NCBI GenBank assembly: GCA_022865705.1
Contig: JALHTG010000019.1
Location: 115,784-179,783 of the forward strand
Reading direction: 5' to 3'
DNA length: 64,000 nt
From: Candidatus Bathyarchaeota archaeon
GTDB taxonomy: Archaea; Thermoproteota; Bathyarchaeia; 40CM-2-53-6; JALHTG01
The notes beneath the pieces were generated by a model that worked only from the letters and a program-made list of their open reading frames with translations, did not search any database and was not told the DNA's origin. The translations under genes and the position numbers were made by a program. Below are positions 1 through 64,000 of this stretch, in pieces (position 1 is the stretch's first letter; each line of letters begins with the position of its first letter).

Positions 1-63
1 CATCGCTGGGAAACTTCTAGTTGTGTCAGCCAGGACATCAGAAGAATTACTCTATCCAAAGCA

Positions 64-741
64 TCAGGGCAAGATCTGCTTCAGGAACTGGAGATACAGT
101 CTATCGAGATCATGCTCAGATTTGACCTGTATTTCAAGTCGTTTTGTGAACTCGTTCTCAACGACGGTCGCAATCTTCAGCTTTTCATAGAGTTCGTCTA
201 GAACTTCTTTGCGAGCGCCCGTGGCAGGCTTTCTAGGAGTGACAGTGCAGCACCCCACATGTTTTTCGCGCCAAAGGCCGACTCTACGAGATACCCTCTC
301 TATCTCAACCTTGTCAAAACCTATAAGCGGTCTCAGAATCGGAAACGTCACCCCGTGAGAGGTCGCCGACAGATTCCGAAGAGTCTGGCTTGCTTTCTGT
401 CCGAGCGACTCCCCAGTTACAATGGCCTGTGCGTTCACTGACATGCAGACCAGTTCTGCAGCTTTGAACATTCCTCTTCTGCAAATCACACACATGAATC
501 TTCCAGCTCGGCTGCTCAGGATCGTAGATAGAATCTCCCCCCATGGATACAGAACCACTTTCTCAAAGGGAATCCTTTCCCTCAGAGCCTTCAGCGATTC
601 CATGACCAGTTCAAAAGAAACCTCACAGTAGAACGGGTGGAGACAAAAATGCAGAGGGATCACTTCCATCTTTCTGCTGGCCAGATACATTGCCACAGGA
701 GAATCTATTCCACCCGAAATGAGTGCTACAGCTTTCGTCAT
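64..741 (-). CDS. ThiI-like PP-loop sulfurtransferase/ATPase domain (stand-alone, no N-terminal THUMP seen)
   Basis: SGGIDSPVA PP-loop near N-terminus; CxxC (MCVICRR), GESLGQKASQTL and CCTVTPRKPATGA resemble the ThiI C-terminal domain. Confidence 0.75.
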   Translation of the reverse strand: MTKAVALISGGIDSPVAMYLASRKMEVIPLHFCLHPFYCEVSFELVMESLKALRERIPFEKVVLYPWGEILSTILSSRAGRFMCVICRRGMFKAAELVCMSVNAQAIVTGESLGQKASQTLRNLSATSHGVTFPILRPLIGFDKVEIERVSRRVGLWREKHVGCCTVTPRKPATGARKEVLDELYEKLKIATVVENEFTKRLEIQVKSEHDLDRLYLQFLKQILP

Positions 742-778
742 AGCCCTCTCTCTCAGTGAAGCGTAACTAGTGTTTCAA

Positions 779-1390
779 TCATGAGGAATGAACTTCCACG
801 ATGCGTTCCTTCTTCCTTCGCAGAATCGCCAAGGCTGCTGCAAGTGCAAGAGTCACTACCACGACCCGTGTATCAAACTCTGGGACTATTACCTCAATCT
901 TTGACTGCAGAGTGGTTTTATCCGTCAATCCTTCATGCCGGTTTCGAATGTATCCAGTTTGGTCTATGAGGATTAGTGTGGGAATCACTGTAACTTGGTA
1001 CTTCCGTGCGACACTAACGGTGTCCTTTGCCACTATCCAAGTCATGCCATAACCCTTCGCGAAAACTCTCAACACTGAATCCGAGTCATGCATAGGATCT
1101 ACACTGATTGAGATTATCACAACTGTATCGTTAGGATAGGTGTTTGTTAGAGCCTTGAGATGATGGATTTCTTCTTGACATGGGCCACACCAAGTGGCGA
1201 AGAAATCGATCAGGATGATTTTTCCTTTGAAGTCTGAAAGCGAAAATCCAACTCCATTGATGTCAGTTAAGGTGAAGTCCGGGGCTAGGGTCTGTCCGTA
1301 GGATATCCCAGCTTCGACAAGAATCAGGGTCATCATGGCCAATGGAATAAGGACGAAGGATGAGCGTCGCATACTTGTCATGATGGACAC
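779..1390 (-). CDS. TlpA/ResA-type thioredoxin-like protein, exported, with C-terminal PEF-CTERM-like tail
   Basis: N-terminal hydrophobic signal, WCGPC active site, C-terminal VPEF + hydrophobic segment + RRKKER. Confidence 0.8.
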   Translation of the reverse strand: MSIMTSMRRSSFVLIPLAMMTLILVEAGISYGQTLAPDFTLTDINGVGFSLSDFKGKIILIDFFATWCGPCQEEIHHLKALTNTYPNDTVVIISISVDPMHDSDSVLRVFAKGYGMTWIVAKDTVSVARKYQVTVIPTLILIDQTGYIRNRHEGLTDKTTLQSKIEVIVPEFDTRVVVVTLALAAALAILRRKKERIVEVHSS

Positions 1391-1425
1391 GGTTTCGCCA
1401 TATCTATTAAACGTTTACAGGAAAT

Positions 1426-1998
1426 ATGGTCTACATCGCGCGAAATGCGCGTGTTCTTTTCTTCGGCTTGAACGGAAAAAGAATGCTTTGGTCCATTCTG
1501 TTTTCGGTTGTTGATTCTTGGAATTCGGCAACTCTTATTAGAGGAGGTGCCATTCGAGAAGTTGCGGTCGAAACCTTGGTTGAGAAGATTCTAGTTCCTG
1601 TTGATGGTTCCAGAGTAATGGAGCGGAACGTCAAGTTCGCATGTGATCTCGTCAAGGCATTGGGTGGAACCATGACTTTGATGCATGTTGTGGTTCTGCC
1701 TGCCTCCATGGAGCCTGGAGTGCCCATTGATCCTACTCCTTTGGAACAAGCAGGAGCGAGGATTCTGGAGGCTGCGCAAAGAATTGCTCAGGAGAATGGA
1801 TGTAAGGCAGAGGGGATCCTTGAAACAGATTTCGGCAACGCAGGTCACAGAATCGTTAGGATAGCCCAAGAGAAAGGATTCACTCTTATCATGATCGGTG
1901 CAAGAGGCGGAAGCAAGATCGTGAATCTGCTTCTTGGAAGCGTCTGTCACACAGTGGCACATAACGCCACATCTCCAGTGTTGATTATCCGGCCTTAG
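1426..1998 (+). CDS. Universal stress protein (UspA) family; true start probably internal, near 1576
   Basis: KILVPVDGS start and G-x2-G-x9-G(S)-x-H-x-A-P-V-L-I C-terminus (GARGGSKIVNLLLGSVCHTVAHNATSPVLII). Confidence 0.8.
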   Translation: MVYIARNARVLFFGLNGKRMLWSILFSVVDSWNSATLIRGGAIREVAVETLVEKILVPVDGSRVMERNVKFACDLVKALGGTMTLMHVVVLPASMEPGVPIDPTPLEQAGARILEAAQRIAQENGCKAEGILETDFGNAGHRIVRIAQEKGFTLIMIGARGGSKIVNLLLGSVCHTVAHNATSPVLIIRP

Positions 1999-2077
1999 TG
2001 GCAACTCAACGGCCGTGTTCTTGATAAGGAAAGCCTTATTGTTTCGTCAACCAGAAATTACGGGCGTGGATCAGGAA

Positions 2078-2482
2078 ATGTTTCAAAAGGCTCTTGTTCC
2101 CGTTGATGGCTCACCATTTACTGCCGGGCTCGTGGCCTACTCAATAGCTTTTGCAAAGAAGGCAGGCTGTTCTTTGACTCTTGTGTATGTTTTGGATAAG
2201 CCTCAGATGGCCTCCGTGGCGGAGGTAGAGAAACAGAAGGCCGCCAACATGGGAATTCCAGAACAGTCTCGGGAGAAGGCGGTTGGAGAGGGAGTTTCTG
2301 CTTCGTCAAGAGTCGAGGTGGGGACTCCGGCTGAAACAATAATCTCTTTGGCTGAGCGTGAGAAATTCGATCTAATCATCTTAGGGTCAAGAGGCTACAG
2401 TCAGCTGAGAAGGCTAATCGTGGGGAGCGTCGCCGATAAGGTGATGGAACACGCACCGTGTCCCGTCTTGATCTTTAGATAA
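2078..2482 (+). CDS. Universal stress protein (UspA) family
   Basis: MFQKALVPVDGS start and GSRGYSQLRRLIVGSVADKVMEHAPCPVLIFR end; start placed at second Met of ORF 2015..2482. Confidence 0.8.
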   Translation: MFQKALVPVDGSPFTAGLVAYSIAFAKKAGCSLTLVYVLDKPQMASVAEVEKQKAANMGIPEQSREKAVGEGVSASSRVEVGTPAETIISLAEREKFDLIILGSRGYSQLRRLIVGSVADKVMEHAPCPVLIFR

Positions 2483-2515
2483 TCTCATACGGTCGCTCGT
2501 AATTGGCTAGGATGT

Positions 2516-4327
2516 TCAAGCTGTTTGCGTGGTTATCTCTTCTGATTCCCTGAACTGCATCTGGTATAGCCGTGCGTAAAGGCCTCTCCTTGCAACTAGT
2601 TGGTCATGTGTGCCTTCTTCAACTATTTTTCCTTGATCCAGAACTACTATTCTATCGGCATTCCTGACAGTGGACAGTCTGTGAGCAATTATCAGTGAGG
2701 TGCGATTCTTCAGAAGGCTTTCTAAGGCTCGTCTAATCAGGAGTTCTGTGTAAGGGTCGACACTCGAGGTGGCTTCATCCATTATGAGGATTCTGGGATC
2801 GGCCAAAAGTGCTCTGGCGAAAGAGATGAGTTGCCTCTGGCCTATTGAGAGGTTCGTTGCACCCTCACGGATTATTGTATCGTAGCTGCTAGGTAACTTT
2901 TCGATGAAGTCATGCGCCCCCACAGCTTTTGCCGCTTCAATGATTTCTCTGTCCGATGCGTCTGGTCTTGAATAGCTTATGTTCTCCTTGACTGATCCTG
3001 CAAAAAGGAATGGTTCTTGAAGAACCATACCAATCTGTCTGTGAAGTGATTGAAGCTTTACATCTCGAAGGTCATATCCGTCAACTCTGATTGATCCGAC
3101 TGTAGGATCGTAGAAGCGGCAGACGAGATTTATCAGAGTGGTCTTGCCAGCGCCTGTGGGGCCAACAATAGCCAAGGTTTCATTGGAAGCGATCCCCAGG
3201 TTTATGTTGTTCAAGACCAAAAGCTTCGGGTCATAGCCAAATGAGACATCTTCGAAGCTTATCTCTCCCATTAACCTCTTAAGTTCAATCGAGTCACTCT
3301 TGTCGGCTATGTCTATGGGGGCGTCAATCAGTTCGAACATTCTTTCCGCGCCGGCCATAGCAGACTGAAAGTTTGTGTAGAATATGCTCAATTGAAGGAG
3401 TGGCCGGAAGAACATTGTCAGGTAAGACATGAAAGCCACAATTGTTCCTATGGTTATTGTGCCTAAGAAGGCTTGAAGACCACCGTACCAGAGTACTGCA
3501 CATGTTCCAACGGCAGAAATCATCTCAACTCCCGCAGGGAAGACTGCGAATAGTCTCGCTGCCACCAGATTTGCCTGAAGATTTTCAATGTTGACTTGGC
3601 CGAATGCTTGCTGTTGGTCTGATTCTCGCGTGAATGATTGTATGACTCGCATTCCCATAATGCTTTCAGCGAGCTTAGCCGTCACGCCCGCCATCTTCTG
3701 TTTGGTCGTCAGATACGCACTTCTTGCCTTCGCTTGGAAGACGTAGATCAATGCGATAAGCATGGGCACTATGATCATTGATGCAAGAGTCAACTGTGGG
3801 CTCAACCAAACCATTATTATGAAGACTCCAGCAACCGTGACGGCATCGCTCATCACTGTAAGGATTCCCGATGTCAACAGTTCCTGGAGCGAATCCACAT
3901 CATTTGTTACTCTTGAGACTATGCTGCCAGACACGTTTTCTGAATAGAACTTTAGCGAAAGCCTTTGAAGTCGAGAGAACATCTCCTCTCGGAACTTGTA
4001 GATCGTTCTCTGCCCTATGCCGGACATTAGGTATAGCTGTCTGTTGCTCGTGACAAAGTTCACGAAGTTGATCGCTATGTACGCCAGTATGATGTTAGTT
4101 AGGCCAGTGATGTCTTGTGTAGCGATGTATCTGTCAATCGTAATTTTGAGAATGTAGGGGCCGGCAAGATTTGTTGCCGCGGTAATCAGGAGAAAAATGA
4201 TGCCACCAATGAGGGGGGCTCTAAATGGAAGGGCGTATGTGCTTAGTCTCCGCAGTAGGACTCGGTCTGGAACCTTTCTCTCCGCTGGTTTTTCACCGAG
4301 AAAATCCGCGGCGTGCCAGTGGGCCAT
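2516..4327 (-). CDS. ABC exporter half-transporter (TMD-NBD), degenerate signature LSIGQ, canonical catalytic Glu and His
   Basis: Walker A GPTGAGKT, signature LSIGQRQ, Walker B LIMDEATS, H-loop IIAHRLST, six-TM N-terminus. Confidence 0.93.
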   Translation of the reverse strand: MAHWHAADFLGEKPAERKVPDRVLLRRLSTYALPFRAPLIGGIIFLLITAATNLAGPYILKITIDRYIATQDITGLTNIILAYIAINFVNFVTSNRQLYLMSGIGQRTIYKFREEMFSRLQRLSLKFYSENVSGSIVSRVTNDVDSLQELLTSGILTVMSDAVTVAGVFIIMVWLSPQLTLASMIIVPMLIALIYVFQAKARSAYLTTKQKMAGVTAKLAESIMGMRVIQSFTRESDQQQAFGQVNIENLQANLVAARLFAVFPAGVEMISAVGTCAVLWYGGLQAFLGTITIGTIVAFMSYLTMFFRPLLQLSIFYTNFQSAMAGAERMFELIDAPIDIADKSDSIELKRLMGEISFEDVSFGYDPKLLVLNNINLGIASNETLAIVGPTGAGKTTLINLVCRFYDPTVGSIRVDGYDLRDVKLQSLHRQIGMVLQEPFLFAGSVKENISYSRPDASDREIIEAAKAVGAHDFIEKLPSSYDTIIREGATNLSIGQRQLISFARALLADPRILIMDEATSSVDPYTELLIRRALESLLKNRTSLIIAHRLSTVRNADRIVVLDQGKIVEEGTHDQLVARRGLYARLYQMQFRESEEITTQTA

Positions 4328-4331
4328 GGTC

Positions 4332-6140
4332 CTATTTGGTCCTTCGCTGCACGGCTTGAGCCTCTAGAATGTCTTCCTGTTCCTTGAACTGTGTGCGATA
4401 GATCTTTGCGTAAATTCCATCCTTTGCGAGTAGCTCTTCATGGCTTCCTTCTTCAACAATTGCACCGTTTTCAAAGACCACAATTCTTGTTGCGTTCTTT
4501 ATTGTCGAAACTCGCTGAGTTATTATGAACGTCGTACGATTCTTCAACAGGATCTGTAACGCTTGTTGGATCTCATGCTCTGTTTCAACATCTACGCTGG
4601 AAGTTGAGTCGTCAAAGATCAGTATGCGTGGGTTAAGAAGAAGAGCTCTCGCAATCGCAATCCTCTGTCGTTGGCCGCCTGAAAGTGTGACTCCCCTTTC
4701 ACCAACCTTGGTATCATATTTGTCTGGGAATGACATTATGAAATCGTGAGCGCCGGCTATCTTTGCTACCTTTTCGATATCCCCCATTGTTGCGTCAGGC
4801 CTACCGTAGGCTATGTTTTCTCTTATTGAAGCGGAGAAAAGGAATGTTTCTTGGAGAACTATTCCGATTTGCTGTCTCAGGGACCTGAGCGTCACATCTC
4901 GAAGATCGTAACCATCTATTGTTATGCTTCCCTCAGTTACATCGTAGAATCTAGGAATCAGCTGTATCAACGAGCTTTTGCCTGATCCAGTTGCGCCAAG
5001 CAGTGCGATCGTTTCACCCATCTTCACTGCCAAGTTGATCCTATCCAGAACTCTTGCGCCAGGAGCGTATTCAAAGAAAACATCTTTGAACACGATTCCT
5101 CGCTGTATTGGTGGCAGCTCGATGGCGTCAGGCTTGTCTTCAACCTCAGGTTTTGCATCCATTATCTCGAAGATTCTTTCCGCACCAGTAATTGCTTGCT
5201 GATAGAACGTCATGAGGAATCCAATGAATCGAACCGGCATTACTAGCATCGCTAGGTATGCGGCTGAAGCCACAAGTGAACCGATTGTCATATTCCCTCG
5301 GATTACCTCTCCTCCTCCGTACCAGTAGACCAGAGCCGTTCCAAGGCTCACCGTAAAGGCCATGAAAGGCATGAACATGGAGCGATAGCGCCAGATCTCA
5401 AGATTCGTCTTCAAGTATCTGCTATGTGGTACAGAGAACTTTTTCTTCTCATGTTCTTCTTGTGCGAATGCTCTTACGACCCTTGTTCCAACGATTGTTT
5501 GCTGAATCACCGAGGTCATATCTCCAAAGATCTCCCTCGTCAAAGCGAAACGTGGTCTGATCCTCTTTGAGAAGTTGTAGGCTGCCACAAGAACAAGTGG
5601 TATCGTTGCAAGATAGAACAACATCAAGCGTGGATCAATCGTAGATATGACCAAGACAACACTTCCTACCGTCAGAACGGATGAGACGAGGGTTTCAAGC
5701 CACCATGCGAGTAGCGCTCTTACTTGTTCCACGTCGCTGGTAACTCTTGACATTAGTTGGCCTGTTTGAGCCTGATCGTAGAAGCTGAACGATTTCTCTT
5801 CAAGGGATTTGAACAGGTTGTTTCTTAGATCAAACACGACTTTCTGGCCAATGTATTGCTGGGTGAATCTCTGGGTGAATGAGAAGACAGATCGAAGGGC
5901 AGCTATGACGATGATGGAGAGTGAAAGCCAGGCTAGCTGGTCATACATGTTTTGGACTAGGACCTTGTCCACGACTTCTCTGATTATGAGTGGAACAATA
6001 ACGTTCAGGTAGGTAACTGCAACCACGCATAACATGGCAACTGTCGTTGCAGGCCAGTACTTGGCCATGTATTTCAGAACTCGAAGGAATGTACCCCGCC
6101 TTCGATGCTTCTGTTGGCTTTGAAGGCTCTGCGATGCCAC
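4332..6140 (-). CDS. ABC exporter half-transporter (TMD-NBD), canonical LSGGQ, Walker B Glu->Asp and H-loop His->Gln
   Basis: Walker A GATGSGKS, LSGGQRQ, LIFDDSTSSVD, ITQRVST; 4 bp from partner gene. Confidence 0.93.
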   Translation of the reverse strand: MASQSLQSQQKHRRRGTFLRVLKYMAKYWPATTVAMLCVVAVTYLNVIVPLIIREVVDKVLVQNMYDQLAWLSLSIIVIAALRSVFSFTQRFTQQYIGQKVVFDLRNNLFKSLEEKSFSFYDQAQTGQLMSRVTSDVEQVRALLAWWLETLVSSVLTVGSVVLVISTIDPRLMLFYLATIPLVLVAAYNFSKRIRPRFALTREIFGDMTSVIQQTIVGTRVVRAFAQEEHEKKKFSVPHSRYLKTNLEIWRYRSMFMPFMAFTVSLGTALVYWYGGGEVIRGNMTIGSLVASAAYLAMLVMPVRFIGFLMTFYQQAITGAERIFEIMDAKPEVEDKPDAIELPPIQRGIVFKDVFFEYAPGARVLDRINLAVKMGETIALLGATGSGKSSLIQLIPRFYDVTEGSITIDGYDLRDVTLRSLRQQIGIVLQETFLFSASIRENIAYGRPDATMGDIEKVAKIAGAHDFIMSFPDKYDTKVGERGVTLSGGQRQRIAIARALLLNPRILIFDDSTSSVDVETEHEIQQALQILLKNRTTFIITQRVSTIKNATRIVVFENGAIVEEGSHEELLAKDGIYAKIYRTQFKEQEDILEAQAVQRRTK

Positions 6141-6302
6141 GGTTTACCACGATATTTCTTTGATAGACTAAGGGGGGAATGGGAACGGTGGAATAAGGGT
6201 TGTGTCGTTTTCTGAGACTCAATTGCAGGCCGAAGCATAGAGATGATGGACAAAGGGATATTGCCCGCAATACGATAGTTTGACACCGCAAGGTGCGTGT
6301 AG

Positions 6303-6842
6303 ATGGAGAAGGTCTACAGAGAATTTCATAGTAAGGATGGGCGAAAAGTAGTTCTTCGAACTCCGCGAATAGGTGATCTGGATGATTTTCTTGAATTCAT
6401 CAATTCGCTAGTTGACGAAGAGGCGGACATACTAGTTAACGAGAAGACGAGCCGCGATGCTGAGGCCGATTGGCTTGGCAAGCTACTGGCAGAGATCGAG
6501 AAGGGCAAGGTGATCAATGTTACCGCGGAAGTCAAAGGAAAGGTTGTTGGGAATTCGGATGTTCACAAAGGAACCGGGAAGAGGAGTCACACAGGGGCTT
6601 TGGGGATCGCTCTCAGGCATGGCTATCGTGACGTTGGAATTGGAACTGAGATGATGCGAGTTCTTGCGGAGGAGTCTGGGAAGGCTGGGTTGAAGCTTCT
6701 GCGGTTAAGCGTCTTCGATTCGAACTTGCGGGCTAGGCATGTCTATGAGAAGGTTGGTTTTCGAGAGGTTGGGAGAATACCTAAGGCGATACGCAAAGGA
6801 GACAGCTATGTTGATGAGGTGTGGATGGTACTGGAATTGTAG
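6303..6842 (+). CDS. GNAT-family N-acetyltransferase
   Basis: GIALRHGYRDVGIGTEMMRVLAEE and N-xx-A-xx-x-Y-EKVGF motifs. Confidence 0.85.
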   Translation: MEKVYREFHSKDGRKVVLRTPRIGDLDDFLEFINSLVDEEADILVNEKTSRDAEADWLGKLLAEIEKGKVINVTAEVKGKVVGNSDVHKGTGKRSHTGALGIALRHGYRDVGIGTEMMRVLAEESGKAGLKLLRLSVFDSNLRARHVYEKVGFREVGRIPKAIRKGDSYVDEVWMVLEL

Positions 6843-6941
6843 CTGTAGAAGCCTTTTCAGCCGAACTTATCTGTTCCGCCGCAATTCTGCAGTAGATCTA
6901 TCAAAAATGTCAAAAGAGATTCCCTTGCTTAGGATTCTCTG

Positions 6942-7403
6942 TTGCGAGTGAGTAGAGCCTTGCAGAAGAGCAAGAGGAAGCGAAAGGAGACTGATTCTGA
7001 CAGGCTCTTCCGGCTGATCTCTGAAAATCAAGGATTGAGTACTCAGGAAATATCTGAGAAACTGGCATGGACTAGCAGTAAGACCAACCGCATGCTTGGT
7101 GTTTTGGAGAGAAAAGGATGGATAGTCAAAAGAGTCTTTCCTGCAGCTCAGCCAAGAATATTGGTGAAGCCCGACGAGACAGTTCAACGTCTTAATTACC
7201 AATTCGCAAGACTGGTGGAATGGAAAACTAAGTTAGAATTCAGAGAGAAAGAGCTTTTCGACAAATGTGTTTCGGCGCAAATGGAAGGAGATTCTACAAA
7301 GGCAACTATGTATGCTAACCAATGCGCTGAGATACGGAAGATCATTAAGCTTGTTTCTGGAGCGGAGCAGACTTTGTCGCTACTGAGCACTCCACGAAGC
7401 TAA
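6942..7403 (+). CDS. Winged-helix transcriptional regulator-like protein (TTG start)
   Basis: LISENQGLSTQEISEKLAWTSSKTNRMLGVLERKGWIVKR helix-turn-helix pattern. Confidence 0.6.
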   Translation: MRVSRALQKSKRKRKETDSDRLFRLISENQGLSTQEISEKLAWTSSKTNRMLGVLERKGWIVKRVFPAAQPRILVKPDETVQRLNYQFARLVEWKTKLEFREKELFDKCVSAQMEGDSTKATMYANQCAEIRKIIKLVSGAEQTLSLLSTPRS

Positions 7404-7502
7404 TCCTTTGATTGTGCTTTTCGCTCTAAGTGGATTCGAATGGCCCAATTGAATATCTGCCCCATACCTTCGAAGTGACTTCGATGTCAGGTTGGCAAGA
7501 GT

Positions 7503-8015
7503 GTCTCGCGCGCGCTCAAGGAGAAGCAACTGTGCTTCTACGGGACCATATGTCCGCTTGAGGCATGCTCAGAAGTTCCTGAGGCAGAACGTACACCTGA
7601 ACTGAAGGAGGCACTGGAAAGAGCTGCAGAGTTCTTGTTGATGCATCGCCTGTACAAAGCAGACCACCATGGCTATCGCGTAATCAATCTTGGATGGTTG
7701 AAGTTCAGCTTTCCTTGGTTCTACGGATACAATGCTCTGAGAGGGCTCTCAGCTGTTACAAAGCTGGGCTATGTTGACGATGAACGCCTGGCAGACGCCA
7801 TACAGGCGCTCGTTTAGAAACGTCGCTCAGATGGAACATGGCCGCTTGATAGCTCGCCGGTTGGCAGAATGCAAGCGAACATTGAATCAGTTGGCAGACC
7901 TAGCAAGTGGATAACACTGAACGCTCTGAGAGTACTAAAACGTCTGTATAAAACAAGAAACGAAAAGGTGAGAGAAGCACTGTCAGAGAGTCGACGCGCT
8001 TTCTCACAGCCATGA
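7503..8015 (+). pseudogene. Remnant of a prenyltransferase/terpene-cyclase-like repeat protein, interrupted by in-frame TAG (7815-7817) and lacking its N-terminus
   Basis: Same frame before and after TAG reads ...EFLLMHRLYKADHHGYRVINLGWLKFSFPWFYGYNALRGLSAVTKLGYVDDERLADAIQALV*KRRSDGTWPLDSSPVGRMQANIESVGRPSKWITLNALRVLKRL... Confidence 0.6.
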
Positions 8016-8645
8016 TTTCGCGTTCTCATATGCTGTCGCAAGATGCGTTCTAGCGTCCGATGTGACTGGCTCCATATGTCCCGGTAGAATGAAGTCTACT
8101 TTCAACATGGCCAGACGTGCCAGTGATTCTACTAGTTTGCGGCTTTCTCCACCAGGAAGGTCTGTGCGGCCAAACCCTCCATCTGGAAAGACGGTGTCTC
8201 CTGAGAAGAGAATCTTGTCTTGCCGTTCGTAGAGGCATATCGCTCCCGGCATGTGGCCTGGCGTATGAATCACCTCAAGTCTGCGGTTTCCTGCTAAGAC
8301 GGAATCTCCATTATGAAGCTTAGAGACGCCAAGGCCAAATCCTACAACATCATCGATCTGATCTTCGTGCAGGAGCACTCTTGGCGAGGCCATGCTGGCT
8401 AATGCCTCAATGCCTCCGGTGTGGTCGAAATGCGTATGCGTCAGGATGATCTGTTTCACGTTTCTCGGGTCAAGATCCAGAGTTTTCAGTTTGGGAGGCA
8501 ATGTGTTCATAGGGTCACCTGCGCCAGTATCAATGACCGTTATCTCATCTACTCCTATCGTGTAAACGTTGGAGCTTAGACCTATGCCTTCTACGTAGCA
8601 GATTCCTGAAAGACGGGGGCTGTAAATCTCCAGCTTTACGATCAT
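8004..8645 (-). CDS. Metallo-beta-lactamase fold hydrolase (glyoxalase II-like)
   Basis: THTHFDHTGG, HTPGHMPG, FSGDTVF, LPGH motifs. Confidence 0.9.
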   Translation of the reverse strand: MIVKLEIYSPRLSGICYVEGIGLSSNVYTIGVDEITVIDTGAGDPMNTLPPKLKTLDLDPRNVKQIILTHTHFDHTGGIEALASMASPRVLLHEDQIDDVVGFGLGVSKLHNGDSVLAGNRRLEVIHTPGHMPGAICLYERQDKILFSGDTVFPDGGFGRTDLPGGESRKLVESLARLAMLKVDFILPGHMEPVTSDARTHLATAYENAKSWL

Positions 8646-8909
8646 GTTGGTCTTCTCGCTTTCTTACGAAGGGTTCCAGCAATAGGCGTGATAAAGCGAG
8701 CGCCATCAATTTCTGAAGATTTCATTGGTTTAACTGTTCGGTTCATGAAATCGTCGCATGACAACTGGGAGAACGTGTTAATATGTGCACATAGAAGCGT
8801 TCGACTCCGTTGTTTCTTTTTGCCTAGGATGCTGCTGTATAGGCTCACTCCCATAGAGACTCGTCACGAGAGTAGCTTTAATTGCGAATCAGGCCAGAAT
8901 TGTGTGGCT

Positions 8910-9055
8910 GCGGGGGTACCCGAGACCCGTCTATCTCTAGAAGGGCGGGATTCAGGTCTAAGGGGCAGGGCCTCACGCTCCGGAATGGGCCGTGGGGTGC
9001 AAAGCTTAGGACCCTGTGGCAAAGGCCTTCGTGGGTTCGAATCCCACCCCCCGCA
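8910..9055 (+). tRNA. tRNA-Leu(UAG) with anticodon-loop intron (~8972-9005) and apparent D-loop intron (~8928-8953)
   Basis: Acceptor GCGGGGG/CCCCCGC; T-arm GTGGG-TTCGAAT-CCCAC; anticodon stem CAGGG/CCCTG with loop C|TTAGGA after intron removal; Leu-type variable arm TGGCAAAGGCCTTC. Confidence 0.8.
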
Positions 9056-9202
9056 CTTCTACTCCTCAGTAGCAACATGATTTCAATGTCATTTGATGAA
9101 ACCCAAGACTGTCAATTAGCCTCGATTGCGTGACGGACGATCCTCGCACTGATGCCTCGCTGCTATGAGGGTTACATCAGAGTTTGAATGGAATAGTCGC
9201 AC

Positions 9203-9432
9203 TCAGATTTCTTCCAGTAGCTTGAGAAACTGCTCTCTAGTGATCCCGCTATCTCTGATTATCTTGGACAGCATTCCTCTCCTAGGTCTTCTCCAAGATG
9301 CACCGGAACAACGGTCACTCTTCCATCGGAGTGTTTCATGATGACGTGACTGCCTCGTTGCCTGACGACTTCAAATCCTATCTTGCTAAGAAGCTTGATG
9401 ACTTTCTTGGCAGGTGTGGGTCTCAGGCTCAC
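9203..9432 (-). pseudogene. hicA: HicA-like toxin with probable single-base frameshift in the C-terminal third
   Basis: GTG start overlapping hicB stop (GTGA); VSLRPTPAKKVIKLLSKIGFEVVRQRGSHVIMKHSDGRVTVVPVHLGEDLG, then the frame ends at 9259; the next frame continues as MLSKIIRDSGITREQFLKLLEEI to 9203. Confidence 0.65.
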
Positions 9433-9650
9433 TTGACCGGGACCTCTATGAACTGAACGCCGACGATCTCGATCTTTCCATCGGGTTTCGTCCCCTCAGT
9501 TTCCAAGTATAGCTCGATCGCCTCTTTGATCCTGCCTGTTATTTGGTCAAGCGTCTTGGCTTGAGTGTGACAACCCGGCAATTCTGGGACTGAGGCGATG
9601 TAGTATCCATCCTCATCCCTCTCAACCAGTACGCTGAACTTCATTTGCAT
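9429..9650 (-). CDS. hicB: HicB-like antitoxin (UPF0150 family)
   Basis: FSVLVERDEDGYYIASVPELPGCHTQAKTLDQITGRIKEAIELYLE. Confidence 0.85.
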   Translation of the reverse strand: MQMKFSVLVERDEDGYYIASVPELPGCHTQAKTLDQITGRIKEAIELYLETEGTKPDGKIEIVGVQFIEVPVK

Positions 9651-10027
9651 CTCCTAGAATCCGAATGTTATAGCCACTATTAAAGCATCACAGGACGAAG
9701 GCCGGCTGAACGGTCGGTCGCCGTACTCATCGATCAAATGCTTGATCCAACATTGGCAACACTGAAACATATCCAGGCAAGATGCTTGGTCGTCTCAGAA
9801 TGTAAGAGCGAAGGGAAAAGCGCGATCCCGATCTGAGTTTGGAGACGCACCCCCGCACCAAGAGATACACACTACGACTAGCACTCAAGATATGCACAGC
9901 AGGAACAGCGGCCGCCATACAGCTGAGAATGAACCGCTCTGGCTTTCCTTGAGCAACCTTAAATCGCTCCTGAATCCAACCGCTTTGACCGAAAACATAG
10001 AGAGACGGTAACAAGTAGGCGCAGATC

Positions 10028-11704
10028 GTGAGAAGAGAAAGGCAGGCAGCGATCTTCATTGCTGGGTTGCTTGCAATTGTTGCAGCATATTGGCTGGTAA
10101 TGAGATTCGTTCAGAACCCTGAGGTTTCGTCTCTGCCCTACTACACGTTCAGAACTCTTCTGAGAATAACGCTAACTCTGGGAATTTCTATAGTCTGGGG
10201 CGTCCCCTTCGGAATACTGGCCTCAACGAACAAGACCGCCTCGATGATCCTCGTACCTTTCATCGACTTGTTACAGTCAGTTCCGATTCTCGGCTATTTT
10301 CCTGTCATAATACTGTTCTTCGTATCGCTTTTTCATGGAAGTGAAATCGGAATTGAGCTGTCCGCAATATTGCTACTTTTCACTTCTATGGCCTGGGCTA
10401 TATTCTTCGGGGTCGTGGGCGCCGTCAAAGGAATTCCCGTCAACATAATTGAAGCTGCGCAGGGATTCGGAGTGACCGGCATCAATTACATACGCCACGT
10501 GCTTCTTCCTGCAATTGGGCCCTCTCTGATCTCTGGAGCCACGCTGGCATGGTGCGACGGATGGTTCTTCATGATAGCGGCAGAGTACGTAGTCTATTTG
10601 GGCGCAACCTATTCCGTGCCCGGCCTTGGGTCCTATTTGGCGAAGGCCGCCTATGTCTACAACGATCTGAATCTTTCCCTCATCCTACTAGTTCTAATCA
10701 CTGCAATAGTTCTCTACATTAACTTCCTGACTTGGCATCCACTTATGGAGAGAGTTGCCACTGGTACCTACAAACCTGTTGTCAGAGTAGGTCTCTCTGG
10801 GCTTGGAAAACTTGGAATAATTGGACCGAGGTGGCTGCGAATAGGAGACCGATTTCACAGACCGAAGTCAATCATTCTAGCCTCTAAGTGGCTGAAAAAG
10901 TACACGCGCCTAGAGAAAGCGATCGCATTGGCTATGTCATTGGGCGGGGTCTTCGCAATGATATACTTCGCTCTCGGGCAGATTCCCAGCCCAGAAGCGT
11001 TTCGTGAGGCTTTCTCAGATCCAGAACTCCTCAATCTTCCCATCTACATTGTCTTGACCATGGGAAGGCTTGCAATTGCATACACCATCTCTCTGGGCAT
11101 TGCGTTGGGGATGGGCGTTTTGGCTGCGGAACACAAGAGGTTCGCGGCAGTCTTCTATCCGATATACGATATTGGACAGGCAGTTCCGATTTTGGCACTA
11201 TTCCCCATATTTTTCGTCTATTTCAGTCGGATATTCGGAGGGAGGATTGGCTTAGAGATGACCGCAATCCTCGTTCTGGTCCTAGACATGATATGGTACA
11301 TGTTTCTGAACGTTGTTGGAGCTGTGAAGAGTATCCCAGGTGAGATAAAGGAAGTTGGTCGTCTTCTTGGATTCAAGGGTATAGGACGCATCGTACACAT
11401 GGTCATCCCGGCAATTCTCCCGGCAATTGTCACAGGAAGTATTCTATCCTGGGGCACAGGGTGGAACACCATAATATTCGCTGAATACATGCCGTATGGA
11501 ATGGATATGTTCGGAGGGCTCCCTCTCGAGCTTCCTGGTCTTGGATCATATCTGGACAAGACTGGCTACTTGCCCCCTCCAAAAGGCAATCCTATTCGAC
11601 TCTTCTTCCTACTGGGTATCGTTGCCTCCATCGTTCTTTCGATGGAGGGTCTGGTGTGGAGAAGATTACTGAAGAGATTCGAGAAATATCGAGTCGAGGT
11701 CTGA
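10028..11704 (+). CDS. NitT/TauT-type ABC transporter permease, two permease domains fused in one polypeptide
   Basis: Two EAA-like loops: GAVKGIPVNIIEAAQGFGVTGINYIRHVLLPAIGPSLISG and GAVKSIPGEIKEVGRLLGFKGIGRIVHMVIPAILPAIVTG. Confidence 0.88.
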   Translation: MRRERQAAIFIAGLLAIVAAYWLVMRFVQNPEVSSLPYYTFRTLLRITLTLGISIVWGVPFGILASTNKTASMILVPFIDLLQSVPILGYFPVIILFFVSLFHGSEIGIELSAILLLFTSMAWAIFFGVVGAVKGIPVNIIEAAQGFGVTGINYIRHVLLPAIGPSLISGATLAWCDGWFFMIAAEYVVYLGATYSVPGLGSYLAKAAYVYNDLNLSLILLVLITAIVLYINFLTWHPLMERVATGTYKPVVRVGLSGLGKLGIIGPRWLRIGDRFHRPKSIILASKWLKKYTRLEKAIALAMSLGGVFAMIYFALGQIPSPEAFREAFSDPELLNLPIYIVLTMGRLAIAYTISLGIALGMGVLAAEHKRFAAVFYPIYDIGQAVPILALFPIFFVYFSRIFGGRIGLEMTAILVLVLDMIWYMFLNVVGAVKSIPGEIKEVGRLLGFKGIGRIVHMVIPAILPAIVTGSILSWGTGWNTIIFAEYMPYGMDMFGGLPLELPGLGSYLDKTGYLPPPKGNPIRLFFLLGIVASIVLSMEGLVWRRLLKRFEKYRVEV

Positions 11705-11707
11705 CTC

Positions 11708-12472
11708 TTGACTGTACTTGACATAGAACATGTAACAAAGACGTTTCAATTCGAACAAACTAGAATCCGCGTCTTGGAGGATGTCAGCTTCTCTGTCAAA
11801 GAAGATGAGTTCCTATGCATAGTTGGCCCGTCCGGATGCGGTAAGTCCACACTTCTAAGAATAATTGCAGGTCTAGAGCACGCTGATTCAGGCGAAGTTC
11901 TCTTCCACGGCCAACCACAAAGATCTCCAACACCGAAGATCACCATGATATTCCAACTCTTTGGTTTACTTCCATGGAAGACTGCGTTCCAGAACGTGGA
12001 GGTCGCGCTGGAGGTACTCGGAGTCAGGAAGGAAACAAGATTGGAAATAGCTAGGTCTCATCTCAAGATGGTCGGCCTGGAAGGTTTCGAGAACACCTAC
12101 CCTCACGATCTTTCAGGCGGAATGAAGCAAAGGGTGGGAATTGCAAGAGCATTGGCTCTACAGCCCGAGGTTCTCCTCATGGATGAACCTTTCTCTTCAT
12201 TGGACGAGCTGACAGCAAAGAATCTCCGCTCCTTGGTGATGGATCTCAGAAGGAAGTCCTCGCTTTCAACAAACACTTTCATCATGGTCAGTCACAATGT
12301 TGAGGAGGCCGTATTCATGGCCGATCGAGTAATCGTGATGTCACCCAGGCCTGGAAAAGTCGTTGAAGAAGTCAATGTAGATATTCCTAGACCCAGAATG
12401 AGTTACCTAAGAGATCCAATCTATTTCAAGTACGTTGACCAGGCTGTTGGCATTTTGGAAAGAACGAAGTAG
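11708..12472 (+). CDS. NitT/TauT-type ABC transporter ATP-binding protein
   Basis: GPSGCGKST, LSGGMKQRVGIARAL, LLMDEPFSSLD; 3 bp after permease. Confidence 0.93.
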   Translation: MTVLDIEHVTKTFQFEQTRIRVLEDVSFSVKEDEFLCIVGPSGCGKSTLLRIIAGLEHADSGEVLFHGQPQRSPTPKITMIFQLFGLLPWKTAFQNVEVALEVLGVRKETRLEIARSHLKMVGLEGFENTYPHDLSGGMKQRVGIARALALQPEVLLMDEPFSSLDELTAKNLRSLVMDLRRKSSLSTNTFIMVSHNVEEAVFMADRVIVMSPRPGKVVEEVNVDIPRPRMSYLRDPIYFKYVDQAVGILERTK

Positions 12473-12478
12473 ATTCTC

Positions 12479-12556
12479 ATGAACATGTGGCGCGACATAC
12501 CTGCAGGAGACAATCCTCCTGAAATAGTCGCGCGTGCATTCAGTTCGCCAAGTTGA
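12479..12556 (+). pseudogene. Possible N-terminal remnant of inorganic pyrophosphatase
   Basis: Translates MNMWRDIPAGDNPPEIVARAFSSPS*; the first 16 residues resemble the archaeal PPase N-terminus (M-N-x-W-x-D-I-P-x-G-x-N-P-P-E). Confidence 0.45.
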
Positions 12557-12776
12557 GTTTCTTGTTGCTTTATCAACCAGCCTCGATATGATACATAAGC
12601 GCGGAAGAAGACTTGGCTGGACTAGAGCAAAGCCGCTGGGATACGTGTCGCAAATGGTAGAGCCGTTATCAATGTGCTTGGTGATGGTCCAGCAGTGTCC
12701 CGCTATCCAAACGCGTGCGACATCATGCAAAAACAGAGAATAGACCTTTGGACACAGATGAAGCTGGTCAGCCATA

Positions 12777-13277
12777 ATGAGCAAGCCCGCTAAAACGAGA
12801 TTCGTTGCTTTTGTTGCGGCGATGAGCGCACTTTCAAACGCCCTTGGGCTATTAGTTATCCCAACAGGTTTCGTAACACTTCACCTCGCACAGTTGCCGG
12901 TCGTATTTTCCGGGTTGGCCGCCGGATCTGTGGCAGGTGGATTAGTGGGTTTCTTCGGTACATTCGTGATGGCTTTCACATTGGCCAGACCAAATCCCTA
13001 CGTAATCGGCGGGAATGCGATCTTGGGTTTTTTGACGGGGGTCTTTTACCTTAGAATAAAGGGGATGTCAAATAGGTTGATTCTTCCACATATGATCTCT
13101 GTAGCTCTTGCATATGTGGTTCAGATTCCCTACGTCTATGTGACTGACGTCTATCTTATGGGAATGCCTAACTTGGTGGTCGTAGGTATCCTTAGTGTAC
13201 TTTTCATCGAGGACCTGATAAGCGCGCTGATATCACATGTGATTCTTTACCGAGTTGATGTTCACGCGCTACTCTAA
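12777..13277 (+). CDS. ECF-transporter S-component-like integral membrane protein
   Basis: Small hydrophobic protein, ~5-6 TM segments, VAAMSALSNALG... and internal GGNAILGFLTGVFY typical of ECF S components. Confidence 0.55.
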   Translation: MSKPAKTRFVAFVAAMSALSNALGLLVIPTGFVTLHLAQLPVVFSGLAAGSVAGGLVGFFGTFVMAFTLARPNPYVIGGNAILGFLTGVFYLRIKGMSNRLILPHMISVALAYVVQIPYVYVTDVYLMGMPNLVVVGILSVLFIEDLISALISHVILYRVDVHALL

Positions 13278-13394
13278 TGCGCGTCTTGACTAGTGCCTTG
13301 ACCGTAATCTCAACGTAGATGATTCGTTACTTCTAGTCTGCGGCAACAATCTTACATACCAGGCCTTAACAGAACTAGTTGTAAAACTCAAAGG

Positions 13395-13880
13395 GTGTGT
13401 CCATTGTCTTATTACTATCTGCCCCGCCCTTCAATCAAAGTAGAAATCCTCCCACCAAAGCAGGAGTTCTCTTACCAACCTCCCCCAGAGGAGGTCTTGG
13501 TTGAACAACCACCAGAACTCTACTATCTTCCTCCACAAGAGGTTCACTACGTTGAGTCGCCACCACAGCGTTACGTGTATCAGCCTCCTCCACAGGAGTT
13601 CTACCTTCAGCCTCCCCCTCAGGCCTACTACTACCAACCACCTGCGCAACCTGTCCCCTACCAATCCCTCCCCTCCCAAACGTCATATGCCATAACACCA
13701 CTCGATCCGTACCAGGTCTACAATGAACCCTATCCATCCGCATACTATCCATATCAGCCCCTCTCAGTTTCACAAGTCTTCTCACCGGATCTTCGATTCC
13801 CTCCCGCCCCATACACAGTACGAACTGTTCCTTCATCGACCAGAATCTACAACCCACGAGAACTACCCATCAAGAGATAG
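13395..13880 (+). CDS. Pro/Tyr/Gln-rich low-complexity protein
   Basis: 161-aa ORF with repeated QPPPQ(E/A)(F/Y)YLQ / YxPPPQ units. Confidence 0.5.
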   Translation: MCPLSYYYLPRPSIKVEILPPKQEFSYQPPPEEVLVEQPPELYYLPPQEVHYVESPPQRYVYQPPPQEFYLQPPPQAYYYQPPAQPVPYQSLPSQTSYAITPLDPYQVYNEPYPSAYYPYQPLSVSQVFSPDLRFPPAPYTVRTVPSSTRIYNPRELPIKR

Positions 13881-14045
13881 ATAGCCCATCCAGCTGAGCA
13901 CTGATTAGACGCGAACAGTAAACTCAGCGAGCACTGGGCGAGCTAGTCGAAGGGCTCGAAATCACGAAGATCTCGTTGCAGCAATACTTATCAAGGGATA
14001 AGAGTGAGCAGTCAAATCACGCTACTTCGCGAGATCGAAATGTAA

Positions 14046-15146
14046 ATGCCAATATTCTCAGATAGATGCAGAAAAGCTCAAACAAGAATGCACGAAACAG
14101 GGATCGATTACCTATTCGTTTCCGTCGGATCGGACATGTTCTACCTTACTGGATACTCAAAGAAGCCTAGTGAACGCTTGACTCTTTTTGTCTTGCCGAA
14201 GAACGGGGACCAGAGCATGGTGACGGCGAAATTTGAAGCTGCAAGATTGGCTAATGTAGATCAATTCTATACGGTGCGTACTTGGGATGACGCGGAAGAC
14301 CCCATGACGATCCTTCGCACACTAGTGAATCCAGACAAGAAGGCCACAATTGGAATCGACGACCAGATCTGGGGAATATTCGTCTTGAGAATGCAGAGTA
14401 CCTTGCCCGAAGCAAGATTCGTGTCCGCGGGGCCCGTCCTTTCACAATTGCGCATAATCAAAGACTCCCACGAGATCAGCAGACTACGAGAGATGGGAAG
14501 AAAGATGGACAAAGTCTACGAAAAGGTCGTCAAACTCCACTTTACAGGTTCCACAGAATTAGATCTCGCAGAACAGATTCAGGAAATCGTGAAGGATCAA
14601 GGACTGAAGCCGGAATATCATGCTGGGATTGCAGGTGGGCCGAACGGAGCTTCACCTCACCACTCTACTTCCGACAGAGTAATGGAAAAGAGCGATGGCG
14701 TCTGGATGGAGCTGGGCTGCGGAGGTCATGTGGACGGCTATTGGGCAGACAAAACCCGTTCTGTACAAGTGGCACCTAGTACCGACACGTTCAGGAAGAC
14801 CTACGAGATTGTGAGGGAAGCACAGCAGAGTGCCTTTGAGGCTATCCGTCCAGGTGTAACATGCGAAAGCATTGATGCAGTGGGAAGAAAGATCATAACA
14901 GAAGCTGGGTATGGTGAGTATTTCTCCCATCGCCTAGGACACGGCTTGGGCTTAGATATACATGAGCCACCGTACATAGTGCAAGGCAACACTATGCGTC
15001 TTCAGGAAGGCATGGTCTTCAGCGATGAACCTGGGATCTACCTTCCGGGAGAGTTCGGTATAAGAATCGAAGACATTGTCGCGGTAACAAAGGACGGGGC
15101 CGAGAGGCTCTACGATTCAACCCATGAATTGATTGTAGTCAAATGA
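14046..15146 (+). CDS. M24 family aminopeptidase P / Xaa-Pro dipeptidase
   Basis: Creatinase-like N-domain, ELGCGGHVDGYWADKTRS, HRLGHGLGLDIHEPP, EPGIYLPGEFGIRIED. Confidence 0.92.
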   Translation: MPIFSDRCRKAQTRMHETGIDYLFVSVGSDMFYLTGYSKKPSERLTLFVLPKNGDQSMVTAKFEAARLANVDQFYTVRTWDDAEDPMTILRTLVNPDKKATIGIDDQIWGIFVLRMQSTLPEARFVSAGPVLSQLRIIKDSHEISRLREMGRKMDKVYEKVVKLHFTGSTELDLAEQIQEIVKDQGLKPEYHAGIAGGPNGASPHHSTSDRVMEKSDGVWMELGCGGHVDGYWADKTRSVQVAPSTDTFRKTYEIVREAQQSAFEAIRPGVTCESIDAVGRKIITEAGYGEYFSHRLGHGLGLDIHEPPYIVQGNTMRLQEGMVFSDEPGIYLPGEFGIRIEDIVAVTKDGAERLYDSTHELIVVK

Positions 15147-15954
15147 TGCGCAGATCAATGAATTGTAGTGCTTCCTTGAGAGAACTGATTCGGCCGTCGG
15201 GTTTGATCTCAGAATCTTCTATTGATCTCGTGGCTCTGCTGAGTGCAAATAGAGAGCCCGGCTGTCTTCTGAATGCCTCAGGAACCTCATGTTCAAACAA
15301 CAATGCTCGCATACCTGCCTGTTTGGCTCCCCAGACATCGCGTTCAGGGTCATCTCCTATGTGAACGATGTTCCCAGTTTCGACTCCAAGCTTCTCGGCT
15401 ACCGCTTTGAAGATTCGCCGATCAGGCTTGAGCCATCCCACTTCATCAGAGAAAACAGTTGCATCAAAGAACTTGAGGACTCCAAGATCGATAAGGAGCT
15501 TGCGAAGGGTTCTGCCGGGGCTGCGACCAGTATTACTAATTAACCCTATTTTATGGGCGCGTTTCCGCATCTCTTCTAGTGTCGAAACCGCATCATGGTT
15601 CAAGACAGGGGGAACAGAGAGAACCGGGGTAACATATGCTTCTTGAAGTTCCTCGATTACTTTCGGCTCTTCTGATAAGGCAACGGTGTTTCTGGAAGCA
15701 ATATTCACAATGTAGCGAATTTGTTCAACCGTAGGTATGTCTTGGTTACGCTTCCAGAAGGATTGAAACCAACCGACACTTTCATCGTACCCTCTTAGCA
15801 GCCCCTCAAGAGGAAGTTCTATGCCAGAACGCGATAGCGTGCGCTGGAGCTCTTCGCATCTCTCTTTGCGCCGAAGGAGATCCTTCTTAGGGTCATCTAT
15901 GATGATTGTTTCCCACAGATCAAAGGTTACGCAGATAGGAGATGTTGATCTCAT
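15139..15954 (-). CDS. HAD-superfamily hydrolase
   Basis: FDLWETI motif I variant, LISNTGRSPG motif II, KPDRRIF + HIGDDPERDVWGAKQAGM motifs III/IV. Confidence 0.88.
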   Translation of the reverse strand: MRSTSPICVTFDLWETIIIDDPKKDLLRRKERCEELQRTLSRSGIELPLEGLLRGYDESVGWFQSFWKRNQDIPTVEQIRYIVNIASRNTVALSEEPKVIEELQEAYVTPVLSVPPVLNHDAVSTLEEMRKRAHKIGLISNTGRSPGRTLRKLLIDLGVLKFFDATVFSDEVGWLKPDRRIFKAVAEKLGVETGNIVHIGDDPERDVWGAKQAGMRALLFEHEVPEAFRRQPGSLFALSRATRSIEDSEIKPDGRISSLKEALQFIDLRII

Positions 15955-16124
15955 TTCCTACAGCTTCCTCGTTTCCGGTTCGGCGATTGACTCGCATCGC
16001 AATGTTCGATGTCTCCAGCTTCCAATGGCCGTTGAAGAAATAAGAGTCACCACAGGGCATAATGGTCTACCTAGGACAACAAGTACCATAGGCGTTCTAG
16101 ACGAAGATTACCGTGAAAAAGTGA

Positions 16125-17057
16125 GTGGACGAAGTGGATACGTGGCACAAGATTGTTTTTGGCAACTGCAGAGACATGCATGAGATTCCATCCAACTCGA
16201 TTCACTTGATGGTGACTTCTCCGCCTTACTATAATGCTCCATTTGATTATCCAGGTTTCTTCAAGGATTACGAACAGTTCCTGCAGTTGATTGGAGACTT
16301 CTCAAGGGAACTGTCCAGAGTTCTGGCTCCAGGAAGAATCGCAGCGTATGTGACAGATGACATGCTCGTCGAAGGAAAGAAGTATCCTGTTGTCGCTGAC
16401 GTTACGAGGATCATGATTGAGAACGGTTTCAGATATCGTGACAAAATAGTGTGGGTGAAACCAAAAGGTTACAGTAGAATCAGCAGAAGAAGTGGCGTTG
16501 TTCTACAGAACCCGTATCCAATGTACTTCTACCCGGACAATATACAGGAGAGCATCCTGATCTTTCAAAAGGGGACGTTCGACTACGGATACGCTCGGAA
16601 ACTAGATCGCAAAATAAGGGTCGATTCAAGAATAGATACAAAGGAATACAATGAACATGAATGGTATCTCACAGTATGGAGAATAACGAACGTTCTGCCA
16701 CTGCCACGGAGACCTGAGATAGGAATAGCCGCCTTTCCTGACGAAATTCCTCGAAGATTGATCAAGCTCTTCTCCTATGTTGGCGAAACAGTGCTCGACC
16801 CATTCCTCGGATCTGGCACAACTATGAAGGTGGCAAAGGAGCTGGGCAGAAACTGTTGGGGCTACGAAATTGATCTAGAACTCAGACCCGTTATCCTCAA
16901 GAAAATCGGCTACAAACAGCCAGCATCTAGCAAGGCCGAGTCAGTTGAAATTGTCAGGAGAAATGACGCGGGCAGATTTCGAAGCTCCCTGCAAAAGAGA
17001 GTAAGCAGCAAGAAGTCTGTAACGAAAGGTAGGCTCGGATTTCATCAACCGAATTAG
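16125..17057 (+). CDS. DNA methyltransferase, N4-cytosine/N6-adenine type, TSPPY class
   Basis: VTSPPYYNAPFDYPGF catalytic motif followed by VLDPFLGSGTTMKVAKELGRNCWGYEID SAM-binding motif. Confidence 0.92.
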   Translation: MDEVDTWHKIVFGNCRDMHEIPSNSIHLMVTSPPYYNAPFDYPGFFKDYEQFLQLIGDFSRELSRVLAPGRIAAYVTDDMLVEGKKYPVVADVTRIMIENGFRYRDKIVWVKPKGYSRISRRSGVVLQNPYPMYFYPDNIQESILIFQKGTFDYGYARKLDRKIRVDSRIDTKEYNEHEWYLTVWRITNVLPLPRRPEIGIAAFPDEIPRRLIKLFSYVGETVLDPFLGSGTTMKVAKELGRNCWGYEIDLELRPVILKKIGYKQPASSKAESVEIVRRNDAGRFRSSLQKRVSSKKSVTKGRLGFHQPN

Positions 17058-17152
17058 GAGGCAGAACAATTGGAACAACAGTAGGAGTCGAAATGGGGCA
17101 GATCTGCCCCTATCCAAGAGAGCTTGTATAGGCCTTTCTTCTTCTAGCTTGT

Positions 17153-18115
17153 ATGGTACTCATGCAGATCCGTCTGTGGGAACAAGGCAATCTGAAGCCC
17201 TCACCTCTCGATGATCTCAGGGCCAACTTCAATCGTCCAGCTTGGATTGATGTTACTGATCCAACCGTTGGAGATATGCAAAGTGTTGCCGACGCCCTAA
17301 GTATTCCGAGACACGTATTGATCGGTAAGTTGCGTTCAAACTATCCCCATGTCGACACATATCCGGAATATGTGAAGATCTTTGCCTGGCATCTGACCTC
17401 TTCTTTAGAAGGAAGGGAATCTTCGTATCACAAGAATCCAGTGATAGTGCTCGCCAACAGGAATTGCGTGGTCACCATATCACATTCTAGAACGAATATC
17501 CCTGAAACGATCTCCAACGAACTGGGTGAGAAAGGGCTCACAGATCTTTCTCTGCGGGCAAGGGTCATCTATCTTGTAATGAGGTATCTGCTAGAGCGAT
17601 ACGAGCATTTCGCTGAACAGTTCGAGAGAGCAGCAGAGAAACTTGAAGAAGCGATCCCACCATGGCCTCGCGACTTCTACGCGGAGTCGTTCAATATAAG
17701 GAAAGATGCGAGTCGCTTTCTTAGACTGCTCAGACATTTCAGAACGCTGGTTGAATCTTTACCGAAAGGGAGGTTTTCTTTGTCTTTTACAGAGGAAGAG
17801 ATGCAGCTCTTGGACACGGTATATGATCGAGCTGTGGGAGCTGAGGAGACCACGGAAATGTCTCTTGAAATAGTGAAGGATCTTATTGAGATGCACTTGG
17901 ATACTGTTTCTCATGACATGAATAGGGCCATGAGACTGATGGCTGCTATTACTTGCATCGTGGCCATTCCATCTGTGATTGGTGCATTGCTCGGAATGAA
18001 TCTGATTGATGTTCCATGGCCTTGGCAGCTTTGGCAGGTTACTTCGATCGTTGCTTCAGCCGCCATATTGTTAGCGGCCTACTTCTATAGAAAAGGATGG
18101 CTTAGAGGCACCTGA
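17153..18115 (+). CDS. CorA-like divalent cation transporter
   Basis: C-terminal two-TM region with GMN motif (ALLGMNLIDVPWP). Confidence 0.88.
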   Translation: MVLMQIRLWEQGNLKPSPLDDLRANFNRPAWIDVTDPTVGDMQSVADALSIPRHVLIGKLRSNYPHVDTYPEYVKIFAWHLTSSLEGRESSYHKNPVIVLANRNCVVTISHSRTNIPETISNELGEKGLTDLSLRARVIYLVMRYLLERYEHFAEQFERAAEKLEEAIPPWPRDFYAESFNIRKDASRFLRLLRHFRTLVESLPKGRFSLSFTEEEMQLLDTVYDRAVGAEETTEMSLEIVKDLIEMHLDTVSHDMNRAMRLMAAITCIVAIPSVIGALLGMNLIDVPWPWQLWQVTSIVASAAILLAAYFYRKGWLRGT

Positions 18116-18221
18116 GGCGGTCTAGTGATAAGAATAGAACTGAATCTCGTTAGACAAGAGAATATCTCCATTGGCAGAACGAGCGGACGCAGACAGGGTC
18201 CCAATAGATCTCAGGGTCAGT

Positions 18222-18620
18222 TCAGAAGCACAGGACCCCGTCGGATTCTAGAACAAGATCATTCAGAGTCGCTGCTCCAACGACTCTTGCGGAGTCCACG
18301 AAGTTTCCTCTATCGAGCCCTAACAACATGCAGCTTTGCTCGCAAACCATGAGCCTCACTCCAGTCCTAACAGCTTGATCCATGACTTCCTTGAGGCTAG
18401 GAAAGCTTCCTACCTTGATCTTCTCCGCCTCCCCTTTTTTCAGCGCTGTGACTCCCTTCATGACAAAGTAGATGGTCGCGTCAAGATCCATGGCCCTCGC
18501 GGTGCTTGCAAGAACAAACGGGGCATACAATCGCTCCGGAGTATCTACCCCACTGGTCTGAACATAGAGAAGTTTCTTTCTAACTTCAGGCATGCTCCAT
18601 CCTCCGTCGAGAACACTCAA
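18222..18620 (-). CDS. DsrE/DsrF-like sulfur-relay family protein
   Basis: DsrE-like fold pattern: LLYVQTSGVDTPERLYAPFVLASTARAMDLDATIYFVMKGV ... MVCEQS. Confidence 0.75.
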   Translation of the reverse strand: MSVLDGGWSMPEVRKKLLYVQTSGVDTPERLYAPFVLASTARAMDLDATIYFVMKGVTALKKGEAEKIKVGSFPSLKEVMDQAVRTGVRLMVCEQSCMLLGLDRGNFVDSARVVGAATLNDLVLESDGVLCF

Positions 18621-18791
18621 TCTCCTTGAAGGAATAGCAAATAAGCAAATCGCTTACCTCCCTTCAAATCAACAATGGCTGTGTGTTCTTGTCTATCGAG
18701 CGCAGGCGCAGTGACTAGCGCAACTGAAACCACCCTATGTGGAAAGACAGATGAGTAAGTAGCGACGCTCGTTACCCACTCACCGATTGAG

Positions 18792-19568
18792 GTGGCAGAA
18801 TTGCAGAATGTGTTGAAGTCTAAGTTGAAGCGGGGGGAAGTCACCTTTGGAGTCACACTTGGAATAGGAAGTTCCGAAGTCTCAGAAGCGCTGGGCAACT
18901 TGGGCCTGGATCACATTATGTTTGATATGCAGCACACCAGTCTTGACACTGAAACCGTTCAAACGATGATTCAGGCGATAAGCTACTCGCAAAGTGTGCC
19001 AATGGTTCGAGTGATATCCAACGATCTGGGCCTGATTAACAGGGCCTTGGACATAGGGGCGCACGCAGTGATTGTCCCGCTAGTGAATTCCAGAGAGGAT
19101 GCGGAGAAGGCTGTGCGTGCCTCAAAATATACGCCGGAAGGAATAAGAAGCTATGGTCCCAGGCGCCCCCAATTGAGAGACCCAGATTATGCTGAGACGG
19201 CAAACGCTGAAGTCATGATCATCCCGCAGGTGGAGACAGAACTGGCCTTGCAAAACTTGGAAGATATCGTGACTACAAAGGGGATAGATGCAGTCACTGT
19301 GGGGCCTAACGATCTATCAATGTCACTTGGAGTCTTTCGACAATTCGAGAGTCCGAAGTTCCTGAAAGCCGTAGAAAAGGTCGTTTCGACATGCAGGGCT
19401 CATAACGTTTTTCCAGGTCTCTTAGCTCCAGCCGGACCAGTGGAGACGAGTATTCAGCAAGGTTTCAAAATGATCCAGCTAGGAGGCGACTTGGGCCTGC
19501 TAGCAGAAAACGTCGCAAGGATCCTGAAGAATGCAAAGAGTAAGGTAGATGCTGCTAGGCGCGACTGA
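18792..19568 (+). CDS. HpcH/HpaI aldolase family protein
   Basis: FDMQHTSLDTETV, VPLVNSREDAEKAVRASKYTPEGIRSYGPRRP, IIPQVETELALQNLEDI, VGPNDLSMSLG. Confidence 0.9.
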   Translation: MAELQNVLKSKLKRGEVTFGVTLGIGSSEVSEALGNLGLDHIMFDMQHTSLDTETVQTMIQAISYSQSVPMVRVISNDLGLINRALDIGAHAVIVPLVNSREDAEKAVRASKYTPEGIRSYGPRRPQLRDPDYAETANAEVMIIPQVETELALQNLEDIVTTKGIDAVTVGPNDLSMSLGVFRQFESPKFLKAVEKVVSTCRAHNVFPGLLAPAGPVETSIQQGFKMIQLGGDLGLLAENVARILKNAKSKVDAARRD

Positions 19569-19742
19569 CGCAATTCAGACCTCGGCCGTACTGGGTACGT
19601 TGTTACGTGACGAGAGTAACAGTTTTTCTTATGAAACTCAGTTAGGTGTTTAGAGGCAAGTTTGCTGAAGTAAGCGATCTAGTGAAGCTGATCCGGAAGA
19701 AGTATGGCGTTCTGATATCTCCTTGACAAGGCTTGTGTAGAT

Positions 19743-20276
19743 TTGAGTGACGAATATCTCTGGGCCATAGACTCGAAGGGACGAGTTCTTGGCAGAAGAA
19801 CGCGAGCTGAGTCCCACGAGCGAGGCTTAATTCACAGGGCAGTTCATGTTGTTGTGCTGGATCATAAGCATCGGATTTTTGTGAAGAAGAGGAGTCAATC
19901 GAAGGACATGTTTTCAGGCCAATGGGAAACGAGTGTAGGTGGCCATGTTACGTATGGAGATAACACGAGAGAGACAGCGGCAAGAGAGCTTGAGGAAGAA
20001 CTTGGCATTGTTGAAAAGCCCATCTATCTGAGGAGATTCAGATATAGAGGGGAAGAGGAGAAGGAGAACATTACTTTCTTCTACGTTGTCACTGGCAAGA
20101 AGTTGAAGCTGAACCGATCGGAAGCCACAAAAGGCGAGTACTTCACAATTCACGAACTTGAGAAAGCTCTTACGCGAAGGACGTTCGTCGACGGTACTGA
20201 GGATGAACTATGCATAATTGGGAAGCTGTTGCGAAAATTGCTGGAAGCTAATGCGCGCAAGCACGCACAGCAATAG
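19743..20276 (+). CDS. NUDIX hydrolase
   Basis: Nudix box GGHVTYGDNTRETAARELEEELGI. Confidence 0.92.
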   Translation: MSDEYLWAIDSKGRVLGRRTRAESHERGLIHRAVHVVVLDHKHRIFVKKRSQSKDMFSGQWETSVGGHVTYGDNTRETAARELEEELGIVEKPIYLRRFRYRGEEEKENITFFYVVTGKKLKLNRSEATKGEYFTIHELEKALTRRTFVDGTEDELCIIGKLLRKLLEANARKHAQQ

Positions 20277-20291
20277 TACTGAGGGACATCA

Positions 20292-21485
20292 ATGACTGAG
20301 TCAAATGGCAAGAAACAGTCGAAGGAATTGGGTTTCAAGAACGTTGTAAGACTGGGATATGTAAGTCTCTGCACAGACGTATCAACCGAGATGATTCTCG
20401 GTGTATTGCCGTTGTTCATTGTAAGGGAGCTTGGAGCAACTGCACTAGTCTTGGGGCTCATCGAAGGTGTTGCTGAAGCGATCAACTATTTTTTCAGAGT
20501 TCTAGCTGGTGTGATGACTGACAAGATTGGCAGGCGTAAGCCGCTTGTATTGCTCGGATATGGGCTCTCTTCAGTCGTCAAACCACTTTTTGCATTTGCG
20601 AATTCTTGGGGTCATGCCTTTGTGGTTAGGGTGGCGGACAGAGCTGGGAAGGGAGTCCGAACCTCGCCCAGGGATGCACTCATTAGTGATTCGGCCGCGA
20701 AGTCTCAAGCTGGAAAGGCGTTCGGTCTTCACCGGTCGCTCGACCAAGTTGGCGCTATTGTGGGGCCTCTCTTAGCGTTTGTCGTTCTTCCTGTTGTTGG
20801 AATCCGCGGCGTTTTTTGGCTTTCCTTCATTCCTGCTGCATTAGCCCTGGTGATACTCTTATTCTTCGTAGTTGAGACGCGCGGATTAGCGAAGCAGAAG
20901 AGTATATTCGAAAATGCGAGGGAAGTGTTGAGTCATAACTTCGTTCTCTTACTGTTGATACTAGGGGTGTTTACGGTCGGAGCTTACAACTTCTCATTTA
21001 TTCTCTTGAAGGCTGGTTCTCTGGGCGTTCAGGAAGCTAACATTCCGCTCGTATACGCATGTCTCAATCTTGCAACTGTGGTACTTGGACTACCGGCGGG
21101 AATGTTGGCTGATAGAGTGGGGAAAGTACCAATACTTGCTCTCAGTTACGCAGTATTCTTGGTCACTTCTGTGGCAGGTGCTCTTCTCACAGGCAACCCT
21201 CTCTATGCATTTCCGTTGGCCTTCCTCTTCGGAAGCTACCTTGCAATATCTGAGACAGTTCAACGCGCCATGATCCCAGATTTCACCAAACCTGAACTCA
21301 AAGGGACTGCCTATGCATTATACTACACACTTGTCGGCATGGGCTCATTGGTCTCGAACCTCATATTCGGAGCCCTCTGGACCAACATGGGCCCGGCAAC
21401 GGCATTTCAGTACAGTATTGCAACGTCAGCAGTCGGGATCGTTGCGTTGATCGTTTTCATTCTAAGAACAAATCTAAAGACATAG
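20292..21485 (+). CDS. MFS transporter
   Basis: 12-TM pattern; GVMTDKIGRRKPLVLLGYG; ADRAGKGVRTSPRDALI. Confidence 0.9.
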   Translation: MTESNGKKQSKELGFKNVVRLGYVSLCTDVSTEMILGVLPLFIVRELGATALVLGLIEGVAEAINYFFRVLAGVMTDKIGRRKPLVLLGYGLSSVVKPLFAFANSWGHAFVVRVADRAGKGVRTSPRDALISDSAAKSQAGKAFGLHRSLDQVGAIVGPLLAFVVLPVVGIRGVFWLSFIPAALALVILLFFVVETRGLAKQKSIFENAREVLSHNFVLLLLILGVFTVGAYNFSFILLKAGSLGVQEANIPLVYACLNLATVVLGLPAGMLADRVGKVPILALSYAVFLVTSVAGALLTGNPLYAFPLAFLFGSYLAISETVQRAMIPDFTKPELKGTAYALYYTLVGMGSLVSNLIFGALWTNMGPATAFQYSIATSAVGIVALIVFILRTNLKT

Positions 21486-21540
21486 AGACTGTCGTGCAGC
21501 TTCAGGCGGAGTAGATGTCTTCATTGAAGCCTAGATTTGC

Positions 21541-23271
21541 TCAACTCTGTTCGTGTAGAAAGAATAGCCGCCTAGACTTACCAATCCTTGGCCCAAAGAG
21601 ATCTTGAGCCCACATCACGGCTAGAATGATTGAGAGAGACAACAGAATAAGTAGGTCGGCAGGCCGAAAAGATCTAATTGAAACTGGGCGTTCCTCCTTC
21701 TCGATTCTCCCTCCTGTAATTGGATTGAGCAGTGTTTCAACAGGGGCATAGTCATCTGTCAAAACTATCTGGCTGTTTGCAGCCCATTCTCCTTCGACCA
21801 GAGTTCCAACATATTCGTGATAATTGGCAATCTTGATGATTGGACTCGATCTGGCCATCGTAGCAAGTTCTTCTCTCGAGTATCGCTTTGGCATTTTTGT
21901 GGCTACGAGCGCTAGATTCTGAGTCATGCCGTAGTCTTTCGAGCTTTCCGCGACTTGCATCCCTGCTTGAAAGATGTAGACATTGCTGAAGACTTCTCTG
22001 ACTGTGTTGGATTCCGCCTTGAGGAGTTCTGAGGACGGGCCAGTTAAGGAAGCGATTATGTTCGAGACTATTACTCCATTCTGGTTCAGGTCTTTGCTTA
22101 TTTCTCTGAAGAATTCTAGAGTCATCAGATGAAATGGCACATAGGTTCGAGAATAGGCATCGAGTACGATCAGATCATATTTCTTCTCCGATCCAACTAG
22201 GTAGAGTCGCCCGTCGTCGTTGAATATCCTCAAGCGAGGGTCATTCTTGACGTCAAAGTATTGTCTGGCTGCATTGATGACTTCTTCATCTATTTCGACA
22301 ACATCTACATTTACGCGCGGGTAGTCGGCGAGGAATCTCTTTGGTCCAGAGAAACCCCCTCCTCCTATAAACAGAACATTAGTGATGTTGGGATTGAAGA
22401 CGAATCCTACGTGGAAGTAGTTGTTATAGTTGTAGATGATTCTCTGCGGGTCATTCAGATCCATGGCACTGTGAAGGTGGTCATCCAGAATCATCGTTCG
22501 AACCTTTCCACCATGAAAAGGATCTATTCCTTCCAAGATTGCCATGTGATGATAGAGTGTTTCCTTCTCAAGAATCACCTCGTTCAAGCTCAATTTGAAG
22601 AGCATCACGTTCGGACTTATCGAGGTAGGTGGAGCCAAAAACGCCGATATGACCAAGAGCAATACCAATACCACTCGAATCTTTCCTTTGAGTCCAAGAA
22701 GTGAAAGCCCGACAAGTACAATGCCAGAAACTTGAAGGATCTTAACTATTCCTAATTCGGGAATCAGGATGAAAGCAGTGACAAAAGTGCCAAAGATACT
22801 TCCCGCCGTCGAGAGCGAATACAACTTCCCAGCCAGATTGCCAAGGTCAGATAGAGTCTTCGCAGCAAGCCTTATCGCGTAAGGTGAGACCATGCCCAGA
22901 AGAAAACTCGGCATCGCTAGGATCGCAACTGAGGCAATCAAAGAAGAAATTCTCTCCCCCAAGTTGAGCGAAATGATAAGATCAAAGACTACGGGCGTGA
23001 CCAGAGGGATTAGAAGGACGAAGATGCCGGCGGTCAGGACTACTAAGCAGAAGGTTCCGAAATCAGGCCGCTTGTCAGCAACTCTACCCCCGATGTAGTA
23101 TCCTGCCGACAGTCCCGTCAGTACCACTCCTATTAGACTGCCCCAGACAAAGATACTGTTTCCAAAATATGGTGCCAGAATTCTGCTCGCCGTGAGTTCC
23201 AAAGCCATAACCACGGCACCGCACAGAAACACCTGAAGCTTCAGCCGCTGTTCCATACTCATGTCCATCAT
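21541..23271 (-). CDS. Membrane-bound spermidine-synthase-like methyltransferase-fold protein (N-terminal TM domain fused to SpeE-like domain)
   Basis: N-terminal multi-TM segment, then VLFIGGGGFSGPKRFL, VDVVEIDEEVINAARQYF, DGRLYL, YDLIVLDAYS. Confidence 0.88.
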   Translation of the reverse strand: MMDMSMEQRLKLQVFLCGAVVMALELTASRILAPYFGNSIFVWGSLIGVVLTGLSAGYYIGGRVADKRPDFGTFCLVVLTAGIFVLLIPLVTPVVFDLIISLNLGERISSLIASVAILAMPSFLLGMVSPYAIRLAAKTLSDLGNLAGKLYSLSTAGSIFGTFVTAFILIPELGIVKILQVSGIVLVGLSLLGLKGKIRVVLVLLLVISAFLAPPTSISPNVMLFKLSLNEVILEKETLYHHMAILEGIDPFHGGKVRTMILDDHLHSAMDLNDPQRIIYNYNNYFHVGFVFNPNITNVLFIGGGGFSGPKRFLADYPRVNVDVVEIDEEVINAARQYFDVKNDPRLRIFNDDGRLYLVGSEKKYDLIVLDAYSRTYVPFHLMTLEFFREISKDLNQNGVIVSNIIASLTGPSSELLKAESNTVREVFSNVYIFQAGMQVAESSKDYGMTQNLALVATKMPKRYSREELATMARSSPIIKIANYHEYVGTLVEGEWAANSQIVLTDDYAPVETLLNPITGGRIEKEERPVSIRSFRPADLLILLSLSIILAVMWAQDLFGPRIGKSRRLFFLHEQS

Positions 23272-23478
23272 CTTCTCAGCTTGCGTTCATTGGAGGTGAT
23301 TAGTGTGCCTCCAGCCTTGTCCACCTACGATATTTCCCTTTCCCCTAACTCATACATGAAATCGATCGACACAGAAGCGTGCTGAAGAACCCATTCGAAA
23401 CTGATAAAGCGATAAGGAAGATATCTAAGACACTCTACGATCACTTTCCTGCAATGGATCAAGAAGCGGAGAACAGGC

Positions 23479-24546
23479 TTGATGCGCTGCGTTATCATAA
23501 TGGCGGGAGGATTTGGCCAAAGATTCTGGCCTGCAAGTCGAGATGCGTATCCAAAGCAACTTCTCACTTTGTACGGGAATCGCTCCCTTCTACAATATAC
23601 GTATCAGAGAGCCAGACGGATCACAGACCGAAAACACATCTACGTATCGACCCGATCCGGACTGGAATCTCTAATCCAAAAACAGATTCCAAGCTTGGGA
23701 AAGGACCAACTCATTGTGGAGCCTATTGGCAAAGATACGGCACCATCAATCATGCTCAGTTGTGTATGGATACAAAGGAGAGTTCCAGATGCGACGGTGA
23801 TGTTCCTACCTGCTGATCACTATGTCAGCCCCATAGAACGATTCGTTAAGACCGCAGCCAAAGCTCTATCCTTCGCCGAAGGAACCGATAGCATAGTGAT
23901 AATCGGCATCCCCCCGACCTATCCATCGACGGGGTATGGATATGTCCAGTGTGATCATGCTTCACAAGAGAGGCGGTTACCATATCAGGTATTGAGTTTC
24001 AGAGAGAAACCAGATCTGAAGGCAGCAGAACGGTATCTCAAACAAGGGAACTACTACTGGAATAGTGGAATATTCGTTGCAAAGACAGATGTGATGATGG
24101 AGCAGATTCGTAATCATGCTGCGCACATATTCAAACTTGCCAAACCTCTGCTTTCTCTTCCTGAATCAAGATTTCGAGCAAAACTGGCAGGAGTATTCAG
24201 AAAGATGCCGAAGGTTTCACTCGACTACGCAGTTATGGAGAAGTCAAGGAATGTCGTCATGATTCCTGCAGAGTTCAAATGGAATGACCTTGGCTCTTGG
24301 AGTTCTTTGGACGAACTACCTCATCTCAGAAAGGGAGGGAACGTCTCTTCAGGGCCTATTCTGTCATTTAGCAGCCGTGGAAACATTGTGTCAGCGGGAC
24401 GAAAACTTGTGACGTTGGTCGACGTGGAGAACTTAGTAGTGGCTTTGACAGACGACGCATTGCTTGTCTGTAGCAAGAACTCGGCACAGAAAATCAAGCA
24501 GGTTGTGACGTCTCTCAAACGTGGAAAACATGCTTCTTATGCCTAA
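23479..24546 (+). CDS. Mannose-1-phosphate guanylyltransferase family (sugar nucleotidyltransferase)
   Basis: VIIMAGGFGQRFWPASRDAYPKQLLTL; FLPADHYV; VSLDYAVMEKS; FKWNDLGSWSSL. Confidence 0.9.
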   Translation: MMRCVIIMAGGFGQRFWPASRDAYPKQLLTLYGNRSLLQYTYQRARRITDRKHIYVSTRSGLESLIQKQIPSLGKDQLIVEPIGKDTAPSIMLSCVWIQRRVPDATVMFLPADHYVSPIERFVKTAAKALSFAEGTDSIVIIGIPPTYPSTGYGYVQCDHASQERRLPYQVLSFREKPDLKAAERYLKQGNYYWNSGIFVAKTDVMMEQIRNHAAHIFKLAKPLLSLPESRFRAKLAGVFRKMPKVSLDYAVMEKSRNVVMIPAEFKWNDLGSWSSLDELPHLRKGGNVSSGPILSFSSRGNIVSAGRKLVTLVDVENLVVALTDDALLVCSKNSAQKIKQVVTSLKRGKHASYA

Positions 24547-24591
24547 TCATTCACGAAGTGGTTCTTCACGTGATGTCTTCCTCATAGGACC

Positions 24592-25185
24592 TTAGCTTGT
24601 CGTGTCTTTCTTTTCAAAAGCTTCTTGGGCTAAGGTTAGAAAGTCACCCAGTGGAACTCCTATCTCTCGGCACATCTCGATTCGTTCTTTCAAATATCTG
24701 AGTTTTCGAAACGATTTCTCCTCAAATCTTATTTGATAGATCTCTAGGTTCAATCTCGGCAGTTTGTCTGCTTCTCGATCTCTCAGTTCTGAGAGGAATC
24801 TGGTTACGGCATCTGATGCGATCAATGCTTTGTCAATAATGCTTCGGGGAGGTACTCCCGTTCTATGATCGTGGGCCCTAATCGCTTGCAAACAGTCCCT
24901 TGAGAGGCGTCCCTCAAGTAATTCTGCTGTCATTAGCCCATGCTTGCTCATGTCGCCCTGAATCTCTTCATGGTCGAGATCGTGAAGAAGGCCGCAAAGT
25001 TGCCATTCTTCCGGGTTCATTTTCAGCCTCATGGCAAACTCTTCCATCACTTTTGCAACAGTGATAGAGTGTTCTCGTGCTTCCTTGTTCTTCAGGTGTT
25101 TCCTCAGTAGTTTGACCGCTTCCGTCCTCGCAAGCATGGGGAAAAATCTGCTCACAGAGGTTAAAAGAGATCGCCTTTTCGACAT
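24592..25185 (-). CDS. HD-domain phosphohydrolase
   Basis: EHSITVAKVMEEFA...LCGLLHDLDHE...IRAHDH metal-binding pattern. Confidence 0.85.
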   Translation of the reverse strand: MSKRRSLLTSVSRFFPMLARTEAVKLLRKHLKNKEAREHSITVAKVMEEFAMRLKMNPEEWQLCGLLHDLDHEEIQGDMSKHGLMTAELLEGRLSRDCLQAIRAHDHRTGVPPRSIIDKALIASDAVTRFLSELRDREADKLPRLNLEIYQIRFEEKSFRKLRYLKERIEMCREIGVPLGDFLTLAQEAFEKKDTTS

Positions 25186-25386
25186 GACCTACTGTATTTC
25201 TGCGAAAACAGGCGTGGTAGCGCGGCCTCGACAGCTAAGACGCTTGAATGTTAGACTAAGTCCTGTTCGAGTAGGAGCGAATGCCTTAATTGTCGGTGTG
25301 TGCAACCCAAGCGGCAGTATACAAGGGATTCCTACTTCCTAGTAAGATCCGGTGTATAACTAGCTAGAAAGGGAGTGAAGAGAAGA

Positions 25387-25539
25387 ATGGGTTTCGAAAG
25401 GCGAGGATTTGGCGGCCCAAGAGAGATGCATAAGGCCACTTGCGCCGATTGCGGTAAGGAATGTGAGGTTCCGTTCAAGCCGACCGAAGGTAGGCCGGTC
25501 TACTGCAACGAGTGTTTCCAGAAGCATAGGAAATTCTAG
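25387..25539 (+). CDS. Small zinc-ribbon protein (50 aa, CxxC...CxxC)
   Basis: ATG ORF below the track size cut-off: MGFERRGFGGPREMHKATCADCGKECEVPFKPTEGRPVYCNECFQKHRKF. Confidence 0.85.
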   Translation: MGFERRGFGGPREMHKATCADCGKECEVPFKPTEGRPVYCNECFQKHRKF

Positions 25540-25739
25540 ATCGGTTGACCGCTAGCCGAAGCTGGTTTACTTTTCTCTTTTTCTTTGTTCCTGTTCTGTA
25601 TCGCTGCTGAAAGCAGGCAGATCTTCCACTCCGGCATTTCATCTCACAATTCGGGAAGGAATAATAAACAGAACGGCCTATGTCTGTGCCAAATCGATCG
25701 CACATTTCCCTGATCAAGATCAAGGGTTGGGATGTTTGA

Positions 25740-27053
25740 TTGGAACAAAAGACTTTGAACCGATGGATCGTGGTCGCAGGCGCTATCCTGATACAGCTTT
25801 CCCTTGGAGCCATATATGCATGGTCAGCTTTTACAGCACCGCTCCAAGGCACTGCGGCAAATCCTAGCCAATACAATTTCACGAAGACCGAGACACAAGC
25901 AATATTCTCAGCAGGACTCGCGACCTTTGCAGTCGTTATGATCATTGCTGGACGGCTTCAACAGAAGATTGCCCCCAGGATCGTCGCCCTTGGCGGGATA
26001 CTCCTTGGCGCGGGATACATAGCCGCAGGCTTCACTGGAGCCTCATTTGTCGGAAAACTCCTCACAATTGGCATAGTCGGAGGCGCTGGCATAGGTTTCG
26101 CATATGTCGTGCCTATCGCCGTGGGAGTCAAATGGTTTCCGGACAAGAAAGGTCTATTATCCGGGCTTGCGGTAGCGGGATTCGGTTTTGGCGCTTTCAT
26201 TTGGATAATGCTTGCGAGCCCTCCTGCTGTCCTAGGCATACAAGGCATGATTCAAACAAAGAACGGAATCTACGCAGTAGCTAACATAGACTGGGTCTTC
26301 ATAGTATATGGAATAATCTTCTTGGCTTTGATTGTGGCCGGATCCTTGGTCATGGTGAACCCTCCTGCAGGGTACAAGCCCGCAGGATGGGTCCCTCCCG
26401 AACCAAAGGGCAAGAAGGATCGGGGAAGCAGTGGAAGAGATTTCACTTCAGGCGAGATGTTGAGGAGTTGGCAATTTTACGTCGCGTGGACCATGTTCAT
26501 GTCTGGTGCCCTTGCTGGCCTGATGGTCATAGGAAATGTGCAAAACTTTGCCAAAGATTTGAACTATGGATTCCAAGGCCACGGCTTTTCCGTAAGGCAG
26601 GCCGGGGACTTTGCGGTCATAGGCGCTGCGATCTGCCTACCAATACTTAACGGAATAGGACGAATCGCTTGGGGGACCGCATCTGACAGGATCGGAAGCA
26701 GAAGAGCTCTCTTGCTAATGTTCTTGTTCCAGGGAACAATGACGGCGGTGTTCTTCTTCACGACTGTGAACGACTATCTATTCTATACGGTGGCTGCGCT
26801 GATAGGTTTCAACTTCGGTGGCACCCTTGCACTCTTTCCACCAATCACAGCAGACTTCTTTGGTAGCAAGAATCTGGGTGCGAACTATGGTTTGATGTTC
26901 ACTGCCTATGGTGTAGGCGGCATAGTTGGACCAATACTTGCTGGAATGGTTCAGGACTATGGCCTAAGCTTCCTCTATGCTTTCATACCAGCTTCTTTGC
27001 TCTGCTTTGTGGCAGCTGTTTTGGCGTTCTTGGTGGAGGCGCCCAAAGCATAG
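25740..27053 (+). CDS. MFS transporter of the OFA (oxalate/formate antiporter-like) family
   Basis: LGAIYAWSAFTAPL, NRWIVVAGAILIQLSLG, GRIAWGTASDRIGSRRALL, GANYGLMFTAYGVGGIVGP. Confidence 0.9.
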   Translation: MEQKTLNRWIVVAGAILIQLSLGAIYAWSAFTAPLQGTAANPSQYNFTKTETQAIFSAGLATFAVVMIIAGRLQQKIAPRIVALGGILLGAGYIAAGFTGASFVGKLLTIGIVGGAGIGFAYVVPIAVGVKWFPDKKGLLSGLAVAGFGFGAFIWIMLASPPAVLGIQGMIQTKNGIYAVANIDWVFIVYGIIFLALIVAGSLVMVNPPAGYKPAGWVPPEPKGKKDRGSSGRDFTSGEMLRSWQFYVAWTMFMSGALAGLMVIGNVQNFAKDLNYGFQGHGFSVRQAGDFAVIGAAICLPILNGIGRIAWGTASDRIGSRRALLLMFLFQGTMTAVFFFTTVNDYLFYTVAALIGFNFGGTLALFPPITADFFGSKNLGANYGLMFTAYGVGGIVGPILAGMVQDYGLSFLYAFIPASLLCFVAAVLAFLVEAPKA

Positions 27054-27145
27054 CAAGACTCCTGTCTAATCAGTACACTGATCATTGTTTAGAAAAGAAA
27101 GGAGTCGCAGAATGCTTGAGTCTTGCATTCTGCAAAGCGTTTTTG

Positions 27146-29125
27146 TCAATTGTTTTGTTTCTTTCGTTCTTCAATCAGATTCTGAACTACGGTTGGATCA
27201 GCTAGAGTTGTTACGTCTCCTAGTTCACCGAATTCTCCAGCGGCAATCTTCCTGAGAATTCTACGCATGATCTTGCCACTTCTTGTCTTCGGTAAGCCTT
27301 CGGCGAACTGTATCCTTTCTGGAACTGCAATAGGGCCGATTGTCTTACGGACGTGCAGAGCCAGATCTTTCAAAAGGGATTCAGAAGGTTGCACTCCTTC
27401 TTTCACGGTCACATAGGCGTAGATTGCTTCACCTTTGATTTCATGTGGAACTGGAACCACAGCGGCTTCGGCAACGCTCGGGTGACTGACCAGAGCACTT
27501 TCAACTTCAGCAGTTCCTAATCTGTGCCCAGACACCTTTATGACGTCGTCTACTCGTCCCATCAACCAGTAGTCTCCGTCTGAATCCACGCGGGCTCCGT
27601 CACCTGTGAAGTAGACACCTTTGTACTTGGACCAATAGATCTCCTTGAATCTCTCATGAGCCCCGAACACTGTTCGCATAAGGCCTGGCCAAGGCTTCTT
27701 GATGACTAGGTATCCTCCTTCGTTAGGAGCGGCAACAGAACCATTGTCTCGGAGTATCGCTGGTTCAATACTGGGGAAGGGTCTGCTAGCTGAACCAGGC
27801 TTCAACGTATGTGCTCCTGGCAGCGGAGTGATCAATATTCCTCCCGTCTCTGTTTGCCACCATGTATCAACTATGGGGCATCTTCCCTTTCCTATGTTAG
27901 TGTGATACCACATCCATGCTTCAGGGTTGATCGGTTCTCCCACCGTTCCAAGGAGACGGAGACTTGAGAGGTTTCTCTTGGCTGGCCACTCTGTGCCACT
28001 TTTCATCATGGCCCGAATGGCGGTTGGTGCCGTGTAGAAGATGTTGACTTTGAACTTCTCCACGACTTGCCAAAATCGATCTGGCTCAGGAAAGTCAGGG
28101 ACTCCCTCAAACATCAGAGTGGTAGCTCCCGCTGAGAGCGGTCCATAGACAATGTAGCTGTGGCCTGTTATCCAACCGATGTCAGCAGTACACCAGTAGA
28201 TGTCTTCGTCATGGTAATCGAAGATCCATTTGAATGTCAAAGTGTTGTAAAGCATGTAGCCTCCAGTTGTGTGGAGGGCTCCCTTTGGCTTTCCAGTGCT
28301 GCCGCTTGTGTACAATATGAATAAGGTATCTTCAGCGTCCATAACTTCAGGTTCATATTTGTCTGAGGCCTTTCCTGTTTCTTCGTTCCACCAGAAATCT
28401 CGGCCCGCTTTCATCGGAACTTCCTGGCCGTGTCTCTTGACAACAATTACCGATTGAACGCTCGGGGATTCTGCAAGGGCGGCGTCGGCATTCGCCTTGA
28501 GGGTGACAACTTTTCCGCGTCTGTAGAATGCATCAGCTGTGATCAGCATTTTGCATTCGCTATCGTTCAGTCGGTCTCGGAGTGATTCGACGCTGAATCC
28601 ACCGAAGACAACATTGTGTATGGCGCCTATTCTGGTACATGCCAACATCGCTATGGGGAGTTCGGGGATCATGGGAAGATAGATACCGACTCTATCCCCT
28701 TTCCTCACACCTTTTGCTTTCAGGACGTTAGCGAACTTGCACACTTCTTTGTGAAGCTGGTCATAGGTAAGCGTTCTGGTCTCGTTCTCGGGTTCCCCTT
28801 GCCAGATGATCGCCGCCTTGTTTTTTCGGGGGGTCTTCAAGTGTCTGTCAAGGCAGTTGTAGGAGGCGTTGAGCTTTCCTCCCTTGAACCATGTGAATTT
28901 CGCCTCGTCAACATCCCACTCGAAGGCTTTCTTCCATCCCTTGCTGAACCATTCCAGCTCGTCTGCGTGACTTTCCCACCATTTAGCAGGATCCTTGATA
29001 GACTCTTCGTATATCCTTCTGTACTCATCCATTCCTTTGATTATCGCTTTCTTCTTGAACTGCTCACTCGGAGGAAAAGTCCTTTCTTCTTTCATTATTG
29101 ATTCGATGGTCTTAGTGGCCGACAC
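27146..29125 (-). CDS. acs: Acetyl-coenzyme A synthetase
   Basis: [89 protein letters not shown]. Confidence 0.97.
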
Positions 29126-29340
29126 TATTCATTCCGCCTTGCTTTGGTTCGGATTACTCCCCGCACTGAAAGTGCTTCTGCTTAAAAGTCTTTCAGGAGA
29201 AAGAAAGTCACTCTCAACATTATATCGAACTTCGACTTGATCCTAATGACCTTGCCAAAGGAGGAGTCGTTTCAGAGTCCGAGATTGATCTCGCTACGGG
29301 CAACCTAGATCCCTAGTCTCTCTTTGGGAATGAATGTGAC

Positions 29341-30465
29341 ATGCAATACTATGTGACCCTTACCACAGACTGCAACCTTCATTGCAAGTATTGCTATGAA
29401 AAGTGTTGCAACGACATCGGAGTCGATCTTGGACAGCTTGAGGTAGATTACTCGGTTCCCAGCTCCATAAAGTATGACATAGCAGAACTCAAGAGATTCT
29501 GCGAAAGAGATCCTGATTCAACTATCATTTTCTATGGCGGAGAACCCCTTCTCAAGACCGACCTACTAGAGGACATCATGCACAAGGTGCGAGTCAGCAA
29601 ATTCATGATCCAGACAAATGGTATCTTGCTTCACAAGCTGAGTTCTGAATGTTTCAAGAGGATGGATACGATCTTGGTGTCCGTGGATGGAAACGAAGAT
29701 TTGACTGACTACTATCGAGGAAAAGGTGTTTACAACCAAGTGATTCGAAACCTCAAACGACTCCGCGAGAAAGGATTCGCTGGAGAGACGATTGCGAGGA
29801 TGACTGTAGGAAGGGAGACAAGAATCGATCAGGAAGTCTGTCATCTCCTGTTTTGCGAAGATGTGTTCAACTCTGTTCATTGGCAGCTTGATGCACTCTT
29901 CTGGCACAATGATTACGACAAAGAAGGATTCTCAGAATGGATACGAACTGAGTACAGCCCGAGAGTTAGGAATCTCATTAGCATTTGGATCAAGGAAATG
30001 AAGGATCACGGAAGAGTCCTCAGAATCTACCCGTTGATCGGGACTATGCAATCCCTACTCCTGAATGAGCCCACAAGACTAAGATGCGGAGCGGGGTGGA
30101 CGATGTTCAACATTCAGACAGATGGCAACATCACCCCATGTCCTGTGATGGCAGGGATGAGAGACTTCTACCTAGGCAATATCAAGCAGACAAACCCAGA
30201 AGACCTGATGTCACGGGCGGTACATGTGTCTGGACCATGCACTGACTGTTCCATATGCTCAATTTGTGGCGGGCGATGCCTCTATGCGAACGTGACGAAG
30301 CTCTGGGGGCAAGAAGGCTTCGAACTTGTCTGCAACACAGTGCATGAACTGGTAGGCGCTTTGAAAGATGCTGTTCCCACGATCCAACAGCTCATAGCGA
30401 AGCAACAAATCTCGCTGGAAGACTTCCAGTACCCGAAGTACAACAGCTGCGAGATTATCCCATGA
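29341..30465 (+). CDS. Radical SAM protein with C-terminal SPASM-like Cys-rich region (putative peptide-modifying, AF0577-like)
   Basis: TTDCNLHCKYCYEKCC (CxxxCxxC), FYGGEPLL, and C-terminal CGAGWTMFNIQTDGNITPCPV...CTDCSICSICGGRC. Confidence 0.85.
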   Translation: MQYYVTLTTDCNLHCKYCYEKCCNDIGVDLGQLEVDYSVPSSIKYDIAELKRFCERDPDSTIIFYGGEPLLKTDLLEDIMHKVRVSKFMIQTNGILLHKLSSECFKRMDTILVSVDGNEDLTDYYRGKGVYNQVIRNLKRLREKGFAGETIARMTVGRETRIDQEVCHLLFCEDVFNSVHWQLDALFWHNDYDKEGFSEWIRTEYSPRVRNLISIWIKEMKDHGRVLRIYPLIGTMQSLLLNEPTRLRCGAGWTMFNIQTDGNITPCPVMAGMRDFYLGNIKQTNPEDLMSRAVHVSGPCTDCSICSICGGRCLYANVTKLWGQEGFELVCNTVHELVGALKDAVPTIQQLIAKQQISLEDFQYPKYNSCEIIP

Positions 30466-30597
30466 GAATGCGTGGGCACCGAGTCCTAGAATTTCCGTAG
30501 GCATTCGTTCAAACGAAGATTACAGGCATATCTTACATCCGCTTTATCTCCAGTCAGAGGACTACCTACAAGGACGAAAGAATTAGAGGAAATAGGA

Positions 30598-31119
30598 TTG
30601 AGCGCCGACAAGGATCACGTACTGCTTTCCAGTCTGACAAAGAAGAAACTGATAGACCTGCTCATGTTGCACACGCGGAACGTCTTTCGTGTCGACGGTC
30701 TCTACTTCTTAGGCATAGAGGAGAAATTTGGAACAGATAGTGCAGTCCAGATCGATAGACAGTGTTGGAAGACGATGGGGGCAATGGAGGCACATGAGAT
30801 CAAGAAGTATATGGGAAAATCTCACTTTCTGGTAGCGGACGTTATGAACGCTCTTCAATTCACAAGCTGGTCACTAGATCAGAAACACAAGACAGTGGAA
30901 GTTAACATGGAGAAAGGCGTTTTTCGAGTAGTTCAATGTAGAACTCAGTTGACTAGACTAGAGAAGGGGCTACCTGAATTCCCATGCAAAGAGGTAAGGT
31001 ATGAATATCTGAAGGCATTTACGATGGAACTTAATCCTCAGATCAATGTTGCTTGCAGAACGTGTCCACCGGATAGACGTTCAAAGGACTATTGGTGTGA
31101 ATGGGCATTTACAATGTGA
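30598..31119 (+). CDS. Conserved archaeal protein, possibly DUF6125-like (TTG start)
   Basis: 173-aa ORF with CRTCPPDRRSKDYWCEW C-terminus; family assignment from memory of similar archaeal proteins. Confidence 0.5.
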   Translation: MSADKDHVLLSSLTKKKLIDLLMLHTRNVFRVDGLYFLGIEEKFGTDSAVQIDRQCWKTMGAMEAHEIKKYMGKSHFLVADVMNALQFTSWSLDQKHKTVEVNMEKGVFRVVQCRTQLTRLEKGLPEFPCKEVRYEYLKAFTMELNPQINVACRTCPPDRRSKDYWCEWAFTM

Positions 31120-31200
31120 TTTTGTCTGTCAAGCGCGCGAAACCACTGATCCTCGCGCATCTCGTAACGGTTATTTCGCAGGATTATACATCACCTGCGC

Positions 31201-31692
31201 ATGTTCGGTGTCGAAATAAACAGAGATGTCAGGATCACTCTGCATAGTTTCACTGGCCACTTCAAGGGTTTCGAGAAAGTCGAAGCAGTACGAGAAATCT
31301 TTGGAGACGAAACTGAGAAGGTTCTCAATAATCTGAAGGTTGAGTTCTATTCCGCAAGACGAGGATACATGGGTGTGAGTGACCAGGATGGACACTTGCT
31401 GATCAGCGCGCACTATCTCAGAAACGGGAATGAGAGAGATCTATATCTGGACATAGTCCACGAATTGGTCCATGTGAAGCAGTTCTTAGAAGGCAAGGAG
31501 CTTTTCGAGAATAGATGGGAGTACGTTGACAGGCCCACAGAGATTGAAGCATATCAACACGCAGTGAAGGAGGCGCGGAGAATCGGTATGAGCGAGGACG
31601 AGATTTACGAGTATCTCAAGACAGAATGGATGAGTGACGAAGAACTACAAAAGCTTGCAAAGTCTGTTGGCGTGAAGATTCCGTCTGGATAG
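31201..31692 (+). CDS. Putative zinc metallopeptidase-like protein
   Basis: HELVH (HExxH) followed by RPTEIEAYQHA. Confidence 0.7.
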   Translation: MFGVEINRDVRITLHSFTGHFKGFEKVEAVREIFGDETEKVLNNLKVEFYSARRGYMGVSDQDGHLLISAHYLRNGNERDLYLDIVHELVHVKQFLEGKELFENRWEYVDRPTEIEAYQHAVKEARRIGMSEDEIYEYLKTEWMSDEELQKLAKSVGVKIPSG

Positions 31693-31711
31693 CGGATGCA
31701 TAGCCGTTCGT

Positions 31712-32383
31712 TCAATGCGGTTTGATCTGCTTATCCTTCTCACACCATTCGCAATAGTCTTGTAGTCGACATGTGGAGCATTTAGGTCCAATCGACCTGC
31801 AGACCCTCTTACCGAATCGAACCATGATCTCATTTACTTCTATCCACTGCCCTTTCCTGAAGTATTGAGAGAGCTGACGTTCTGTCTGCTCAGGCGTTCT
31901 GCTATTGACGAGCCCCAGCCTGTTTGAGATCCTGTGAACATGAGTGTCAACAGGGATCGCAGGTTCACCGAAACCGTAGACTAGAACACAGTTCGCAGTC
32001 TTCCTTCCAACCAGCGGAAGCTCCAATAAGCTCCCCAAATCCCTCGGTACTTCTCCTTTGTATCGCCCTGCAATGACTTTCGCTACTTCCCTGATCTTCC
32101 TCGCTTTGACATGGTAGAAGCCTGCTGGACGGATTAGTCGTTCCACGGTTCTCACGGGAGCCTTGGCCAAGGCTTCCGCCGAAGGAAACTTGGCGAAAAG
32201 CTGTGTGGCGGCTCTGTCAGTATTCTCGTCTCTCGTTCTCTGAGAGAGTATGGTTGCGATTAGAACTCTGAAGGGGTCTCTTCTCTTGGTCCTGGCTACT
32301 TTCTTGAGTGTGGTTTCGCCGTGATTTCCTTCGCTTATCTCGTTTCTCATTTCTTCGATTAGTCGGTGCGGGGTAAGCTTCAT
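31712..32383 (-). CDS. nth: Endonuclease III
   Basis: HhH ELPLVGRKTANCVL, VDTHVHRISNRLGL, 4Fe-4S CRSIGPKCSTCRLQDYC. Confidence 0.93.
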   Translation of the reverse strand: MKLTPHRLIEEMRNEISEGNHGETTLKKVARTKRRDPFRVLIATILSQRTRDENTDRAATQLFAKFPSAEALAKAPVRTVERLIRPAGFYHVKARKIREVAKVIAGRYKGEVPRDLGSLLELPLVGRKTANCVLVYGFGEPAIPVDTHVHRISNRLGLVNSRTPEQTERQLSQYFRKGQWIEVNEIMVRFGKRVCRSIGPKCSTCRLQDYCEWCEKDKQIKPH

Positions 32384-32474
32384 GTGGCGTGCCCTCTAGA
32401 TATGTTCACTCAGACATGCGACGGTCTATTACCGCGTTTCCATACTGCTTCTCACTTCTATTGACCGACATACC

Positions 32475-33536
32475 TCAAATAACGTGAACTGAAGACGCCT
32501 TGAAGTTGAGGTACACCTGTGATCCGAGGTTTAGTTTCATTTCTTCGAATGACTTTCTTGTTATTACAGCGGTGAACTCCTTTCCTGTATCCACCTTGAT
32601 CTGAACCTGTCGATTCAGGTCAACGACTTCGATCACCTTTCCCTTCAACATGTTTCTCGCACTACTTTGAATAGGGCTGGTTGAAACGATGATCTCTTCA
32701 GGTCTGATGAAGATAGTCACGTTACCTTCTTTCTGAGTTGTCACCTCAATTGTGACGTTGCCTCCTATGTCGATCAGAGCAAGACCAGGTTCAATTACTC
32801 TGGTATGCCCAGAATAGACGTTCTGGAGCTTCGCGAAATCTGTGAGGAAATCCGAAGGCTTCTTGAACACTTCTTCGACACTTCCGATTTCAGTAAGCTC
32901 TCCTTCGCGAAGAACTGCTGCCTTAGACGCCAAGTTCTGCGCTTGAAGCATGTTGTGAGTTGCCATGACAACAGTCACCTTGCGTTCCCGATTAACCTTG
33001 GAAACTATTTGTTCGATTATGACAGAGTTCTTCGGGTCGAGATTGGCGGTGGGCTCGTCCAACAGCAATAGCTCAGGTTCAAAAATCAGGGCCTGAGCTA
33101 AGGAAACCCTCTGCATTTCGCCTCCTGAGAGTCTTGTCGCTCTTCTTTCCTCAAAACCTTCTAGCCTTACGAGCGCCAGGGTGTCAACCACTTTTTGAGT
33201 GAGATCCCGATTCGCTCCTCTGATTCGAAGAGGATATGCAACGTTGTCGTAGACGGAGGTGTTGAACATGACGCTTTGTTGGAAAACGATGCCAATATGC
33301 CGGCGAATAGTCAATCTTTCTTTCTCAGGCTGGGCTGTATCAACGCCGTCGTAGAGTATCTGACCTTTTGTCGGTTCATCTAGAAGGTCTAACAGTCGCA
33401 GGAATGTAGTTTTGCCGCTTCCACTAGGCCCCACAACGGCGAGGAAATCCCCTCGATCAATTCCCATGTTAATGCTCTTCAGAGCAATCTTCTCGTGGTA
33501 CTGCTTTGTCAACTTTCGTGCCTCAACTATTGGCAT
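32475..33536 (-). CDS. Tungstate/molybdate-type ABC transporter ATP-binding protein with C-terminal TOBE-like domain
   Basis: GPSGSGKTT, LSGGEMQRVSLAQAL, LLLDEPTANLD, C-terminal LKGKVIEVVDLNRQVQIKVDTGKEFTAVITRKSFEEM. Confidence 0.92.
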   Translation of the reverse strand: MPIVEARKLTKQYHEKIALKSINMGIDRGDFLAVVGPSGSGKTTFLRLLDLLDEPTKGQILYDGVDTAQPEKERLTIRRHIGIVFQQSVMFNTSVYDNVAYPLRIRGANRDLTQKVVDTLALVRLEGFEERRATRLSGGEMQRVSLAQALIFEPELLLLDEPTANLDPKNSVIIEQIVSKVNRERKVTVVMATHNMLQAQNLASKAAVLREGELTEIGSVEEVFKKPSDFLTDFAKLQNVYSGHTRVIEPGLALIDIGGNVTIEVTTQKEGNVTIFIRPEEIIVSTSPIQSSARNMLKGKVIEVVDLNRQVQIKVDTGKEFTAVITRKSFEEMKLNLGSQVYLNFKASSVHVI

Positions 33537-33537
33537 C

Positions 33538-34236
33538 TTACCTTCTCATCCCTTTCCATTGCATCTGCGTCAACACCCAATTGACTAAGAACGACATCAG
33601 AAGGAGAATAATACCCAGAGCCATAGCCACACTGAATTCACCGAGTTCTGTTTCGAGCACAATTGCTGTCGTTAAGACTCTTGTCGCCCATCTTATGTTT
33701 CCCCCAACAATCATGACAGCGCCGACTTCGGATATTGCAGCGCCGAACGCTACGATTATCGCCATCAGAAGTCCGAGTCTGGCCTCTTTCAGAATGGTCA
33801 TGGTAACCTGCGATCTTGTTGCCCCGAGCGACACGGCCTTGTCATGAATGATTTTGTCCACTGCGCCTATCGATGAAATGGTCACGCCAGCAACAATAGG
33901 CACAGCCATGATCGATTGGGCTATTATCATCGCCGTCGGTGTATAGAGAAGCTGCAATGGCCCGAGAGGCCCGGATGTTGATAGCATCAAGTAGACCAGC
34001 AGACCAACTACAACAGGGGGAAGGCCCATCAACGTGTTTACTATGCTTATCAGGAGGCGCTTTCCAGCAAAATCCCTTAACGCAATTGTCGCTCCTGTTG
34101 GGATGCCGAGAAAGGCTCCAATAGCAATGGCAATACCTGAGACTCTCAGTGTCAATAGTATGATGCTGTATACTTCTGGATTGAAAGATATCAATAGCCA
34201 TAGGGCCTTGACTAAGCCCTCAAGGATTGCACTCAA
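33538..34236 (-). CDS. tupB: Tungstate ABC transporter permease (TupB-like)
   Basis: GATRSQVTMTILKEARLGLLMAIIVAFGAAISEVGAVMIVGGNI EAA loop; between tupA- and tupC-like genes. Confidence 0.9.
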   Translation of the reverse strand: MSAILEGLVKALWLLISFNPEVYSIILLTLRVSGIAIAIGAFLGIPTGATIALRDFAGKRLLISIVNTLMGLPPVVVGLLVYLMLSTSGPLGPLQLLYTPTAMIIAQSIMAVPIVAGVTISSIGAVDKIIHDKAVSLGATRSQVTMTILKEARLGLLMAIIVAFGAAISEVGAVMIVGGNIRWATRVLTTAIVLETELGEFSVAMALGIILLLMSFLVNWVLTQMQWKGMRR

Positions 34237-34356
34237 CTCTGCTTCCCATCCCTTAGGAAATGGAGCTTCTGACCTGAAAAAGAGGTTGGTGGAAGACCTG
34301 CATATCCTTGGATTCCTCTTTTGAAATGTTGATTGAACGAAGGCAGGTCATCATAG

Positions 34357-35313
34357 CTACGAATTCTGTGAATCATACCAAGCGATTTCTTTCTCTTGGA
34401 TTGGAAAACCGAGTTCACTTGCTCTACTGAAGTTCCTCGCGATCGGGAAGAACATGGTTTCACCGCCTTTCTTGTAATCTGTGATGAGTCTCTGTCCCTC
34501 CTCTGAGATCAGGAACTTGGCGAAGGCAAGTGCCATCCTGTAGTTTCGCTGCGGATACTTCTCTGGGTTGACGGGAATAACAGCATAGGGATTCAGCAAA
34601 TCTGCATCTCTCTCAGCAACAACATCAAGATTCGTCAACTGATCTTTGAAGGCTAGCCAAGTAGCTCTATCTGTCAATGTGTATGCTTTCTTTTCATTAG
34701 TCATACGCAGCACTGTCCCCATCCCAGCTCCAGCTTCGAGATACCAAGAGAAGGTTCTGTTTGATGGTTTGATGCCGATCTTTGTCCAGATGCTCAGTTC
34801 CTTGGTATGTGTGCCAGATTTGTCAGCGCGAGAAATGAAAACAGCAGCGCCCTTTTCGCCTGTGTTGGCAATCTTCTGGAAAGCCAAGGAAGCATTGGTT
34901 GAGCCTCTAATCCCGGCTGGGTCGTCTCTGGGGCCGATTATGACGTAGTCATTGTACATGACTCCGACTCTGTGCACCCCGTATCCTTCCTTGACAAAAG
35001 GTTCTTCCAGTTCTCTTGCATGGACTAAAACCACGTCGGCATCTCCTCTCTTCGCTATCTCGATTGATTCGCCTGTTCCCTTCGAAAGAATCTTGACTTG
35101 CGCGTTGTATTTCTTCTCGAAAACCGGAGTCAGATAGTCAAGGAGACCTGTGTCGAACGTGCTTGTGGTGGTGGATAGGATGAGTTGTTGTTTAGGAGGA
35201 GGCTGCAGATAGATGTATGCCAGGGATGCTCCTGCAATGAGTACCATGGCGACTACGATAATCAGAATTCTATTCAGTTTGTTCATCGTATTCGACACGA
35301 GATGTTCGTCCAT
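34357..35313 (-). CDS. tupA: Tungstate-binding substrate-binding protein (TupA-like)
   Basis: STTTSTFDTGLLDYLTPVFEKKY, GDADVVLVHARELEEPFVKEGYG, MYNDYVIIGP, SRADKSGTHTKELSIW. Confidence 0.92.
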   Translation of the reverse strand: MDEHLVSNTMNKLNRILIIVVAMVLIAGASLAYIYLQPPPKQQLILSTTTSTFDTGLLDYLTPVFEKKYNAQVKILSKGTGESIEIAKRGDADVVLVHARELEEPFVKEGYGVHRVGVMYNDYVIIGPRDDPAGIRGSTNASLAFQKIANTGEKGAAVFISRADKSGTHTKELSIWTKIGIKPSNRTFSWYLEAGAGMGTVLRMTNEKKAYTLTDRATWLAFKDQLTNLDVVAERDADLLNPYAVIPVNPEKYPQRNYRMALAFAKFLISEEGQRLITDYKKGGETMFFPIARNFSRASELGFPIQEKEIAWYDSQNS

Positions 35314-35365
35314 ACATAACGGATCTCTACATAAGTATGAGCTAGGATAATCGGCATGAATTCAG

Positions 35366-35764
35366 TTGGTTCAGAAACGAGAGAGCCTGACTCCTTCCTT
35401 CAAGGTGTGGCTGAAGAAGCGTGAACAGGACGTTCTGGGTGAAGGAGGCACTTCTCTCCTAGAGGCTATTGGCAGTTGTGGTTCAATAGCGCGCGCGATA
35501 GGGATGGGTGAGGCTGAGACGCTTGTGTTGGCTAGGAGCAGAAACGCCTTGGCTGTGTTGGATGATAAGGAGGCAAGAGCCATAGCAAAAAGCTGGAATC
35601 TAGAATATACGAGCACACTGATGGTTCTGTATGAAGCATTTGCGAAGAATCTGATCGGCTATGATGAATTGGTTGAGGATCTGGCCAAGCTCACTAAGAT
35701 CATGTGGATTTCAACCGACGTGATAACCGATATCATTAGAAGAGCAAAGGAGGTGAAAAAATGA
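35366..35764 (+). CDS. Chimeric ORF: ModE-like N-terminal segment joined in frame to the C-terminal half of a DUF3368-type PIN-domain toxin
   Basis: LTPSFKVWLKKREQDVLGEGGTSLLEAIGSCGSIARA (ModE-like) then GMGEAETLVLARSRNALAVLDDKEARAIAKSWNLEYTSTLMVLYEAF (PIN GEAEAI...DDxxAR pattern). Confidence 0.65.
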   Translation: MVQKRESLTPSFKVWLKKREQDVLGEGGTSLLEAIGSCGSIARAIGMGEAETLVLARSRNALAVLDDKEARAIAKSWNLEYTSTLMVLYEAFAKNLIGYDELVEDLAKLTKIMWISTDVITDIIRRAKEVKK

Positions 35765-36081
35765 AGAAAGAAGAGTTGGTTGCAACGAGGCTGCCCAAAA
35801 GCCTGGTATCGGATTTGAAGAAGATCGAGAGCGCGGAGCAGTCTGATCGCTCCACAGTCCTACGGAAGCTGCTTTACAAAGCGGTTACGGACTGGAAGAA
35901 GGAGCATGCAGCTAGACTGTATGCTGAGGGCAGGGTGACCATGGAGAGGGCTGCCATGGAGTGCGGAGTTTCTGTTAGAGAGATGATGGAATACCTGAAA
36001 GCGAGAAAGATACCCGCGCAATATGACGTGGAGGATTTGGAGGAGGATATGAAGAACTTCTACAGGAGGATAGGACGATGA
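35761..36081 (+). CDS. UPF0175-like antitoxin
   Basis: ATRLPKSLVSDLKKIES...AARLYAEGRVTMERAAMECGVSVREMMEYLKARKIP; start overlaps upstream stop (ATGA). Confidence 0.75.
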   Translation: MKKEELVATRLPKSLVSDLKKIESAEQSDRSTVLRKLLYKAVTDWKKEHAARLYAEGRVTMERAAMECGVSVREMMEYLKARKIPAQYDVEDLEEDMKNFYRRIGR

Positions 36082-36427
36082 AGCCTCCCCGGACTATTGC
36101 TTAAAGGGATGCAAAGGCTTCCCTGGACCCAAGGAATCGCATGTGATACTGCTGTGAGTGTGAATCACGCCCGATCCATAGTCCCACTGTGCTTGGATGA
36201 GTGAATTCACTGCGTTCAAGAACTCTCTGATTAGGGGCATTCGCATATATGCTCTGGTTAAGGTAGGCCCGCAAGCCGAAATGGCTCCATTCACATCGTC
36301 TGCGAGAAGTGCGTGATGATCACAACTATGAAAGTGCGAGTCTCCTCAGTCTGGGGCTGGAGAATCGAGTTCAGGCTCGTTTGATCAGGGTTTGACGACT
36401 GGAAAAGGCCCCTGATAAAAGATTAGG

Positions 36428-36542
36428 TGGACCGGGCGGGATTTGAACCCGCGGCTTCCGCGTCTCTGTGCAAGATGCGAACTCGGCGTATGTACTGACG
36501 ACGTCTAAATCGCCATTCATACCAAGTTGAACTCCCCGGGTC
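36428..36542 (-). tRNA. tRNA-Ala-like gene or remnant; 3' half clear, 5' half and anticodon arm irregular (introns or decay)
   Basis: T-arm GCGGG-TTCAAAT-CCCGC then CCGGTCC-A; candidate 5' end GACCCGG pairs imperfectly; a CTTGCAC string is present internally. Confidence 0.4.
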
Positions 36543-36942
36543 GGTGAATCATACGGCACTAGCATGCTGCGTCGGAACCTGCCATAGTCTAGGCTGTTTC
36601 AGGAAAAGCACTCAAGGAGCATCATGAGTACATTCGAGTTCACGCTAGAGAATCCGTATGTGTCGCATTTTCTCCACGCACTTCATCGCCATACTCAGAA
36701 ACATGGCAACTCAAACCGAACCATAGCCCACAAGAAAACCGCGGAATAGACCAGGCTGAACTACCGGACCCGGCAGATCACAACGATGTTGGACGTGCCT
36801 AGCGACACACATGAATCCTCACGAGCGCAACCACGCCTAGCACTTTCACCCAACCCAATGAAACAACAAAAACGTTCTAAACTCCAGGATGTCTAAGACC
36901 CTTCGGTTGGAGCAGAAGTCTGCTCGATGAGAGAGAACGATC

Positions 36943-37788
36943 TTGAGTATCGTTGTACGTTCCATGAAAGAAACAGACCTAGAATTCGCCATGGAGTTGG
37001 CCAATCAGGAAGATTGGGACTACGATCTGAACGACATAAGACGTCTAAGGTCTCTCTTTCCTTCGGGTTGCTTTGTTGCAGAATACATGGGGGCAAGAGT
37101 AGGTTGGGTTGTGGCATGCACCTACGTGAGTTTGGCGTGGGTAAGCAGCCTTGTTGTTCGAGATGATTTAAGGGGAAAAGGAATCGGAGCTGCGCTCGTC
37201 GATCGGCTGGTCGAATACGCTCATGACTTCGGGATAAGGACGGTAGGTCTCTACTCCTACAGAGATACAGTTGGTTTCTACGAGAGAATGGGATTCAGGC
37301 AGGATTGCGAATTCGAGCATCTTGAGGGATCAAGTCGAGGAACGAACAACACAACTGTGAGCCAACATGTGACGGATCTCAAACAAGTAACTGAATTTGA
37401 TCGCGAATATTTTCACGGCAATAGAGAGTCACTGCTGAAGCTTCTACACCAAGAATATCCCGATCTGCTGCTCAAGTCTCAGGGTGCTCACATGTCGGGG
37501 TACATTGCTGGAAAGATGTTTTCTGACAATTCCGCTGAGATCGGCCCATGGGTCTGCTACCCGACGCGAACCTTGGTCGCTGAGCAGTTGTTTGCTTCTG
37601 AGCTCGGTCAACTGAGATCTAGCAAGATTGGAATCACAATCCCGTCTGGAAACTCCAATGCACACCGCATTGTGGAAAAACATGGTTTCAAGGTCGAGCA
37701 TAGAATCCTCCGAATGTTTCAAGGTAACGCTGAAGATCTGCCAAGCATCAAGGGAATCTACGCTACGGCAGGCCTAGATGTTGGGTAG
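36943..37788 (+). CDS. GNAT acetyltransferase with two GNAT-like regions
   Basis: VRDDLRGKGIGAALVDRLVEYAHDFGIRTVGLYSY...FYERMGFRQD plus C-terminal GITIPSGNSNAHRIVEKHGFKVEHRILRM. Confidence 0.82.
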   Translation: MSIVVRSMKETDLEFAMELANQEDWDYDLNDIRRLRSLFPSGCFVAEYMGARVGWVVACTYVSLAWVSSLVVRDDLRGKGIGAALVDRLVEYAHDFGIRTVGLYSYRDTVGFYERMGFRQDCEFEHLEGSSRGTNNTTVSQHVTDLKQVTEFDREYFHGNRESLLKLLHQEYPDLLLKSQGAHMSGYIAGKMFSDNSAEIGPWVCYPTRTLVAEQLFASELGQLRSSKIGITIPSGNSNAHRIVEKHGFKVEHRILRMFQGNAEDLPSIKGIYATAGLDVG

Positions 37789-37980
37789 TTTCGAATTCAC
37801 GGGAAGTCGTTTGGGCTCAATAAGTATCATCTGAATAATCAATGCCAAAACTGCAACAAAAGGAAGAGCAAGCAAGTAAGGCGCTTTTGGATGCCAGTTT
37901 TCTGCTAGATCACTCCCTATGAATGGACCAAGAATCCTGGCAATGGCTGTCACTGTCATCCATGTCCCAACGGCGCACAC
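37774..37980 (-). pseudogene. Possible C-terminal fragment of an MFS-type transporter
   Basis: Short ORF with two hydrophobic segments: TWMTVTAIARILGPFIGSDLAENWHPKAPYLLALPFVAVLALIIQMILIEPK. Confidence 0.4.
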
Positions 37981-38150
37981 GAAATGCAGGAGTATTCTCT
38001 TCTTGTCCTCGCTTCACCGTACAATGTCGAGAGGAAGTTTTCCCAGTTCGAAGATTATTCTTCTCGTTCTGCGAATGTCTGAGATGACCGCCTTGTGCAC
38101 GAGCGATTTAAGAAGATGGAAGCAAGTATCTGAACAAGGAAGCTCTGGCT

Positions 38151-39380
38151 TTGAGATATGTGGATTTTGTAGATCTTAGATACAGGCCTAAGGAAACTGA
38201 TGTTGTCTGCACCTTCTACGTTGAACCTGAAGGTATCAGCATAGAGGAAGCGGCCGGGGGAGTTGCCGCTGAAAGCTCCATAGGGACATGGACCGAACTC
38301 ACAACAACAAAACCGTACGTGGAGGAACTGGCGGCACACGTTTTTATCATAGAAGGAAACAATGTGAGAATAGCGTATCCGGTAGAGCTTTTCGAAAAGG
38401 GAAACATGCCCAACTTACTTAGTAGCGTTTCAGGAAACGTTTTCGGGCTGAGGGCTCTTAGGAATCTGAGGCTCAACGAGATTAAACTGCCAAATGATCT
38501 CGTTCGAAGCTTCAAAGGCCCCAGATATGGTGTGGAAGGAATCCGCAGGCTTTTGAAGGTCTATGATCGTCCTCTCGTAGGGACTATAATCAAACCTAAG
38601 CTGGGACTGAAGACATCTGATCATGCAAGAGTCGCTTATGAGGCTTGGATTGGAGGCTGCGACATAGTCAAGGATGATGAGAACTTGAGTAGCCAAGGGT
38701 TCAATCCTTTCGAAGAGCGTCTGATGGCGACCTTGGAGAGCAGGGACAAGGCTGAAGCAGAGACCGGTGAAAAGAAGGTCTACATGGTTAACGTCACCGC
38801 TGAAACAAGGGTGATGCTGAAAAGGGCAGAATTTGTGGTGAAACATGGTGGGGAATATGTTATGGTTGACATCCTAACGTGCGGGTTTGCTGCTTTACAG
38901 ACGTTGCGTGATCAGGAGTTTGATCTTGTGATTCACGCGCACAGAGCGGGGCATGCTGCGGTCACTAAGAACTCTAAGCATGGAGTCTCAATGCAGACAA
39001 TAGCACGAATTGCGAGAATACTCGGTGTAGATCAGCTTCATGTCGGCACTGTTGTCGGCAAAATGTTCGAGACGAAAGAGGAAGTGGCTGAGAACTGTAG
39101 GGCTTTGAGAGAGAAGGTGGAGCACTTGAAACCTGTTCTTCCAGTTGCTTCTGGCGGATTACATCCTGGGTCCGTTCCAGCGCTAATCAGTTTCTTTGGA
39201 AAAGATTTCGTTATCCAGGCTGGTGGAGGTATTCACGGCCACCCGGACGGAACAGTAGCAGGAGCAAAGGCCATGCGCCAATCCGTTGACGCAACTCTAC
39301 AGAGTATGTCGCTGAGTGAATACGCTGAGACGCACAGAGAGCTTGAATCTGCACTCGAAACTTGGAAGCAGAGCGACTAG
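38151..39380 (+). CDS. rbcL: Ribulose-1,5-bisphosphate carboxylase large subunit, form III-type
   Basis: GTIIKPKLGL, GGCDIVKDDE, VIHAHRAGHAA, LHVGTVVGKM, ASGGLHPG, QAGGGIHGHPDGTVAGAKAMRQ; E/N/K active-site residues retained. Confidence 0.93.
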   Translation: MRYVDFVDLRYRPKETDVVCTFYVEPEGISIEEAAGGVAAESSIGTWTELTTTKPYVEELAAHVFIIEGNNVRIAYPVELFEKGNMPNLLSSVSGNVFGLRALRNLRLNEIKLPNDLVRSFKGPRYGVEGIRRLLKVYDRPLVGTIIKPKLGLKTSDHARVAYEAWIGGCDIVKDDENLSSQGFNPFEERLMATLESRDKAEAETGEKKVYMVNVTAETRVMLKRAEFVVKHGGEYVMVDILTCGFAALQTLRDQEFDLVIHAHRAGHAAVTKNSKHGVSMQTIARIARILGVDQLHVGTVVGKMFETKEEVAENCRALREKVEHLKPVLPVASGGLHPGSVPALISFFGKDFVIQAGGGIHGHPDGTVAGAKAMRQSVDATLQSMSLSEYAETHRELESALETWKQSD

Positions 39381-39726
39381 CGAGCGCGATAGAGAGAATC
39401 TCACAAATAGCTGTGACCTGTACTATGCTTTCTGATCGAAAACGACTGAGACTCTGAATTGTTGCCCAATACCAGGCAAGTAGGATTGGCTGTACCCTTC
39501 GGAGTGGTTGGATTCGTATTCAAAGCGGCCGGGCTTGTGGCGTCCGTACCACTTTCTAGGACTCCACCCATAGACATTGACCTTGGTGCGCTCATGCTAT
39601 GTCTAGCAGGCATGGCAACCGGGCCAATCATTGGAATCATAGTTGGCGCGCGCCTAATCAGATGATAACCGGAGTTGGGTCTTTTCAGACATACTTCTGA
39701 TGAGGATGTCCTGGCCCACCAAATGG

Positions 39727-39894
39727 TGCTCCGGGCGGGATTCTCGTAGCGCTAGTCGCCAATTCGAATTCGCGAACCCGGAAGTCACTCCTAGGTTTCC
39801 CGCGATCAGCGACTCGATTGGCCTTCGCGTCGAAAGCGAATAAGGCCGCTATGCTATCGGCCCTGTGTGGCTAACCGGGCTACACCACCGGAGC
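39727..39894 (-). tRNA. tRNA-Glu(UUC) with at least two introns, one inside the T-loop (~39744-39773)
   Basis: Acceptor GCTCCGG/CCGGAGC, Glu-type D arm GTGT-AGCCCGGTTAGCC-ACAC, CTTTCGA anticodon-loop string, T-loop split as TTC|30 nt|GAAT, then CCCGC-CCGGAGC-A; 168 nt total. Confidence 0.8.
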
Positions 39895-40066
39895 ACCGTA
39901 GGAAAGCAAGTCCTTCAGACTTTAAGCTCTTTCGTGGGTCTAGTCCTCTTGTCTTAGTGAAGTATTCGATTTGACGATATTGGACACGAAATAACCTTTC
40001 GTAGCTCTTTAGGGATTTTGGAAATCGTTCAACAATGAGAGGGATTCCGTATCTGAAGTATTCTCG

Positions 40067-40318
40067 TCACTTGTAGACGACGTCGCCGGGTCGCACTCGA
40101 TCCTTTACCTTTAGCCCGATCGACTGACTTGCCTCCGCCCTTGGGATGTTCTGGTGTTCGATCTGCATCGACTCAATCGCCTGCTCGAAGTTGGTTGTAT
40201 CACCTTTGATCAGGATCTTGTCTCCAACATTCACTGGGGCAGTCAGCTGTACAACAGCTACGCTGATCTTGGAGTAGAAATTGGTTACGTTTCCTATCTG
40301 GGTCTTGCCCTCTGCCAT
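40067..40318 (-). CDS. Small translation-factor-like beta-barrel protein (EF-Tu domain II-like)
   Basis: IGNVTNFYSKISVAVVQLTAPVNVGDKILIKGDTTNFEQAIESMQIEHQNIPRAEASQSIGLKVKDRVRPGDVVYK. Confidence 0.8.
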   Translation of the reverse strand: MAEGKTQIGNVTNFYSKISVAVVQLTAPVNVGDKILIKGDTTNFEQAIESMQIEHQNIPRAEASQSIGLKVKDRVRPGDVVYK

Positions 40319-40369
40319 ATGACCACCTAATCAACGGTAACTGTATTAGTGATGACTCTGCTTTTTACG

Positions 40370-40642
40370 CTATCGCTTTGCAGCGAAGTCTTTGAATTTT
40401 CCAGTCCAGCTTTCTTCTTTGAGTTCAACCTTTGTGACATGGGCGCTGGGAGGGCCTTCTTTACAGAAGGCAATCATCCGGTCCACTGAGCCATCCTCAC
40501 CCTCGAAGACAGCTTCAACTCTGCCATCAGGGAGATTTCTTACCCAACCAGTGACACCGAGTTCCAGCGCTCGCTCTTTGGTGTGATGTCTGAAAAAGAC
40601 CCCTTGAACGACACCAGAGATGTAGACGCGAATCCGTTTCAT
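40370..40642 (-). CDS. acyP: Acylphosphatase
   Basis: VYISGVVQGVFFRHHTKERALELGVTGWVRNLPDGRVEAVFEGE. Confidence 0.95.
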   Translation of the reverse strand: MKRIRVYISGVVQGVFFRHHTKERALELGVTGWVRNLPDGRVEAVFEGEDGSVDRMIAFCKEGPPSAHVTKVELKEESWTGKFKDFAAKR

Positions 40643-40900
40643 TCAAACCTTCTTCCTTGCACTATGACCGCATTGCTATGGGAAGGAACGTGCGTTGACT
40701 TCTAGTTCGTGAGCGCACGTGCTTCTATCTTTCTAAGACATCTGATCTTAGCCGCTTCTCAGCTTGAGAAGTCGTTTCTTTGGAAGTTTAGGTCTTTTCG
40801 CTCTTCTAGCATCAGCAGTTGCCATATCTCGACACCAAATAGTGAATCGCGCGCGCTGAAAAGAAGAAGGTGTTGGACGAAACCGGAGTCACAGCTTGAT

Positions 40901-41086
40901 CTACTTTGTTAGATCTTGAAGCACTGCTATTGGAGCGTCTTTCTTGACCGCCGCGATTCCTTTCTCGCATCCAGCCTTGACTTCATAGGCTTCACTAGAC
41001 GCTATTACCTCTCCGTTCGCAGCCCTCAATCTCCATCTGAATTTTCCGGCTTGGTCTTTATAGATCTCAAATTGCGGTTGCGCCAT
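40901..41086 (-). CDS. UPF0339/YegP-like small protein
   Basis: FEIYKDQAGKFRWRLRAANGEVIASSEAYEVKAGCEKGIAAVKKDAP. Confidence 0.85.
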   Translation of the reverse strand: MAQPQFEIYKDQAGKFRWRLRAANGEVIASSEAYEVKAGCEKGIAAVKKDAPIAVLQDLTK

Positions 41087-41152
41087 ACCTAATATCCCAA
41101 GTATAGATCGTCGTCAAGAGATTTAACAATTCCGCGTGCGACCACTAGTTAG

Positions 41153-41244
<92 letters not shown>

Positions 41245-41770
41245 AAAGCACCTGTAGCCATAGTTGCACGTTATTTCGATTAAGCCTTGCGCCTTGGCCG
41301 TTGCCTGATTGGTGTGCCGATGGAAATAGAGTCTACGGGATTGGAGAACTGAGAAAGCGGCTGCAGCGCAGCCGAGAAGGCGAGCCTGTTGGAAGACTGG
41401 TCCTAGAGCTAAGAGGATTGATTCTAAAGTCGTTCGAGAAGCAGACTCGCTGAACGCATTCTGATGAAACGATCCTATTCGTTGATACTGGTCTCCAGAA
41501 TCCTTCTTAGAGCAACGTAGGCCTGCAGAAGCGGGAACGCGCTTTCTTCACTGGAAGGAAGAACGGGCGATGCACCGGACGACTTCGGGGCTAGGCTTTC
41601 CGTGTCCATGATCCTGCGGTCCTGCAAATCCAACCCTCCAACACAACAGCCAGTTGCAGTATCAAATACGTAGAGTATAGAAGACTTTTCGACAAATGCT
41701 TGTCCAGGCGCGCGCTACCAGTCATTGACGAATTGAATATGGAACTGCTAGTGCAACAAGTCAGCAAAGA

Positions 41771-41890
41771 TTAGTCTTCTGAGACAGTCTGGCCGCATCT
41801 AATGCATTTCTTCAGGTGAAATTCAACTTGGTTGACTATGTACTTCCATCTGTGATCGCAGACGGAGGAATATCTCATCATGTGTTCCAC
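41771..41890 (-). CDS. Putative small zinc-ribbon protein (39 aa, GTG start)
   Basis: Translates V/MEHMMRYSSVCDHRWKYIVNQVEFHLKKCIRCGQTVSED*; CxH...CxxC arrangement; below ORF-track cut-off. Confidence 0.45.
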   Translation of the reverse strand: MEHMMRYSSVCDHRWKYIVNQVEFHLKKCIRCGQTVSED

Positions 41891-42123
41891 TCTCTTCGCC
41901 CCCAGGATGACGGTTCGCTGCGCCTAGTATAAGCAAGAGAGATGGCCGAATGTGATGGGGAAAGAGATGAAACCTCGCTGCATAACCTTGCAGCGTTTCA
42001 CAACGGTCTAGCTGTAGAACCCTCTGTCAAGATTGGCTAAATATCAGAGATAGCGACGAGATTTAGGAGAAATCGCTCTGAGCGATAGGATCTAGGGCCG
42101 CAACCGCAGCAGCATATCTGTGA

Positions 42124-42591
42124 TTAACGCCAGAGCCCTTCTAGGCCCATTAGCATCAATGCGCGGATAATTAGACCTAGCCCTATGACGACGATCAACA
42201 ATGCCAGGAATGACCCGAAAGACAATGATGTAGCTGCGATTTTGTCAAGCAGGTAGGCAGTCCCAATCCAAAAGACGCAGTCACCTGCTGTTTGCGCCAC
42301 TCTCTTAGGGCGATCCCTAGTGGCCAGCTCAATTAGTACGAGCAACCCAAGCCATGCACCCCAGGTGATAGAGAAGTTCCTAAGGATATGATAGAAGAGG
42401 GGGTGAGCGGATGAGGGCGCTGGGTAGTAAACATGGTCAATGATCCGAGTTAGTTTCAAATCCGTGAAGAAGGCTCGGCTCTCCTCAACCAGCGGATACA
42501 TTATGAGGAAAAGTCCCACGAGGACTAGGAATAGGCCGAACGAGGCGGCCCTCAGGTTTCGGCTAAGGTAGGGGTGAGTCTGATCGGTCAA
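42124..42591 (-). CDS. Integral membrane protein of unknown function
   Basis: Four hydrophobic segments; located directly downstream of the PspC-domain gene. Confidence 0.6.
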   Translation of the reverse strand: MTDQTHPYLSRNLRAASFGLFLVLVGLFLIMYPLVEESRAFFTDLKLTRIIDHVYYPAPSSAHPLFYHILRNFSITWGAWLGLLVLIELATRDRPKRVAQTAGDCVFWIGTAYLLDKIAATSLSFGSFLALLIVVIGLGLIIRALMLMGLEGLWR

Positions 42592-42612
42592 GGTCGGGGT
42601 CCGCCTAGAAGG

Positions 42613-43074
42613 CTATCTTCTCTTCAAGGCTGAGGCGATTATGACCAATCCAACCGCTACTAGCAAACCTGCCCAAAAGAGCTTACCAGACATCCGGATG
42701 AGGGGCCAGAAATTCCAGTACGGCCAGAACCCAGGAGTCACCTGCTCAAGAACTGAAGAAGCTCCAAACCCGACTAATGCAAGGCCTATCAGAAGAAGAA
42801 TCAATGCGCCCACGTTAAGTTGGGTCGTAGGTACGGTCGCAGGCAAAGCTCCAGTTGGGGCTCTGGGTACAATAATTGCCAAGACTATGTACAGCAGGAT
42901 TGCCGATCCGCCAGCAAATGCCAACAATACAAAACCAAGGCGGACCAGGGTAGGATCCATGTTCAGATATTCAGCGATTCCACCGCAAACTCCCGCAATG
43001 ATCTTGTTCTGATTCGATCTGTAGAGTCTTCGAGGTTGGTTTGATTCTGCGCTCAAGTCGCTTCCCTGCCGCAC
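42613..43074 (-). CDS. PspC-domain membrane protein
   Basis: RRLYRSNQNKIIAGVCGGIAEYLNMDPTLVRLGFVLLAFAGGSAILLYIVLAIIVP. Confidence 0.92.
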   Translation of the reverse strand: MRQGSDLSAESNQPRRLYRSNQNKIIAGVCGGIAEYLNMDPTLVRLGFVLLAFAGGSAILLYIVLAIIVPRAPTGALPATVPTTQLNVGALILLLIGLALVGFGASSVLEQVTPGFWPYWNFWPLIRMSGKLFWAGLLVAVGLVIIASALKRR

Positions 43075-43228
43075 AGAGGAAATGACAGAAGTTTAAACAT
43101 GTTGGTTCGATATTTCGTCCTTTCTCTGCAGGAGTCAAGGCACTCATTTCAGTAACATCATCGGATTGCCTATACATAGGTCAGTGAGCCACCAAGGGAA
43201 AACGGTTTAACTTAGCCGCTTCCTAAGC

Positions 43229-44248
43229 TTGGATCGGTGTCTAGTATCGATGAATATCGGAAGACTTCCAAGAGTCCGCTTGGCAACACTTCCCACACCT
43301 TTGGATGAGGCTCCTCGGCTAACCAAGATGCTGGGAGGTCCAAGAATTCTATTCAAGAGAGATGACAATGACGGTTTTGCTCTTGGGGGAAACAAGGCTC
43401 GGAAACTGGAGTTTCTTATCGCCGACGCGATGCAGAAAGGAGCAGACACTATAATAACAACAGGGGGCGTCCAATCGAATCATGCAAGGATCACTGCAGC
43501 CGCCGCAAAGAGGTACGGGATGCGGCCGATACTCGTTCTCAGAGGCGATTCCTCAGCTGAATATGATGGTAATTTGCTCTTGGACAAACTCTTCGGCGCC
43601 GAGATCAGAATCGTTGCGCCTGATATGAGAGACACCATGCCCATCATGCAGGACATTGCGGAAGAAATGAGAGATGGCGGGAGAGAGCCATATATCATAC
43701 CCTCTGGAGGCTCGAACCCAGTTGGCGCCATAGCATACTCGAACGCAATGCTGGAAATAATCTCTCAGGCAGTAGAAATGAGCGTGAAAGTTGACCACGT
43801 TGTTTTCGCCTCAGGCTCCGGCGGAACCCAAGGAGGTCTTCTGTTCGGAGCGAAGGCATTGAACTTCCAAGGCCGAATCCTTGGGATCAGTGATGGGGCT
43901 TCACGTGACCCCCTCGCCAGCAAGATCGTGGAAATCGCCAATGGCTGTGCGAGACTGATAGATTCCCATGTCTTAGTCTCCTTGAAAGATGTGGATTTCC
44001 TCGACCAGTACGCTGGAAAAGGCTATGGAATCCTTCAGAAAGAAGTCGTGGATGCAATCATGACGGTGGCAGGAACTGAAGGAATCCTCCTCGACCCTGT
44101 CTACACAGGGAAGGCCATGTGGGGCCTAATGGATCTGATTCACCAAGGCTACTTCGAAAAAGATGAAACGGTCGTCTTCATCCACACCGGCGGAACTCCA
44201 GCTCTATTCGCGTACAGAAAAGAGCTAGTTTCTTTCTTAGGGTCGTGA
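43229..44248 (+). CDS. D-cysteine desulfhydrase / ACC deaminase family PLP enzyme
   Basis: LPTPLDEAPRLTKMLGGPRILFKRDDNDGFALGGNKARKLEFLIADA, GGVQSNHARITAAAAKRYGM, FASGSGGTQGGL, VFIHTGGTPALFAY. Confidence 0.92.
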   Translation: MDRCLVSMNIGRLPRVRLATLPTPLDEAPRLTKMLGGPRILFKRDDNDGFALGGNKARKLEFLIADAMQKGADTIITTGGVQSNHARITAAAAKRYGMRPILVLRGDSSAEYDGNLLLDKLFGAEIRIVAPDMRDTMPIMQDIAEEMRDGGREPYIIPSGGSNPVGAIAYSNAMLEIISQAVEMSVKVDHVVFASGSGGTQGGLLFGAKALNFQGRILGISDGASRDPLASKIVEIANGCARLIDSHVLVSLKDVDFLDQYAGKGYGILQKEVVDAIMTVAGTEGILLDPVYTGKAMWGLMDLIHQGYFEKDETVVFIHTGGTPALFAYRKELVSFLGS

Positions 44249-44301
44249 TTGGAGCACAGCCTCATCGGAAGAGACCATCTCTCTGCGAGAGCACTATGAT
44301 T

Positions 44302-45075
44302 CTACAGGCGAAATGCTTTTCTCGCGTTTCTCGCGGTGATCTCAGCGACCTGAACAGGAGACACCTCTCTGATTCTTGCGATCTGTCTCACCAAGTCCAG
44401 CAGATACGAAGGCTCGTTCCTTTCTCGTCTTGGTGAGAGGAAGGGAGAATCTGTCTCGATCAACAAAGATTCGAGTGGCACATGCTTTGCCAACGCCCGG
44501 TGGTGGTCTGAGTAGCACACCGTGGTAGCCAACGATATGTAGAATCTGCGTTCCACTATCTCTCCCATCGTCTCAAGGCTTCCACCGAAGCAATGAAAGA
44601 TCACCTTGTCAAGCGATCTGACCATTTCGAAAGCTTCCTGCTCTGCCTTCCTTGCATGTATGATCAGCGGCAGATTCAGTTCTAAGGCAAGATCCATGGC
44701 TTGTCGGAAGACTTCGCCTTGTCTTATCCTCATGGCAGGGTCGGTGCAACGATAGTAATCTAGTCCCGCCTCACCCACACCCTTGATCTCACCCGCATGT
44801 CGTCTTATTTGATCAAACAGCGCTTTGAGATCATTCTTGCCTGCCCTGCTAACGTAGCTCGGGCTCAATCCTAATGTTGGGTAGATGAATGAGTGCCCGC
44901 GAGCCAGTTCAAGAGTCTTCTCATTAGTATCTTGGTCAACGCCGGAGTTGATCATTATTTCAACCCCAGCAGCTCTAGCCCGCTCAATGACTTCTTCTCG
45001 GTCTTTGTCAAATCTTCCAAAGTCTAGATGGCAGTGGGAATCTATTACACCATCTATGCGATCAGCTTGACTCAA
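44302..45075 (-). CDS. TatD-family hydrolase
   Basis: DSHCHLDF, GVGEAGLDYY, PLIIHARKAEQEA, VIFHCFGGS, LIETDSPFLSP. Confidence 0.95.
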   Translation of the reverse strand: MSQADRIDGVIDSHCHLDFGRFDKDREEVIERARAAGVEIMINSGVDQDTNEKTLELARGHSFIYPTLGLSPSYVSRAGKNDLKALFDQIRRHAGEIKGVGEAGLDYYRCTDPAMRIRQGEVFRQAMDLALELNLPLIIHARKAEQEAFEMVRSLDKVIFHCFGGSLETMGEIVERRFYISLATTVCYSDHHRALAKHVPLESLLIETDSPFLSPRRERNEPSYLLDLVRQIARIREVSPVQVAEITARNARKAFRL

Positions 45076-45234
45076 CCATCTCCCTCAGATCTAGAGTACT
45101 CATTAGGCTTCGCGACACTCGGAGCTTCTTTTCGGTCGCCTAGAAAGGACATCATACTTAAATCTCCGCCGCCAATGTTGACATCTGGTGCGCGTAGATG
45201 AAGCACGGTGAGCTAGTTTGCTTCTCCTTCGCCG

Positions 45235-46758
45235 ATGAGTCCTAGCGCATCCTATCCAAGTTCCACATCTACGAAACCTGAGGGCAATGAGTCTCAACTC
45301 TTACTCTTCAACAGCATGACCAAGCGTTTGGAGCCTTTTGCCTCAATCGACTTGAACCGAGTTCGGATGTACACGTGCGGCTTGACTGTGAATGACGTGA
45401 TGCATCTTGGCCACGCTAGAGCCTACGTCATATGGGATGTATTGACACGATACTTGGAGTACCTGGGTTACGAGGTTTTTCACGTTTCAAATGTGACAGA
45501 CATAAGCATAGATGACAAGATACTCAGACGAGTCAACGAATCGAACGTAAGTTTCCAGCAACATGTCAACCGTTACACTCAATTGTACTTGGAAGACCGA
45601 CTGAAACTTGGAATTGCACCTGCAAACGTCCACCCTCTTGCAACACAGCATATCCAAGAAATGATAGATCTAGTTCAGAAATTGATCGAGAAAGGATTCG
45701 CGTATGAGACAGATGATGGAGTCTATTTTCGAATCTCAAGATTTCAGAGCTATGGAAGCCTTTCTGGGGTGGCCAGAGATCGACTTGAGGCTGGCTCAAG
45801 CGGTCGGGTGAGTAAGGACGAGTACAGCAAGGAAGAAGTTGGAGACTTCGTTCTCTGGAAGAAGTCAAAGCCCGGTGAACCCTATTGGCATAGTCCTTGG
45901 GGCCTTGGTAGACCTGGATGGCACATTGAATGCTCCGCGATGGCGATGAAATATCTTGGCGAAAGCTTCGATATACATTGCGGAGGGGAGGAACATGTCT
46001 TTCCTCATCATGAGAATGAGATAGCTCAAAGTGAGGCAGTGAGCGGCAGACCTCTTGCAAGATACTGGTTACATGTCAGGCATCTTGTGCTTGATGGCGG
46101 AAAAATGTCGAAATCTACAGGTGAGTTCGTTTCGGTGCGAGATGCAGTTGAACAGTATGGCCCCCTTTCTGTTCGAGTATTCCTTCTCTTGACTCACTAC
46201 AGGAAAACCATGAGTCTTGACCAAGATGTCTTCAAGACGGCATCCAAGCATGCTGACAAACTAGGTGCTCTCTGGGCCGCCATACAACACTTCTCAGTCA
46301 AAGGTCAACCGTTTCCTCAGACTGGTGAAGACCGATTGCTAATGCAGTTGAGTCAGTCAAGATCAGTGTTCGAGGAAGCGATGAGTCGAGATCTGAGCAC
46401 GCCTCTCGCATTGTCTGCAATCCTGAAACTCGCTCGAGAAACGGCAAGACACTTGGACAATCATGGCAGCATTAGCAAGGATACAGCTTTCATGATCCAT
46501 GTTTTCCTCAAGACAGTCGGAACAGTGCTTTTCGGTGATCTAGTTGCGTCCGAACTTGAACAGAAACAAGAGGGAGTATTCAAAGATCTCGTTGAGTTTG
46601 CTGTTGAGCAGAGGGACAAGCTGCGATCGGAGCAAAAGTATAACGATGCTGACCTTGTCCGCAAAAGACTGGAAGGACTTGGCATGGTGCTACAGGATCT
46701 ATCTGGTTCTACCATCTGGAGACGAGTTCATAGAGGAAATAGAGAATCTCAAGGTTGA
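45235..46758 (+). CDS. cysS: Cysteinyl-tRNA synthetase
   Basis: [82 protein letters not shown]. Confidence 0.97.
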
Positions 46759-46759
46759 A

Positions 46760-46831
46760 GCCGGGGTGGCCGAATGGTTAGGCAGCGGCCTGCAGAGCCG
46801 CATCACACAGGTTCAATTCCTGTCCCCGGTT
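46760..46831 (+). tRNA. tRNA-Cys(GCA), intronless, followed by CCA in the DNA (46832-46834)
   Basis: GCCGGGG...CCCCGGT-T; anticodon arm GCGGC-CTGCAGA-GCCGC; T-arm ACAGG-TTCAATT-CCTGT; U73 discriminator. Confidence 0.95.
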
Positions 46832-46980
46832 CCAAAACCGCGTCAACATCTGTCTGATCTATACTGGCATGCTATGCTTGGATGAAGGAGGTTTCTGGGT
46901 TCCAATATCCCTCTGAGTTCAGCAGTCCCTTGCGATCTCGAGGAATCAAAGGAACCGGAGATTTTCAATTCCGTGAACGA

Positions 46981-48174
46981 TCAGCGCCTAAGTACTTTGG
47001 AGATTCTTTTGCAGGCTTCTTCGATTTCTTCTTTCGGTCTGGTCAATGCGAATCTGATGTGGTGCTCGCCGAATTTGCCGAATCCTATTCCCGGGGTTAC
47101 CACCACGCCAACATCTAGTAGCTTCATCGTGAGATCCATCGATTTCTCTTCGCATCTTGGCCACACGTAGAAGGTGCCCTTGGGTTTCTCACATTCCAGA
47201 CCGATGCTCTTCAGACCTTCTACCAGTGTGTCGCGTCTCTGTCTATATGTCCTGTTGGCCGTCTTGAGATGTTCAGGCGGATCACCATTAACGTAGCTTT
47301 CCAAAGCCTGCTTCGCGACTTTCTGTATGTATACCGGTGGACCTGAGTCAATCTGGGTCTTGACTTTCACCAATCCCTCTATGAGCTTTCTGTTTCCAAC
47401 GGCAAATCCAATTCGATCTCCTGTCATATTGAATGTCTTTGAGCACGAGTGGAATTCTACGGCCACATCCATGGCACCATCAATCTCTAGGATGCTAGGA
47501 GCCTTGTAATCATCAAACACGATTTCTGAGTAGGCGTTGTCATAGCATACTATGATATTCTTCTCCCTTGCGATATCAATAACCTTCTTCAAAAAGCTCT
47601 CATTCACAACTGCGCCTGTGGGGTTGTTGGGGTAGTTGAGAAACATCATCTTGGCATCGTTCAGCGACTCAAGATCTGGTCTGTAGCCGTTCTCTTCCAG
47701 CAAAGGCATCACCAATGGTACACCGTCATTCAACAACGCGCCTCCATTGGAATAAACAGGGTATGATGGATCTGGAACTAAGACACGATCGCCAGCATTG
47801 ACAAAGGCTCTAGCTATGTTTGCTATACCTTCCTTTGATCCCAGTAAAGCTATGACCTCACTCTTTGGATCTATCTTAACCTTGAATCTTTTTTCGTACC
47901 AGTTGGCGACTGCTTCTCTGAAGTCGGGTTCACCCTGGCTGAAGGAGTACTTGTGATTTGCCGGGTTCGCTGCCTCTTTCCGGAAAGATTCCAGTACAGA
48001 TGGTGGCGGTGGAAGATCCGGGTCTCCTATGCTTAGAGAGATAATGTCTTTGCCCTGCCTTTTCTTCTCAGCTATGATTCTCTCCAGCTCCGCGAATAGG
48101 TACGGCGGAAGTCGACTAATTCTCTCAGAGAAGTCTATTCTCATTTCTTTCTCGCTCCTAGAACAATATCCCAT
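46981..48174 (-). CDS. dapL: LL-diaminopimelate aminotransferase (DapL-type class I aminotransferase)
   Basis: SIGDPDLPPPP, YSFSQGEPDFREAVANWYEKRF, NYPNNPTGAVV, SCSKTFNMTGDRIGFAVGN; adjacent to dapF and lysA. Confidence 0.88.
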   Translation of the reverse strand: MGYCSRSEKEMRIDFSERISRLPPYLFAELERIIAEKKRQGKDIISLSIGDPDLPPPPSVLESFRKEAANPANHKYSFSQGEPDFREAVANWYEKRFKVKIDPKSEVIALLGSKEGIANIARAFVNAGDRVLVPDPSYPVYSNGGALLNDGVPLVMPLLEENGYRPDLESLNDAKMMFLNYPNNPTGAVVNESFLKKVIDIAREKNIIVCYDNAYSEIVFDDYKAPSILEIDGAMDVAVEFHSCSKTFNMTGDRIGFAVGNRKLIEGLVKVKTQIDSGPPVYIQKVAKQALESYVNGDPPEHLKTANRTYRQRRDTLVEGLKSIGLECEKPKGTFYVWPRCEEKSMDLTMKLLDVGVVVTPGIGFGKFGEHHIRFALTRPKEEIEEACKRISKVLRR

Positions 48175-48991
48175 GAAATATCTTTTGAGCTGGTCCTGTC
48201 ATTAGAATGCTTTTCAGGATCTCGATCTTCAGATCTCCACCAGGTAAGTGAGCAACTATTTTTGCATCAGTCTTTCCAAGAAGATGGGCAGCGGCTGCGC
48301 TTGCACATGCCCCCGTGCCGCAGGCGAGAGTTTCTACTACGCCTCTCTCCCAGACTCGCACTATCAACTCCCTTCTATTCAATGCCTGAACAAATTCTGC
48401 ATTGGTTCTTTTGGGAAAAATCTTGTGATTTTCGATCTTGGGCCCCATCGCTTCCACCGGGAAGTTCTTCACATTGTCGACGAATGTTACACAGTGCGGG
48501 TTTCCCACTGAAAGGCATGTTACCTTGAAGGTCCTGTCTCCTACCTGCAGGTCCTCGTTTATGCAGGTTCCATCGCCTAGCATGGGGATGAACTGTTTCT
48601 CGTAGACCGGCGGCCCCATATCCACCCTCACGTTCTGTACGTTTGCGTCGACAATATTGAGCCAGACTTTCTTTGTACCTGCCAAGGTTTCTATGTTGAT
48701 TTCATTCTTCTTCGTTATGTCGTTCTCATAGCAATACTTCGCGAAACAACGGATTCCATTGCCACACATTTCTGCTTCACTTCCATCGGCATTGAAGATT
48801 CTCATCTTTACGTCGGCTATTTCTGAGTCGTAGATGAGAAGCATGCCGTCGGCTCCTATGGAAAAGTGCCTCTCACAGAGTGTCTGAGCTATTCTCTGCA
48901 GTTCATGTTCGCGTATCTCTTCCTTTCTATTGTCTACGACCACGTAGTCGTTTCCCAGTCCGTGCATCTTCCAGAATCTCATTTTAACCAC
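48158..48991 (-). CDS. dapF: Diaminopimelate epimerase
   Basis: MHGLGNDYVVVD, NADGSEAEMCGNGIRCFAKY, VGNPHCVTFVDN, ERGVVETLACGTGACASAAAAH. Confidence 0.97.
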   Translation of the reverse strand: MVKMRFWKMHGLGNDYVVVDNRKEEIREHELQRIAQTLCERHFSIGADGMLLIYDSEIADVKMRIFNADGSEAEMCGNGIRCFAKYCYENDITKKNEINIETLAGTKKVWLNIVDANVQNVRVDMGPPVYEKQFIPMLGDGTCINEDLQVGDRTFKVTCLSVGNPHCVTFVDNVKNFPVEAMGPKIENHKIFPKRTNAEFVQALNRRELIVRVWERGVVETLACGTGACASAAAAHLLGKTDAKIVAHLPGGDLKIEILKSILMTGPAQKIFHGILF

Positions 48992-50277
48992 GGCGCGAAT
49001 TCCTGACCGGTCAACAGGTCTTCTAAGGTCTCCCTGCCTCGAACCAAAGCATGTTTCCCTCGATTAACAAGGATCTCCGCCGGTCTTGGCCTTGAATTGT
49101 ACTGTGAACTCATCGAGAATCCATATGCGCCCGCGTTCAGGATTGCCAGTAGGTCCGCCTCCTGAAGCTCGGGCAATCTCCTATCTCGGCCCAAGATATC
49201 CCCAGATTCGCAGAGAGGTCCCGCTATGTCATAAACTTCACAGGGGCTCTCATTCATCCTATTCGCAACCACAATGTGGTGGTACGAACCGTACATGGCT
49301 GGTCGGATTAGAGTATTGAATCCAGCGTCGATACCAGCATATTTCTTGAAAGGCGTCGTTTTTATCGTATTCACAGCCGAGAGAAGTATACCAGCCTCGG
49401 CAACGATGTAACGACCAGGCTCAAAACCTAGTGTTGGTTCCCCTAGACCATACTCTTTCAGTCTCTGCTTTATGAGAGAGAGGATTTTGTCTGAGAACAG
49501 ACCGATATCAAGAGCTTTCTCTTCCGGCCTATAAGGCACGCCGAAGCCACCGCCGATGTCGACAAGATCAAAGGAGATATTGAGAGTATCATGTACTCTC
49601 TTGCCGATCTGCAAAAGCCTTTCAACAGCCAAGGCGAAGGGTTCAATGTTCAGAACACCTGAACCGATATGCATGTGTAGGCCGAATTGTCTGACGCCGT
49701 GTGCTCTAGCAATCTCGTAAGCCTTCAGGAGATCGTCCTCCCACAAGCCGAACTTTGACTGTTTTCCAGCGGTTATGACATGCTCGTGATGTCCGGCACC
49801 TATCTCAGGGTTCACTCTAATGGATATGAAGTCTGGCGTGACCATCTTCAGAAGTCTCCTTAGCTCAGAGATTGAGTCTATGTTTATCTTGACGCCAGAA
49901 TTCAACAGAAATCTGAGTTCATCGTCAGTTACGCTTGTACCTGTAAAAAGAATCTTCTCCGAAGGGAAACCAGATTTCAAAGCGAGGAAAACTTCGCCAG
50001 GGCTTACGCTGTCTACGTAGGCACCTTCGTCCCTAAGTATTCTCAAAACAGATAGACTCGTATTCGCCTTCGCTGCATAGAAAATCCTGATCTTTTGATA
50101 TTTACTGGACATGGCGTGGAACATATTCCTGTATTTTTCTCTGATGACTGATTCACTCATCACGTACAAGGGGGTTCCGTACTTCTTTGCCAACTCGATA
50201 TTTGATACGCCGTCGATCTGTAGTTCGCCATCTCGATTCTCAAGGATTTTAGGGAGCATAAGCGCCCACTGCGCCAA
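48979..50277 (-). CDS. lysA: Diaminopimelate decarboxylase
   Basis: FYAAKANTSLSVLRIL, HMHIGSGVLNIEPF, VDIGGGFGVPY, FEPGRYIVAEAG, GAYGFSMSSQYNSRPRPAEIL. Confidence 0.97.
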   Translation of the reverse strand: MAQWALMLPKILENRDGELQIDGVSNIELAKKYGTPLYVMSESVIREKYRNMFHAMSSKYQKIRIFYAAKANTSLSVLRILRDEGAYVDSVSPGEVFLALKSGFPSEKILFTGTSVTDDELRFLLNSGVKINIDSISELRRLLKMVTPDFISIRVNPEIGAGHHEHVITAGKQSKFGLWEDDLLKAYEIARAHGVRQFGLHMHIGSGVLNIEPFALAVERLLQIGKRVHDTLNISFDLVDIGGGFGVPYRPEEKALDIGLFSDKILSLIKQRLKEYGLGEPTLGFEPGRYIVAEAGILLSAVNTIKTTPFKKYAGIDAGFNTLIRPAMYGSYHHIVVANRMNESPCEVYDIAGPLCESGDILGRDRRLPELQEADLLAILNAGAYGFSMSSQYNSRPRPAEILVNRGKHALVRGRETLEDLLTGQEFAPWLK

Positions 50278-50568
50278 GAGATTGCATGCGCGCTATGTAA
50301 AGTTAGTCGCTTCCCAGATAGCGCGGAGGCGGCTAGGTGGATACGCGTTTTCTAAATACCTGGTTTTTTCCCAGACGGAAAAAGCCGCTCACGAGAGAAT
50401 AGTCCCCTACCTGCAGATTTCTTTTTGCACTCAGTCGATTGTCGTGTCTCTTCTCTCAAAAGACTGCCGTAGTGGCTATGGATCCAGTCTCCCAGCTGCC
50501 TGCCGTAGGGAGTCTTTTTCTTCCTACCGCAACATCTAATATTCTTGGACTGATCAGTTGGCTGAGAG

Positions 50569-50961
50569 GTGGTTGATATGGCAAAGGTAGTCGTCAGGGG
50601 TGGAGGGCTTCCCAAGCCTGCTGGACCATATAGTCCCGCAATAATGGCGGGTGACTATGTTTTCTGTGCGGGCCAAGTTGGACGGAACCCGGCAACTGGC
50701 GAGATGGGCACAACAATTGAAGAGCAAACGAGACAAGTCCTGCTTAATCTACAGTCTATTCTGAAAGCAGCTGGGGCTTCTCTGGACAATGCGGTCAAGA
50801 CAACGGTCTTCATGGCTGATATGAATGAATTCTCACGAATGAATGCAGAGTACACCAAGTTCTTCCCGAGAGATCCTCCCGCTCGTTCAACAGTCGGTGT
50901 AACGATGGCTCCGGGCATAAAGGTCGAGATAGAACTCGTTGCTTGCGTTGGCAAGAAATGA
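50569..50961 (+). CDS. RidA/YjgF family reactive intermediate deaminase
   Basis: GLPKPAGPYSPAIMAGDYVFCAGQVGRNPATGEM...ARSTVGVTMAPGIKVEIELVA. Confidence 0.95.
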   Translation: MVDMAKVVVRGGGLPKPAGPYSPAIMAGDYVFCAGQVGRNPATGEMGTTIEEQTRQVLLNLQSILKAAGASLDNAVKTTVFMADMNEFSRMNAEYTKFFPRDPPARSTVGVTMAPGIKVEIELVACVGKK

Positions 50962-50973
50962 CTTGACGCATGG

Positions 50974-51399
50974 GTGAACTCGATGCCCGTGAAGGTTAGA
51001 GTTGAATGGGCAGGCGAGCTAAAATTCACTGCAGAGAACGAGAACGGTGTTTCCACAGTCATGGATGCAACCGACGCGGGAGATCGCCTTGCCGGCATCA
51101 CTCCAATGGAGCTTCTATTGATGGCTCTGGGAGGATGCACAGGCATCGACATTGTAATGATCCTCAAGAAGCAACGTCAGAAACTTACCAAATTAACATT
51201 GAACGTGACTGGGCATAGAAGATCAGAACCGCCGAGATACTACGAGCAGATACATGTTGAATATGTTCTCAAAGGATCAAGCCTGGATGAGAAGAAAGTC
51301 CAGAGGGCAATCCAGCTATCGGAGGAAAAGTACTGTTCTGTGAGTGCTGCGCTCAAGGAAAGAGCTCGAATAACAAGCTCATACAAAATCGAACAGTAG
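50974..51399 (+). CDS. OsmC family protein
   Basis: GITPMELLLMALGGCTGIDIVMILKKQRQ...AIQLSEEKYCSVSAALKERARITSSYKIE. Confidence 0.93.
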   Translation: MNSMPVKVRVEWAGELKFTAENENGVSTVMDATDAGDRLAGITPMELLLMALGGCTGIDIVMILKKQRQKLTKLTLNVTGHRRSEPPRYYEQIHVEYVLKGSSLDEKKVQRAIQLSEEKYCSVSAALKERARITSSYKIEQ

Positions 51400-51749
51400 G
51401 CGATTCGCAAAAAAGGAAAAACTGAGCATCGAAGCGCTCGAAGAACTTGGATAGCGGTTCGATACTATTACTTCCTTTTCTTCCCAGCTCTTCTGGGTGT
51501 TCTCAGCTTACTCTCTAAGCTTTCTCAGCTTTTGTCAAAGATTTCCACTGCTTGATTCTATCCCCTACGATCAGGATTCCAATGAGCTGTTGGTTCGTGG
51601 CCGAAACTGATCAGAGGTGCATGTCTGACTGGGAGGGACTTATCTGTGTGTCGCAGAGAATACTATCGTAGATCTGCTTGCTAGGGAAGAAATAATCGAA
51701 GAAAAGAGGGGAAGATAGTAGGATCGTCTAGAAGGTTCTCTTCTGGATC

Positions 51750-53414
51750 CTACTCGAATTCAGAGGAAGATTCCTCTTCTCCGCCCGGAGGTTTCGGAGG
51801 TCCTCCAGGTGCTCCACTTGGCTTGCCCGCCGCTATGACATCGTCTATCTTCAGGATCATTGTTGCTGCTTCTGTCGCTGACTTCACCGCTTGCTCCTTG
51901 ACGACAACAGGCTCGTAGATGTTCAATTTGCTGAGGTCGGTGACTTTTCCTTCGAATATGTCTATGCCGGCCCACTTTTCTCCTTTGTCGTGGTGGGATC
52001 TAAGGTCTGCCAGCATGTCTATGGGGTCGAGGCCTGCGTTCTCAGCCAAAGCCATCGTGACTCCTTCCATGGCCTCAGCGAAAGCGAGCACAGCCAGCTG
52101 CTCTCTTCCTGAGAGTCCTTGTGCCCAACGCCTAAGGTTGGAGGCTACTTCGATCTCAACTGCACCTCCACCTGCCACAACCCTGGGGTCGCGAACGACA
52201 TCTCTGACCACGCACAACGAGTCATGGATGGATCTCTCGGTCTCGTCAATCATTCGTTCTGTTCCGCCTCTGATGAGAATTGTCACGGCCTTCGGATCTT
52301 TGCAGCCTTCGATGAAAGTCATCTTGTCGTCAGCAATCTTCTTCTCCTCTACGAGTTGGGCCGAGCCAAGATGCTGTGAGGAGAGGTCGTCAAGGTTTGT
52401 GGCAAGCTTCGCTCCGGTAGCTTTCGCCAGTTTCTCCATGTCTTTCTCAGAAGCACGTCTAACTGTCAGAATGCTCTTTTTCGCCAGGAAGTGTTGGGCT
52501 ATGTCATCTATGCCTTTCTGGCATATGAGAACATTTGCCCCAGCCTTGGCCACTTTCTCGACCATATCTTTCAGCATTTTCTCTTCTTCGTCGAGGAACA
52601 TCTTCATTTGCTCTGGCTCTGTTATGTTTATCTTGGCGTCGAACTCGGTCTTCTCGATTTCCAAGGCGCAGTTCAACAGTGCTATTTTGGCGTTCTCCAC
52701 TCTCTTGGGCATGCCTGAGTGGACCACTTCCTTGTCTAGGACTATGCCTTTGATGAGTGTGGTATCATTTGTCGACTGTCCAGTTTTCTTCTCTATCTTG
52801 ATGTCGTCGACGTCTGCCTTGAAACCTTCTTCGGTTTTCTCGGCTATTTGAAGAACCGCGTCTATCGACAGATTCGCGATGTGGTCTGAGTATTCTCGCA
52901 GCGATTTTCCTGACTGAGAAACTACTGCAACGTGCTTCAGCATCTGTTTGTCTGTGGGCTGTACTTTGATTGCGAGTTGCTTGATCAGGTCAAGGGCTTT
53001 CTCAGACGCCTTCTGGTACCCGTCTATGATGACTGTGGGGTGTATTTCTTTGTCTATCATTTCCTCTGCCTTTGTCAGGAGTTCTCCAGCGAGCACGACT
53101 GCGGTGGTTGTTCCGTCGCCTACCTCATCGTCTTGGGCTTTCGCTACTTCAACCATCATTTTTGCGATTGGGTGCTGGATGTCCATTGTTTTCAGTATGA
53201 CTGCACCGTCGTTTGTGATGATGATGTCGCCAAAACTTTCGACGAGCATCTTGTCCATGCCTTTTGGGCCTAGGGACGATCGCACAACGTCTGCCACGAT
53301 CTTGGCGGCGGAGATGTTTGATCTCTGTGCTTCTTTGCCAACGGTTCTTTGTGATCCTTCTCTCAGGATTAGTACTTGTTGTCCACCTATGGTTGCGGGA
53401 ACTGCTTCAGTCAT
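51750..53414 (-). CDS. Thermosome subunit (group II chaperonin)
   Basis: [65 protein letters not shown]. Confidence 0.97.
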   Translation of the reverse strand: MTEAVPATIGGQQVLILREGSQRTVGKEAQRSNISAAKIVADVVRSSLGPKGMDKMLVESFGDIIITNDGAVILKTMDIQHPIAKMMVEVAKAQDDEVGDGTTTAVVLAGELLTKAEEMIDKEIHPTVIIDGYQKASEKALDLIKQLAIKVQPTDKQMLKHVAVVSQSGKSLREYSDHIANLSIDAVLQIAEKTEEGFKADVDDIKIEKKTGQSTNDTTLIKGIVLDKEVVHSGMPKRVENAKIALLNCALEIEKTEFDAKINITEPEQMKMFLDEEEKMLKDMVEKVAKAGANVLICQKGIDDIAQHFLAKKSILTVRRASEKDMEKLAKATGAKLATNLDDLSSQHLGSAQLVEEKKIADDKMTFIEGCKDPKAVTILIRGGTERMIDETERSIHDSLCVVRDVVRDPRVVAGGGAVEIEVASNLRRWAQGLSGREQLAVLAFAEAMEGVTMALAENAGLDPIDMLADLRSHHDKGEKWAGIDIFEGKVTDLSKLNIYEPVVVKEQAVKSATEAATMILKIDDVIAAGKPSGAPGGPPKPPGGEEESSSEFE

Positions 53415-53428
53415 TATTCATCACCTCA

Positions 53429-55063
53429 TTACATCGGGGGCATTCCTTCGCCCGGCGGTCCCCTCGGAGGCATGGGCGGTGTTTTCGCCGCGGCTATTAC
53501 GTCGTCAACTCTTAAGATCATTGATGCTGCCTCAACCGCTGATTTTATTGCTTGTTCCTTCACTACAACCGGTTCTATTACTCCCTGCTTCATCATATCA
53601 ACGGGCTTACCGGTGACGACATCGACTCCCATCCACAATCCATCAGGTTTCTCATGTGCGGATCTTAAGGCTACCATTATGTCGATGGGGTCTAGGCCAG
53701 CGTTCTCTGCTAGGATTTTCGGTATGGTTTCAACTGCTTCAGCAAACGCTTCTACAGCCAGTTGTTCTCTTCCTCCAACCTTTGTAGCGTGTTCTTTCAA
53801 TCTCTTCGACACTTCCATTTCGATTGACCCTCCACCCGCAACTATCTTGTTCTTCTTCACTATGTCCGCGACCACATGCAATGAGTCTTTGAGGGCTCTT
53901 TCCACCTCATCCACCAGTCTCTCCAGTCCGCCTCTGATCAGTATTCCAACCGCTTTTGGATCCTTGCATCCCTCAATGAAGACCATCTTGTCCTCGCCAA
54001 ACTTCCTTTCTTCAACCAGGCCTGCGCTGCCAAGATCTTGGGACTTGAGATCATCTAGGTTCGTTATGACTCTGCCGCCGGTCGCTCTCGCAAGCTTCTC
54101 CATGTCTGACTGTTTGATTCTTCGAACAGCCATAATGCTCTCCTTGGCCAGGAAGTGTTGGACCATGTCATCTATGCCTTTCTGGCAGAGTACGACGTTG
54201 GCTCCTGATCCTTTGATCTTGTTAACCATGTTTTTCATCATCTCAATCTCCTGGTCCAGAAAGAGCTTCATCTTTGTCGGATCAGATATCCTGATCTCAG
54301 CGCTCATCTCTGTCTTCTCGATCTCCAGCGCAGAGTCGAGAAGGGCGATCTTCGGATTCTTCAGGGACTTGGGCATTCCAGAGTGAACAACTTCCTTGTC
54401 CACGATCACTCCTTTGACGAGTTGAGTGTCCAGGATGCCTTTTCCCTGTTTCTTGACGAGTGCAATATTGTCAACGTCTGCAAGGAAAGCGTTGCCTCTT
54501 TTCTCTTTGACTAGATCAACTGCTTCGATCGAGATGTCCGCCAGATGCCCTCGAGCACCCTCGACTACTTTACTGCGTACAGATGTAAATGCAGCGTTTC
54601 TCAAGATGTTCTTGTCGTCTAGGTTCACCGTGACCGCGAGTTGGTCTAGGATTTCAAGCGCTTTGTCTGCTGCGTTTCTGTAGCCAGCGACTATGGTTGT
54701 TGCATGTATCTGGTCCTGCGTTAGTTCTTCTGCTCTTCTTAGCAGTTCTCCGGCCAGTATGACTGCGGTGGTTGTTCCGTCTCCCACTTCCTTGTCCTGC
54801 GCCTTCGCGACCTCAACCATCATCTTTGCCGCGGGGTTCTGGACTTCAATCTCATCTAGGATTGTTGCACCGTCATTGGTGACAGTCACGTCGCCTAGCG
54901 TATCAACGAGCATCTTGTCCATGCCCCGTGGACCAAGCGTGCTCTTGACAAGTTCCGCGATGATTTTCGCAGCCGCTATATTCGATCTCTGAGCATCTCT
55001 ACCTCTATTTCTAGAGGTACCCTCTTTCAGGATAAGTATAGGTTGACCTGTTAGATATGCCAA
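53429..55063 (-). CDS. Thermosome subunit (group II chaperonin), second paralogue
   Basis: [55 protein letters not shown]-terminal [16 protein letters not shown]. Confidence 0.97.
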
Positions 55064-55198
55064 ACAGATTTTTCTCCTTCTTCAACGGAGCTGACGCGCG
55101 CGCGCGCTTAAACATTGCGCCGCCGATGCTCCTCGAGCAATTATAGTCAGGTTAGATAGGTTGATTATGTAGGCGGGCTTAGGGGTGATGGTCGAACA

Positions 55199-55807
55199 TT
55201 GATTCCGCAGGATACTCCTCAACAAGAGCCTAATGAGCATCCTATCGATAGGAAGAAGGATGCCTCTGCCAAGAGGACCTTCGTTCCAGTTTCTGAGGTT
55301 ACCTTGCTTCGAAAGGTTTTGGAGGAAGAGAAGAAGAAGAACGAAGAGTGTGTGACTCGCCTCAAATATCTTCAGGCCGACTTCGAAAATCTCCAGAAGC
55401 GCAGTAAACGAGAGATAGATGATGCAACAAAGTATGGTGAAACGGATCTCACACTCAACCTCTTGCCAATCCTGGATGACCTTGAGCGCGCATTGGCCGC
55501 AGGTAAGAACTCGGACAACAAAGAAGCAATCGTCGGGGGATTGGAGATGATACTGAAGGCAGCTCAGAACGTACTGTTCAGAAGAGGCTTATCGCCCATC
55601 GATGCTGTTGGAAAGAAATTCGATCCAGCAAAACACGAGGCGATTGGTTTCGTTTCTTCCTCAGACCGTGAAGAGAACACTGTGGTACGTGAGTTGAGGA
55701 AAGGCTACATGTTCGGCGAGAAAGTCATCCGACCGAGCATAGTTGAGGTTGCACGAAACCCTAGCTCTGAACAGCCTACGAGCTCTCCTAAGACTGCTAG
55801 TCAGTAG
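55199..55807 (+). CDS. grpE: GrpE nucleotide exchange factor
   Basis: KYLQADFENLQKRSKREIDDATKYGETDLTLNLLPILDDLERAL; GYMFGEKVIRPSIVEVA. Confidence 0.95.
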   Translation: MIPQDTPQQEPNEHPIDRKKDASAKRTFVPVSEVTLLRKVLEEEKKKNEECVTRLKYLQADFENLQKRSKREIDDATKYGETDLTLNLLPILDDLERALAAGKNSDNKEAIVGGLEMILKAAQNVLFRRGLSPIDAVGKKFDPAKHEAIGFVSSSDREENTVVRELRKGYMFGEKVIRPSIVEVARNPSSEQPTSSPKTASQ

Positions 55808-55879
55808 TTTGTGAGGGGATGTGCAAGTTGCGCGGGCGCATCGGTTCTGTTATGAGTGATCGGCTGCGTGAGTGCTACT

Positions 55880-55926
55880 GTTACTCTAAGTAACGTTTAT
55901 AAACCTCACTCGTTACCTTGAGTAAC
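55880..55926 (+). promoter_or_regulatory. dnaK promoter: TATA-like TTTATAAA (55896-55903) flanked by two 15-bp palindromes GTTACTCTAAGTAAC and GTTACCTTGAGTAAC
   Basis: Direct reading; palindromes share GTTAC-CNTRA... arms GTTAC/GTAAC, centres 32 bp apart. Confidence 0.75.
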
Positions 55927-55955
55927 TCGCATAGCATAGAACAGTCTCAGTTGAG

Positions 55956-57851
55956 GTGTACGCCTTGGCAAAGGTTATCGGAATAGATCTTGGAACAACT
56001 AATTCCGCTGCAGCAGTGATGGAGGCTGGTAGGCCAGTTGTGGTTCCAAGTGCTGAAGGACCAACGATGGCCGGCAAGATGTTTCCATCTGTTGTTGCTT
56101 TCACCAAAGATGGTACCTTGCTGGTTGGCGAGTCTGCCAAGCGTCAAGCAAGCTCAAACCCAGAAGGCACGATCATTGAGATAAAAAGAAAAATGGGAAC
56201 CGACTACAAAGTCCAAGTCTTCGGAAAAGAGTATACCCCACAGCAAATATCCGCATTTATTCTGCAGAAGATAAAACGCGATGCCGAAAGTTTCCTAGGA
56301 GATAAAGTGGATACAGCTGTGATTACCGTTCCTGCCCACTTCAACGATAATCAAAGACAAGCCACCAAAGATGCCGCAGAGATAGCCGGGTTCAAGGTTC
56401 CTAGATTGGTCAACGAGCCTACTGCAGCGTGTCTGGCCTATGGGTTAGGCTCATTCGGCAAGACAATGAAGGTAATGGTGTTCAGTTTCGGCGGAGGAAC
56501 TCATGACGTTACTCTGATGGAAATGGGTTTCGTAAAGGAGACAAAAGAGAGCACGTTTGAAGTTCTCTCAACAAGTGGAGATACAAAGACAGGTGGTGCC
56601 GATGTTGACAATGCTGTGACAGAGTATCTGGTTGAAGAGTTTCGGAGAGGGAACGGGATCGACCTGAGCGGGGACAAGATGGCGATGACGCGCCTTAGGG
56701 AGGCAGCTGAGAGAGCGAAGATAGAACTGTCAGTTATGGTGACAACTGATATCGATATGCCGTTTATTGCCCAGGACACTTCTGGGCCAAAGCATTTTCA
56801 CCTGACTCTGACCCGAGCAAAGCTTGAGGAATTGGCGCGCCCGATCGTTGACCGTATTAGGGGTCCGATCACGCAGGTGTTGGCTGACGCCAAGGGCGGT
56901 TCTCTACAACCAAACGACATAGACAAGATCATCCTGATAGGAGGCATGACGAGGATGCCTCTAGTCCGGAGCTTCGTGGAATCCATCATGGGTAAGCCTG
57001 CTGAACGAGGATTGGATCCAATGGAATGTGTGGCGGTTGGAGCTGCGATTCAAGCCGGTGTAATGACGGGCGAAGTGAAGGATCTTCTTCTTTTAGACGT
57101 CACACCTCTTTCGCTCGGTGTGGAGACCCTTGGAGGGATCCTCACTAAGCTCATAGAGCGAAATACTACTGTACCGACAAGAAAGAGCCAAGTCTTCTCA
57201 ACAGCAGCAGACTTCCAGACCACAGTCACGGTTCATGTACTTCAAGGCGAGAGGCCAATGGCTGCGGACAATGTTTCATTGGGCATGTTCAATCTCACAG
57301 GTATACCTCCGGCACCACGAGGAGTGCCGCAAATAGAGGTCACCTTTGACATCAATGCGGATGGGATCCTCAATGTCGCCGCCAAAGACTTGGGAACAGG
57401 GAACCAACAGAAGATCACAATCACTGCTTCAACCAAGCTGTCGGAATCAGAGAAGGAACGAATGGTCAAAGAGGCTGAACAGTTCGCAGAGCAGGACAAG
57501 AAGAAACGTGAGGAAGCAGAAACACGTAACAATGCCGACTCAATGATCTACACTGCTGAGAAGACCAAGACAGATCTGAAGGAGAAAATAGGCAAAGACA
57601 ACGTTGAGAAAATTGACAAAGGAATCGCTGAGATGAAAGAAGCCCTCAGCGGAAAAGACGTGCCTAAGATAAAGGTGAAGACCGACGAGCTGGCGAAGAT
57701 GCTTCAACAGATTGGGGCAACAGTGTATCAACAGGTTAGCCAACAACAGGCACAGCAACAGCAGCAGACTCCTCCACCTGGACCTGAGAAGCAGCCTGAC
57801 AAAGTAGTGGATGCAGACTACAAGGTTGTTGATGAAGAGAAGAAGCCGTAG
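55956..57851 (+). CDS. dnaK: Hsp70 chaperone DnaK
   Basis: [69 protein letters not shown]. Confidence 0.98.
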
Positions 57852-57869
57852 TTTTGATGTCAAAGATGA

Positions 57870-58988
57870 ATGGTCCGGTCACAGATGGAAAAGAGAGACT
57901 ACTATGAGATCCTCGGCCTCTCCAGAGATGCGACTAAAGAGCAGGTGAAGGACGCTTACAGAAAGCTCGCACTTCAATACCATCCTGATAGAAACAAGTC
58001 TCCTGACGCTGAGGAGAAGTTCAAAGAGATCTCCGAAGCATACGCTGTTCTCTCTGACGACGAAAAAAGACAGCAGTACGATCAGCTCGGCCACGCCGGA
58101 ATCGATCAGAGATACACCTATGAAGACATATTCAGAACAACCGACTTTGAATCCATCTTCCGTGACCTAGGGTTTGGCTTCGGAGGATTCGGTAGCATCT
58201 TCGATACGTTCTTTGGTCGTGGAAGAGGTTGGGGAGAAGAAAGACCTGGACGAGGTTCTGACCTCAGGTACGATCTTGAGATTCCACTCGAAGAAGTAGC
58301 CACAGGGGCGACGAAAGAGATCACAGTGCCCCGAAGAGAGAAGTGTGATGTGTGCAATGGAAGTGGAGCGAGAAAGGGCACCACGCCTAAGACCTGTTCA
58401 CGTTGTCAGGGTAGGGGGCAGGTCCAGCATGTACAAGAAGCAGGATTCGCTCGATTTGTCAGAATTGAAACATGTGACCGATGTCAGGGAAGGGGAGTCA
58501 TCATAGAATCTCCCTGCCAGAAATGTCGAGGAACAGGAATTGTCGAACATACACGCAAAATCACCTTGAAAATTCCACCTGGCGTTGAAAGTGGGACAGC
58601 GCTAAGATTGGCTGGCGAAGGAGACTCAGGAGGTTCAGGAATATCGACTGGCGATCTCTTCGTGTATGTCATGGTGAAACCTCACAGCATTTTCGAGAGA
58701 GATGGAAGTGACATCTACTGTGAGATACCGATTGGGTTCGCAGAGGCTTCTCTGGGTGCAGAAATCGAAATACCCACATTGAGCAGTCGTGCCAGCCTAC
58801 GTATTCAGGGGGGAACCCAAACCGGAACAGTATTTCGGTTAAGGGGAAAGGGACTTCCAGAGTATCGGGGGCGGGGCAGAGGGGATCAGCTGGTGAAGAT
58901 CATCGTTAGGACCCCCACTAACCTGACTGAAAGACAACGAATGATTCTGAGTGAGCTGAAGAAAGAGGAGCGCCCGGTAAGAAAATAG
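57870..58988 (+). CDS. dnaJ: Chaperone DnaJ (type I, J domain + CxxCxGxG zinc repeats)
   Basis: [70 protein letters not shown]. Confidence 0.98.
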
Positions 58989-59090
58989 GGTGTGTTACGC
59001 TCACGCTTCATAGTCTCACTGTTTTTCTAATAGAGCTTGAAAAACCTAGGGGGGCTGGCTGACACCTTTGCTTTCATATGAAACAGAGCT

Positions 59091-59483
59091 TTACAATCCG
59101 ATGCAGTTCTCGCCTTTGCCAACACATCCTATGACACAGTAGAATTCAAAATCGGAATCAAATTCGTTTCGAAACCCGTGAAGTTCGTTCGCTGCGAAGT
59201 AGAATACGTCTCCTTGATCTGCGGCAACAGTTTCCTTCTCAGTTACAACTTGAGCCTTGCCTTTCGTTACGATTATCTCCTGCTCCCACGGGTGCTTGTG
59301 AGGAGCCATGTTCCCCTTCGGTTTGATGTTGAAGTGTCGAAGTGCAAAGTTGTGTAAGTATTCGTCGCCACCAGTTCGTTTTTCTGAGATCCATCGAATC
59401 GTCACGCCTTCAGCGTCACTTCCATAGGCTTCCTTCACGTCGTACCCTTTGACTTGCTCTGTTCTTCGCCTAATCAAGACCAA
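59091..59483 (-). CDS. Cupin-domain protein
   Basis: HFNIKPKGNMAPHKHPWEQEIIVTKGKAQVV...GDVFYFAANELHGFRN. Confidence 0.88.
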   Translation of the reverse strand: MVLIRRRTEQVKGYDVKEAYGSDAEGVTIRWISEKRTGGDEYLHNFALRHFNIKPKGNMAPHKHPWEQEIIVTKGKAQVVTEKETVAADQGDVFYFAANELHGFRNEFDSDFEFYCVIGCVGKGENCIGL

Positions 59484-59525
59484 TACCTCATTCTCTATCT
59501 TGTATGTGTCGCTTGAAAACTTAAT

Positions 59526-59879
59526 TCAGACTGTTATCACGCTCTTCGCTTCCATAGCCATATCCAAGAAAGCCGCGTACCCCATCGAGGAAATTGATGA
59601 GACCAAATCCTTCTCCCCTATTGCCCGTTTGTGCAGTGCCTCAGAGCATGCATAGAACCGCACTCTCTCATTCCTCATGACTTTTTTGAACCTCTCTCCA
59701 ATATCTGGGTCCATCTTCTCGGCGGTCCCTGTTCGAGCCAAGACAACTCCTTCCGCGTACAGGAAAACTCTGACATCTAGATCAATGCTCGAGGCTGTTT
59801 CCGCAAGATACAGGAGCGAAGATGTCCTTCCTATCTCTTCTGGGCCCCAACCGAACAAAAACACTATTCTCTCTGTCAT
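59526..59879 (-). CDS. DsrE/TusD-like sulfur-relay protein
   Basis: MTERIVFLFGWGPEEIGRTSSLLYLAETASSIDLDVRVFLYAEGV...RFYACSEALHKR; internal Met start avoids overlap with upstream gene. Confidence 0.75.
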   Translation of the reverse strand: MTERIVFLFGWGPEEIGRTSSLLYLAETASSIDLDVRVFLYAEGVVLARTGTAEKMDPDIGERFKKVMRNERVRFYACSEALHKRAIGEKDLVSSISSMGYAAFLDMAMEAKSVITV

Positions 59880-59893
59880 GTTATCGATCGCCT

Positions 59894-60205
59894 CTAGCAA
59901 CCTGCGGCGATACAGAGATTCCTCGGCAGTCCACTTATTTTGCATAGGACTCCCCGAGCGCTGCTTTCACCTCTCTTGAAGAGGCGTTCAAACTCGTCTG
60001 TCGTCAGTTTTGCTTCGTTTCGAACAGTCTTAACCATCGGTAATGATGACCACTTTTCATAGTACGTTCTCACATAGCGAATGCATGTCCAGTGTGCTTC
60101 TGTAAGCTTCATGCCCAACTGGTTTTCCGCGATTTCAGAGGCAATCCTTTCGCTCCAAGTTCTTGGATCAATCAAGTATCCTTCATCATCAAACAGCGCC
60201 AACAC
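59894..60205 (-). CDS. DsrC/TusE-like sulfur-carrier protein with variant C-terminal cysteines
   Basis: EGYLIDPRTWSERIASEIAENQLGMKLTEAHWTCIRYVRTYYEKWSSLPMVKTV and C-terminal CKISGLPRNLCIAAGC. Confidence 0.85.
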   Translation of the reverse strand: MLALFDDEGYLIDPRTWSERIASEIAENQLGMKLTEAHWTCIRYVRTYYEKWSSLPMVKTVRNEAKLTTDEFERLFKRGESSARGVLCKISGLPRNLCIAAGC

Positions 60206-60410
60206 CTACAGCATCTCCCGGTAACTAGATCAAAGCCCCGTATGAAAAAGCCATTGCTCTCTTTCGTTGGGAAACACGTACCGCGAGGCATTCTGATCGC
60301 ACGTAGAAGGCTCAGGCAGATCGTTTCTCTCTTCTACGTCGAATCATGCGATTCGCGTGTGAGCTCCATGAACACGATTCCTATATCGCAGCGTTGTTGA
60401 AGAACGCCTA

Positions 60411-61040
60411 ATGATGCCAGTAACTATCTGTGTGCGGCCGTGCCGACGCGCAGATCTACGCATCTTGCTGGGAATCTATCGAGAAGGGTTCGAACAGGAG
60501 TTGACCTTCTTTTTCAGAAGATTCTGCAGGTGCTTCTTCCAAGCACTCTTCCGTTATCTTGCCGGAGACGCGATCGTAGCTGAAGTGAACAATAGAGTCG
60601 TGGGCTTCATAGTTGTAGTACCTGGATCCATACCAGCAACACGGGCCGGAATCCTCCAATTGATGTCTACATTGCCGACGCTACTATTGGCAGTGAGATC
60701 CTCTTTCTTCATCTACGTTTTGCAGAAGGTGAGGAATATGGATTGGAGTCGATGTCATGTTGGCATAGGATGCGTCGCTGTGAAGAAAGATTTTCGAGGA
60801 AAAGGAATCGGGGCTTCTCTCATGCGTGAAGCGCTCGCCAGGTATCCGAAAAGAGATGCGGTCTTAGATGTACGGCCGTGGAATGAGAGTGCCATTCGCC
60901 TCTATTCCAGTGCGGGTTTCGAGCGAATGAGTGCATGGAGAGATCCGCTTGGGGAGTGGATCATAATGAGTCGACCGCAGCTTTCTCGTGCCAGAACTGA
61001 ACCAGAAACTGAACGCTTCAATTCACGGTGTGTTGGCTAA
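60411..61040 (+). CDS. GNAT-family N-acetyltransferase
   Basis: IGCVAVKKDFRGKGIGASLMREAL...VRPWNESAIRLYSSAGFERM. Confidence 0.88.
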   Translation: MMPVTICVRPCRRADLRILLGIYREGFEQELTFFFRRFCRCFFQALFRYLAGDAIVAEVNNRVVGFIVVVPGSIPATRAGILQLMSTLPTLLLAVRSSFFIYVLQKVRNMDWSRCHVGIGCVAVKKDFRGKGIGASLMREALARYPKRDAVLDVRPWNESAIRLYSSAGFERMSAWRDPLGEWIIMSRPQLSRARTEPETERFNSRCVG

Positions 61041-61142
61041 TTCGTCTTATCGTAATCTCATACGGCCAAGATCGTAGCAACCAGTGCTCGCCACATCGTG
61101 TATATATGTCCGATCCGTTATCGATGGGAGAGTTGACTACGT

Positions 61143-61484
61143 ATGAGTGAGGTAGCGTTTCCTTGCAGAATCACAGCTGTCCATCCGCATTATGATCCTT
61201 TTGGAAACGAGTATGTGTGCGTTGAGTTCTCAGTTGAGGCACAGCGCCCTCCTAGTGTTATTCAGATGCCAAGGGGGGCACCTGAAGAACTCTCTGCGGT
61301 CATACCGATTATTTCTCAGATCCCGAAGATGATGGTTCAGGGCAAGGCGTATAGCAACAGGTTTGTTCTCTTTCTCACAGTTCAAGAATGGGAAAAAATG
61401 GAACGAAAGTATCAGTACGGTGACGATGCAGAGGTAACCATAGGCAAAGACGGTTCCATCCACGTAAGAGTTGTACAGGGATAG
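61143..61484 (+). CDS. Arcadin-1-like protein (tentative)
   Basis: Small beta-rich protein with DPFGNEYVCVEFSVEAQRPPSVIQMPRGAPEELSAVIPIISQIPKMM, resembling remembered arcadin-1 pattern; preceded by TATA-like GTGTATATATG. Confidence 0.5.
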   Translation: MSEVAFPCRITAVHPHYDPFGNEYVCVEFSVEAQRPPSVIQMPRGAPEELSAVIPIISQIPKMMVQGKAYSNRFVLFLTVQEWEKMERKYQYGDDAEVTIGKDGSIHVRVVQG

Positions 61485-61525
61485 AAGCATTGAGCTCCTA
61501 GAGCTAGGTTCAGTCAACGTGCGCT

Positions 61526-61999
61526 TTAGGCGCACGGAAGTCGTACGGCGACGATCTCTTCTTTCTTTTCTTTGTTTTGCTCTTTTCTGCTTGTTTCTTT
61601 TCGTTGTGTACGTTTGGCAAGAGATTCTGCTCCTTCGTCCGGGCAGTTGTGTCTTTCAGGAAGTCGATGTTCCTCGCAGTACCATCCTCCGCATCTGTGA
61701 CATCTGTAAGTCAAAGAAAATGAGGCAAGGCAGTAGTTGCAGTGGCTTGAGGCATATCCGATCGAGTTTATCTTGATTTCCGCATCCGGCTTCAGTTTCT
61801 GGAGGAGCTTCTTTACGATGCTCTCACATTTCTCGCGGGGGTAATCTGGAAGGACTATGTAGACTTCGCCGCCTCTTTGCACCACAGTATACTTGTGGTC
61901 TTCCACTGAACCGTCGCCGACCCCCTTCTCTCTTTCCCTGAGGCCGAGGAGGCGAACTATTTCTGACCAGTTCAGGAGGAGGGAGGCGAGGAAGATCAT
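61526..61999 (-). CDS. AN1-type zinc finger protein
   Basis: CNYCLASFSLTYRCHRCGGWYCEEHRLPERHNC matches the AN1 Cys/His spacing. Confidence 0.88.
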   Translation of the reverse strand: MIFLASLLLNWSEIVRLLGLREREKGVGDGSVEDHKYTVVQRGGEVYIVLPDYPREKCESIVKKLLQKLKPDAEIKINSIGYASSHCNYCLASFSLTYRCHRCGGWYCEEHRLPERHNCPDEGAESLAKRTQRKETSRKEQNKEKKEEIVAVRLPCA

Positions 62000-62033
62000 G
62001 TTTGACGTAGGTTGCAGCTCCTGAGGCTGTTTC

Positions 62034-62330
62034 CTATCGTCTAACGCGAATTATGACAAGCAACAATAAGATGAAGGACACGCCTAGAAGTATCCACAAT
62101 AGCATTCCGTTACGTTCTAGGATGGCTAGTAAGGCGTTGATCTGGGTTATCGGGTTCTTGGATGCGAGGAGTTGATACAGTTGCGCAGCCTCGTCGCGCT
62201 TGAAAAGTCCGCTGTCCACTCTGATATCATCGGCATCTGTTTTCTCGAACTTGTGGCCAGCAATGTAGAAGGCGCCGCTGTAGCTCGATTTCAGCCAGAG
62301 GTTAAACTCTTCTTGGCTCAAACCTCTCAC
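62034..62330 (-). CDS. Small C-terminally membrane-anchored protein overlapping the UPF0182 gene (GTGA)
   Basis: GTG start overlaps upstream TGA stop; protein ends with a single TM NGMLLWILLGVSFILLLLVIIRVRR. Confidence 0.65.
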   Translation of the reverse strand: MRGLSQEEFNLWLKSSYSGAFYIAGHKFEKTDADDIRVDSGLFKRDEAAQLYQLLASKNPITQINALLAILERNGMLLWILLGVSFILLLLVIIRVRR

Positions 62331-63988
62331 CTTACACGAATTGTCATGTAGTAGAGTCTGACTATGCCTCCTTGGAAAACCAGTACGCCGAGATTCATGC
62401 TGTTTGGATCTTGGTTCCAAGTATAGACTTCTGTTGCTCCTGTCTTTGATACGTATTCCTTTAGGAAGCTGTCGATGGTCCGAGTGGTCTGTTGCCACTG
62501 AGTTTCGTCAAGATAGTTGATCTTGCCAACTTCTGTTTCGGCGTTTGCGGTTATCTTGGTCACGTTGATGAGCGGGAGTTTCTTTGTCTCTAGATAAGTT
62601 CTGATGTTCGTCAATCTGTTTTCATGGCCTGTTACGACAGGAGGTCTTCCTCCAACCAAGGCGTAGTATGCTTGAGCAGCGTCTGATCCTGTTGCAACTT
62701 TGGCGCCTGTCAAGGCATCTATGGCGACAACGAAGGCCATCTTCGTTATGACCGCTGTGGCTTCTTGTGCAACTATGTAAACCGGAATGAAATAGTACAG
62801 TTTTCCTGCAATGGAATAGAGAAGAATATTGCCAAGTCTCCTGTTTGTCAGCAGAGTCAGCTGGGTTCGCACGTAATCGTCCGTTTCCAATGCTTGGAGT
62901 GCAGCTGACGGGCCGATAAGTTGAGTCATCGTCGCATTTCCAACTCCATATAGAACTACTTCGCCAAGCCCTGGGCCGCCATAAGCGACATACAGGCCAG
63001 CAAGGTTCTTCCCAGCAGAGGCCCTGAATTCCACAAGTTGGATGCCTACGAACCGCACATCTTCATCGGACAAGAGCAATATGTAGTGAACCAAGGTGGC
63101 AGGCGGCCTCTCGAAGAATGCAGAACCGGCGCGCCAAACAAAAGGGTCAGTAACATGGAACTTGAAGTCAATGTCTAGTTGTCCTGAGTAGTCGTGCATG
63201 CCAAGCAGCTGCTCAGAATATCTTAGTTGAGGTACCAGCCAAGAGGGAGGAGATGTCCAATTGGGATAGTAGTCCTTGTAGAAATCCACCAAGAAACCAT
63301 CCGGCTTTGCAACCACATATCCCTGTAATCGCCCGTCCTCTACGTTGACAAGAACGTACCCGAAGAGGCGCTGATAGGTACTTGCCGAGAAACCTGACTG
63401 GAGTGGGTAGTCTATGAGGACCTGTGCAGCGTAGTAGATGCTTTGTCCATCGCTAACCAGGTAGACATCTTCATCCGCCGTAAGCCCGTAGATCAGAATG
63501 CTTTGGACTCTGGTTAGGATGTCTCTCTTGTACAGCATCTTGATCTCGTCTTGAGGAGGGGAAAAAGCGAAGCCGAGTTGTCCCTCGGCTAGGAACCATA
63601 GCATCCTCTGCCATCCAGACAATGCGTAGTCTGCATCTTTCGAGTAAGATATCTCTTCAACTTCTTTGAAGCCTTTGACTTGGACGTAGACTGTCTCCCT
63701 GAAACCTTCTCCGTAGTATATTGGCGGTTCTGCTTTGAGACCGAAGACATTTCTTACAGGCACGTACTCACCATTGTGGCTATCTAGACATATCACCTTT
63801 GAAGCGTGAGTATAGATCAACCGTCGGCTGATCCAATCAGAGCTTGGGTAGAGGACTGTGGTCGGGGCGACCCAGTATTCTCGGCCGCCGTAGTAGATTA
63901 CGTCGGAATCTGCAAGCTTCATCCAGTTGACTCCGATCTGGTTCTTCATCTTTGTTATCGCAGCTTCCTGATCCCATTGCCTAACCAC
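62327..63988 (-). CDS. UPF0182-family membrane-associated protein, C-terminal part; probably extends beyond window
   Basis: REYWVAPTTVLYPSSDWISRRLIYTHASKVICLDS, YGEGFRETVYVQ... and LLPF-like conserved UPF0182 pattern; the N-terminal TM domain would lie beyond 64000. Confidence 0.8.
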   Translation of the reverse strand: MVRQWDQEAAITKMKNQIGVNWMKLADSDVIYYGGREYWVAPTTVLYPSSDWISRRLIYTHASKVICLDSHNGEYVPVRNVFGLKAEPPIYYGEGFRETVYVQVKGFKEVEEISYSKDADYALSGWQRMLWFLAEGQLGFAFSPPQDEIKMLYKRDILTRVQSILIYGLTADEDVYLVSDGQSIYYAAQVLIDYPLQSGFSASTYQRLFGYVLVNVEDGRLQGYVVAKPDGFLVDFYKDYYPNWTSPPSWLVPQLRYSEQLLGMHDYSGQLDIDFKFHVTDPFVWRAGSAFFERPPATLVHYILLLSDEDVRFVGIQLVEFRASAGKNLAGLYVAYGGPGLGEVVLYGVGNATMTQLIGPSAALQALETDDYVRTQLTLLTNRRLGNILLYSIAGKLYYFIPVYIVAQEATAVITKMAFVVAIDALTGAKVATGSDAAQAYYALVGGRPPVVTGHENRLTNIRTYLETKKLPLINVTKITANAETEVGKINYLDETQWQQTTRTIDSFLKEYVSKTGATEVYTWNQDPNSMNLGVLVFQGGIVRLYYMTIRVR

Positions 63989-64000
63989 CGATAGAGTCCG

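Follow-up and report, generated by a model that had tools for sequence, protein, structure and literature searches.

According to published accounts, an archaeal tRNA gene holds three introns at most (PMC4033280, PMC4390854, PMC8450103), and for the Thermoproteales the highest published load is 71 introns in 46 genes (PMC8450103). In islandicum, of the Thermoproteales, tRNA genes contain several bulge-helix-bulge (BHB) introns each, mostly at non-canonical sites, together with an (alpha-beta)2 endonuclease (PMC4390854, PMC4090602). For environmental genomes outside the Thermoproteales, the main text of a report on three Asgard genomes (Atabeyarchaeia and Freyarchaeia) gives 228 introns, with >90% of the tRNA genes interrupted, over half of them by more than one intron, and with non-canonical sites in use (PMC11291895). 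In the open-access literature that we searched, there was no paper dedicated to the tRNA introns of Bathyarchaeia and no report of an archaeal tRNA with four introns, although a prior listing in a supplementary table is possible.

Here, we analysed a 64,000-nt stretch of DNA (the window) from a metagenome-assembled genome (MAG) of the class Bathyarchaeia and identified on its minus strand (39894..39727) a tRNA-Glu(UUC) gene of 168 nt with five exons and four BHB introns, the latter located at 20b/21, 34/35, 53/54 and 59/60 and being 16, 24, 30 and 22 nt in length. The gene resembles those of islandicum, Atabeyarchaeia and Freyarchaeia in carrying several introns and in the use of non-canonical sites, and with islandicum its host shares a predicted (alpha-beta)2 endonuclease. 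Unlike islandicum, for whose order three introns are the stated maximum (PMC4033280, PMC8450103), it has four, belongs to another class, and contains a 6-nt T-loop microexon between the 53/54 and 59/60 introns. Atabeyarchaeia and Freyarchaeia are a different lineage, and the largest intron number per gene is absent from the main text of that report (PMC11291895). tRNA-Pro(GGG) likewise has four introns in seven genomes, this one included, and tRNA-Asn(GUU) has four in four genomes, which exceeds the published archaeal maximum in a widespread uncultured class. Taken together, the locus very probably encodes a working tRNA-Glu(UUC), no other gene for which was found in the genome, and its four short BHB introns would be spliced by an (alpha-beta)2 endonuclease and RtcB. 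An initial annotation of this DNA had proposed a tRNA-Glu gene with several BHB introns at non-canonical sites, which holds in essence, including the involvement of the T-loop surroundings, whereas its break points and its intron number had to be replaced. It had also pointed to TACK archaea with multi-intron tRNAs such as the Thermoproteales; the host is a member of Bathyarchaeia instead.

Exons, introns and the placement of their junctions

The ends of the gene are exactly as first given, and the acceptor and the interruptions of the anticodon region and the T-arm were likewise borne out. With its acceptor GCTCCGG/CCGGAGC, discriminator A and 5′ letters GCTCCGGTGGTGTAGCCCGG, the gene bears the archaeal tRNA-Glu signature, and read from 39894 to 39727 its 3′ end is CCCGCCCGGAGC-A-CCA, the CCA being encoded at 39724..39726 (-). 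A BHB was called strict when the last exon letters ahead of the 5′ bulge paired with the intron letters ahead of the 3′ bulge in a central helix of 4 bp and both bulges were 3 nt long. The initial annotation had named BHB motifs at the junctions as a check, and this strict geometry is present at every one of the four introns.

All of the following coordinates refer to the minus strand. Exon 1 (39872..39894; positions 1–20b, GCTCCGGTGGTGTAGCCCGGTTA), the boundary of which is identical in six relatives, is followed by intron 1 (39856..39871; 16 nt, site 20b/21; CGGT TA^G ... GCCG AT^A), so that the D-arm, initially described as clear, is in fact broken just before A21. Exon 2 (39842..39855; positions 21–34, AGCATAGCGGCCTT) leads to intron 2 (39818..39841; 24 nt), which lies within the anticodon at 34/35 and has the BHB GGCC TT^A ... 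GGCC AA^T with a 5-bp inner helix; it takes the place of an insert of about 60 nt that had been proposed between the anticodon stem and the T stem. Exon 3 (39799..39817; positions 35–53, TCGAGTCGCTGATCGCGGG) and intron 3 (39769..39798; 30 nt, site 53/54; CGCG GG^A ... CGCG AA^T, 5-bp inner helix) precede exon 4, the microexon TTCGAA (39763..39768; T-loop positions 54–59), after which come intron 4 (39741..39762; 22 nt, site 59/60; TTCG AA^T ... CGAG AA^T, 5-bp inner helix) and exon 5 (39727..39740; positions 60–73, TCCCGCCCGGAGCA). Removal of the introns yields a tRNA-Glu of 76 nt, GCTCCGGTGGTGTAGCCCGGTTAAGCATAGCGGCCTTTCGAGTCGCTGATCGCGGGTTCGAATCCCGCCCGGAGCA, with a perfect cloverleaf (acceptor 7/7, T stem 5/5, anticodon stem 5/5 including one G-U, T-loop invariants complete). 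The five exons are colinear inside the 168 nt, and this order rules out a split or permuted gene.

An unsupervised search, in which every set of up to four strict-BHB introns in the precursor was ranked by its best cloverleaf, had its optimum at four introns with a score of 31.2 (runner-up, 23.3) and returned introns 2 to 4 as given above; no reading with fewer introns reached a comparable score. When the sequence was shuffled with the acceptor fixed (n = 20), the best total was 10.3 versus 31.2, and among 402 segments of the window with a paired acceptor but no tRNA, the cloverleaf score stayed at or below 16.4, versus 29.6 for tRNA-Glu. Shuffling the letters of each intron restored its central and inner helices at rates of 0.0044 (intron 1), 0.00005 (intron 2), 0.00005 (intron 3) and 0.00015 (intron 4).

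For intron 1, the first choice of the same search was a 17-nt intron at 19/20 (GCCC GG^T ... GGGC CG^A). This too is a strict BHB, and its central helix is slightly better, GCCC/GGGC with Watson-Crick pairs at all four positions; the gene would still have four introns, and the mature tRNA (CGGTTAAGC) would have the D-loop AGCCCGGATA. In the relatives, however, the intron lies at 20b/21 with CGGT TA^ ... ^A and leaves the D-loop AGCCCGGTTAA, and the 16-nt register reproduces both exactly. Because it yields the D-loop of the relatives, we favour 20b/21 and consider 19/20 unlikely. The choice of register sets the mature length, which is 76 nt for 20b/21 and 75 nt for 19/20.

The initial annotation had split the T-loop as TTC|GAAT (56/57), with 22 nt inserted into the T stem, and a first parse by hand followed this break; introns that are fewer or placed otherwise, as in this parse, would give the same T-arm letters (GCGGG + TTC + GAATCCCGC). 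Yet neither of these inserts has a BHB in the strict scan, whereas the introns at 53/54 and 59/60 each have a strict BHB with an inner helix of 5 bp and flank an intact TTCGAA, and the same pair of sites surrounds TTCRAA in five other loci, L048, L156, L160, L226 and L227 (microexon TTCAAA). The hand parse was dropped in favour of the strict-BHB parse, and we find such alternative placements very improbable. The duplication GCGGG/CGGG, on which an intron near the T stem had been postulated, is real and is due to the stretch CCGGGTTCG within the 53/54 intron, although the break points differ from those proposed.

Intron sites of tRNA-Glu in related genomes

The class assignment rests on the neighbouring RuBisCO-like gene and on a genome of the same class in which two tRNA matches have the contig coordinates of those in the genome of a locus named as Candidatus Bathyarchaeota. 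The genome is the sole member of its family among the genomes searched, which include 37 others from its order; of 24 genomes behind named loci, none was identified as belonging to that order. Across the order, tRNA-Glu introns occupy the sites 10/11, 20b/21, 34/35, 37/38, 53/54, 59/60 and 70/71, of which the relatives carry subsets, and the four sites of the window gene are all found again in tRNA-Glu elsewhere in the order, one or two to a gene. Excluding the window, the same site is used in 8 loci for 20b/21, about 10 for 34/35 (with strict BHB), 5 for 53/54 and 17 for 59/60, some of the last having one mismatch in the central helix. The introns diverge in sequence between genomes while the exons are nearly constant, and those of the window gene show zero mismatches to the consensus of the relatives and no visible decay. 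The arms of the inner helices pair better within their own intron than when swapped between genomes (82% versus 52% for 34/35, 97% versus 77% for 53/54 and 100% versus 79% for 59/60).

Other families of the class Bathyarchaeia have an intron-free tRNA-Glu with the same body, for which reason intron gain inside the order would be the simpler reading. As sites are filled in some close relatives and empty in others, the gain and loss of introns can be traced directly. The genome itself offered no source for the four Glu introns: comparison with its other tRNA loci gave only chance matches of 9–14 nt, those in locus L006 coming from overlap with the same gene, and transposition of introns within the genome was rejected as their origin.

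In three relatives, the 3′ acceptor strand of tRNA-Glu is interrupted at 70/71 by an intron whose inner helix measures 6 to 11 bp. In one family of the order (f3), the anticodon region of tRNA-Glu contains 60–70 nt for which no set of strict BHBs accounts; introns at 34/35 and 37/38 with a 3-nt exon between them are possibly the explanation. A search allowing sequential splicing in this family did not resolve the anticodon-region introns, and the f3 sites listed from 34/35 to 40/41 without a strict BHB are unsure.

Decoding of Glu codons and the predicted splicing pathway

When the genome was searched with the mature Glu sequence, only the window gene had a matching 5′ part, and the second intact tRNA-Glu(UUC) gene that the initial annotation had suggested looking for was not found in this MAG of 91.6% completeness and 6.3% contamination. 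The only other Glu gene found, on another contig (C94), is a Glu(CUC) gene with two introns. Under standard wobble rules a Glu(CUC) tRNA would not read GAA, and GAA is used (50 GAA and 38 GAG codons in six ORFs), which speaks for an essential role of the window gene. At 91.6% completeness a second tRNA-Glu(UUC) gene could be missing, which makes this argument supportive rather than proof. The same incompleteness would accommodate a decaying tRNA-Glu pseudogene with unrelated inserts, the true Glu(UUC) gene lying at another locus, whether within the MAG or outside it, and decay of tRNA genes does occur here, two decayed tRNA-Ala copies (window ~36428–36540 and contig C82) having been recognized by eye. 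However, the mismatch-free exons, the strict BHB at all four inserts, the conservation of the insert sites between genomes and the finding of Glu(CUC) as the only other Glu gene make a pseudogene highly improbable.

The tRNA-intron endonuclease domain is present in two proteins, L020 (186 aa) and L021 (176 aa). L020 matches the EndA alpha subunit of Aeropyrum pernix (3p1z, E 9e-41), the alignment covering its length, and its segment FYGKPVGLPKPK aligns with YYGQPLDVEKPR of A. pernix such that K39 corresponds to K44, the crenarchaea-specific loop lysine, which is required for the broad specificity of the splicing endonuclease (PMC6379350). It also contains GIDHAPF, whose histidine is the residue replaced in 3ajv. 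L021 is a more distant member and is read as the putative structural subunit. As in the (alpha-beta)2 endonuclease of A. pernix (3p1z, 3ajv), there is thus an alpha subunit bearing both the loop lysine and the region of the catalytic histidine, and a separate second subunit, whose action on the tRNA-Glu substrates is predicted from sequence. The proposal in the initial annotation that a broad-specificity splicing endonuclease processes such genes is consistent with these two genes, which appear to encode an enzyme type able to handle non-canonical sites. An RtcB ligase is also encoded.

A putative TATA box, CTTAAAG (39920..39926, (-)), matches by position, its TTAA starting 31 nt ahead of the 5′ end of the mature tRNA. 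TTAA or TTTA occurs at -36..-22 in 12 of 33 tRNA genes of the genome, versus 0–2 of 33 at -78..-46 and 0–1 of 33 at -24..-4. From the exons, the BHBs, the conserved sites and the enzyme genes, we infer that the whole 168-nt precursor would be transcribed, that the heterotetrameric (alpha-beta)2 endonuclease would cleave both 3-nt bulges at each BHB, and that RtcB would ligate the exons into the 76-nt tRNA. Not all four BHBs appear when the full precursor is folded to its minimum energy. Those of introns 1 to 3 may coexist in it, but forcing them costs, at 37 °C, about 6 kcal/mol out of 70, a gap that proteins or temperature would have to close. Once intron 3 is excised, the T stem (5 bp) serves the BHB of intron 4 as its outer helix; because this excision joins GCGGG to TTCGAA, intron 3 would probably be removed first and intron 4 thereafter. 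With its 6-nt microexon between two introns, the gene lends itself as a small model in which to study ordered splicing by an archaeal endonuclease.

Detection and other interrupted tRNA genes

In a scan of the window, the tRNA-Glu(UUC) gene was missed both by ARAGORN and by Rfam at the gathering threshold, each of which matched only a tRNA-Cys at 46760; at default thresholds, one of the at least four tRNA genes in the window was recovered. Common tRNA finders miss such genes, so tRNA counts and apparently missing tRNAs in genomes of this kind may be in error. A tRNA-Leu(UAG) gene at about 8910–9056 (+) with at least two introns was also missed by ARAGORN and Rfam, and a tRNA-Val(CAC) gene at 41154–41244 (-) has a single 16-nt intron. 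About 350 nt from the tRNA-Glu gene lies a RuBisCO-like large chain of 409 aa (38151–39380, (+)), the top matches of which are in Candidatus Bathyarchaeota MAGs (75–79%).

A second four-intron gene of the same genome, tRNA-Pro(GGG) on contig C15, has strict BHBs at 15/16, 20b/21, 30/31 and 45/46. Pro(GGG) of six other genomes has four introns at 20b/21, 30/31, 37/38 and 59/60, all strict except the first in one genome (G015), and four strict introns are present in tRNA-Asn(GUU) of four genomes from the order. Since four-intron genes recur in the relatives, they are characteristic of the lineage rather than an artefact of sequencing. No five-intron gene was found among His and Asn of the order, a weak negative given that many His loci aligned poorly. 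The genome has at least 62 introns in 35 parsed tRNA genes, about 1.8 per gene, a count that includes relaxed BHBs and hand parses (one locus, L179, by hand) and enters one gene (L013) with one intron where two are likely. As the survey covered targeted loci, is incomplete, and many-intron genes are the hardest to find, we claim no record density. We are evenly poised over a broader proposal, namely that this order of Bathyarchaeia has passed the three-intron ceiling, with four strict BHB introns kept across genera in Glu, Pro and Asn, that the density of interruption in its tRNA sets would equal or exceed that of any published set, and that splicing of the T-arm would be ordered, with 53/54 excision exposing 59/60 across the 6-nt microexon.

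In four tRNA-Asn(GUU) loci, one of the four introns lies directly after position 8. On contig C10 of the genome, near 24907, there is a tRNA-Asp-like body with a likely 17-nt intron in the variable loop and no recognisable acceptor partner. The decayed tRNA-Ala copy in the window (36428–36540, (-)) is of the Ala(CGC) type; its 3′ half and both intron regions resemble an intact gene of the genome (L016) while its 5′ acceptor strand is unpaired, and it is probably a tRNA pseudogene. The copy on contig C82 is a similarly decayed tRNA-Ala(GGC).
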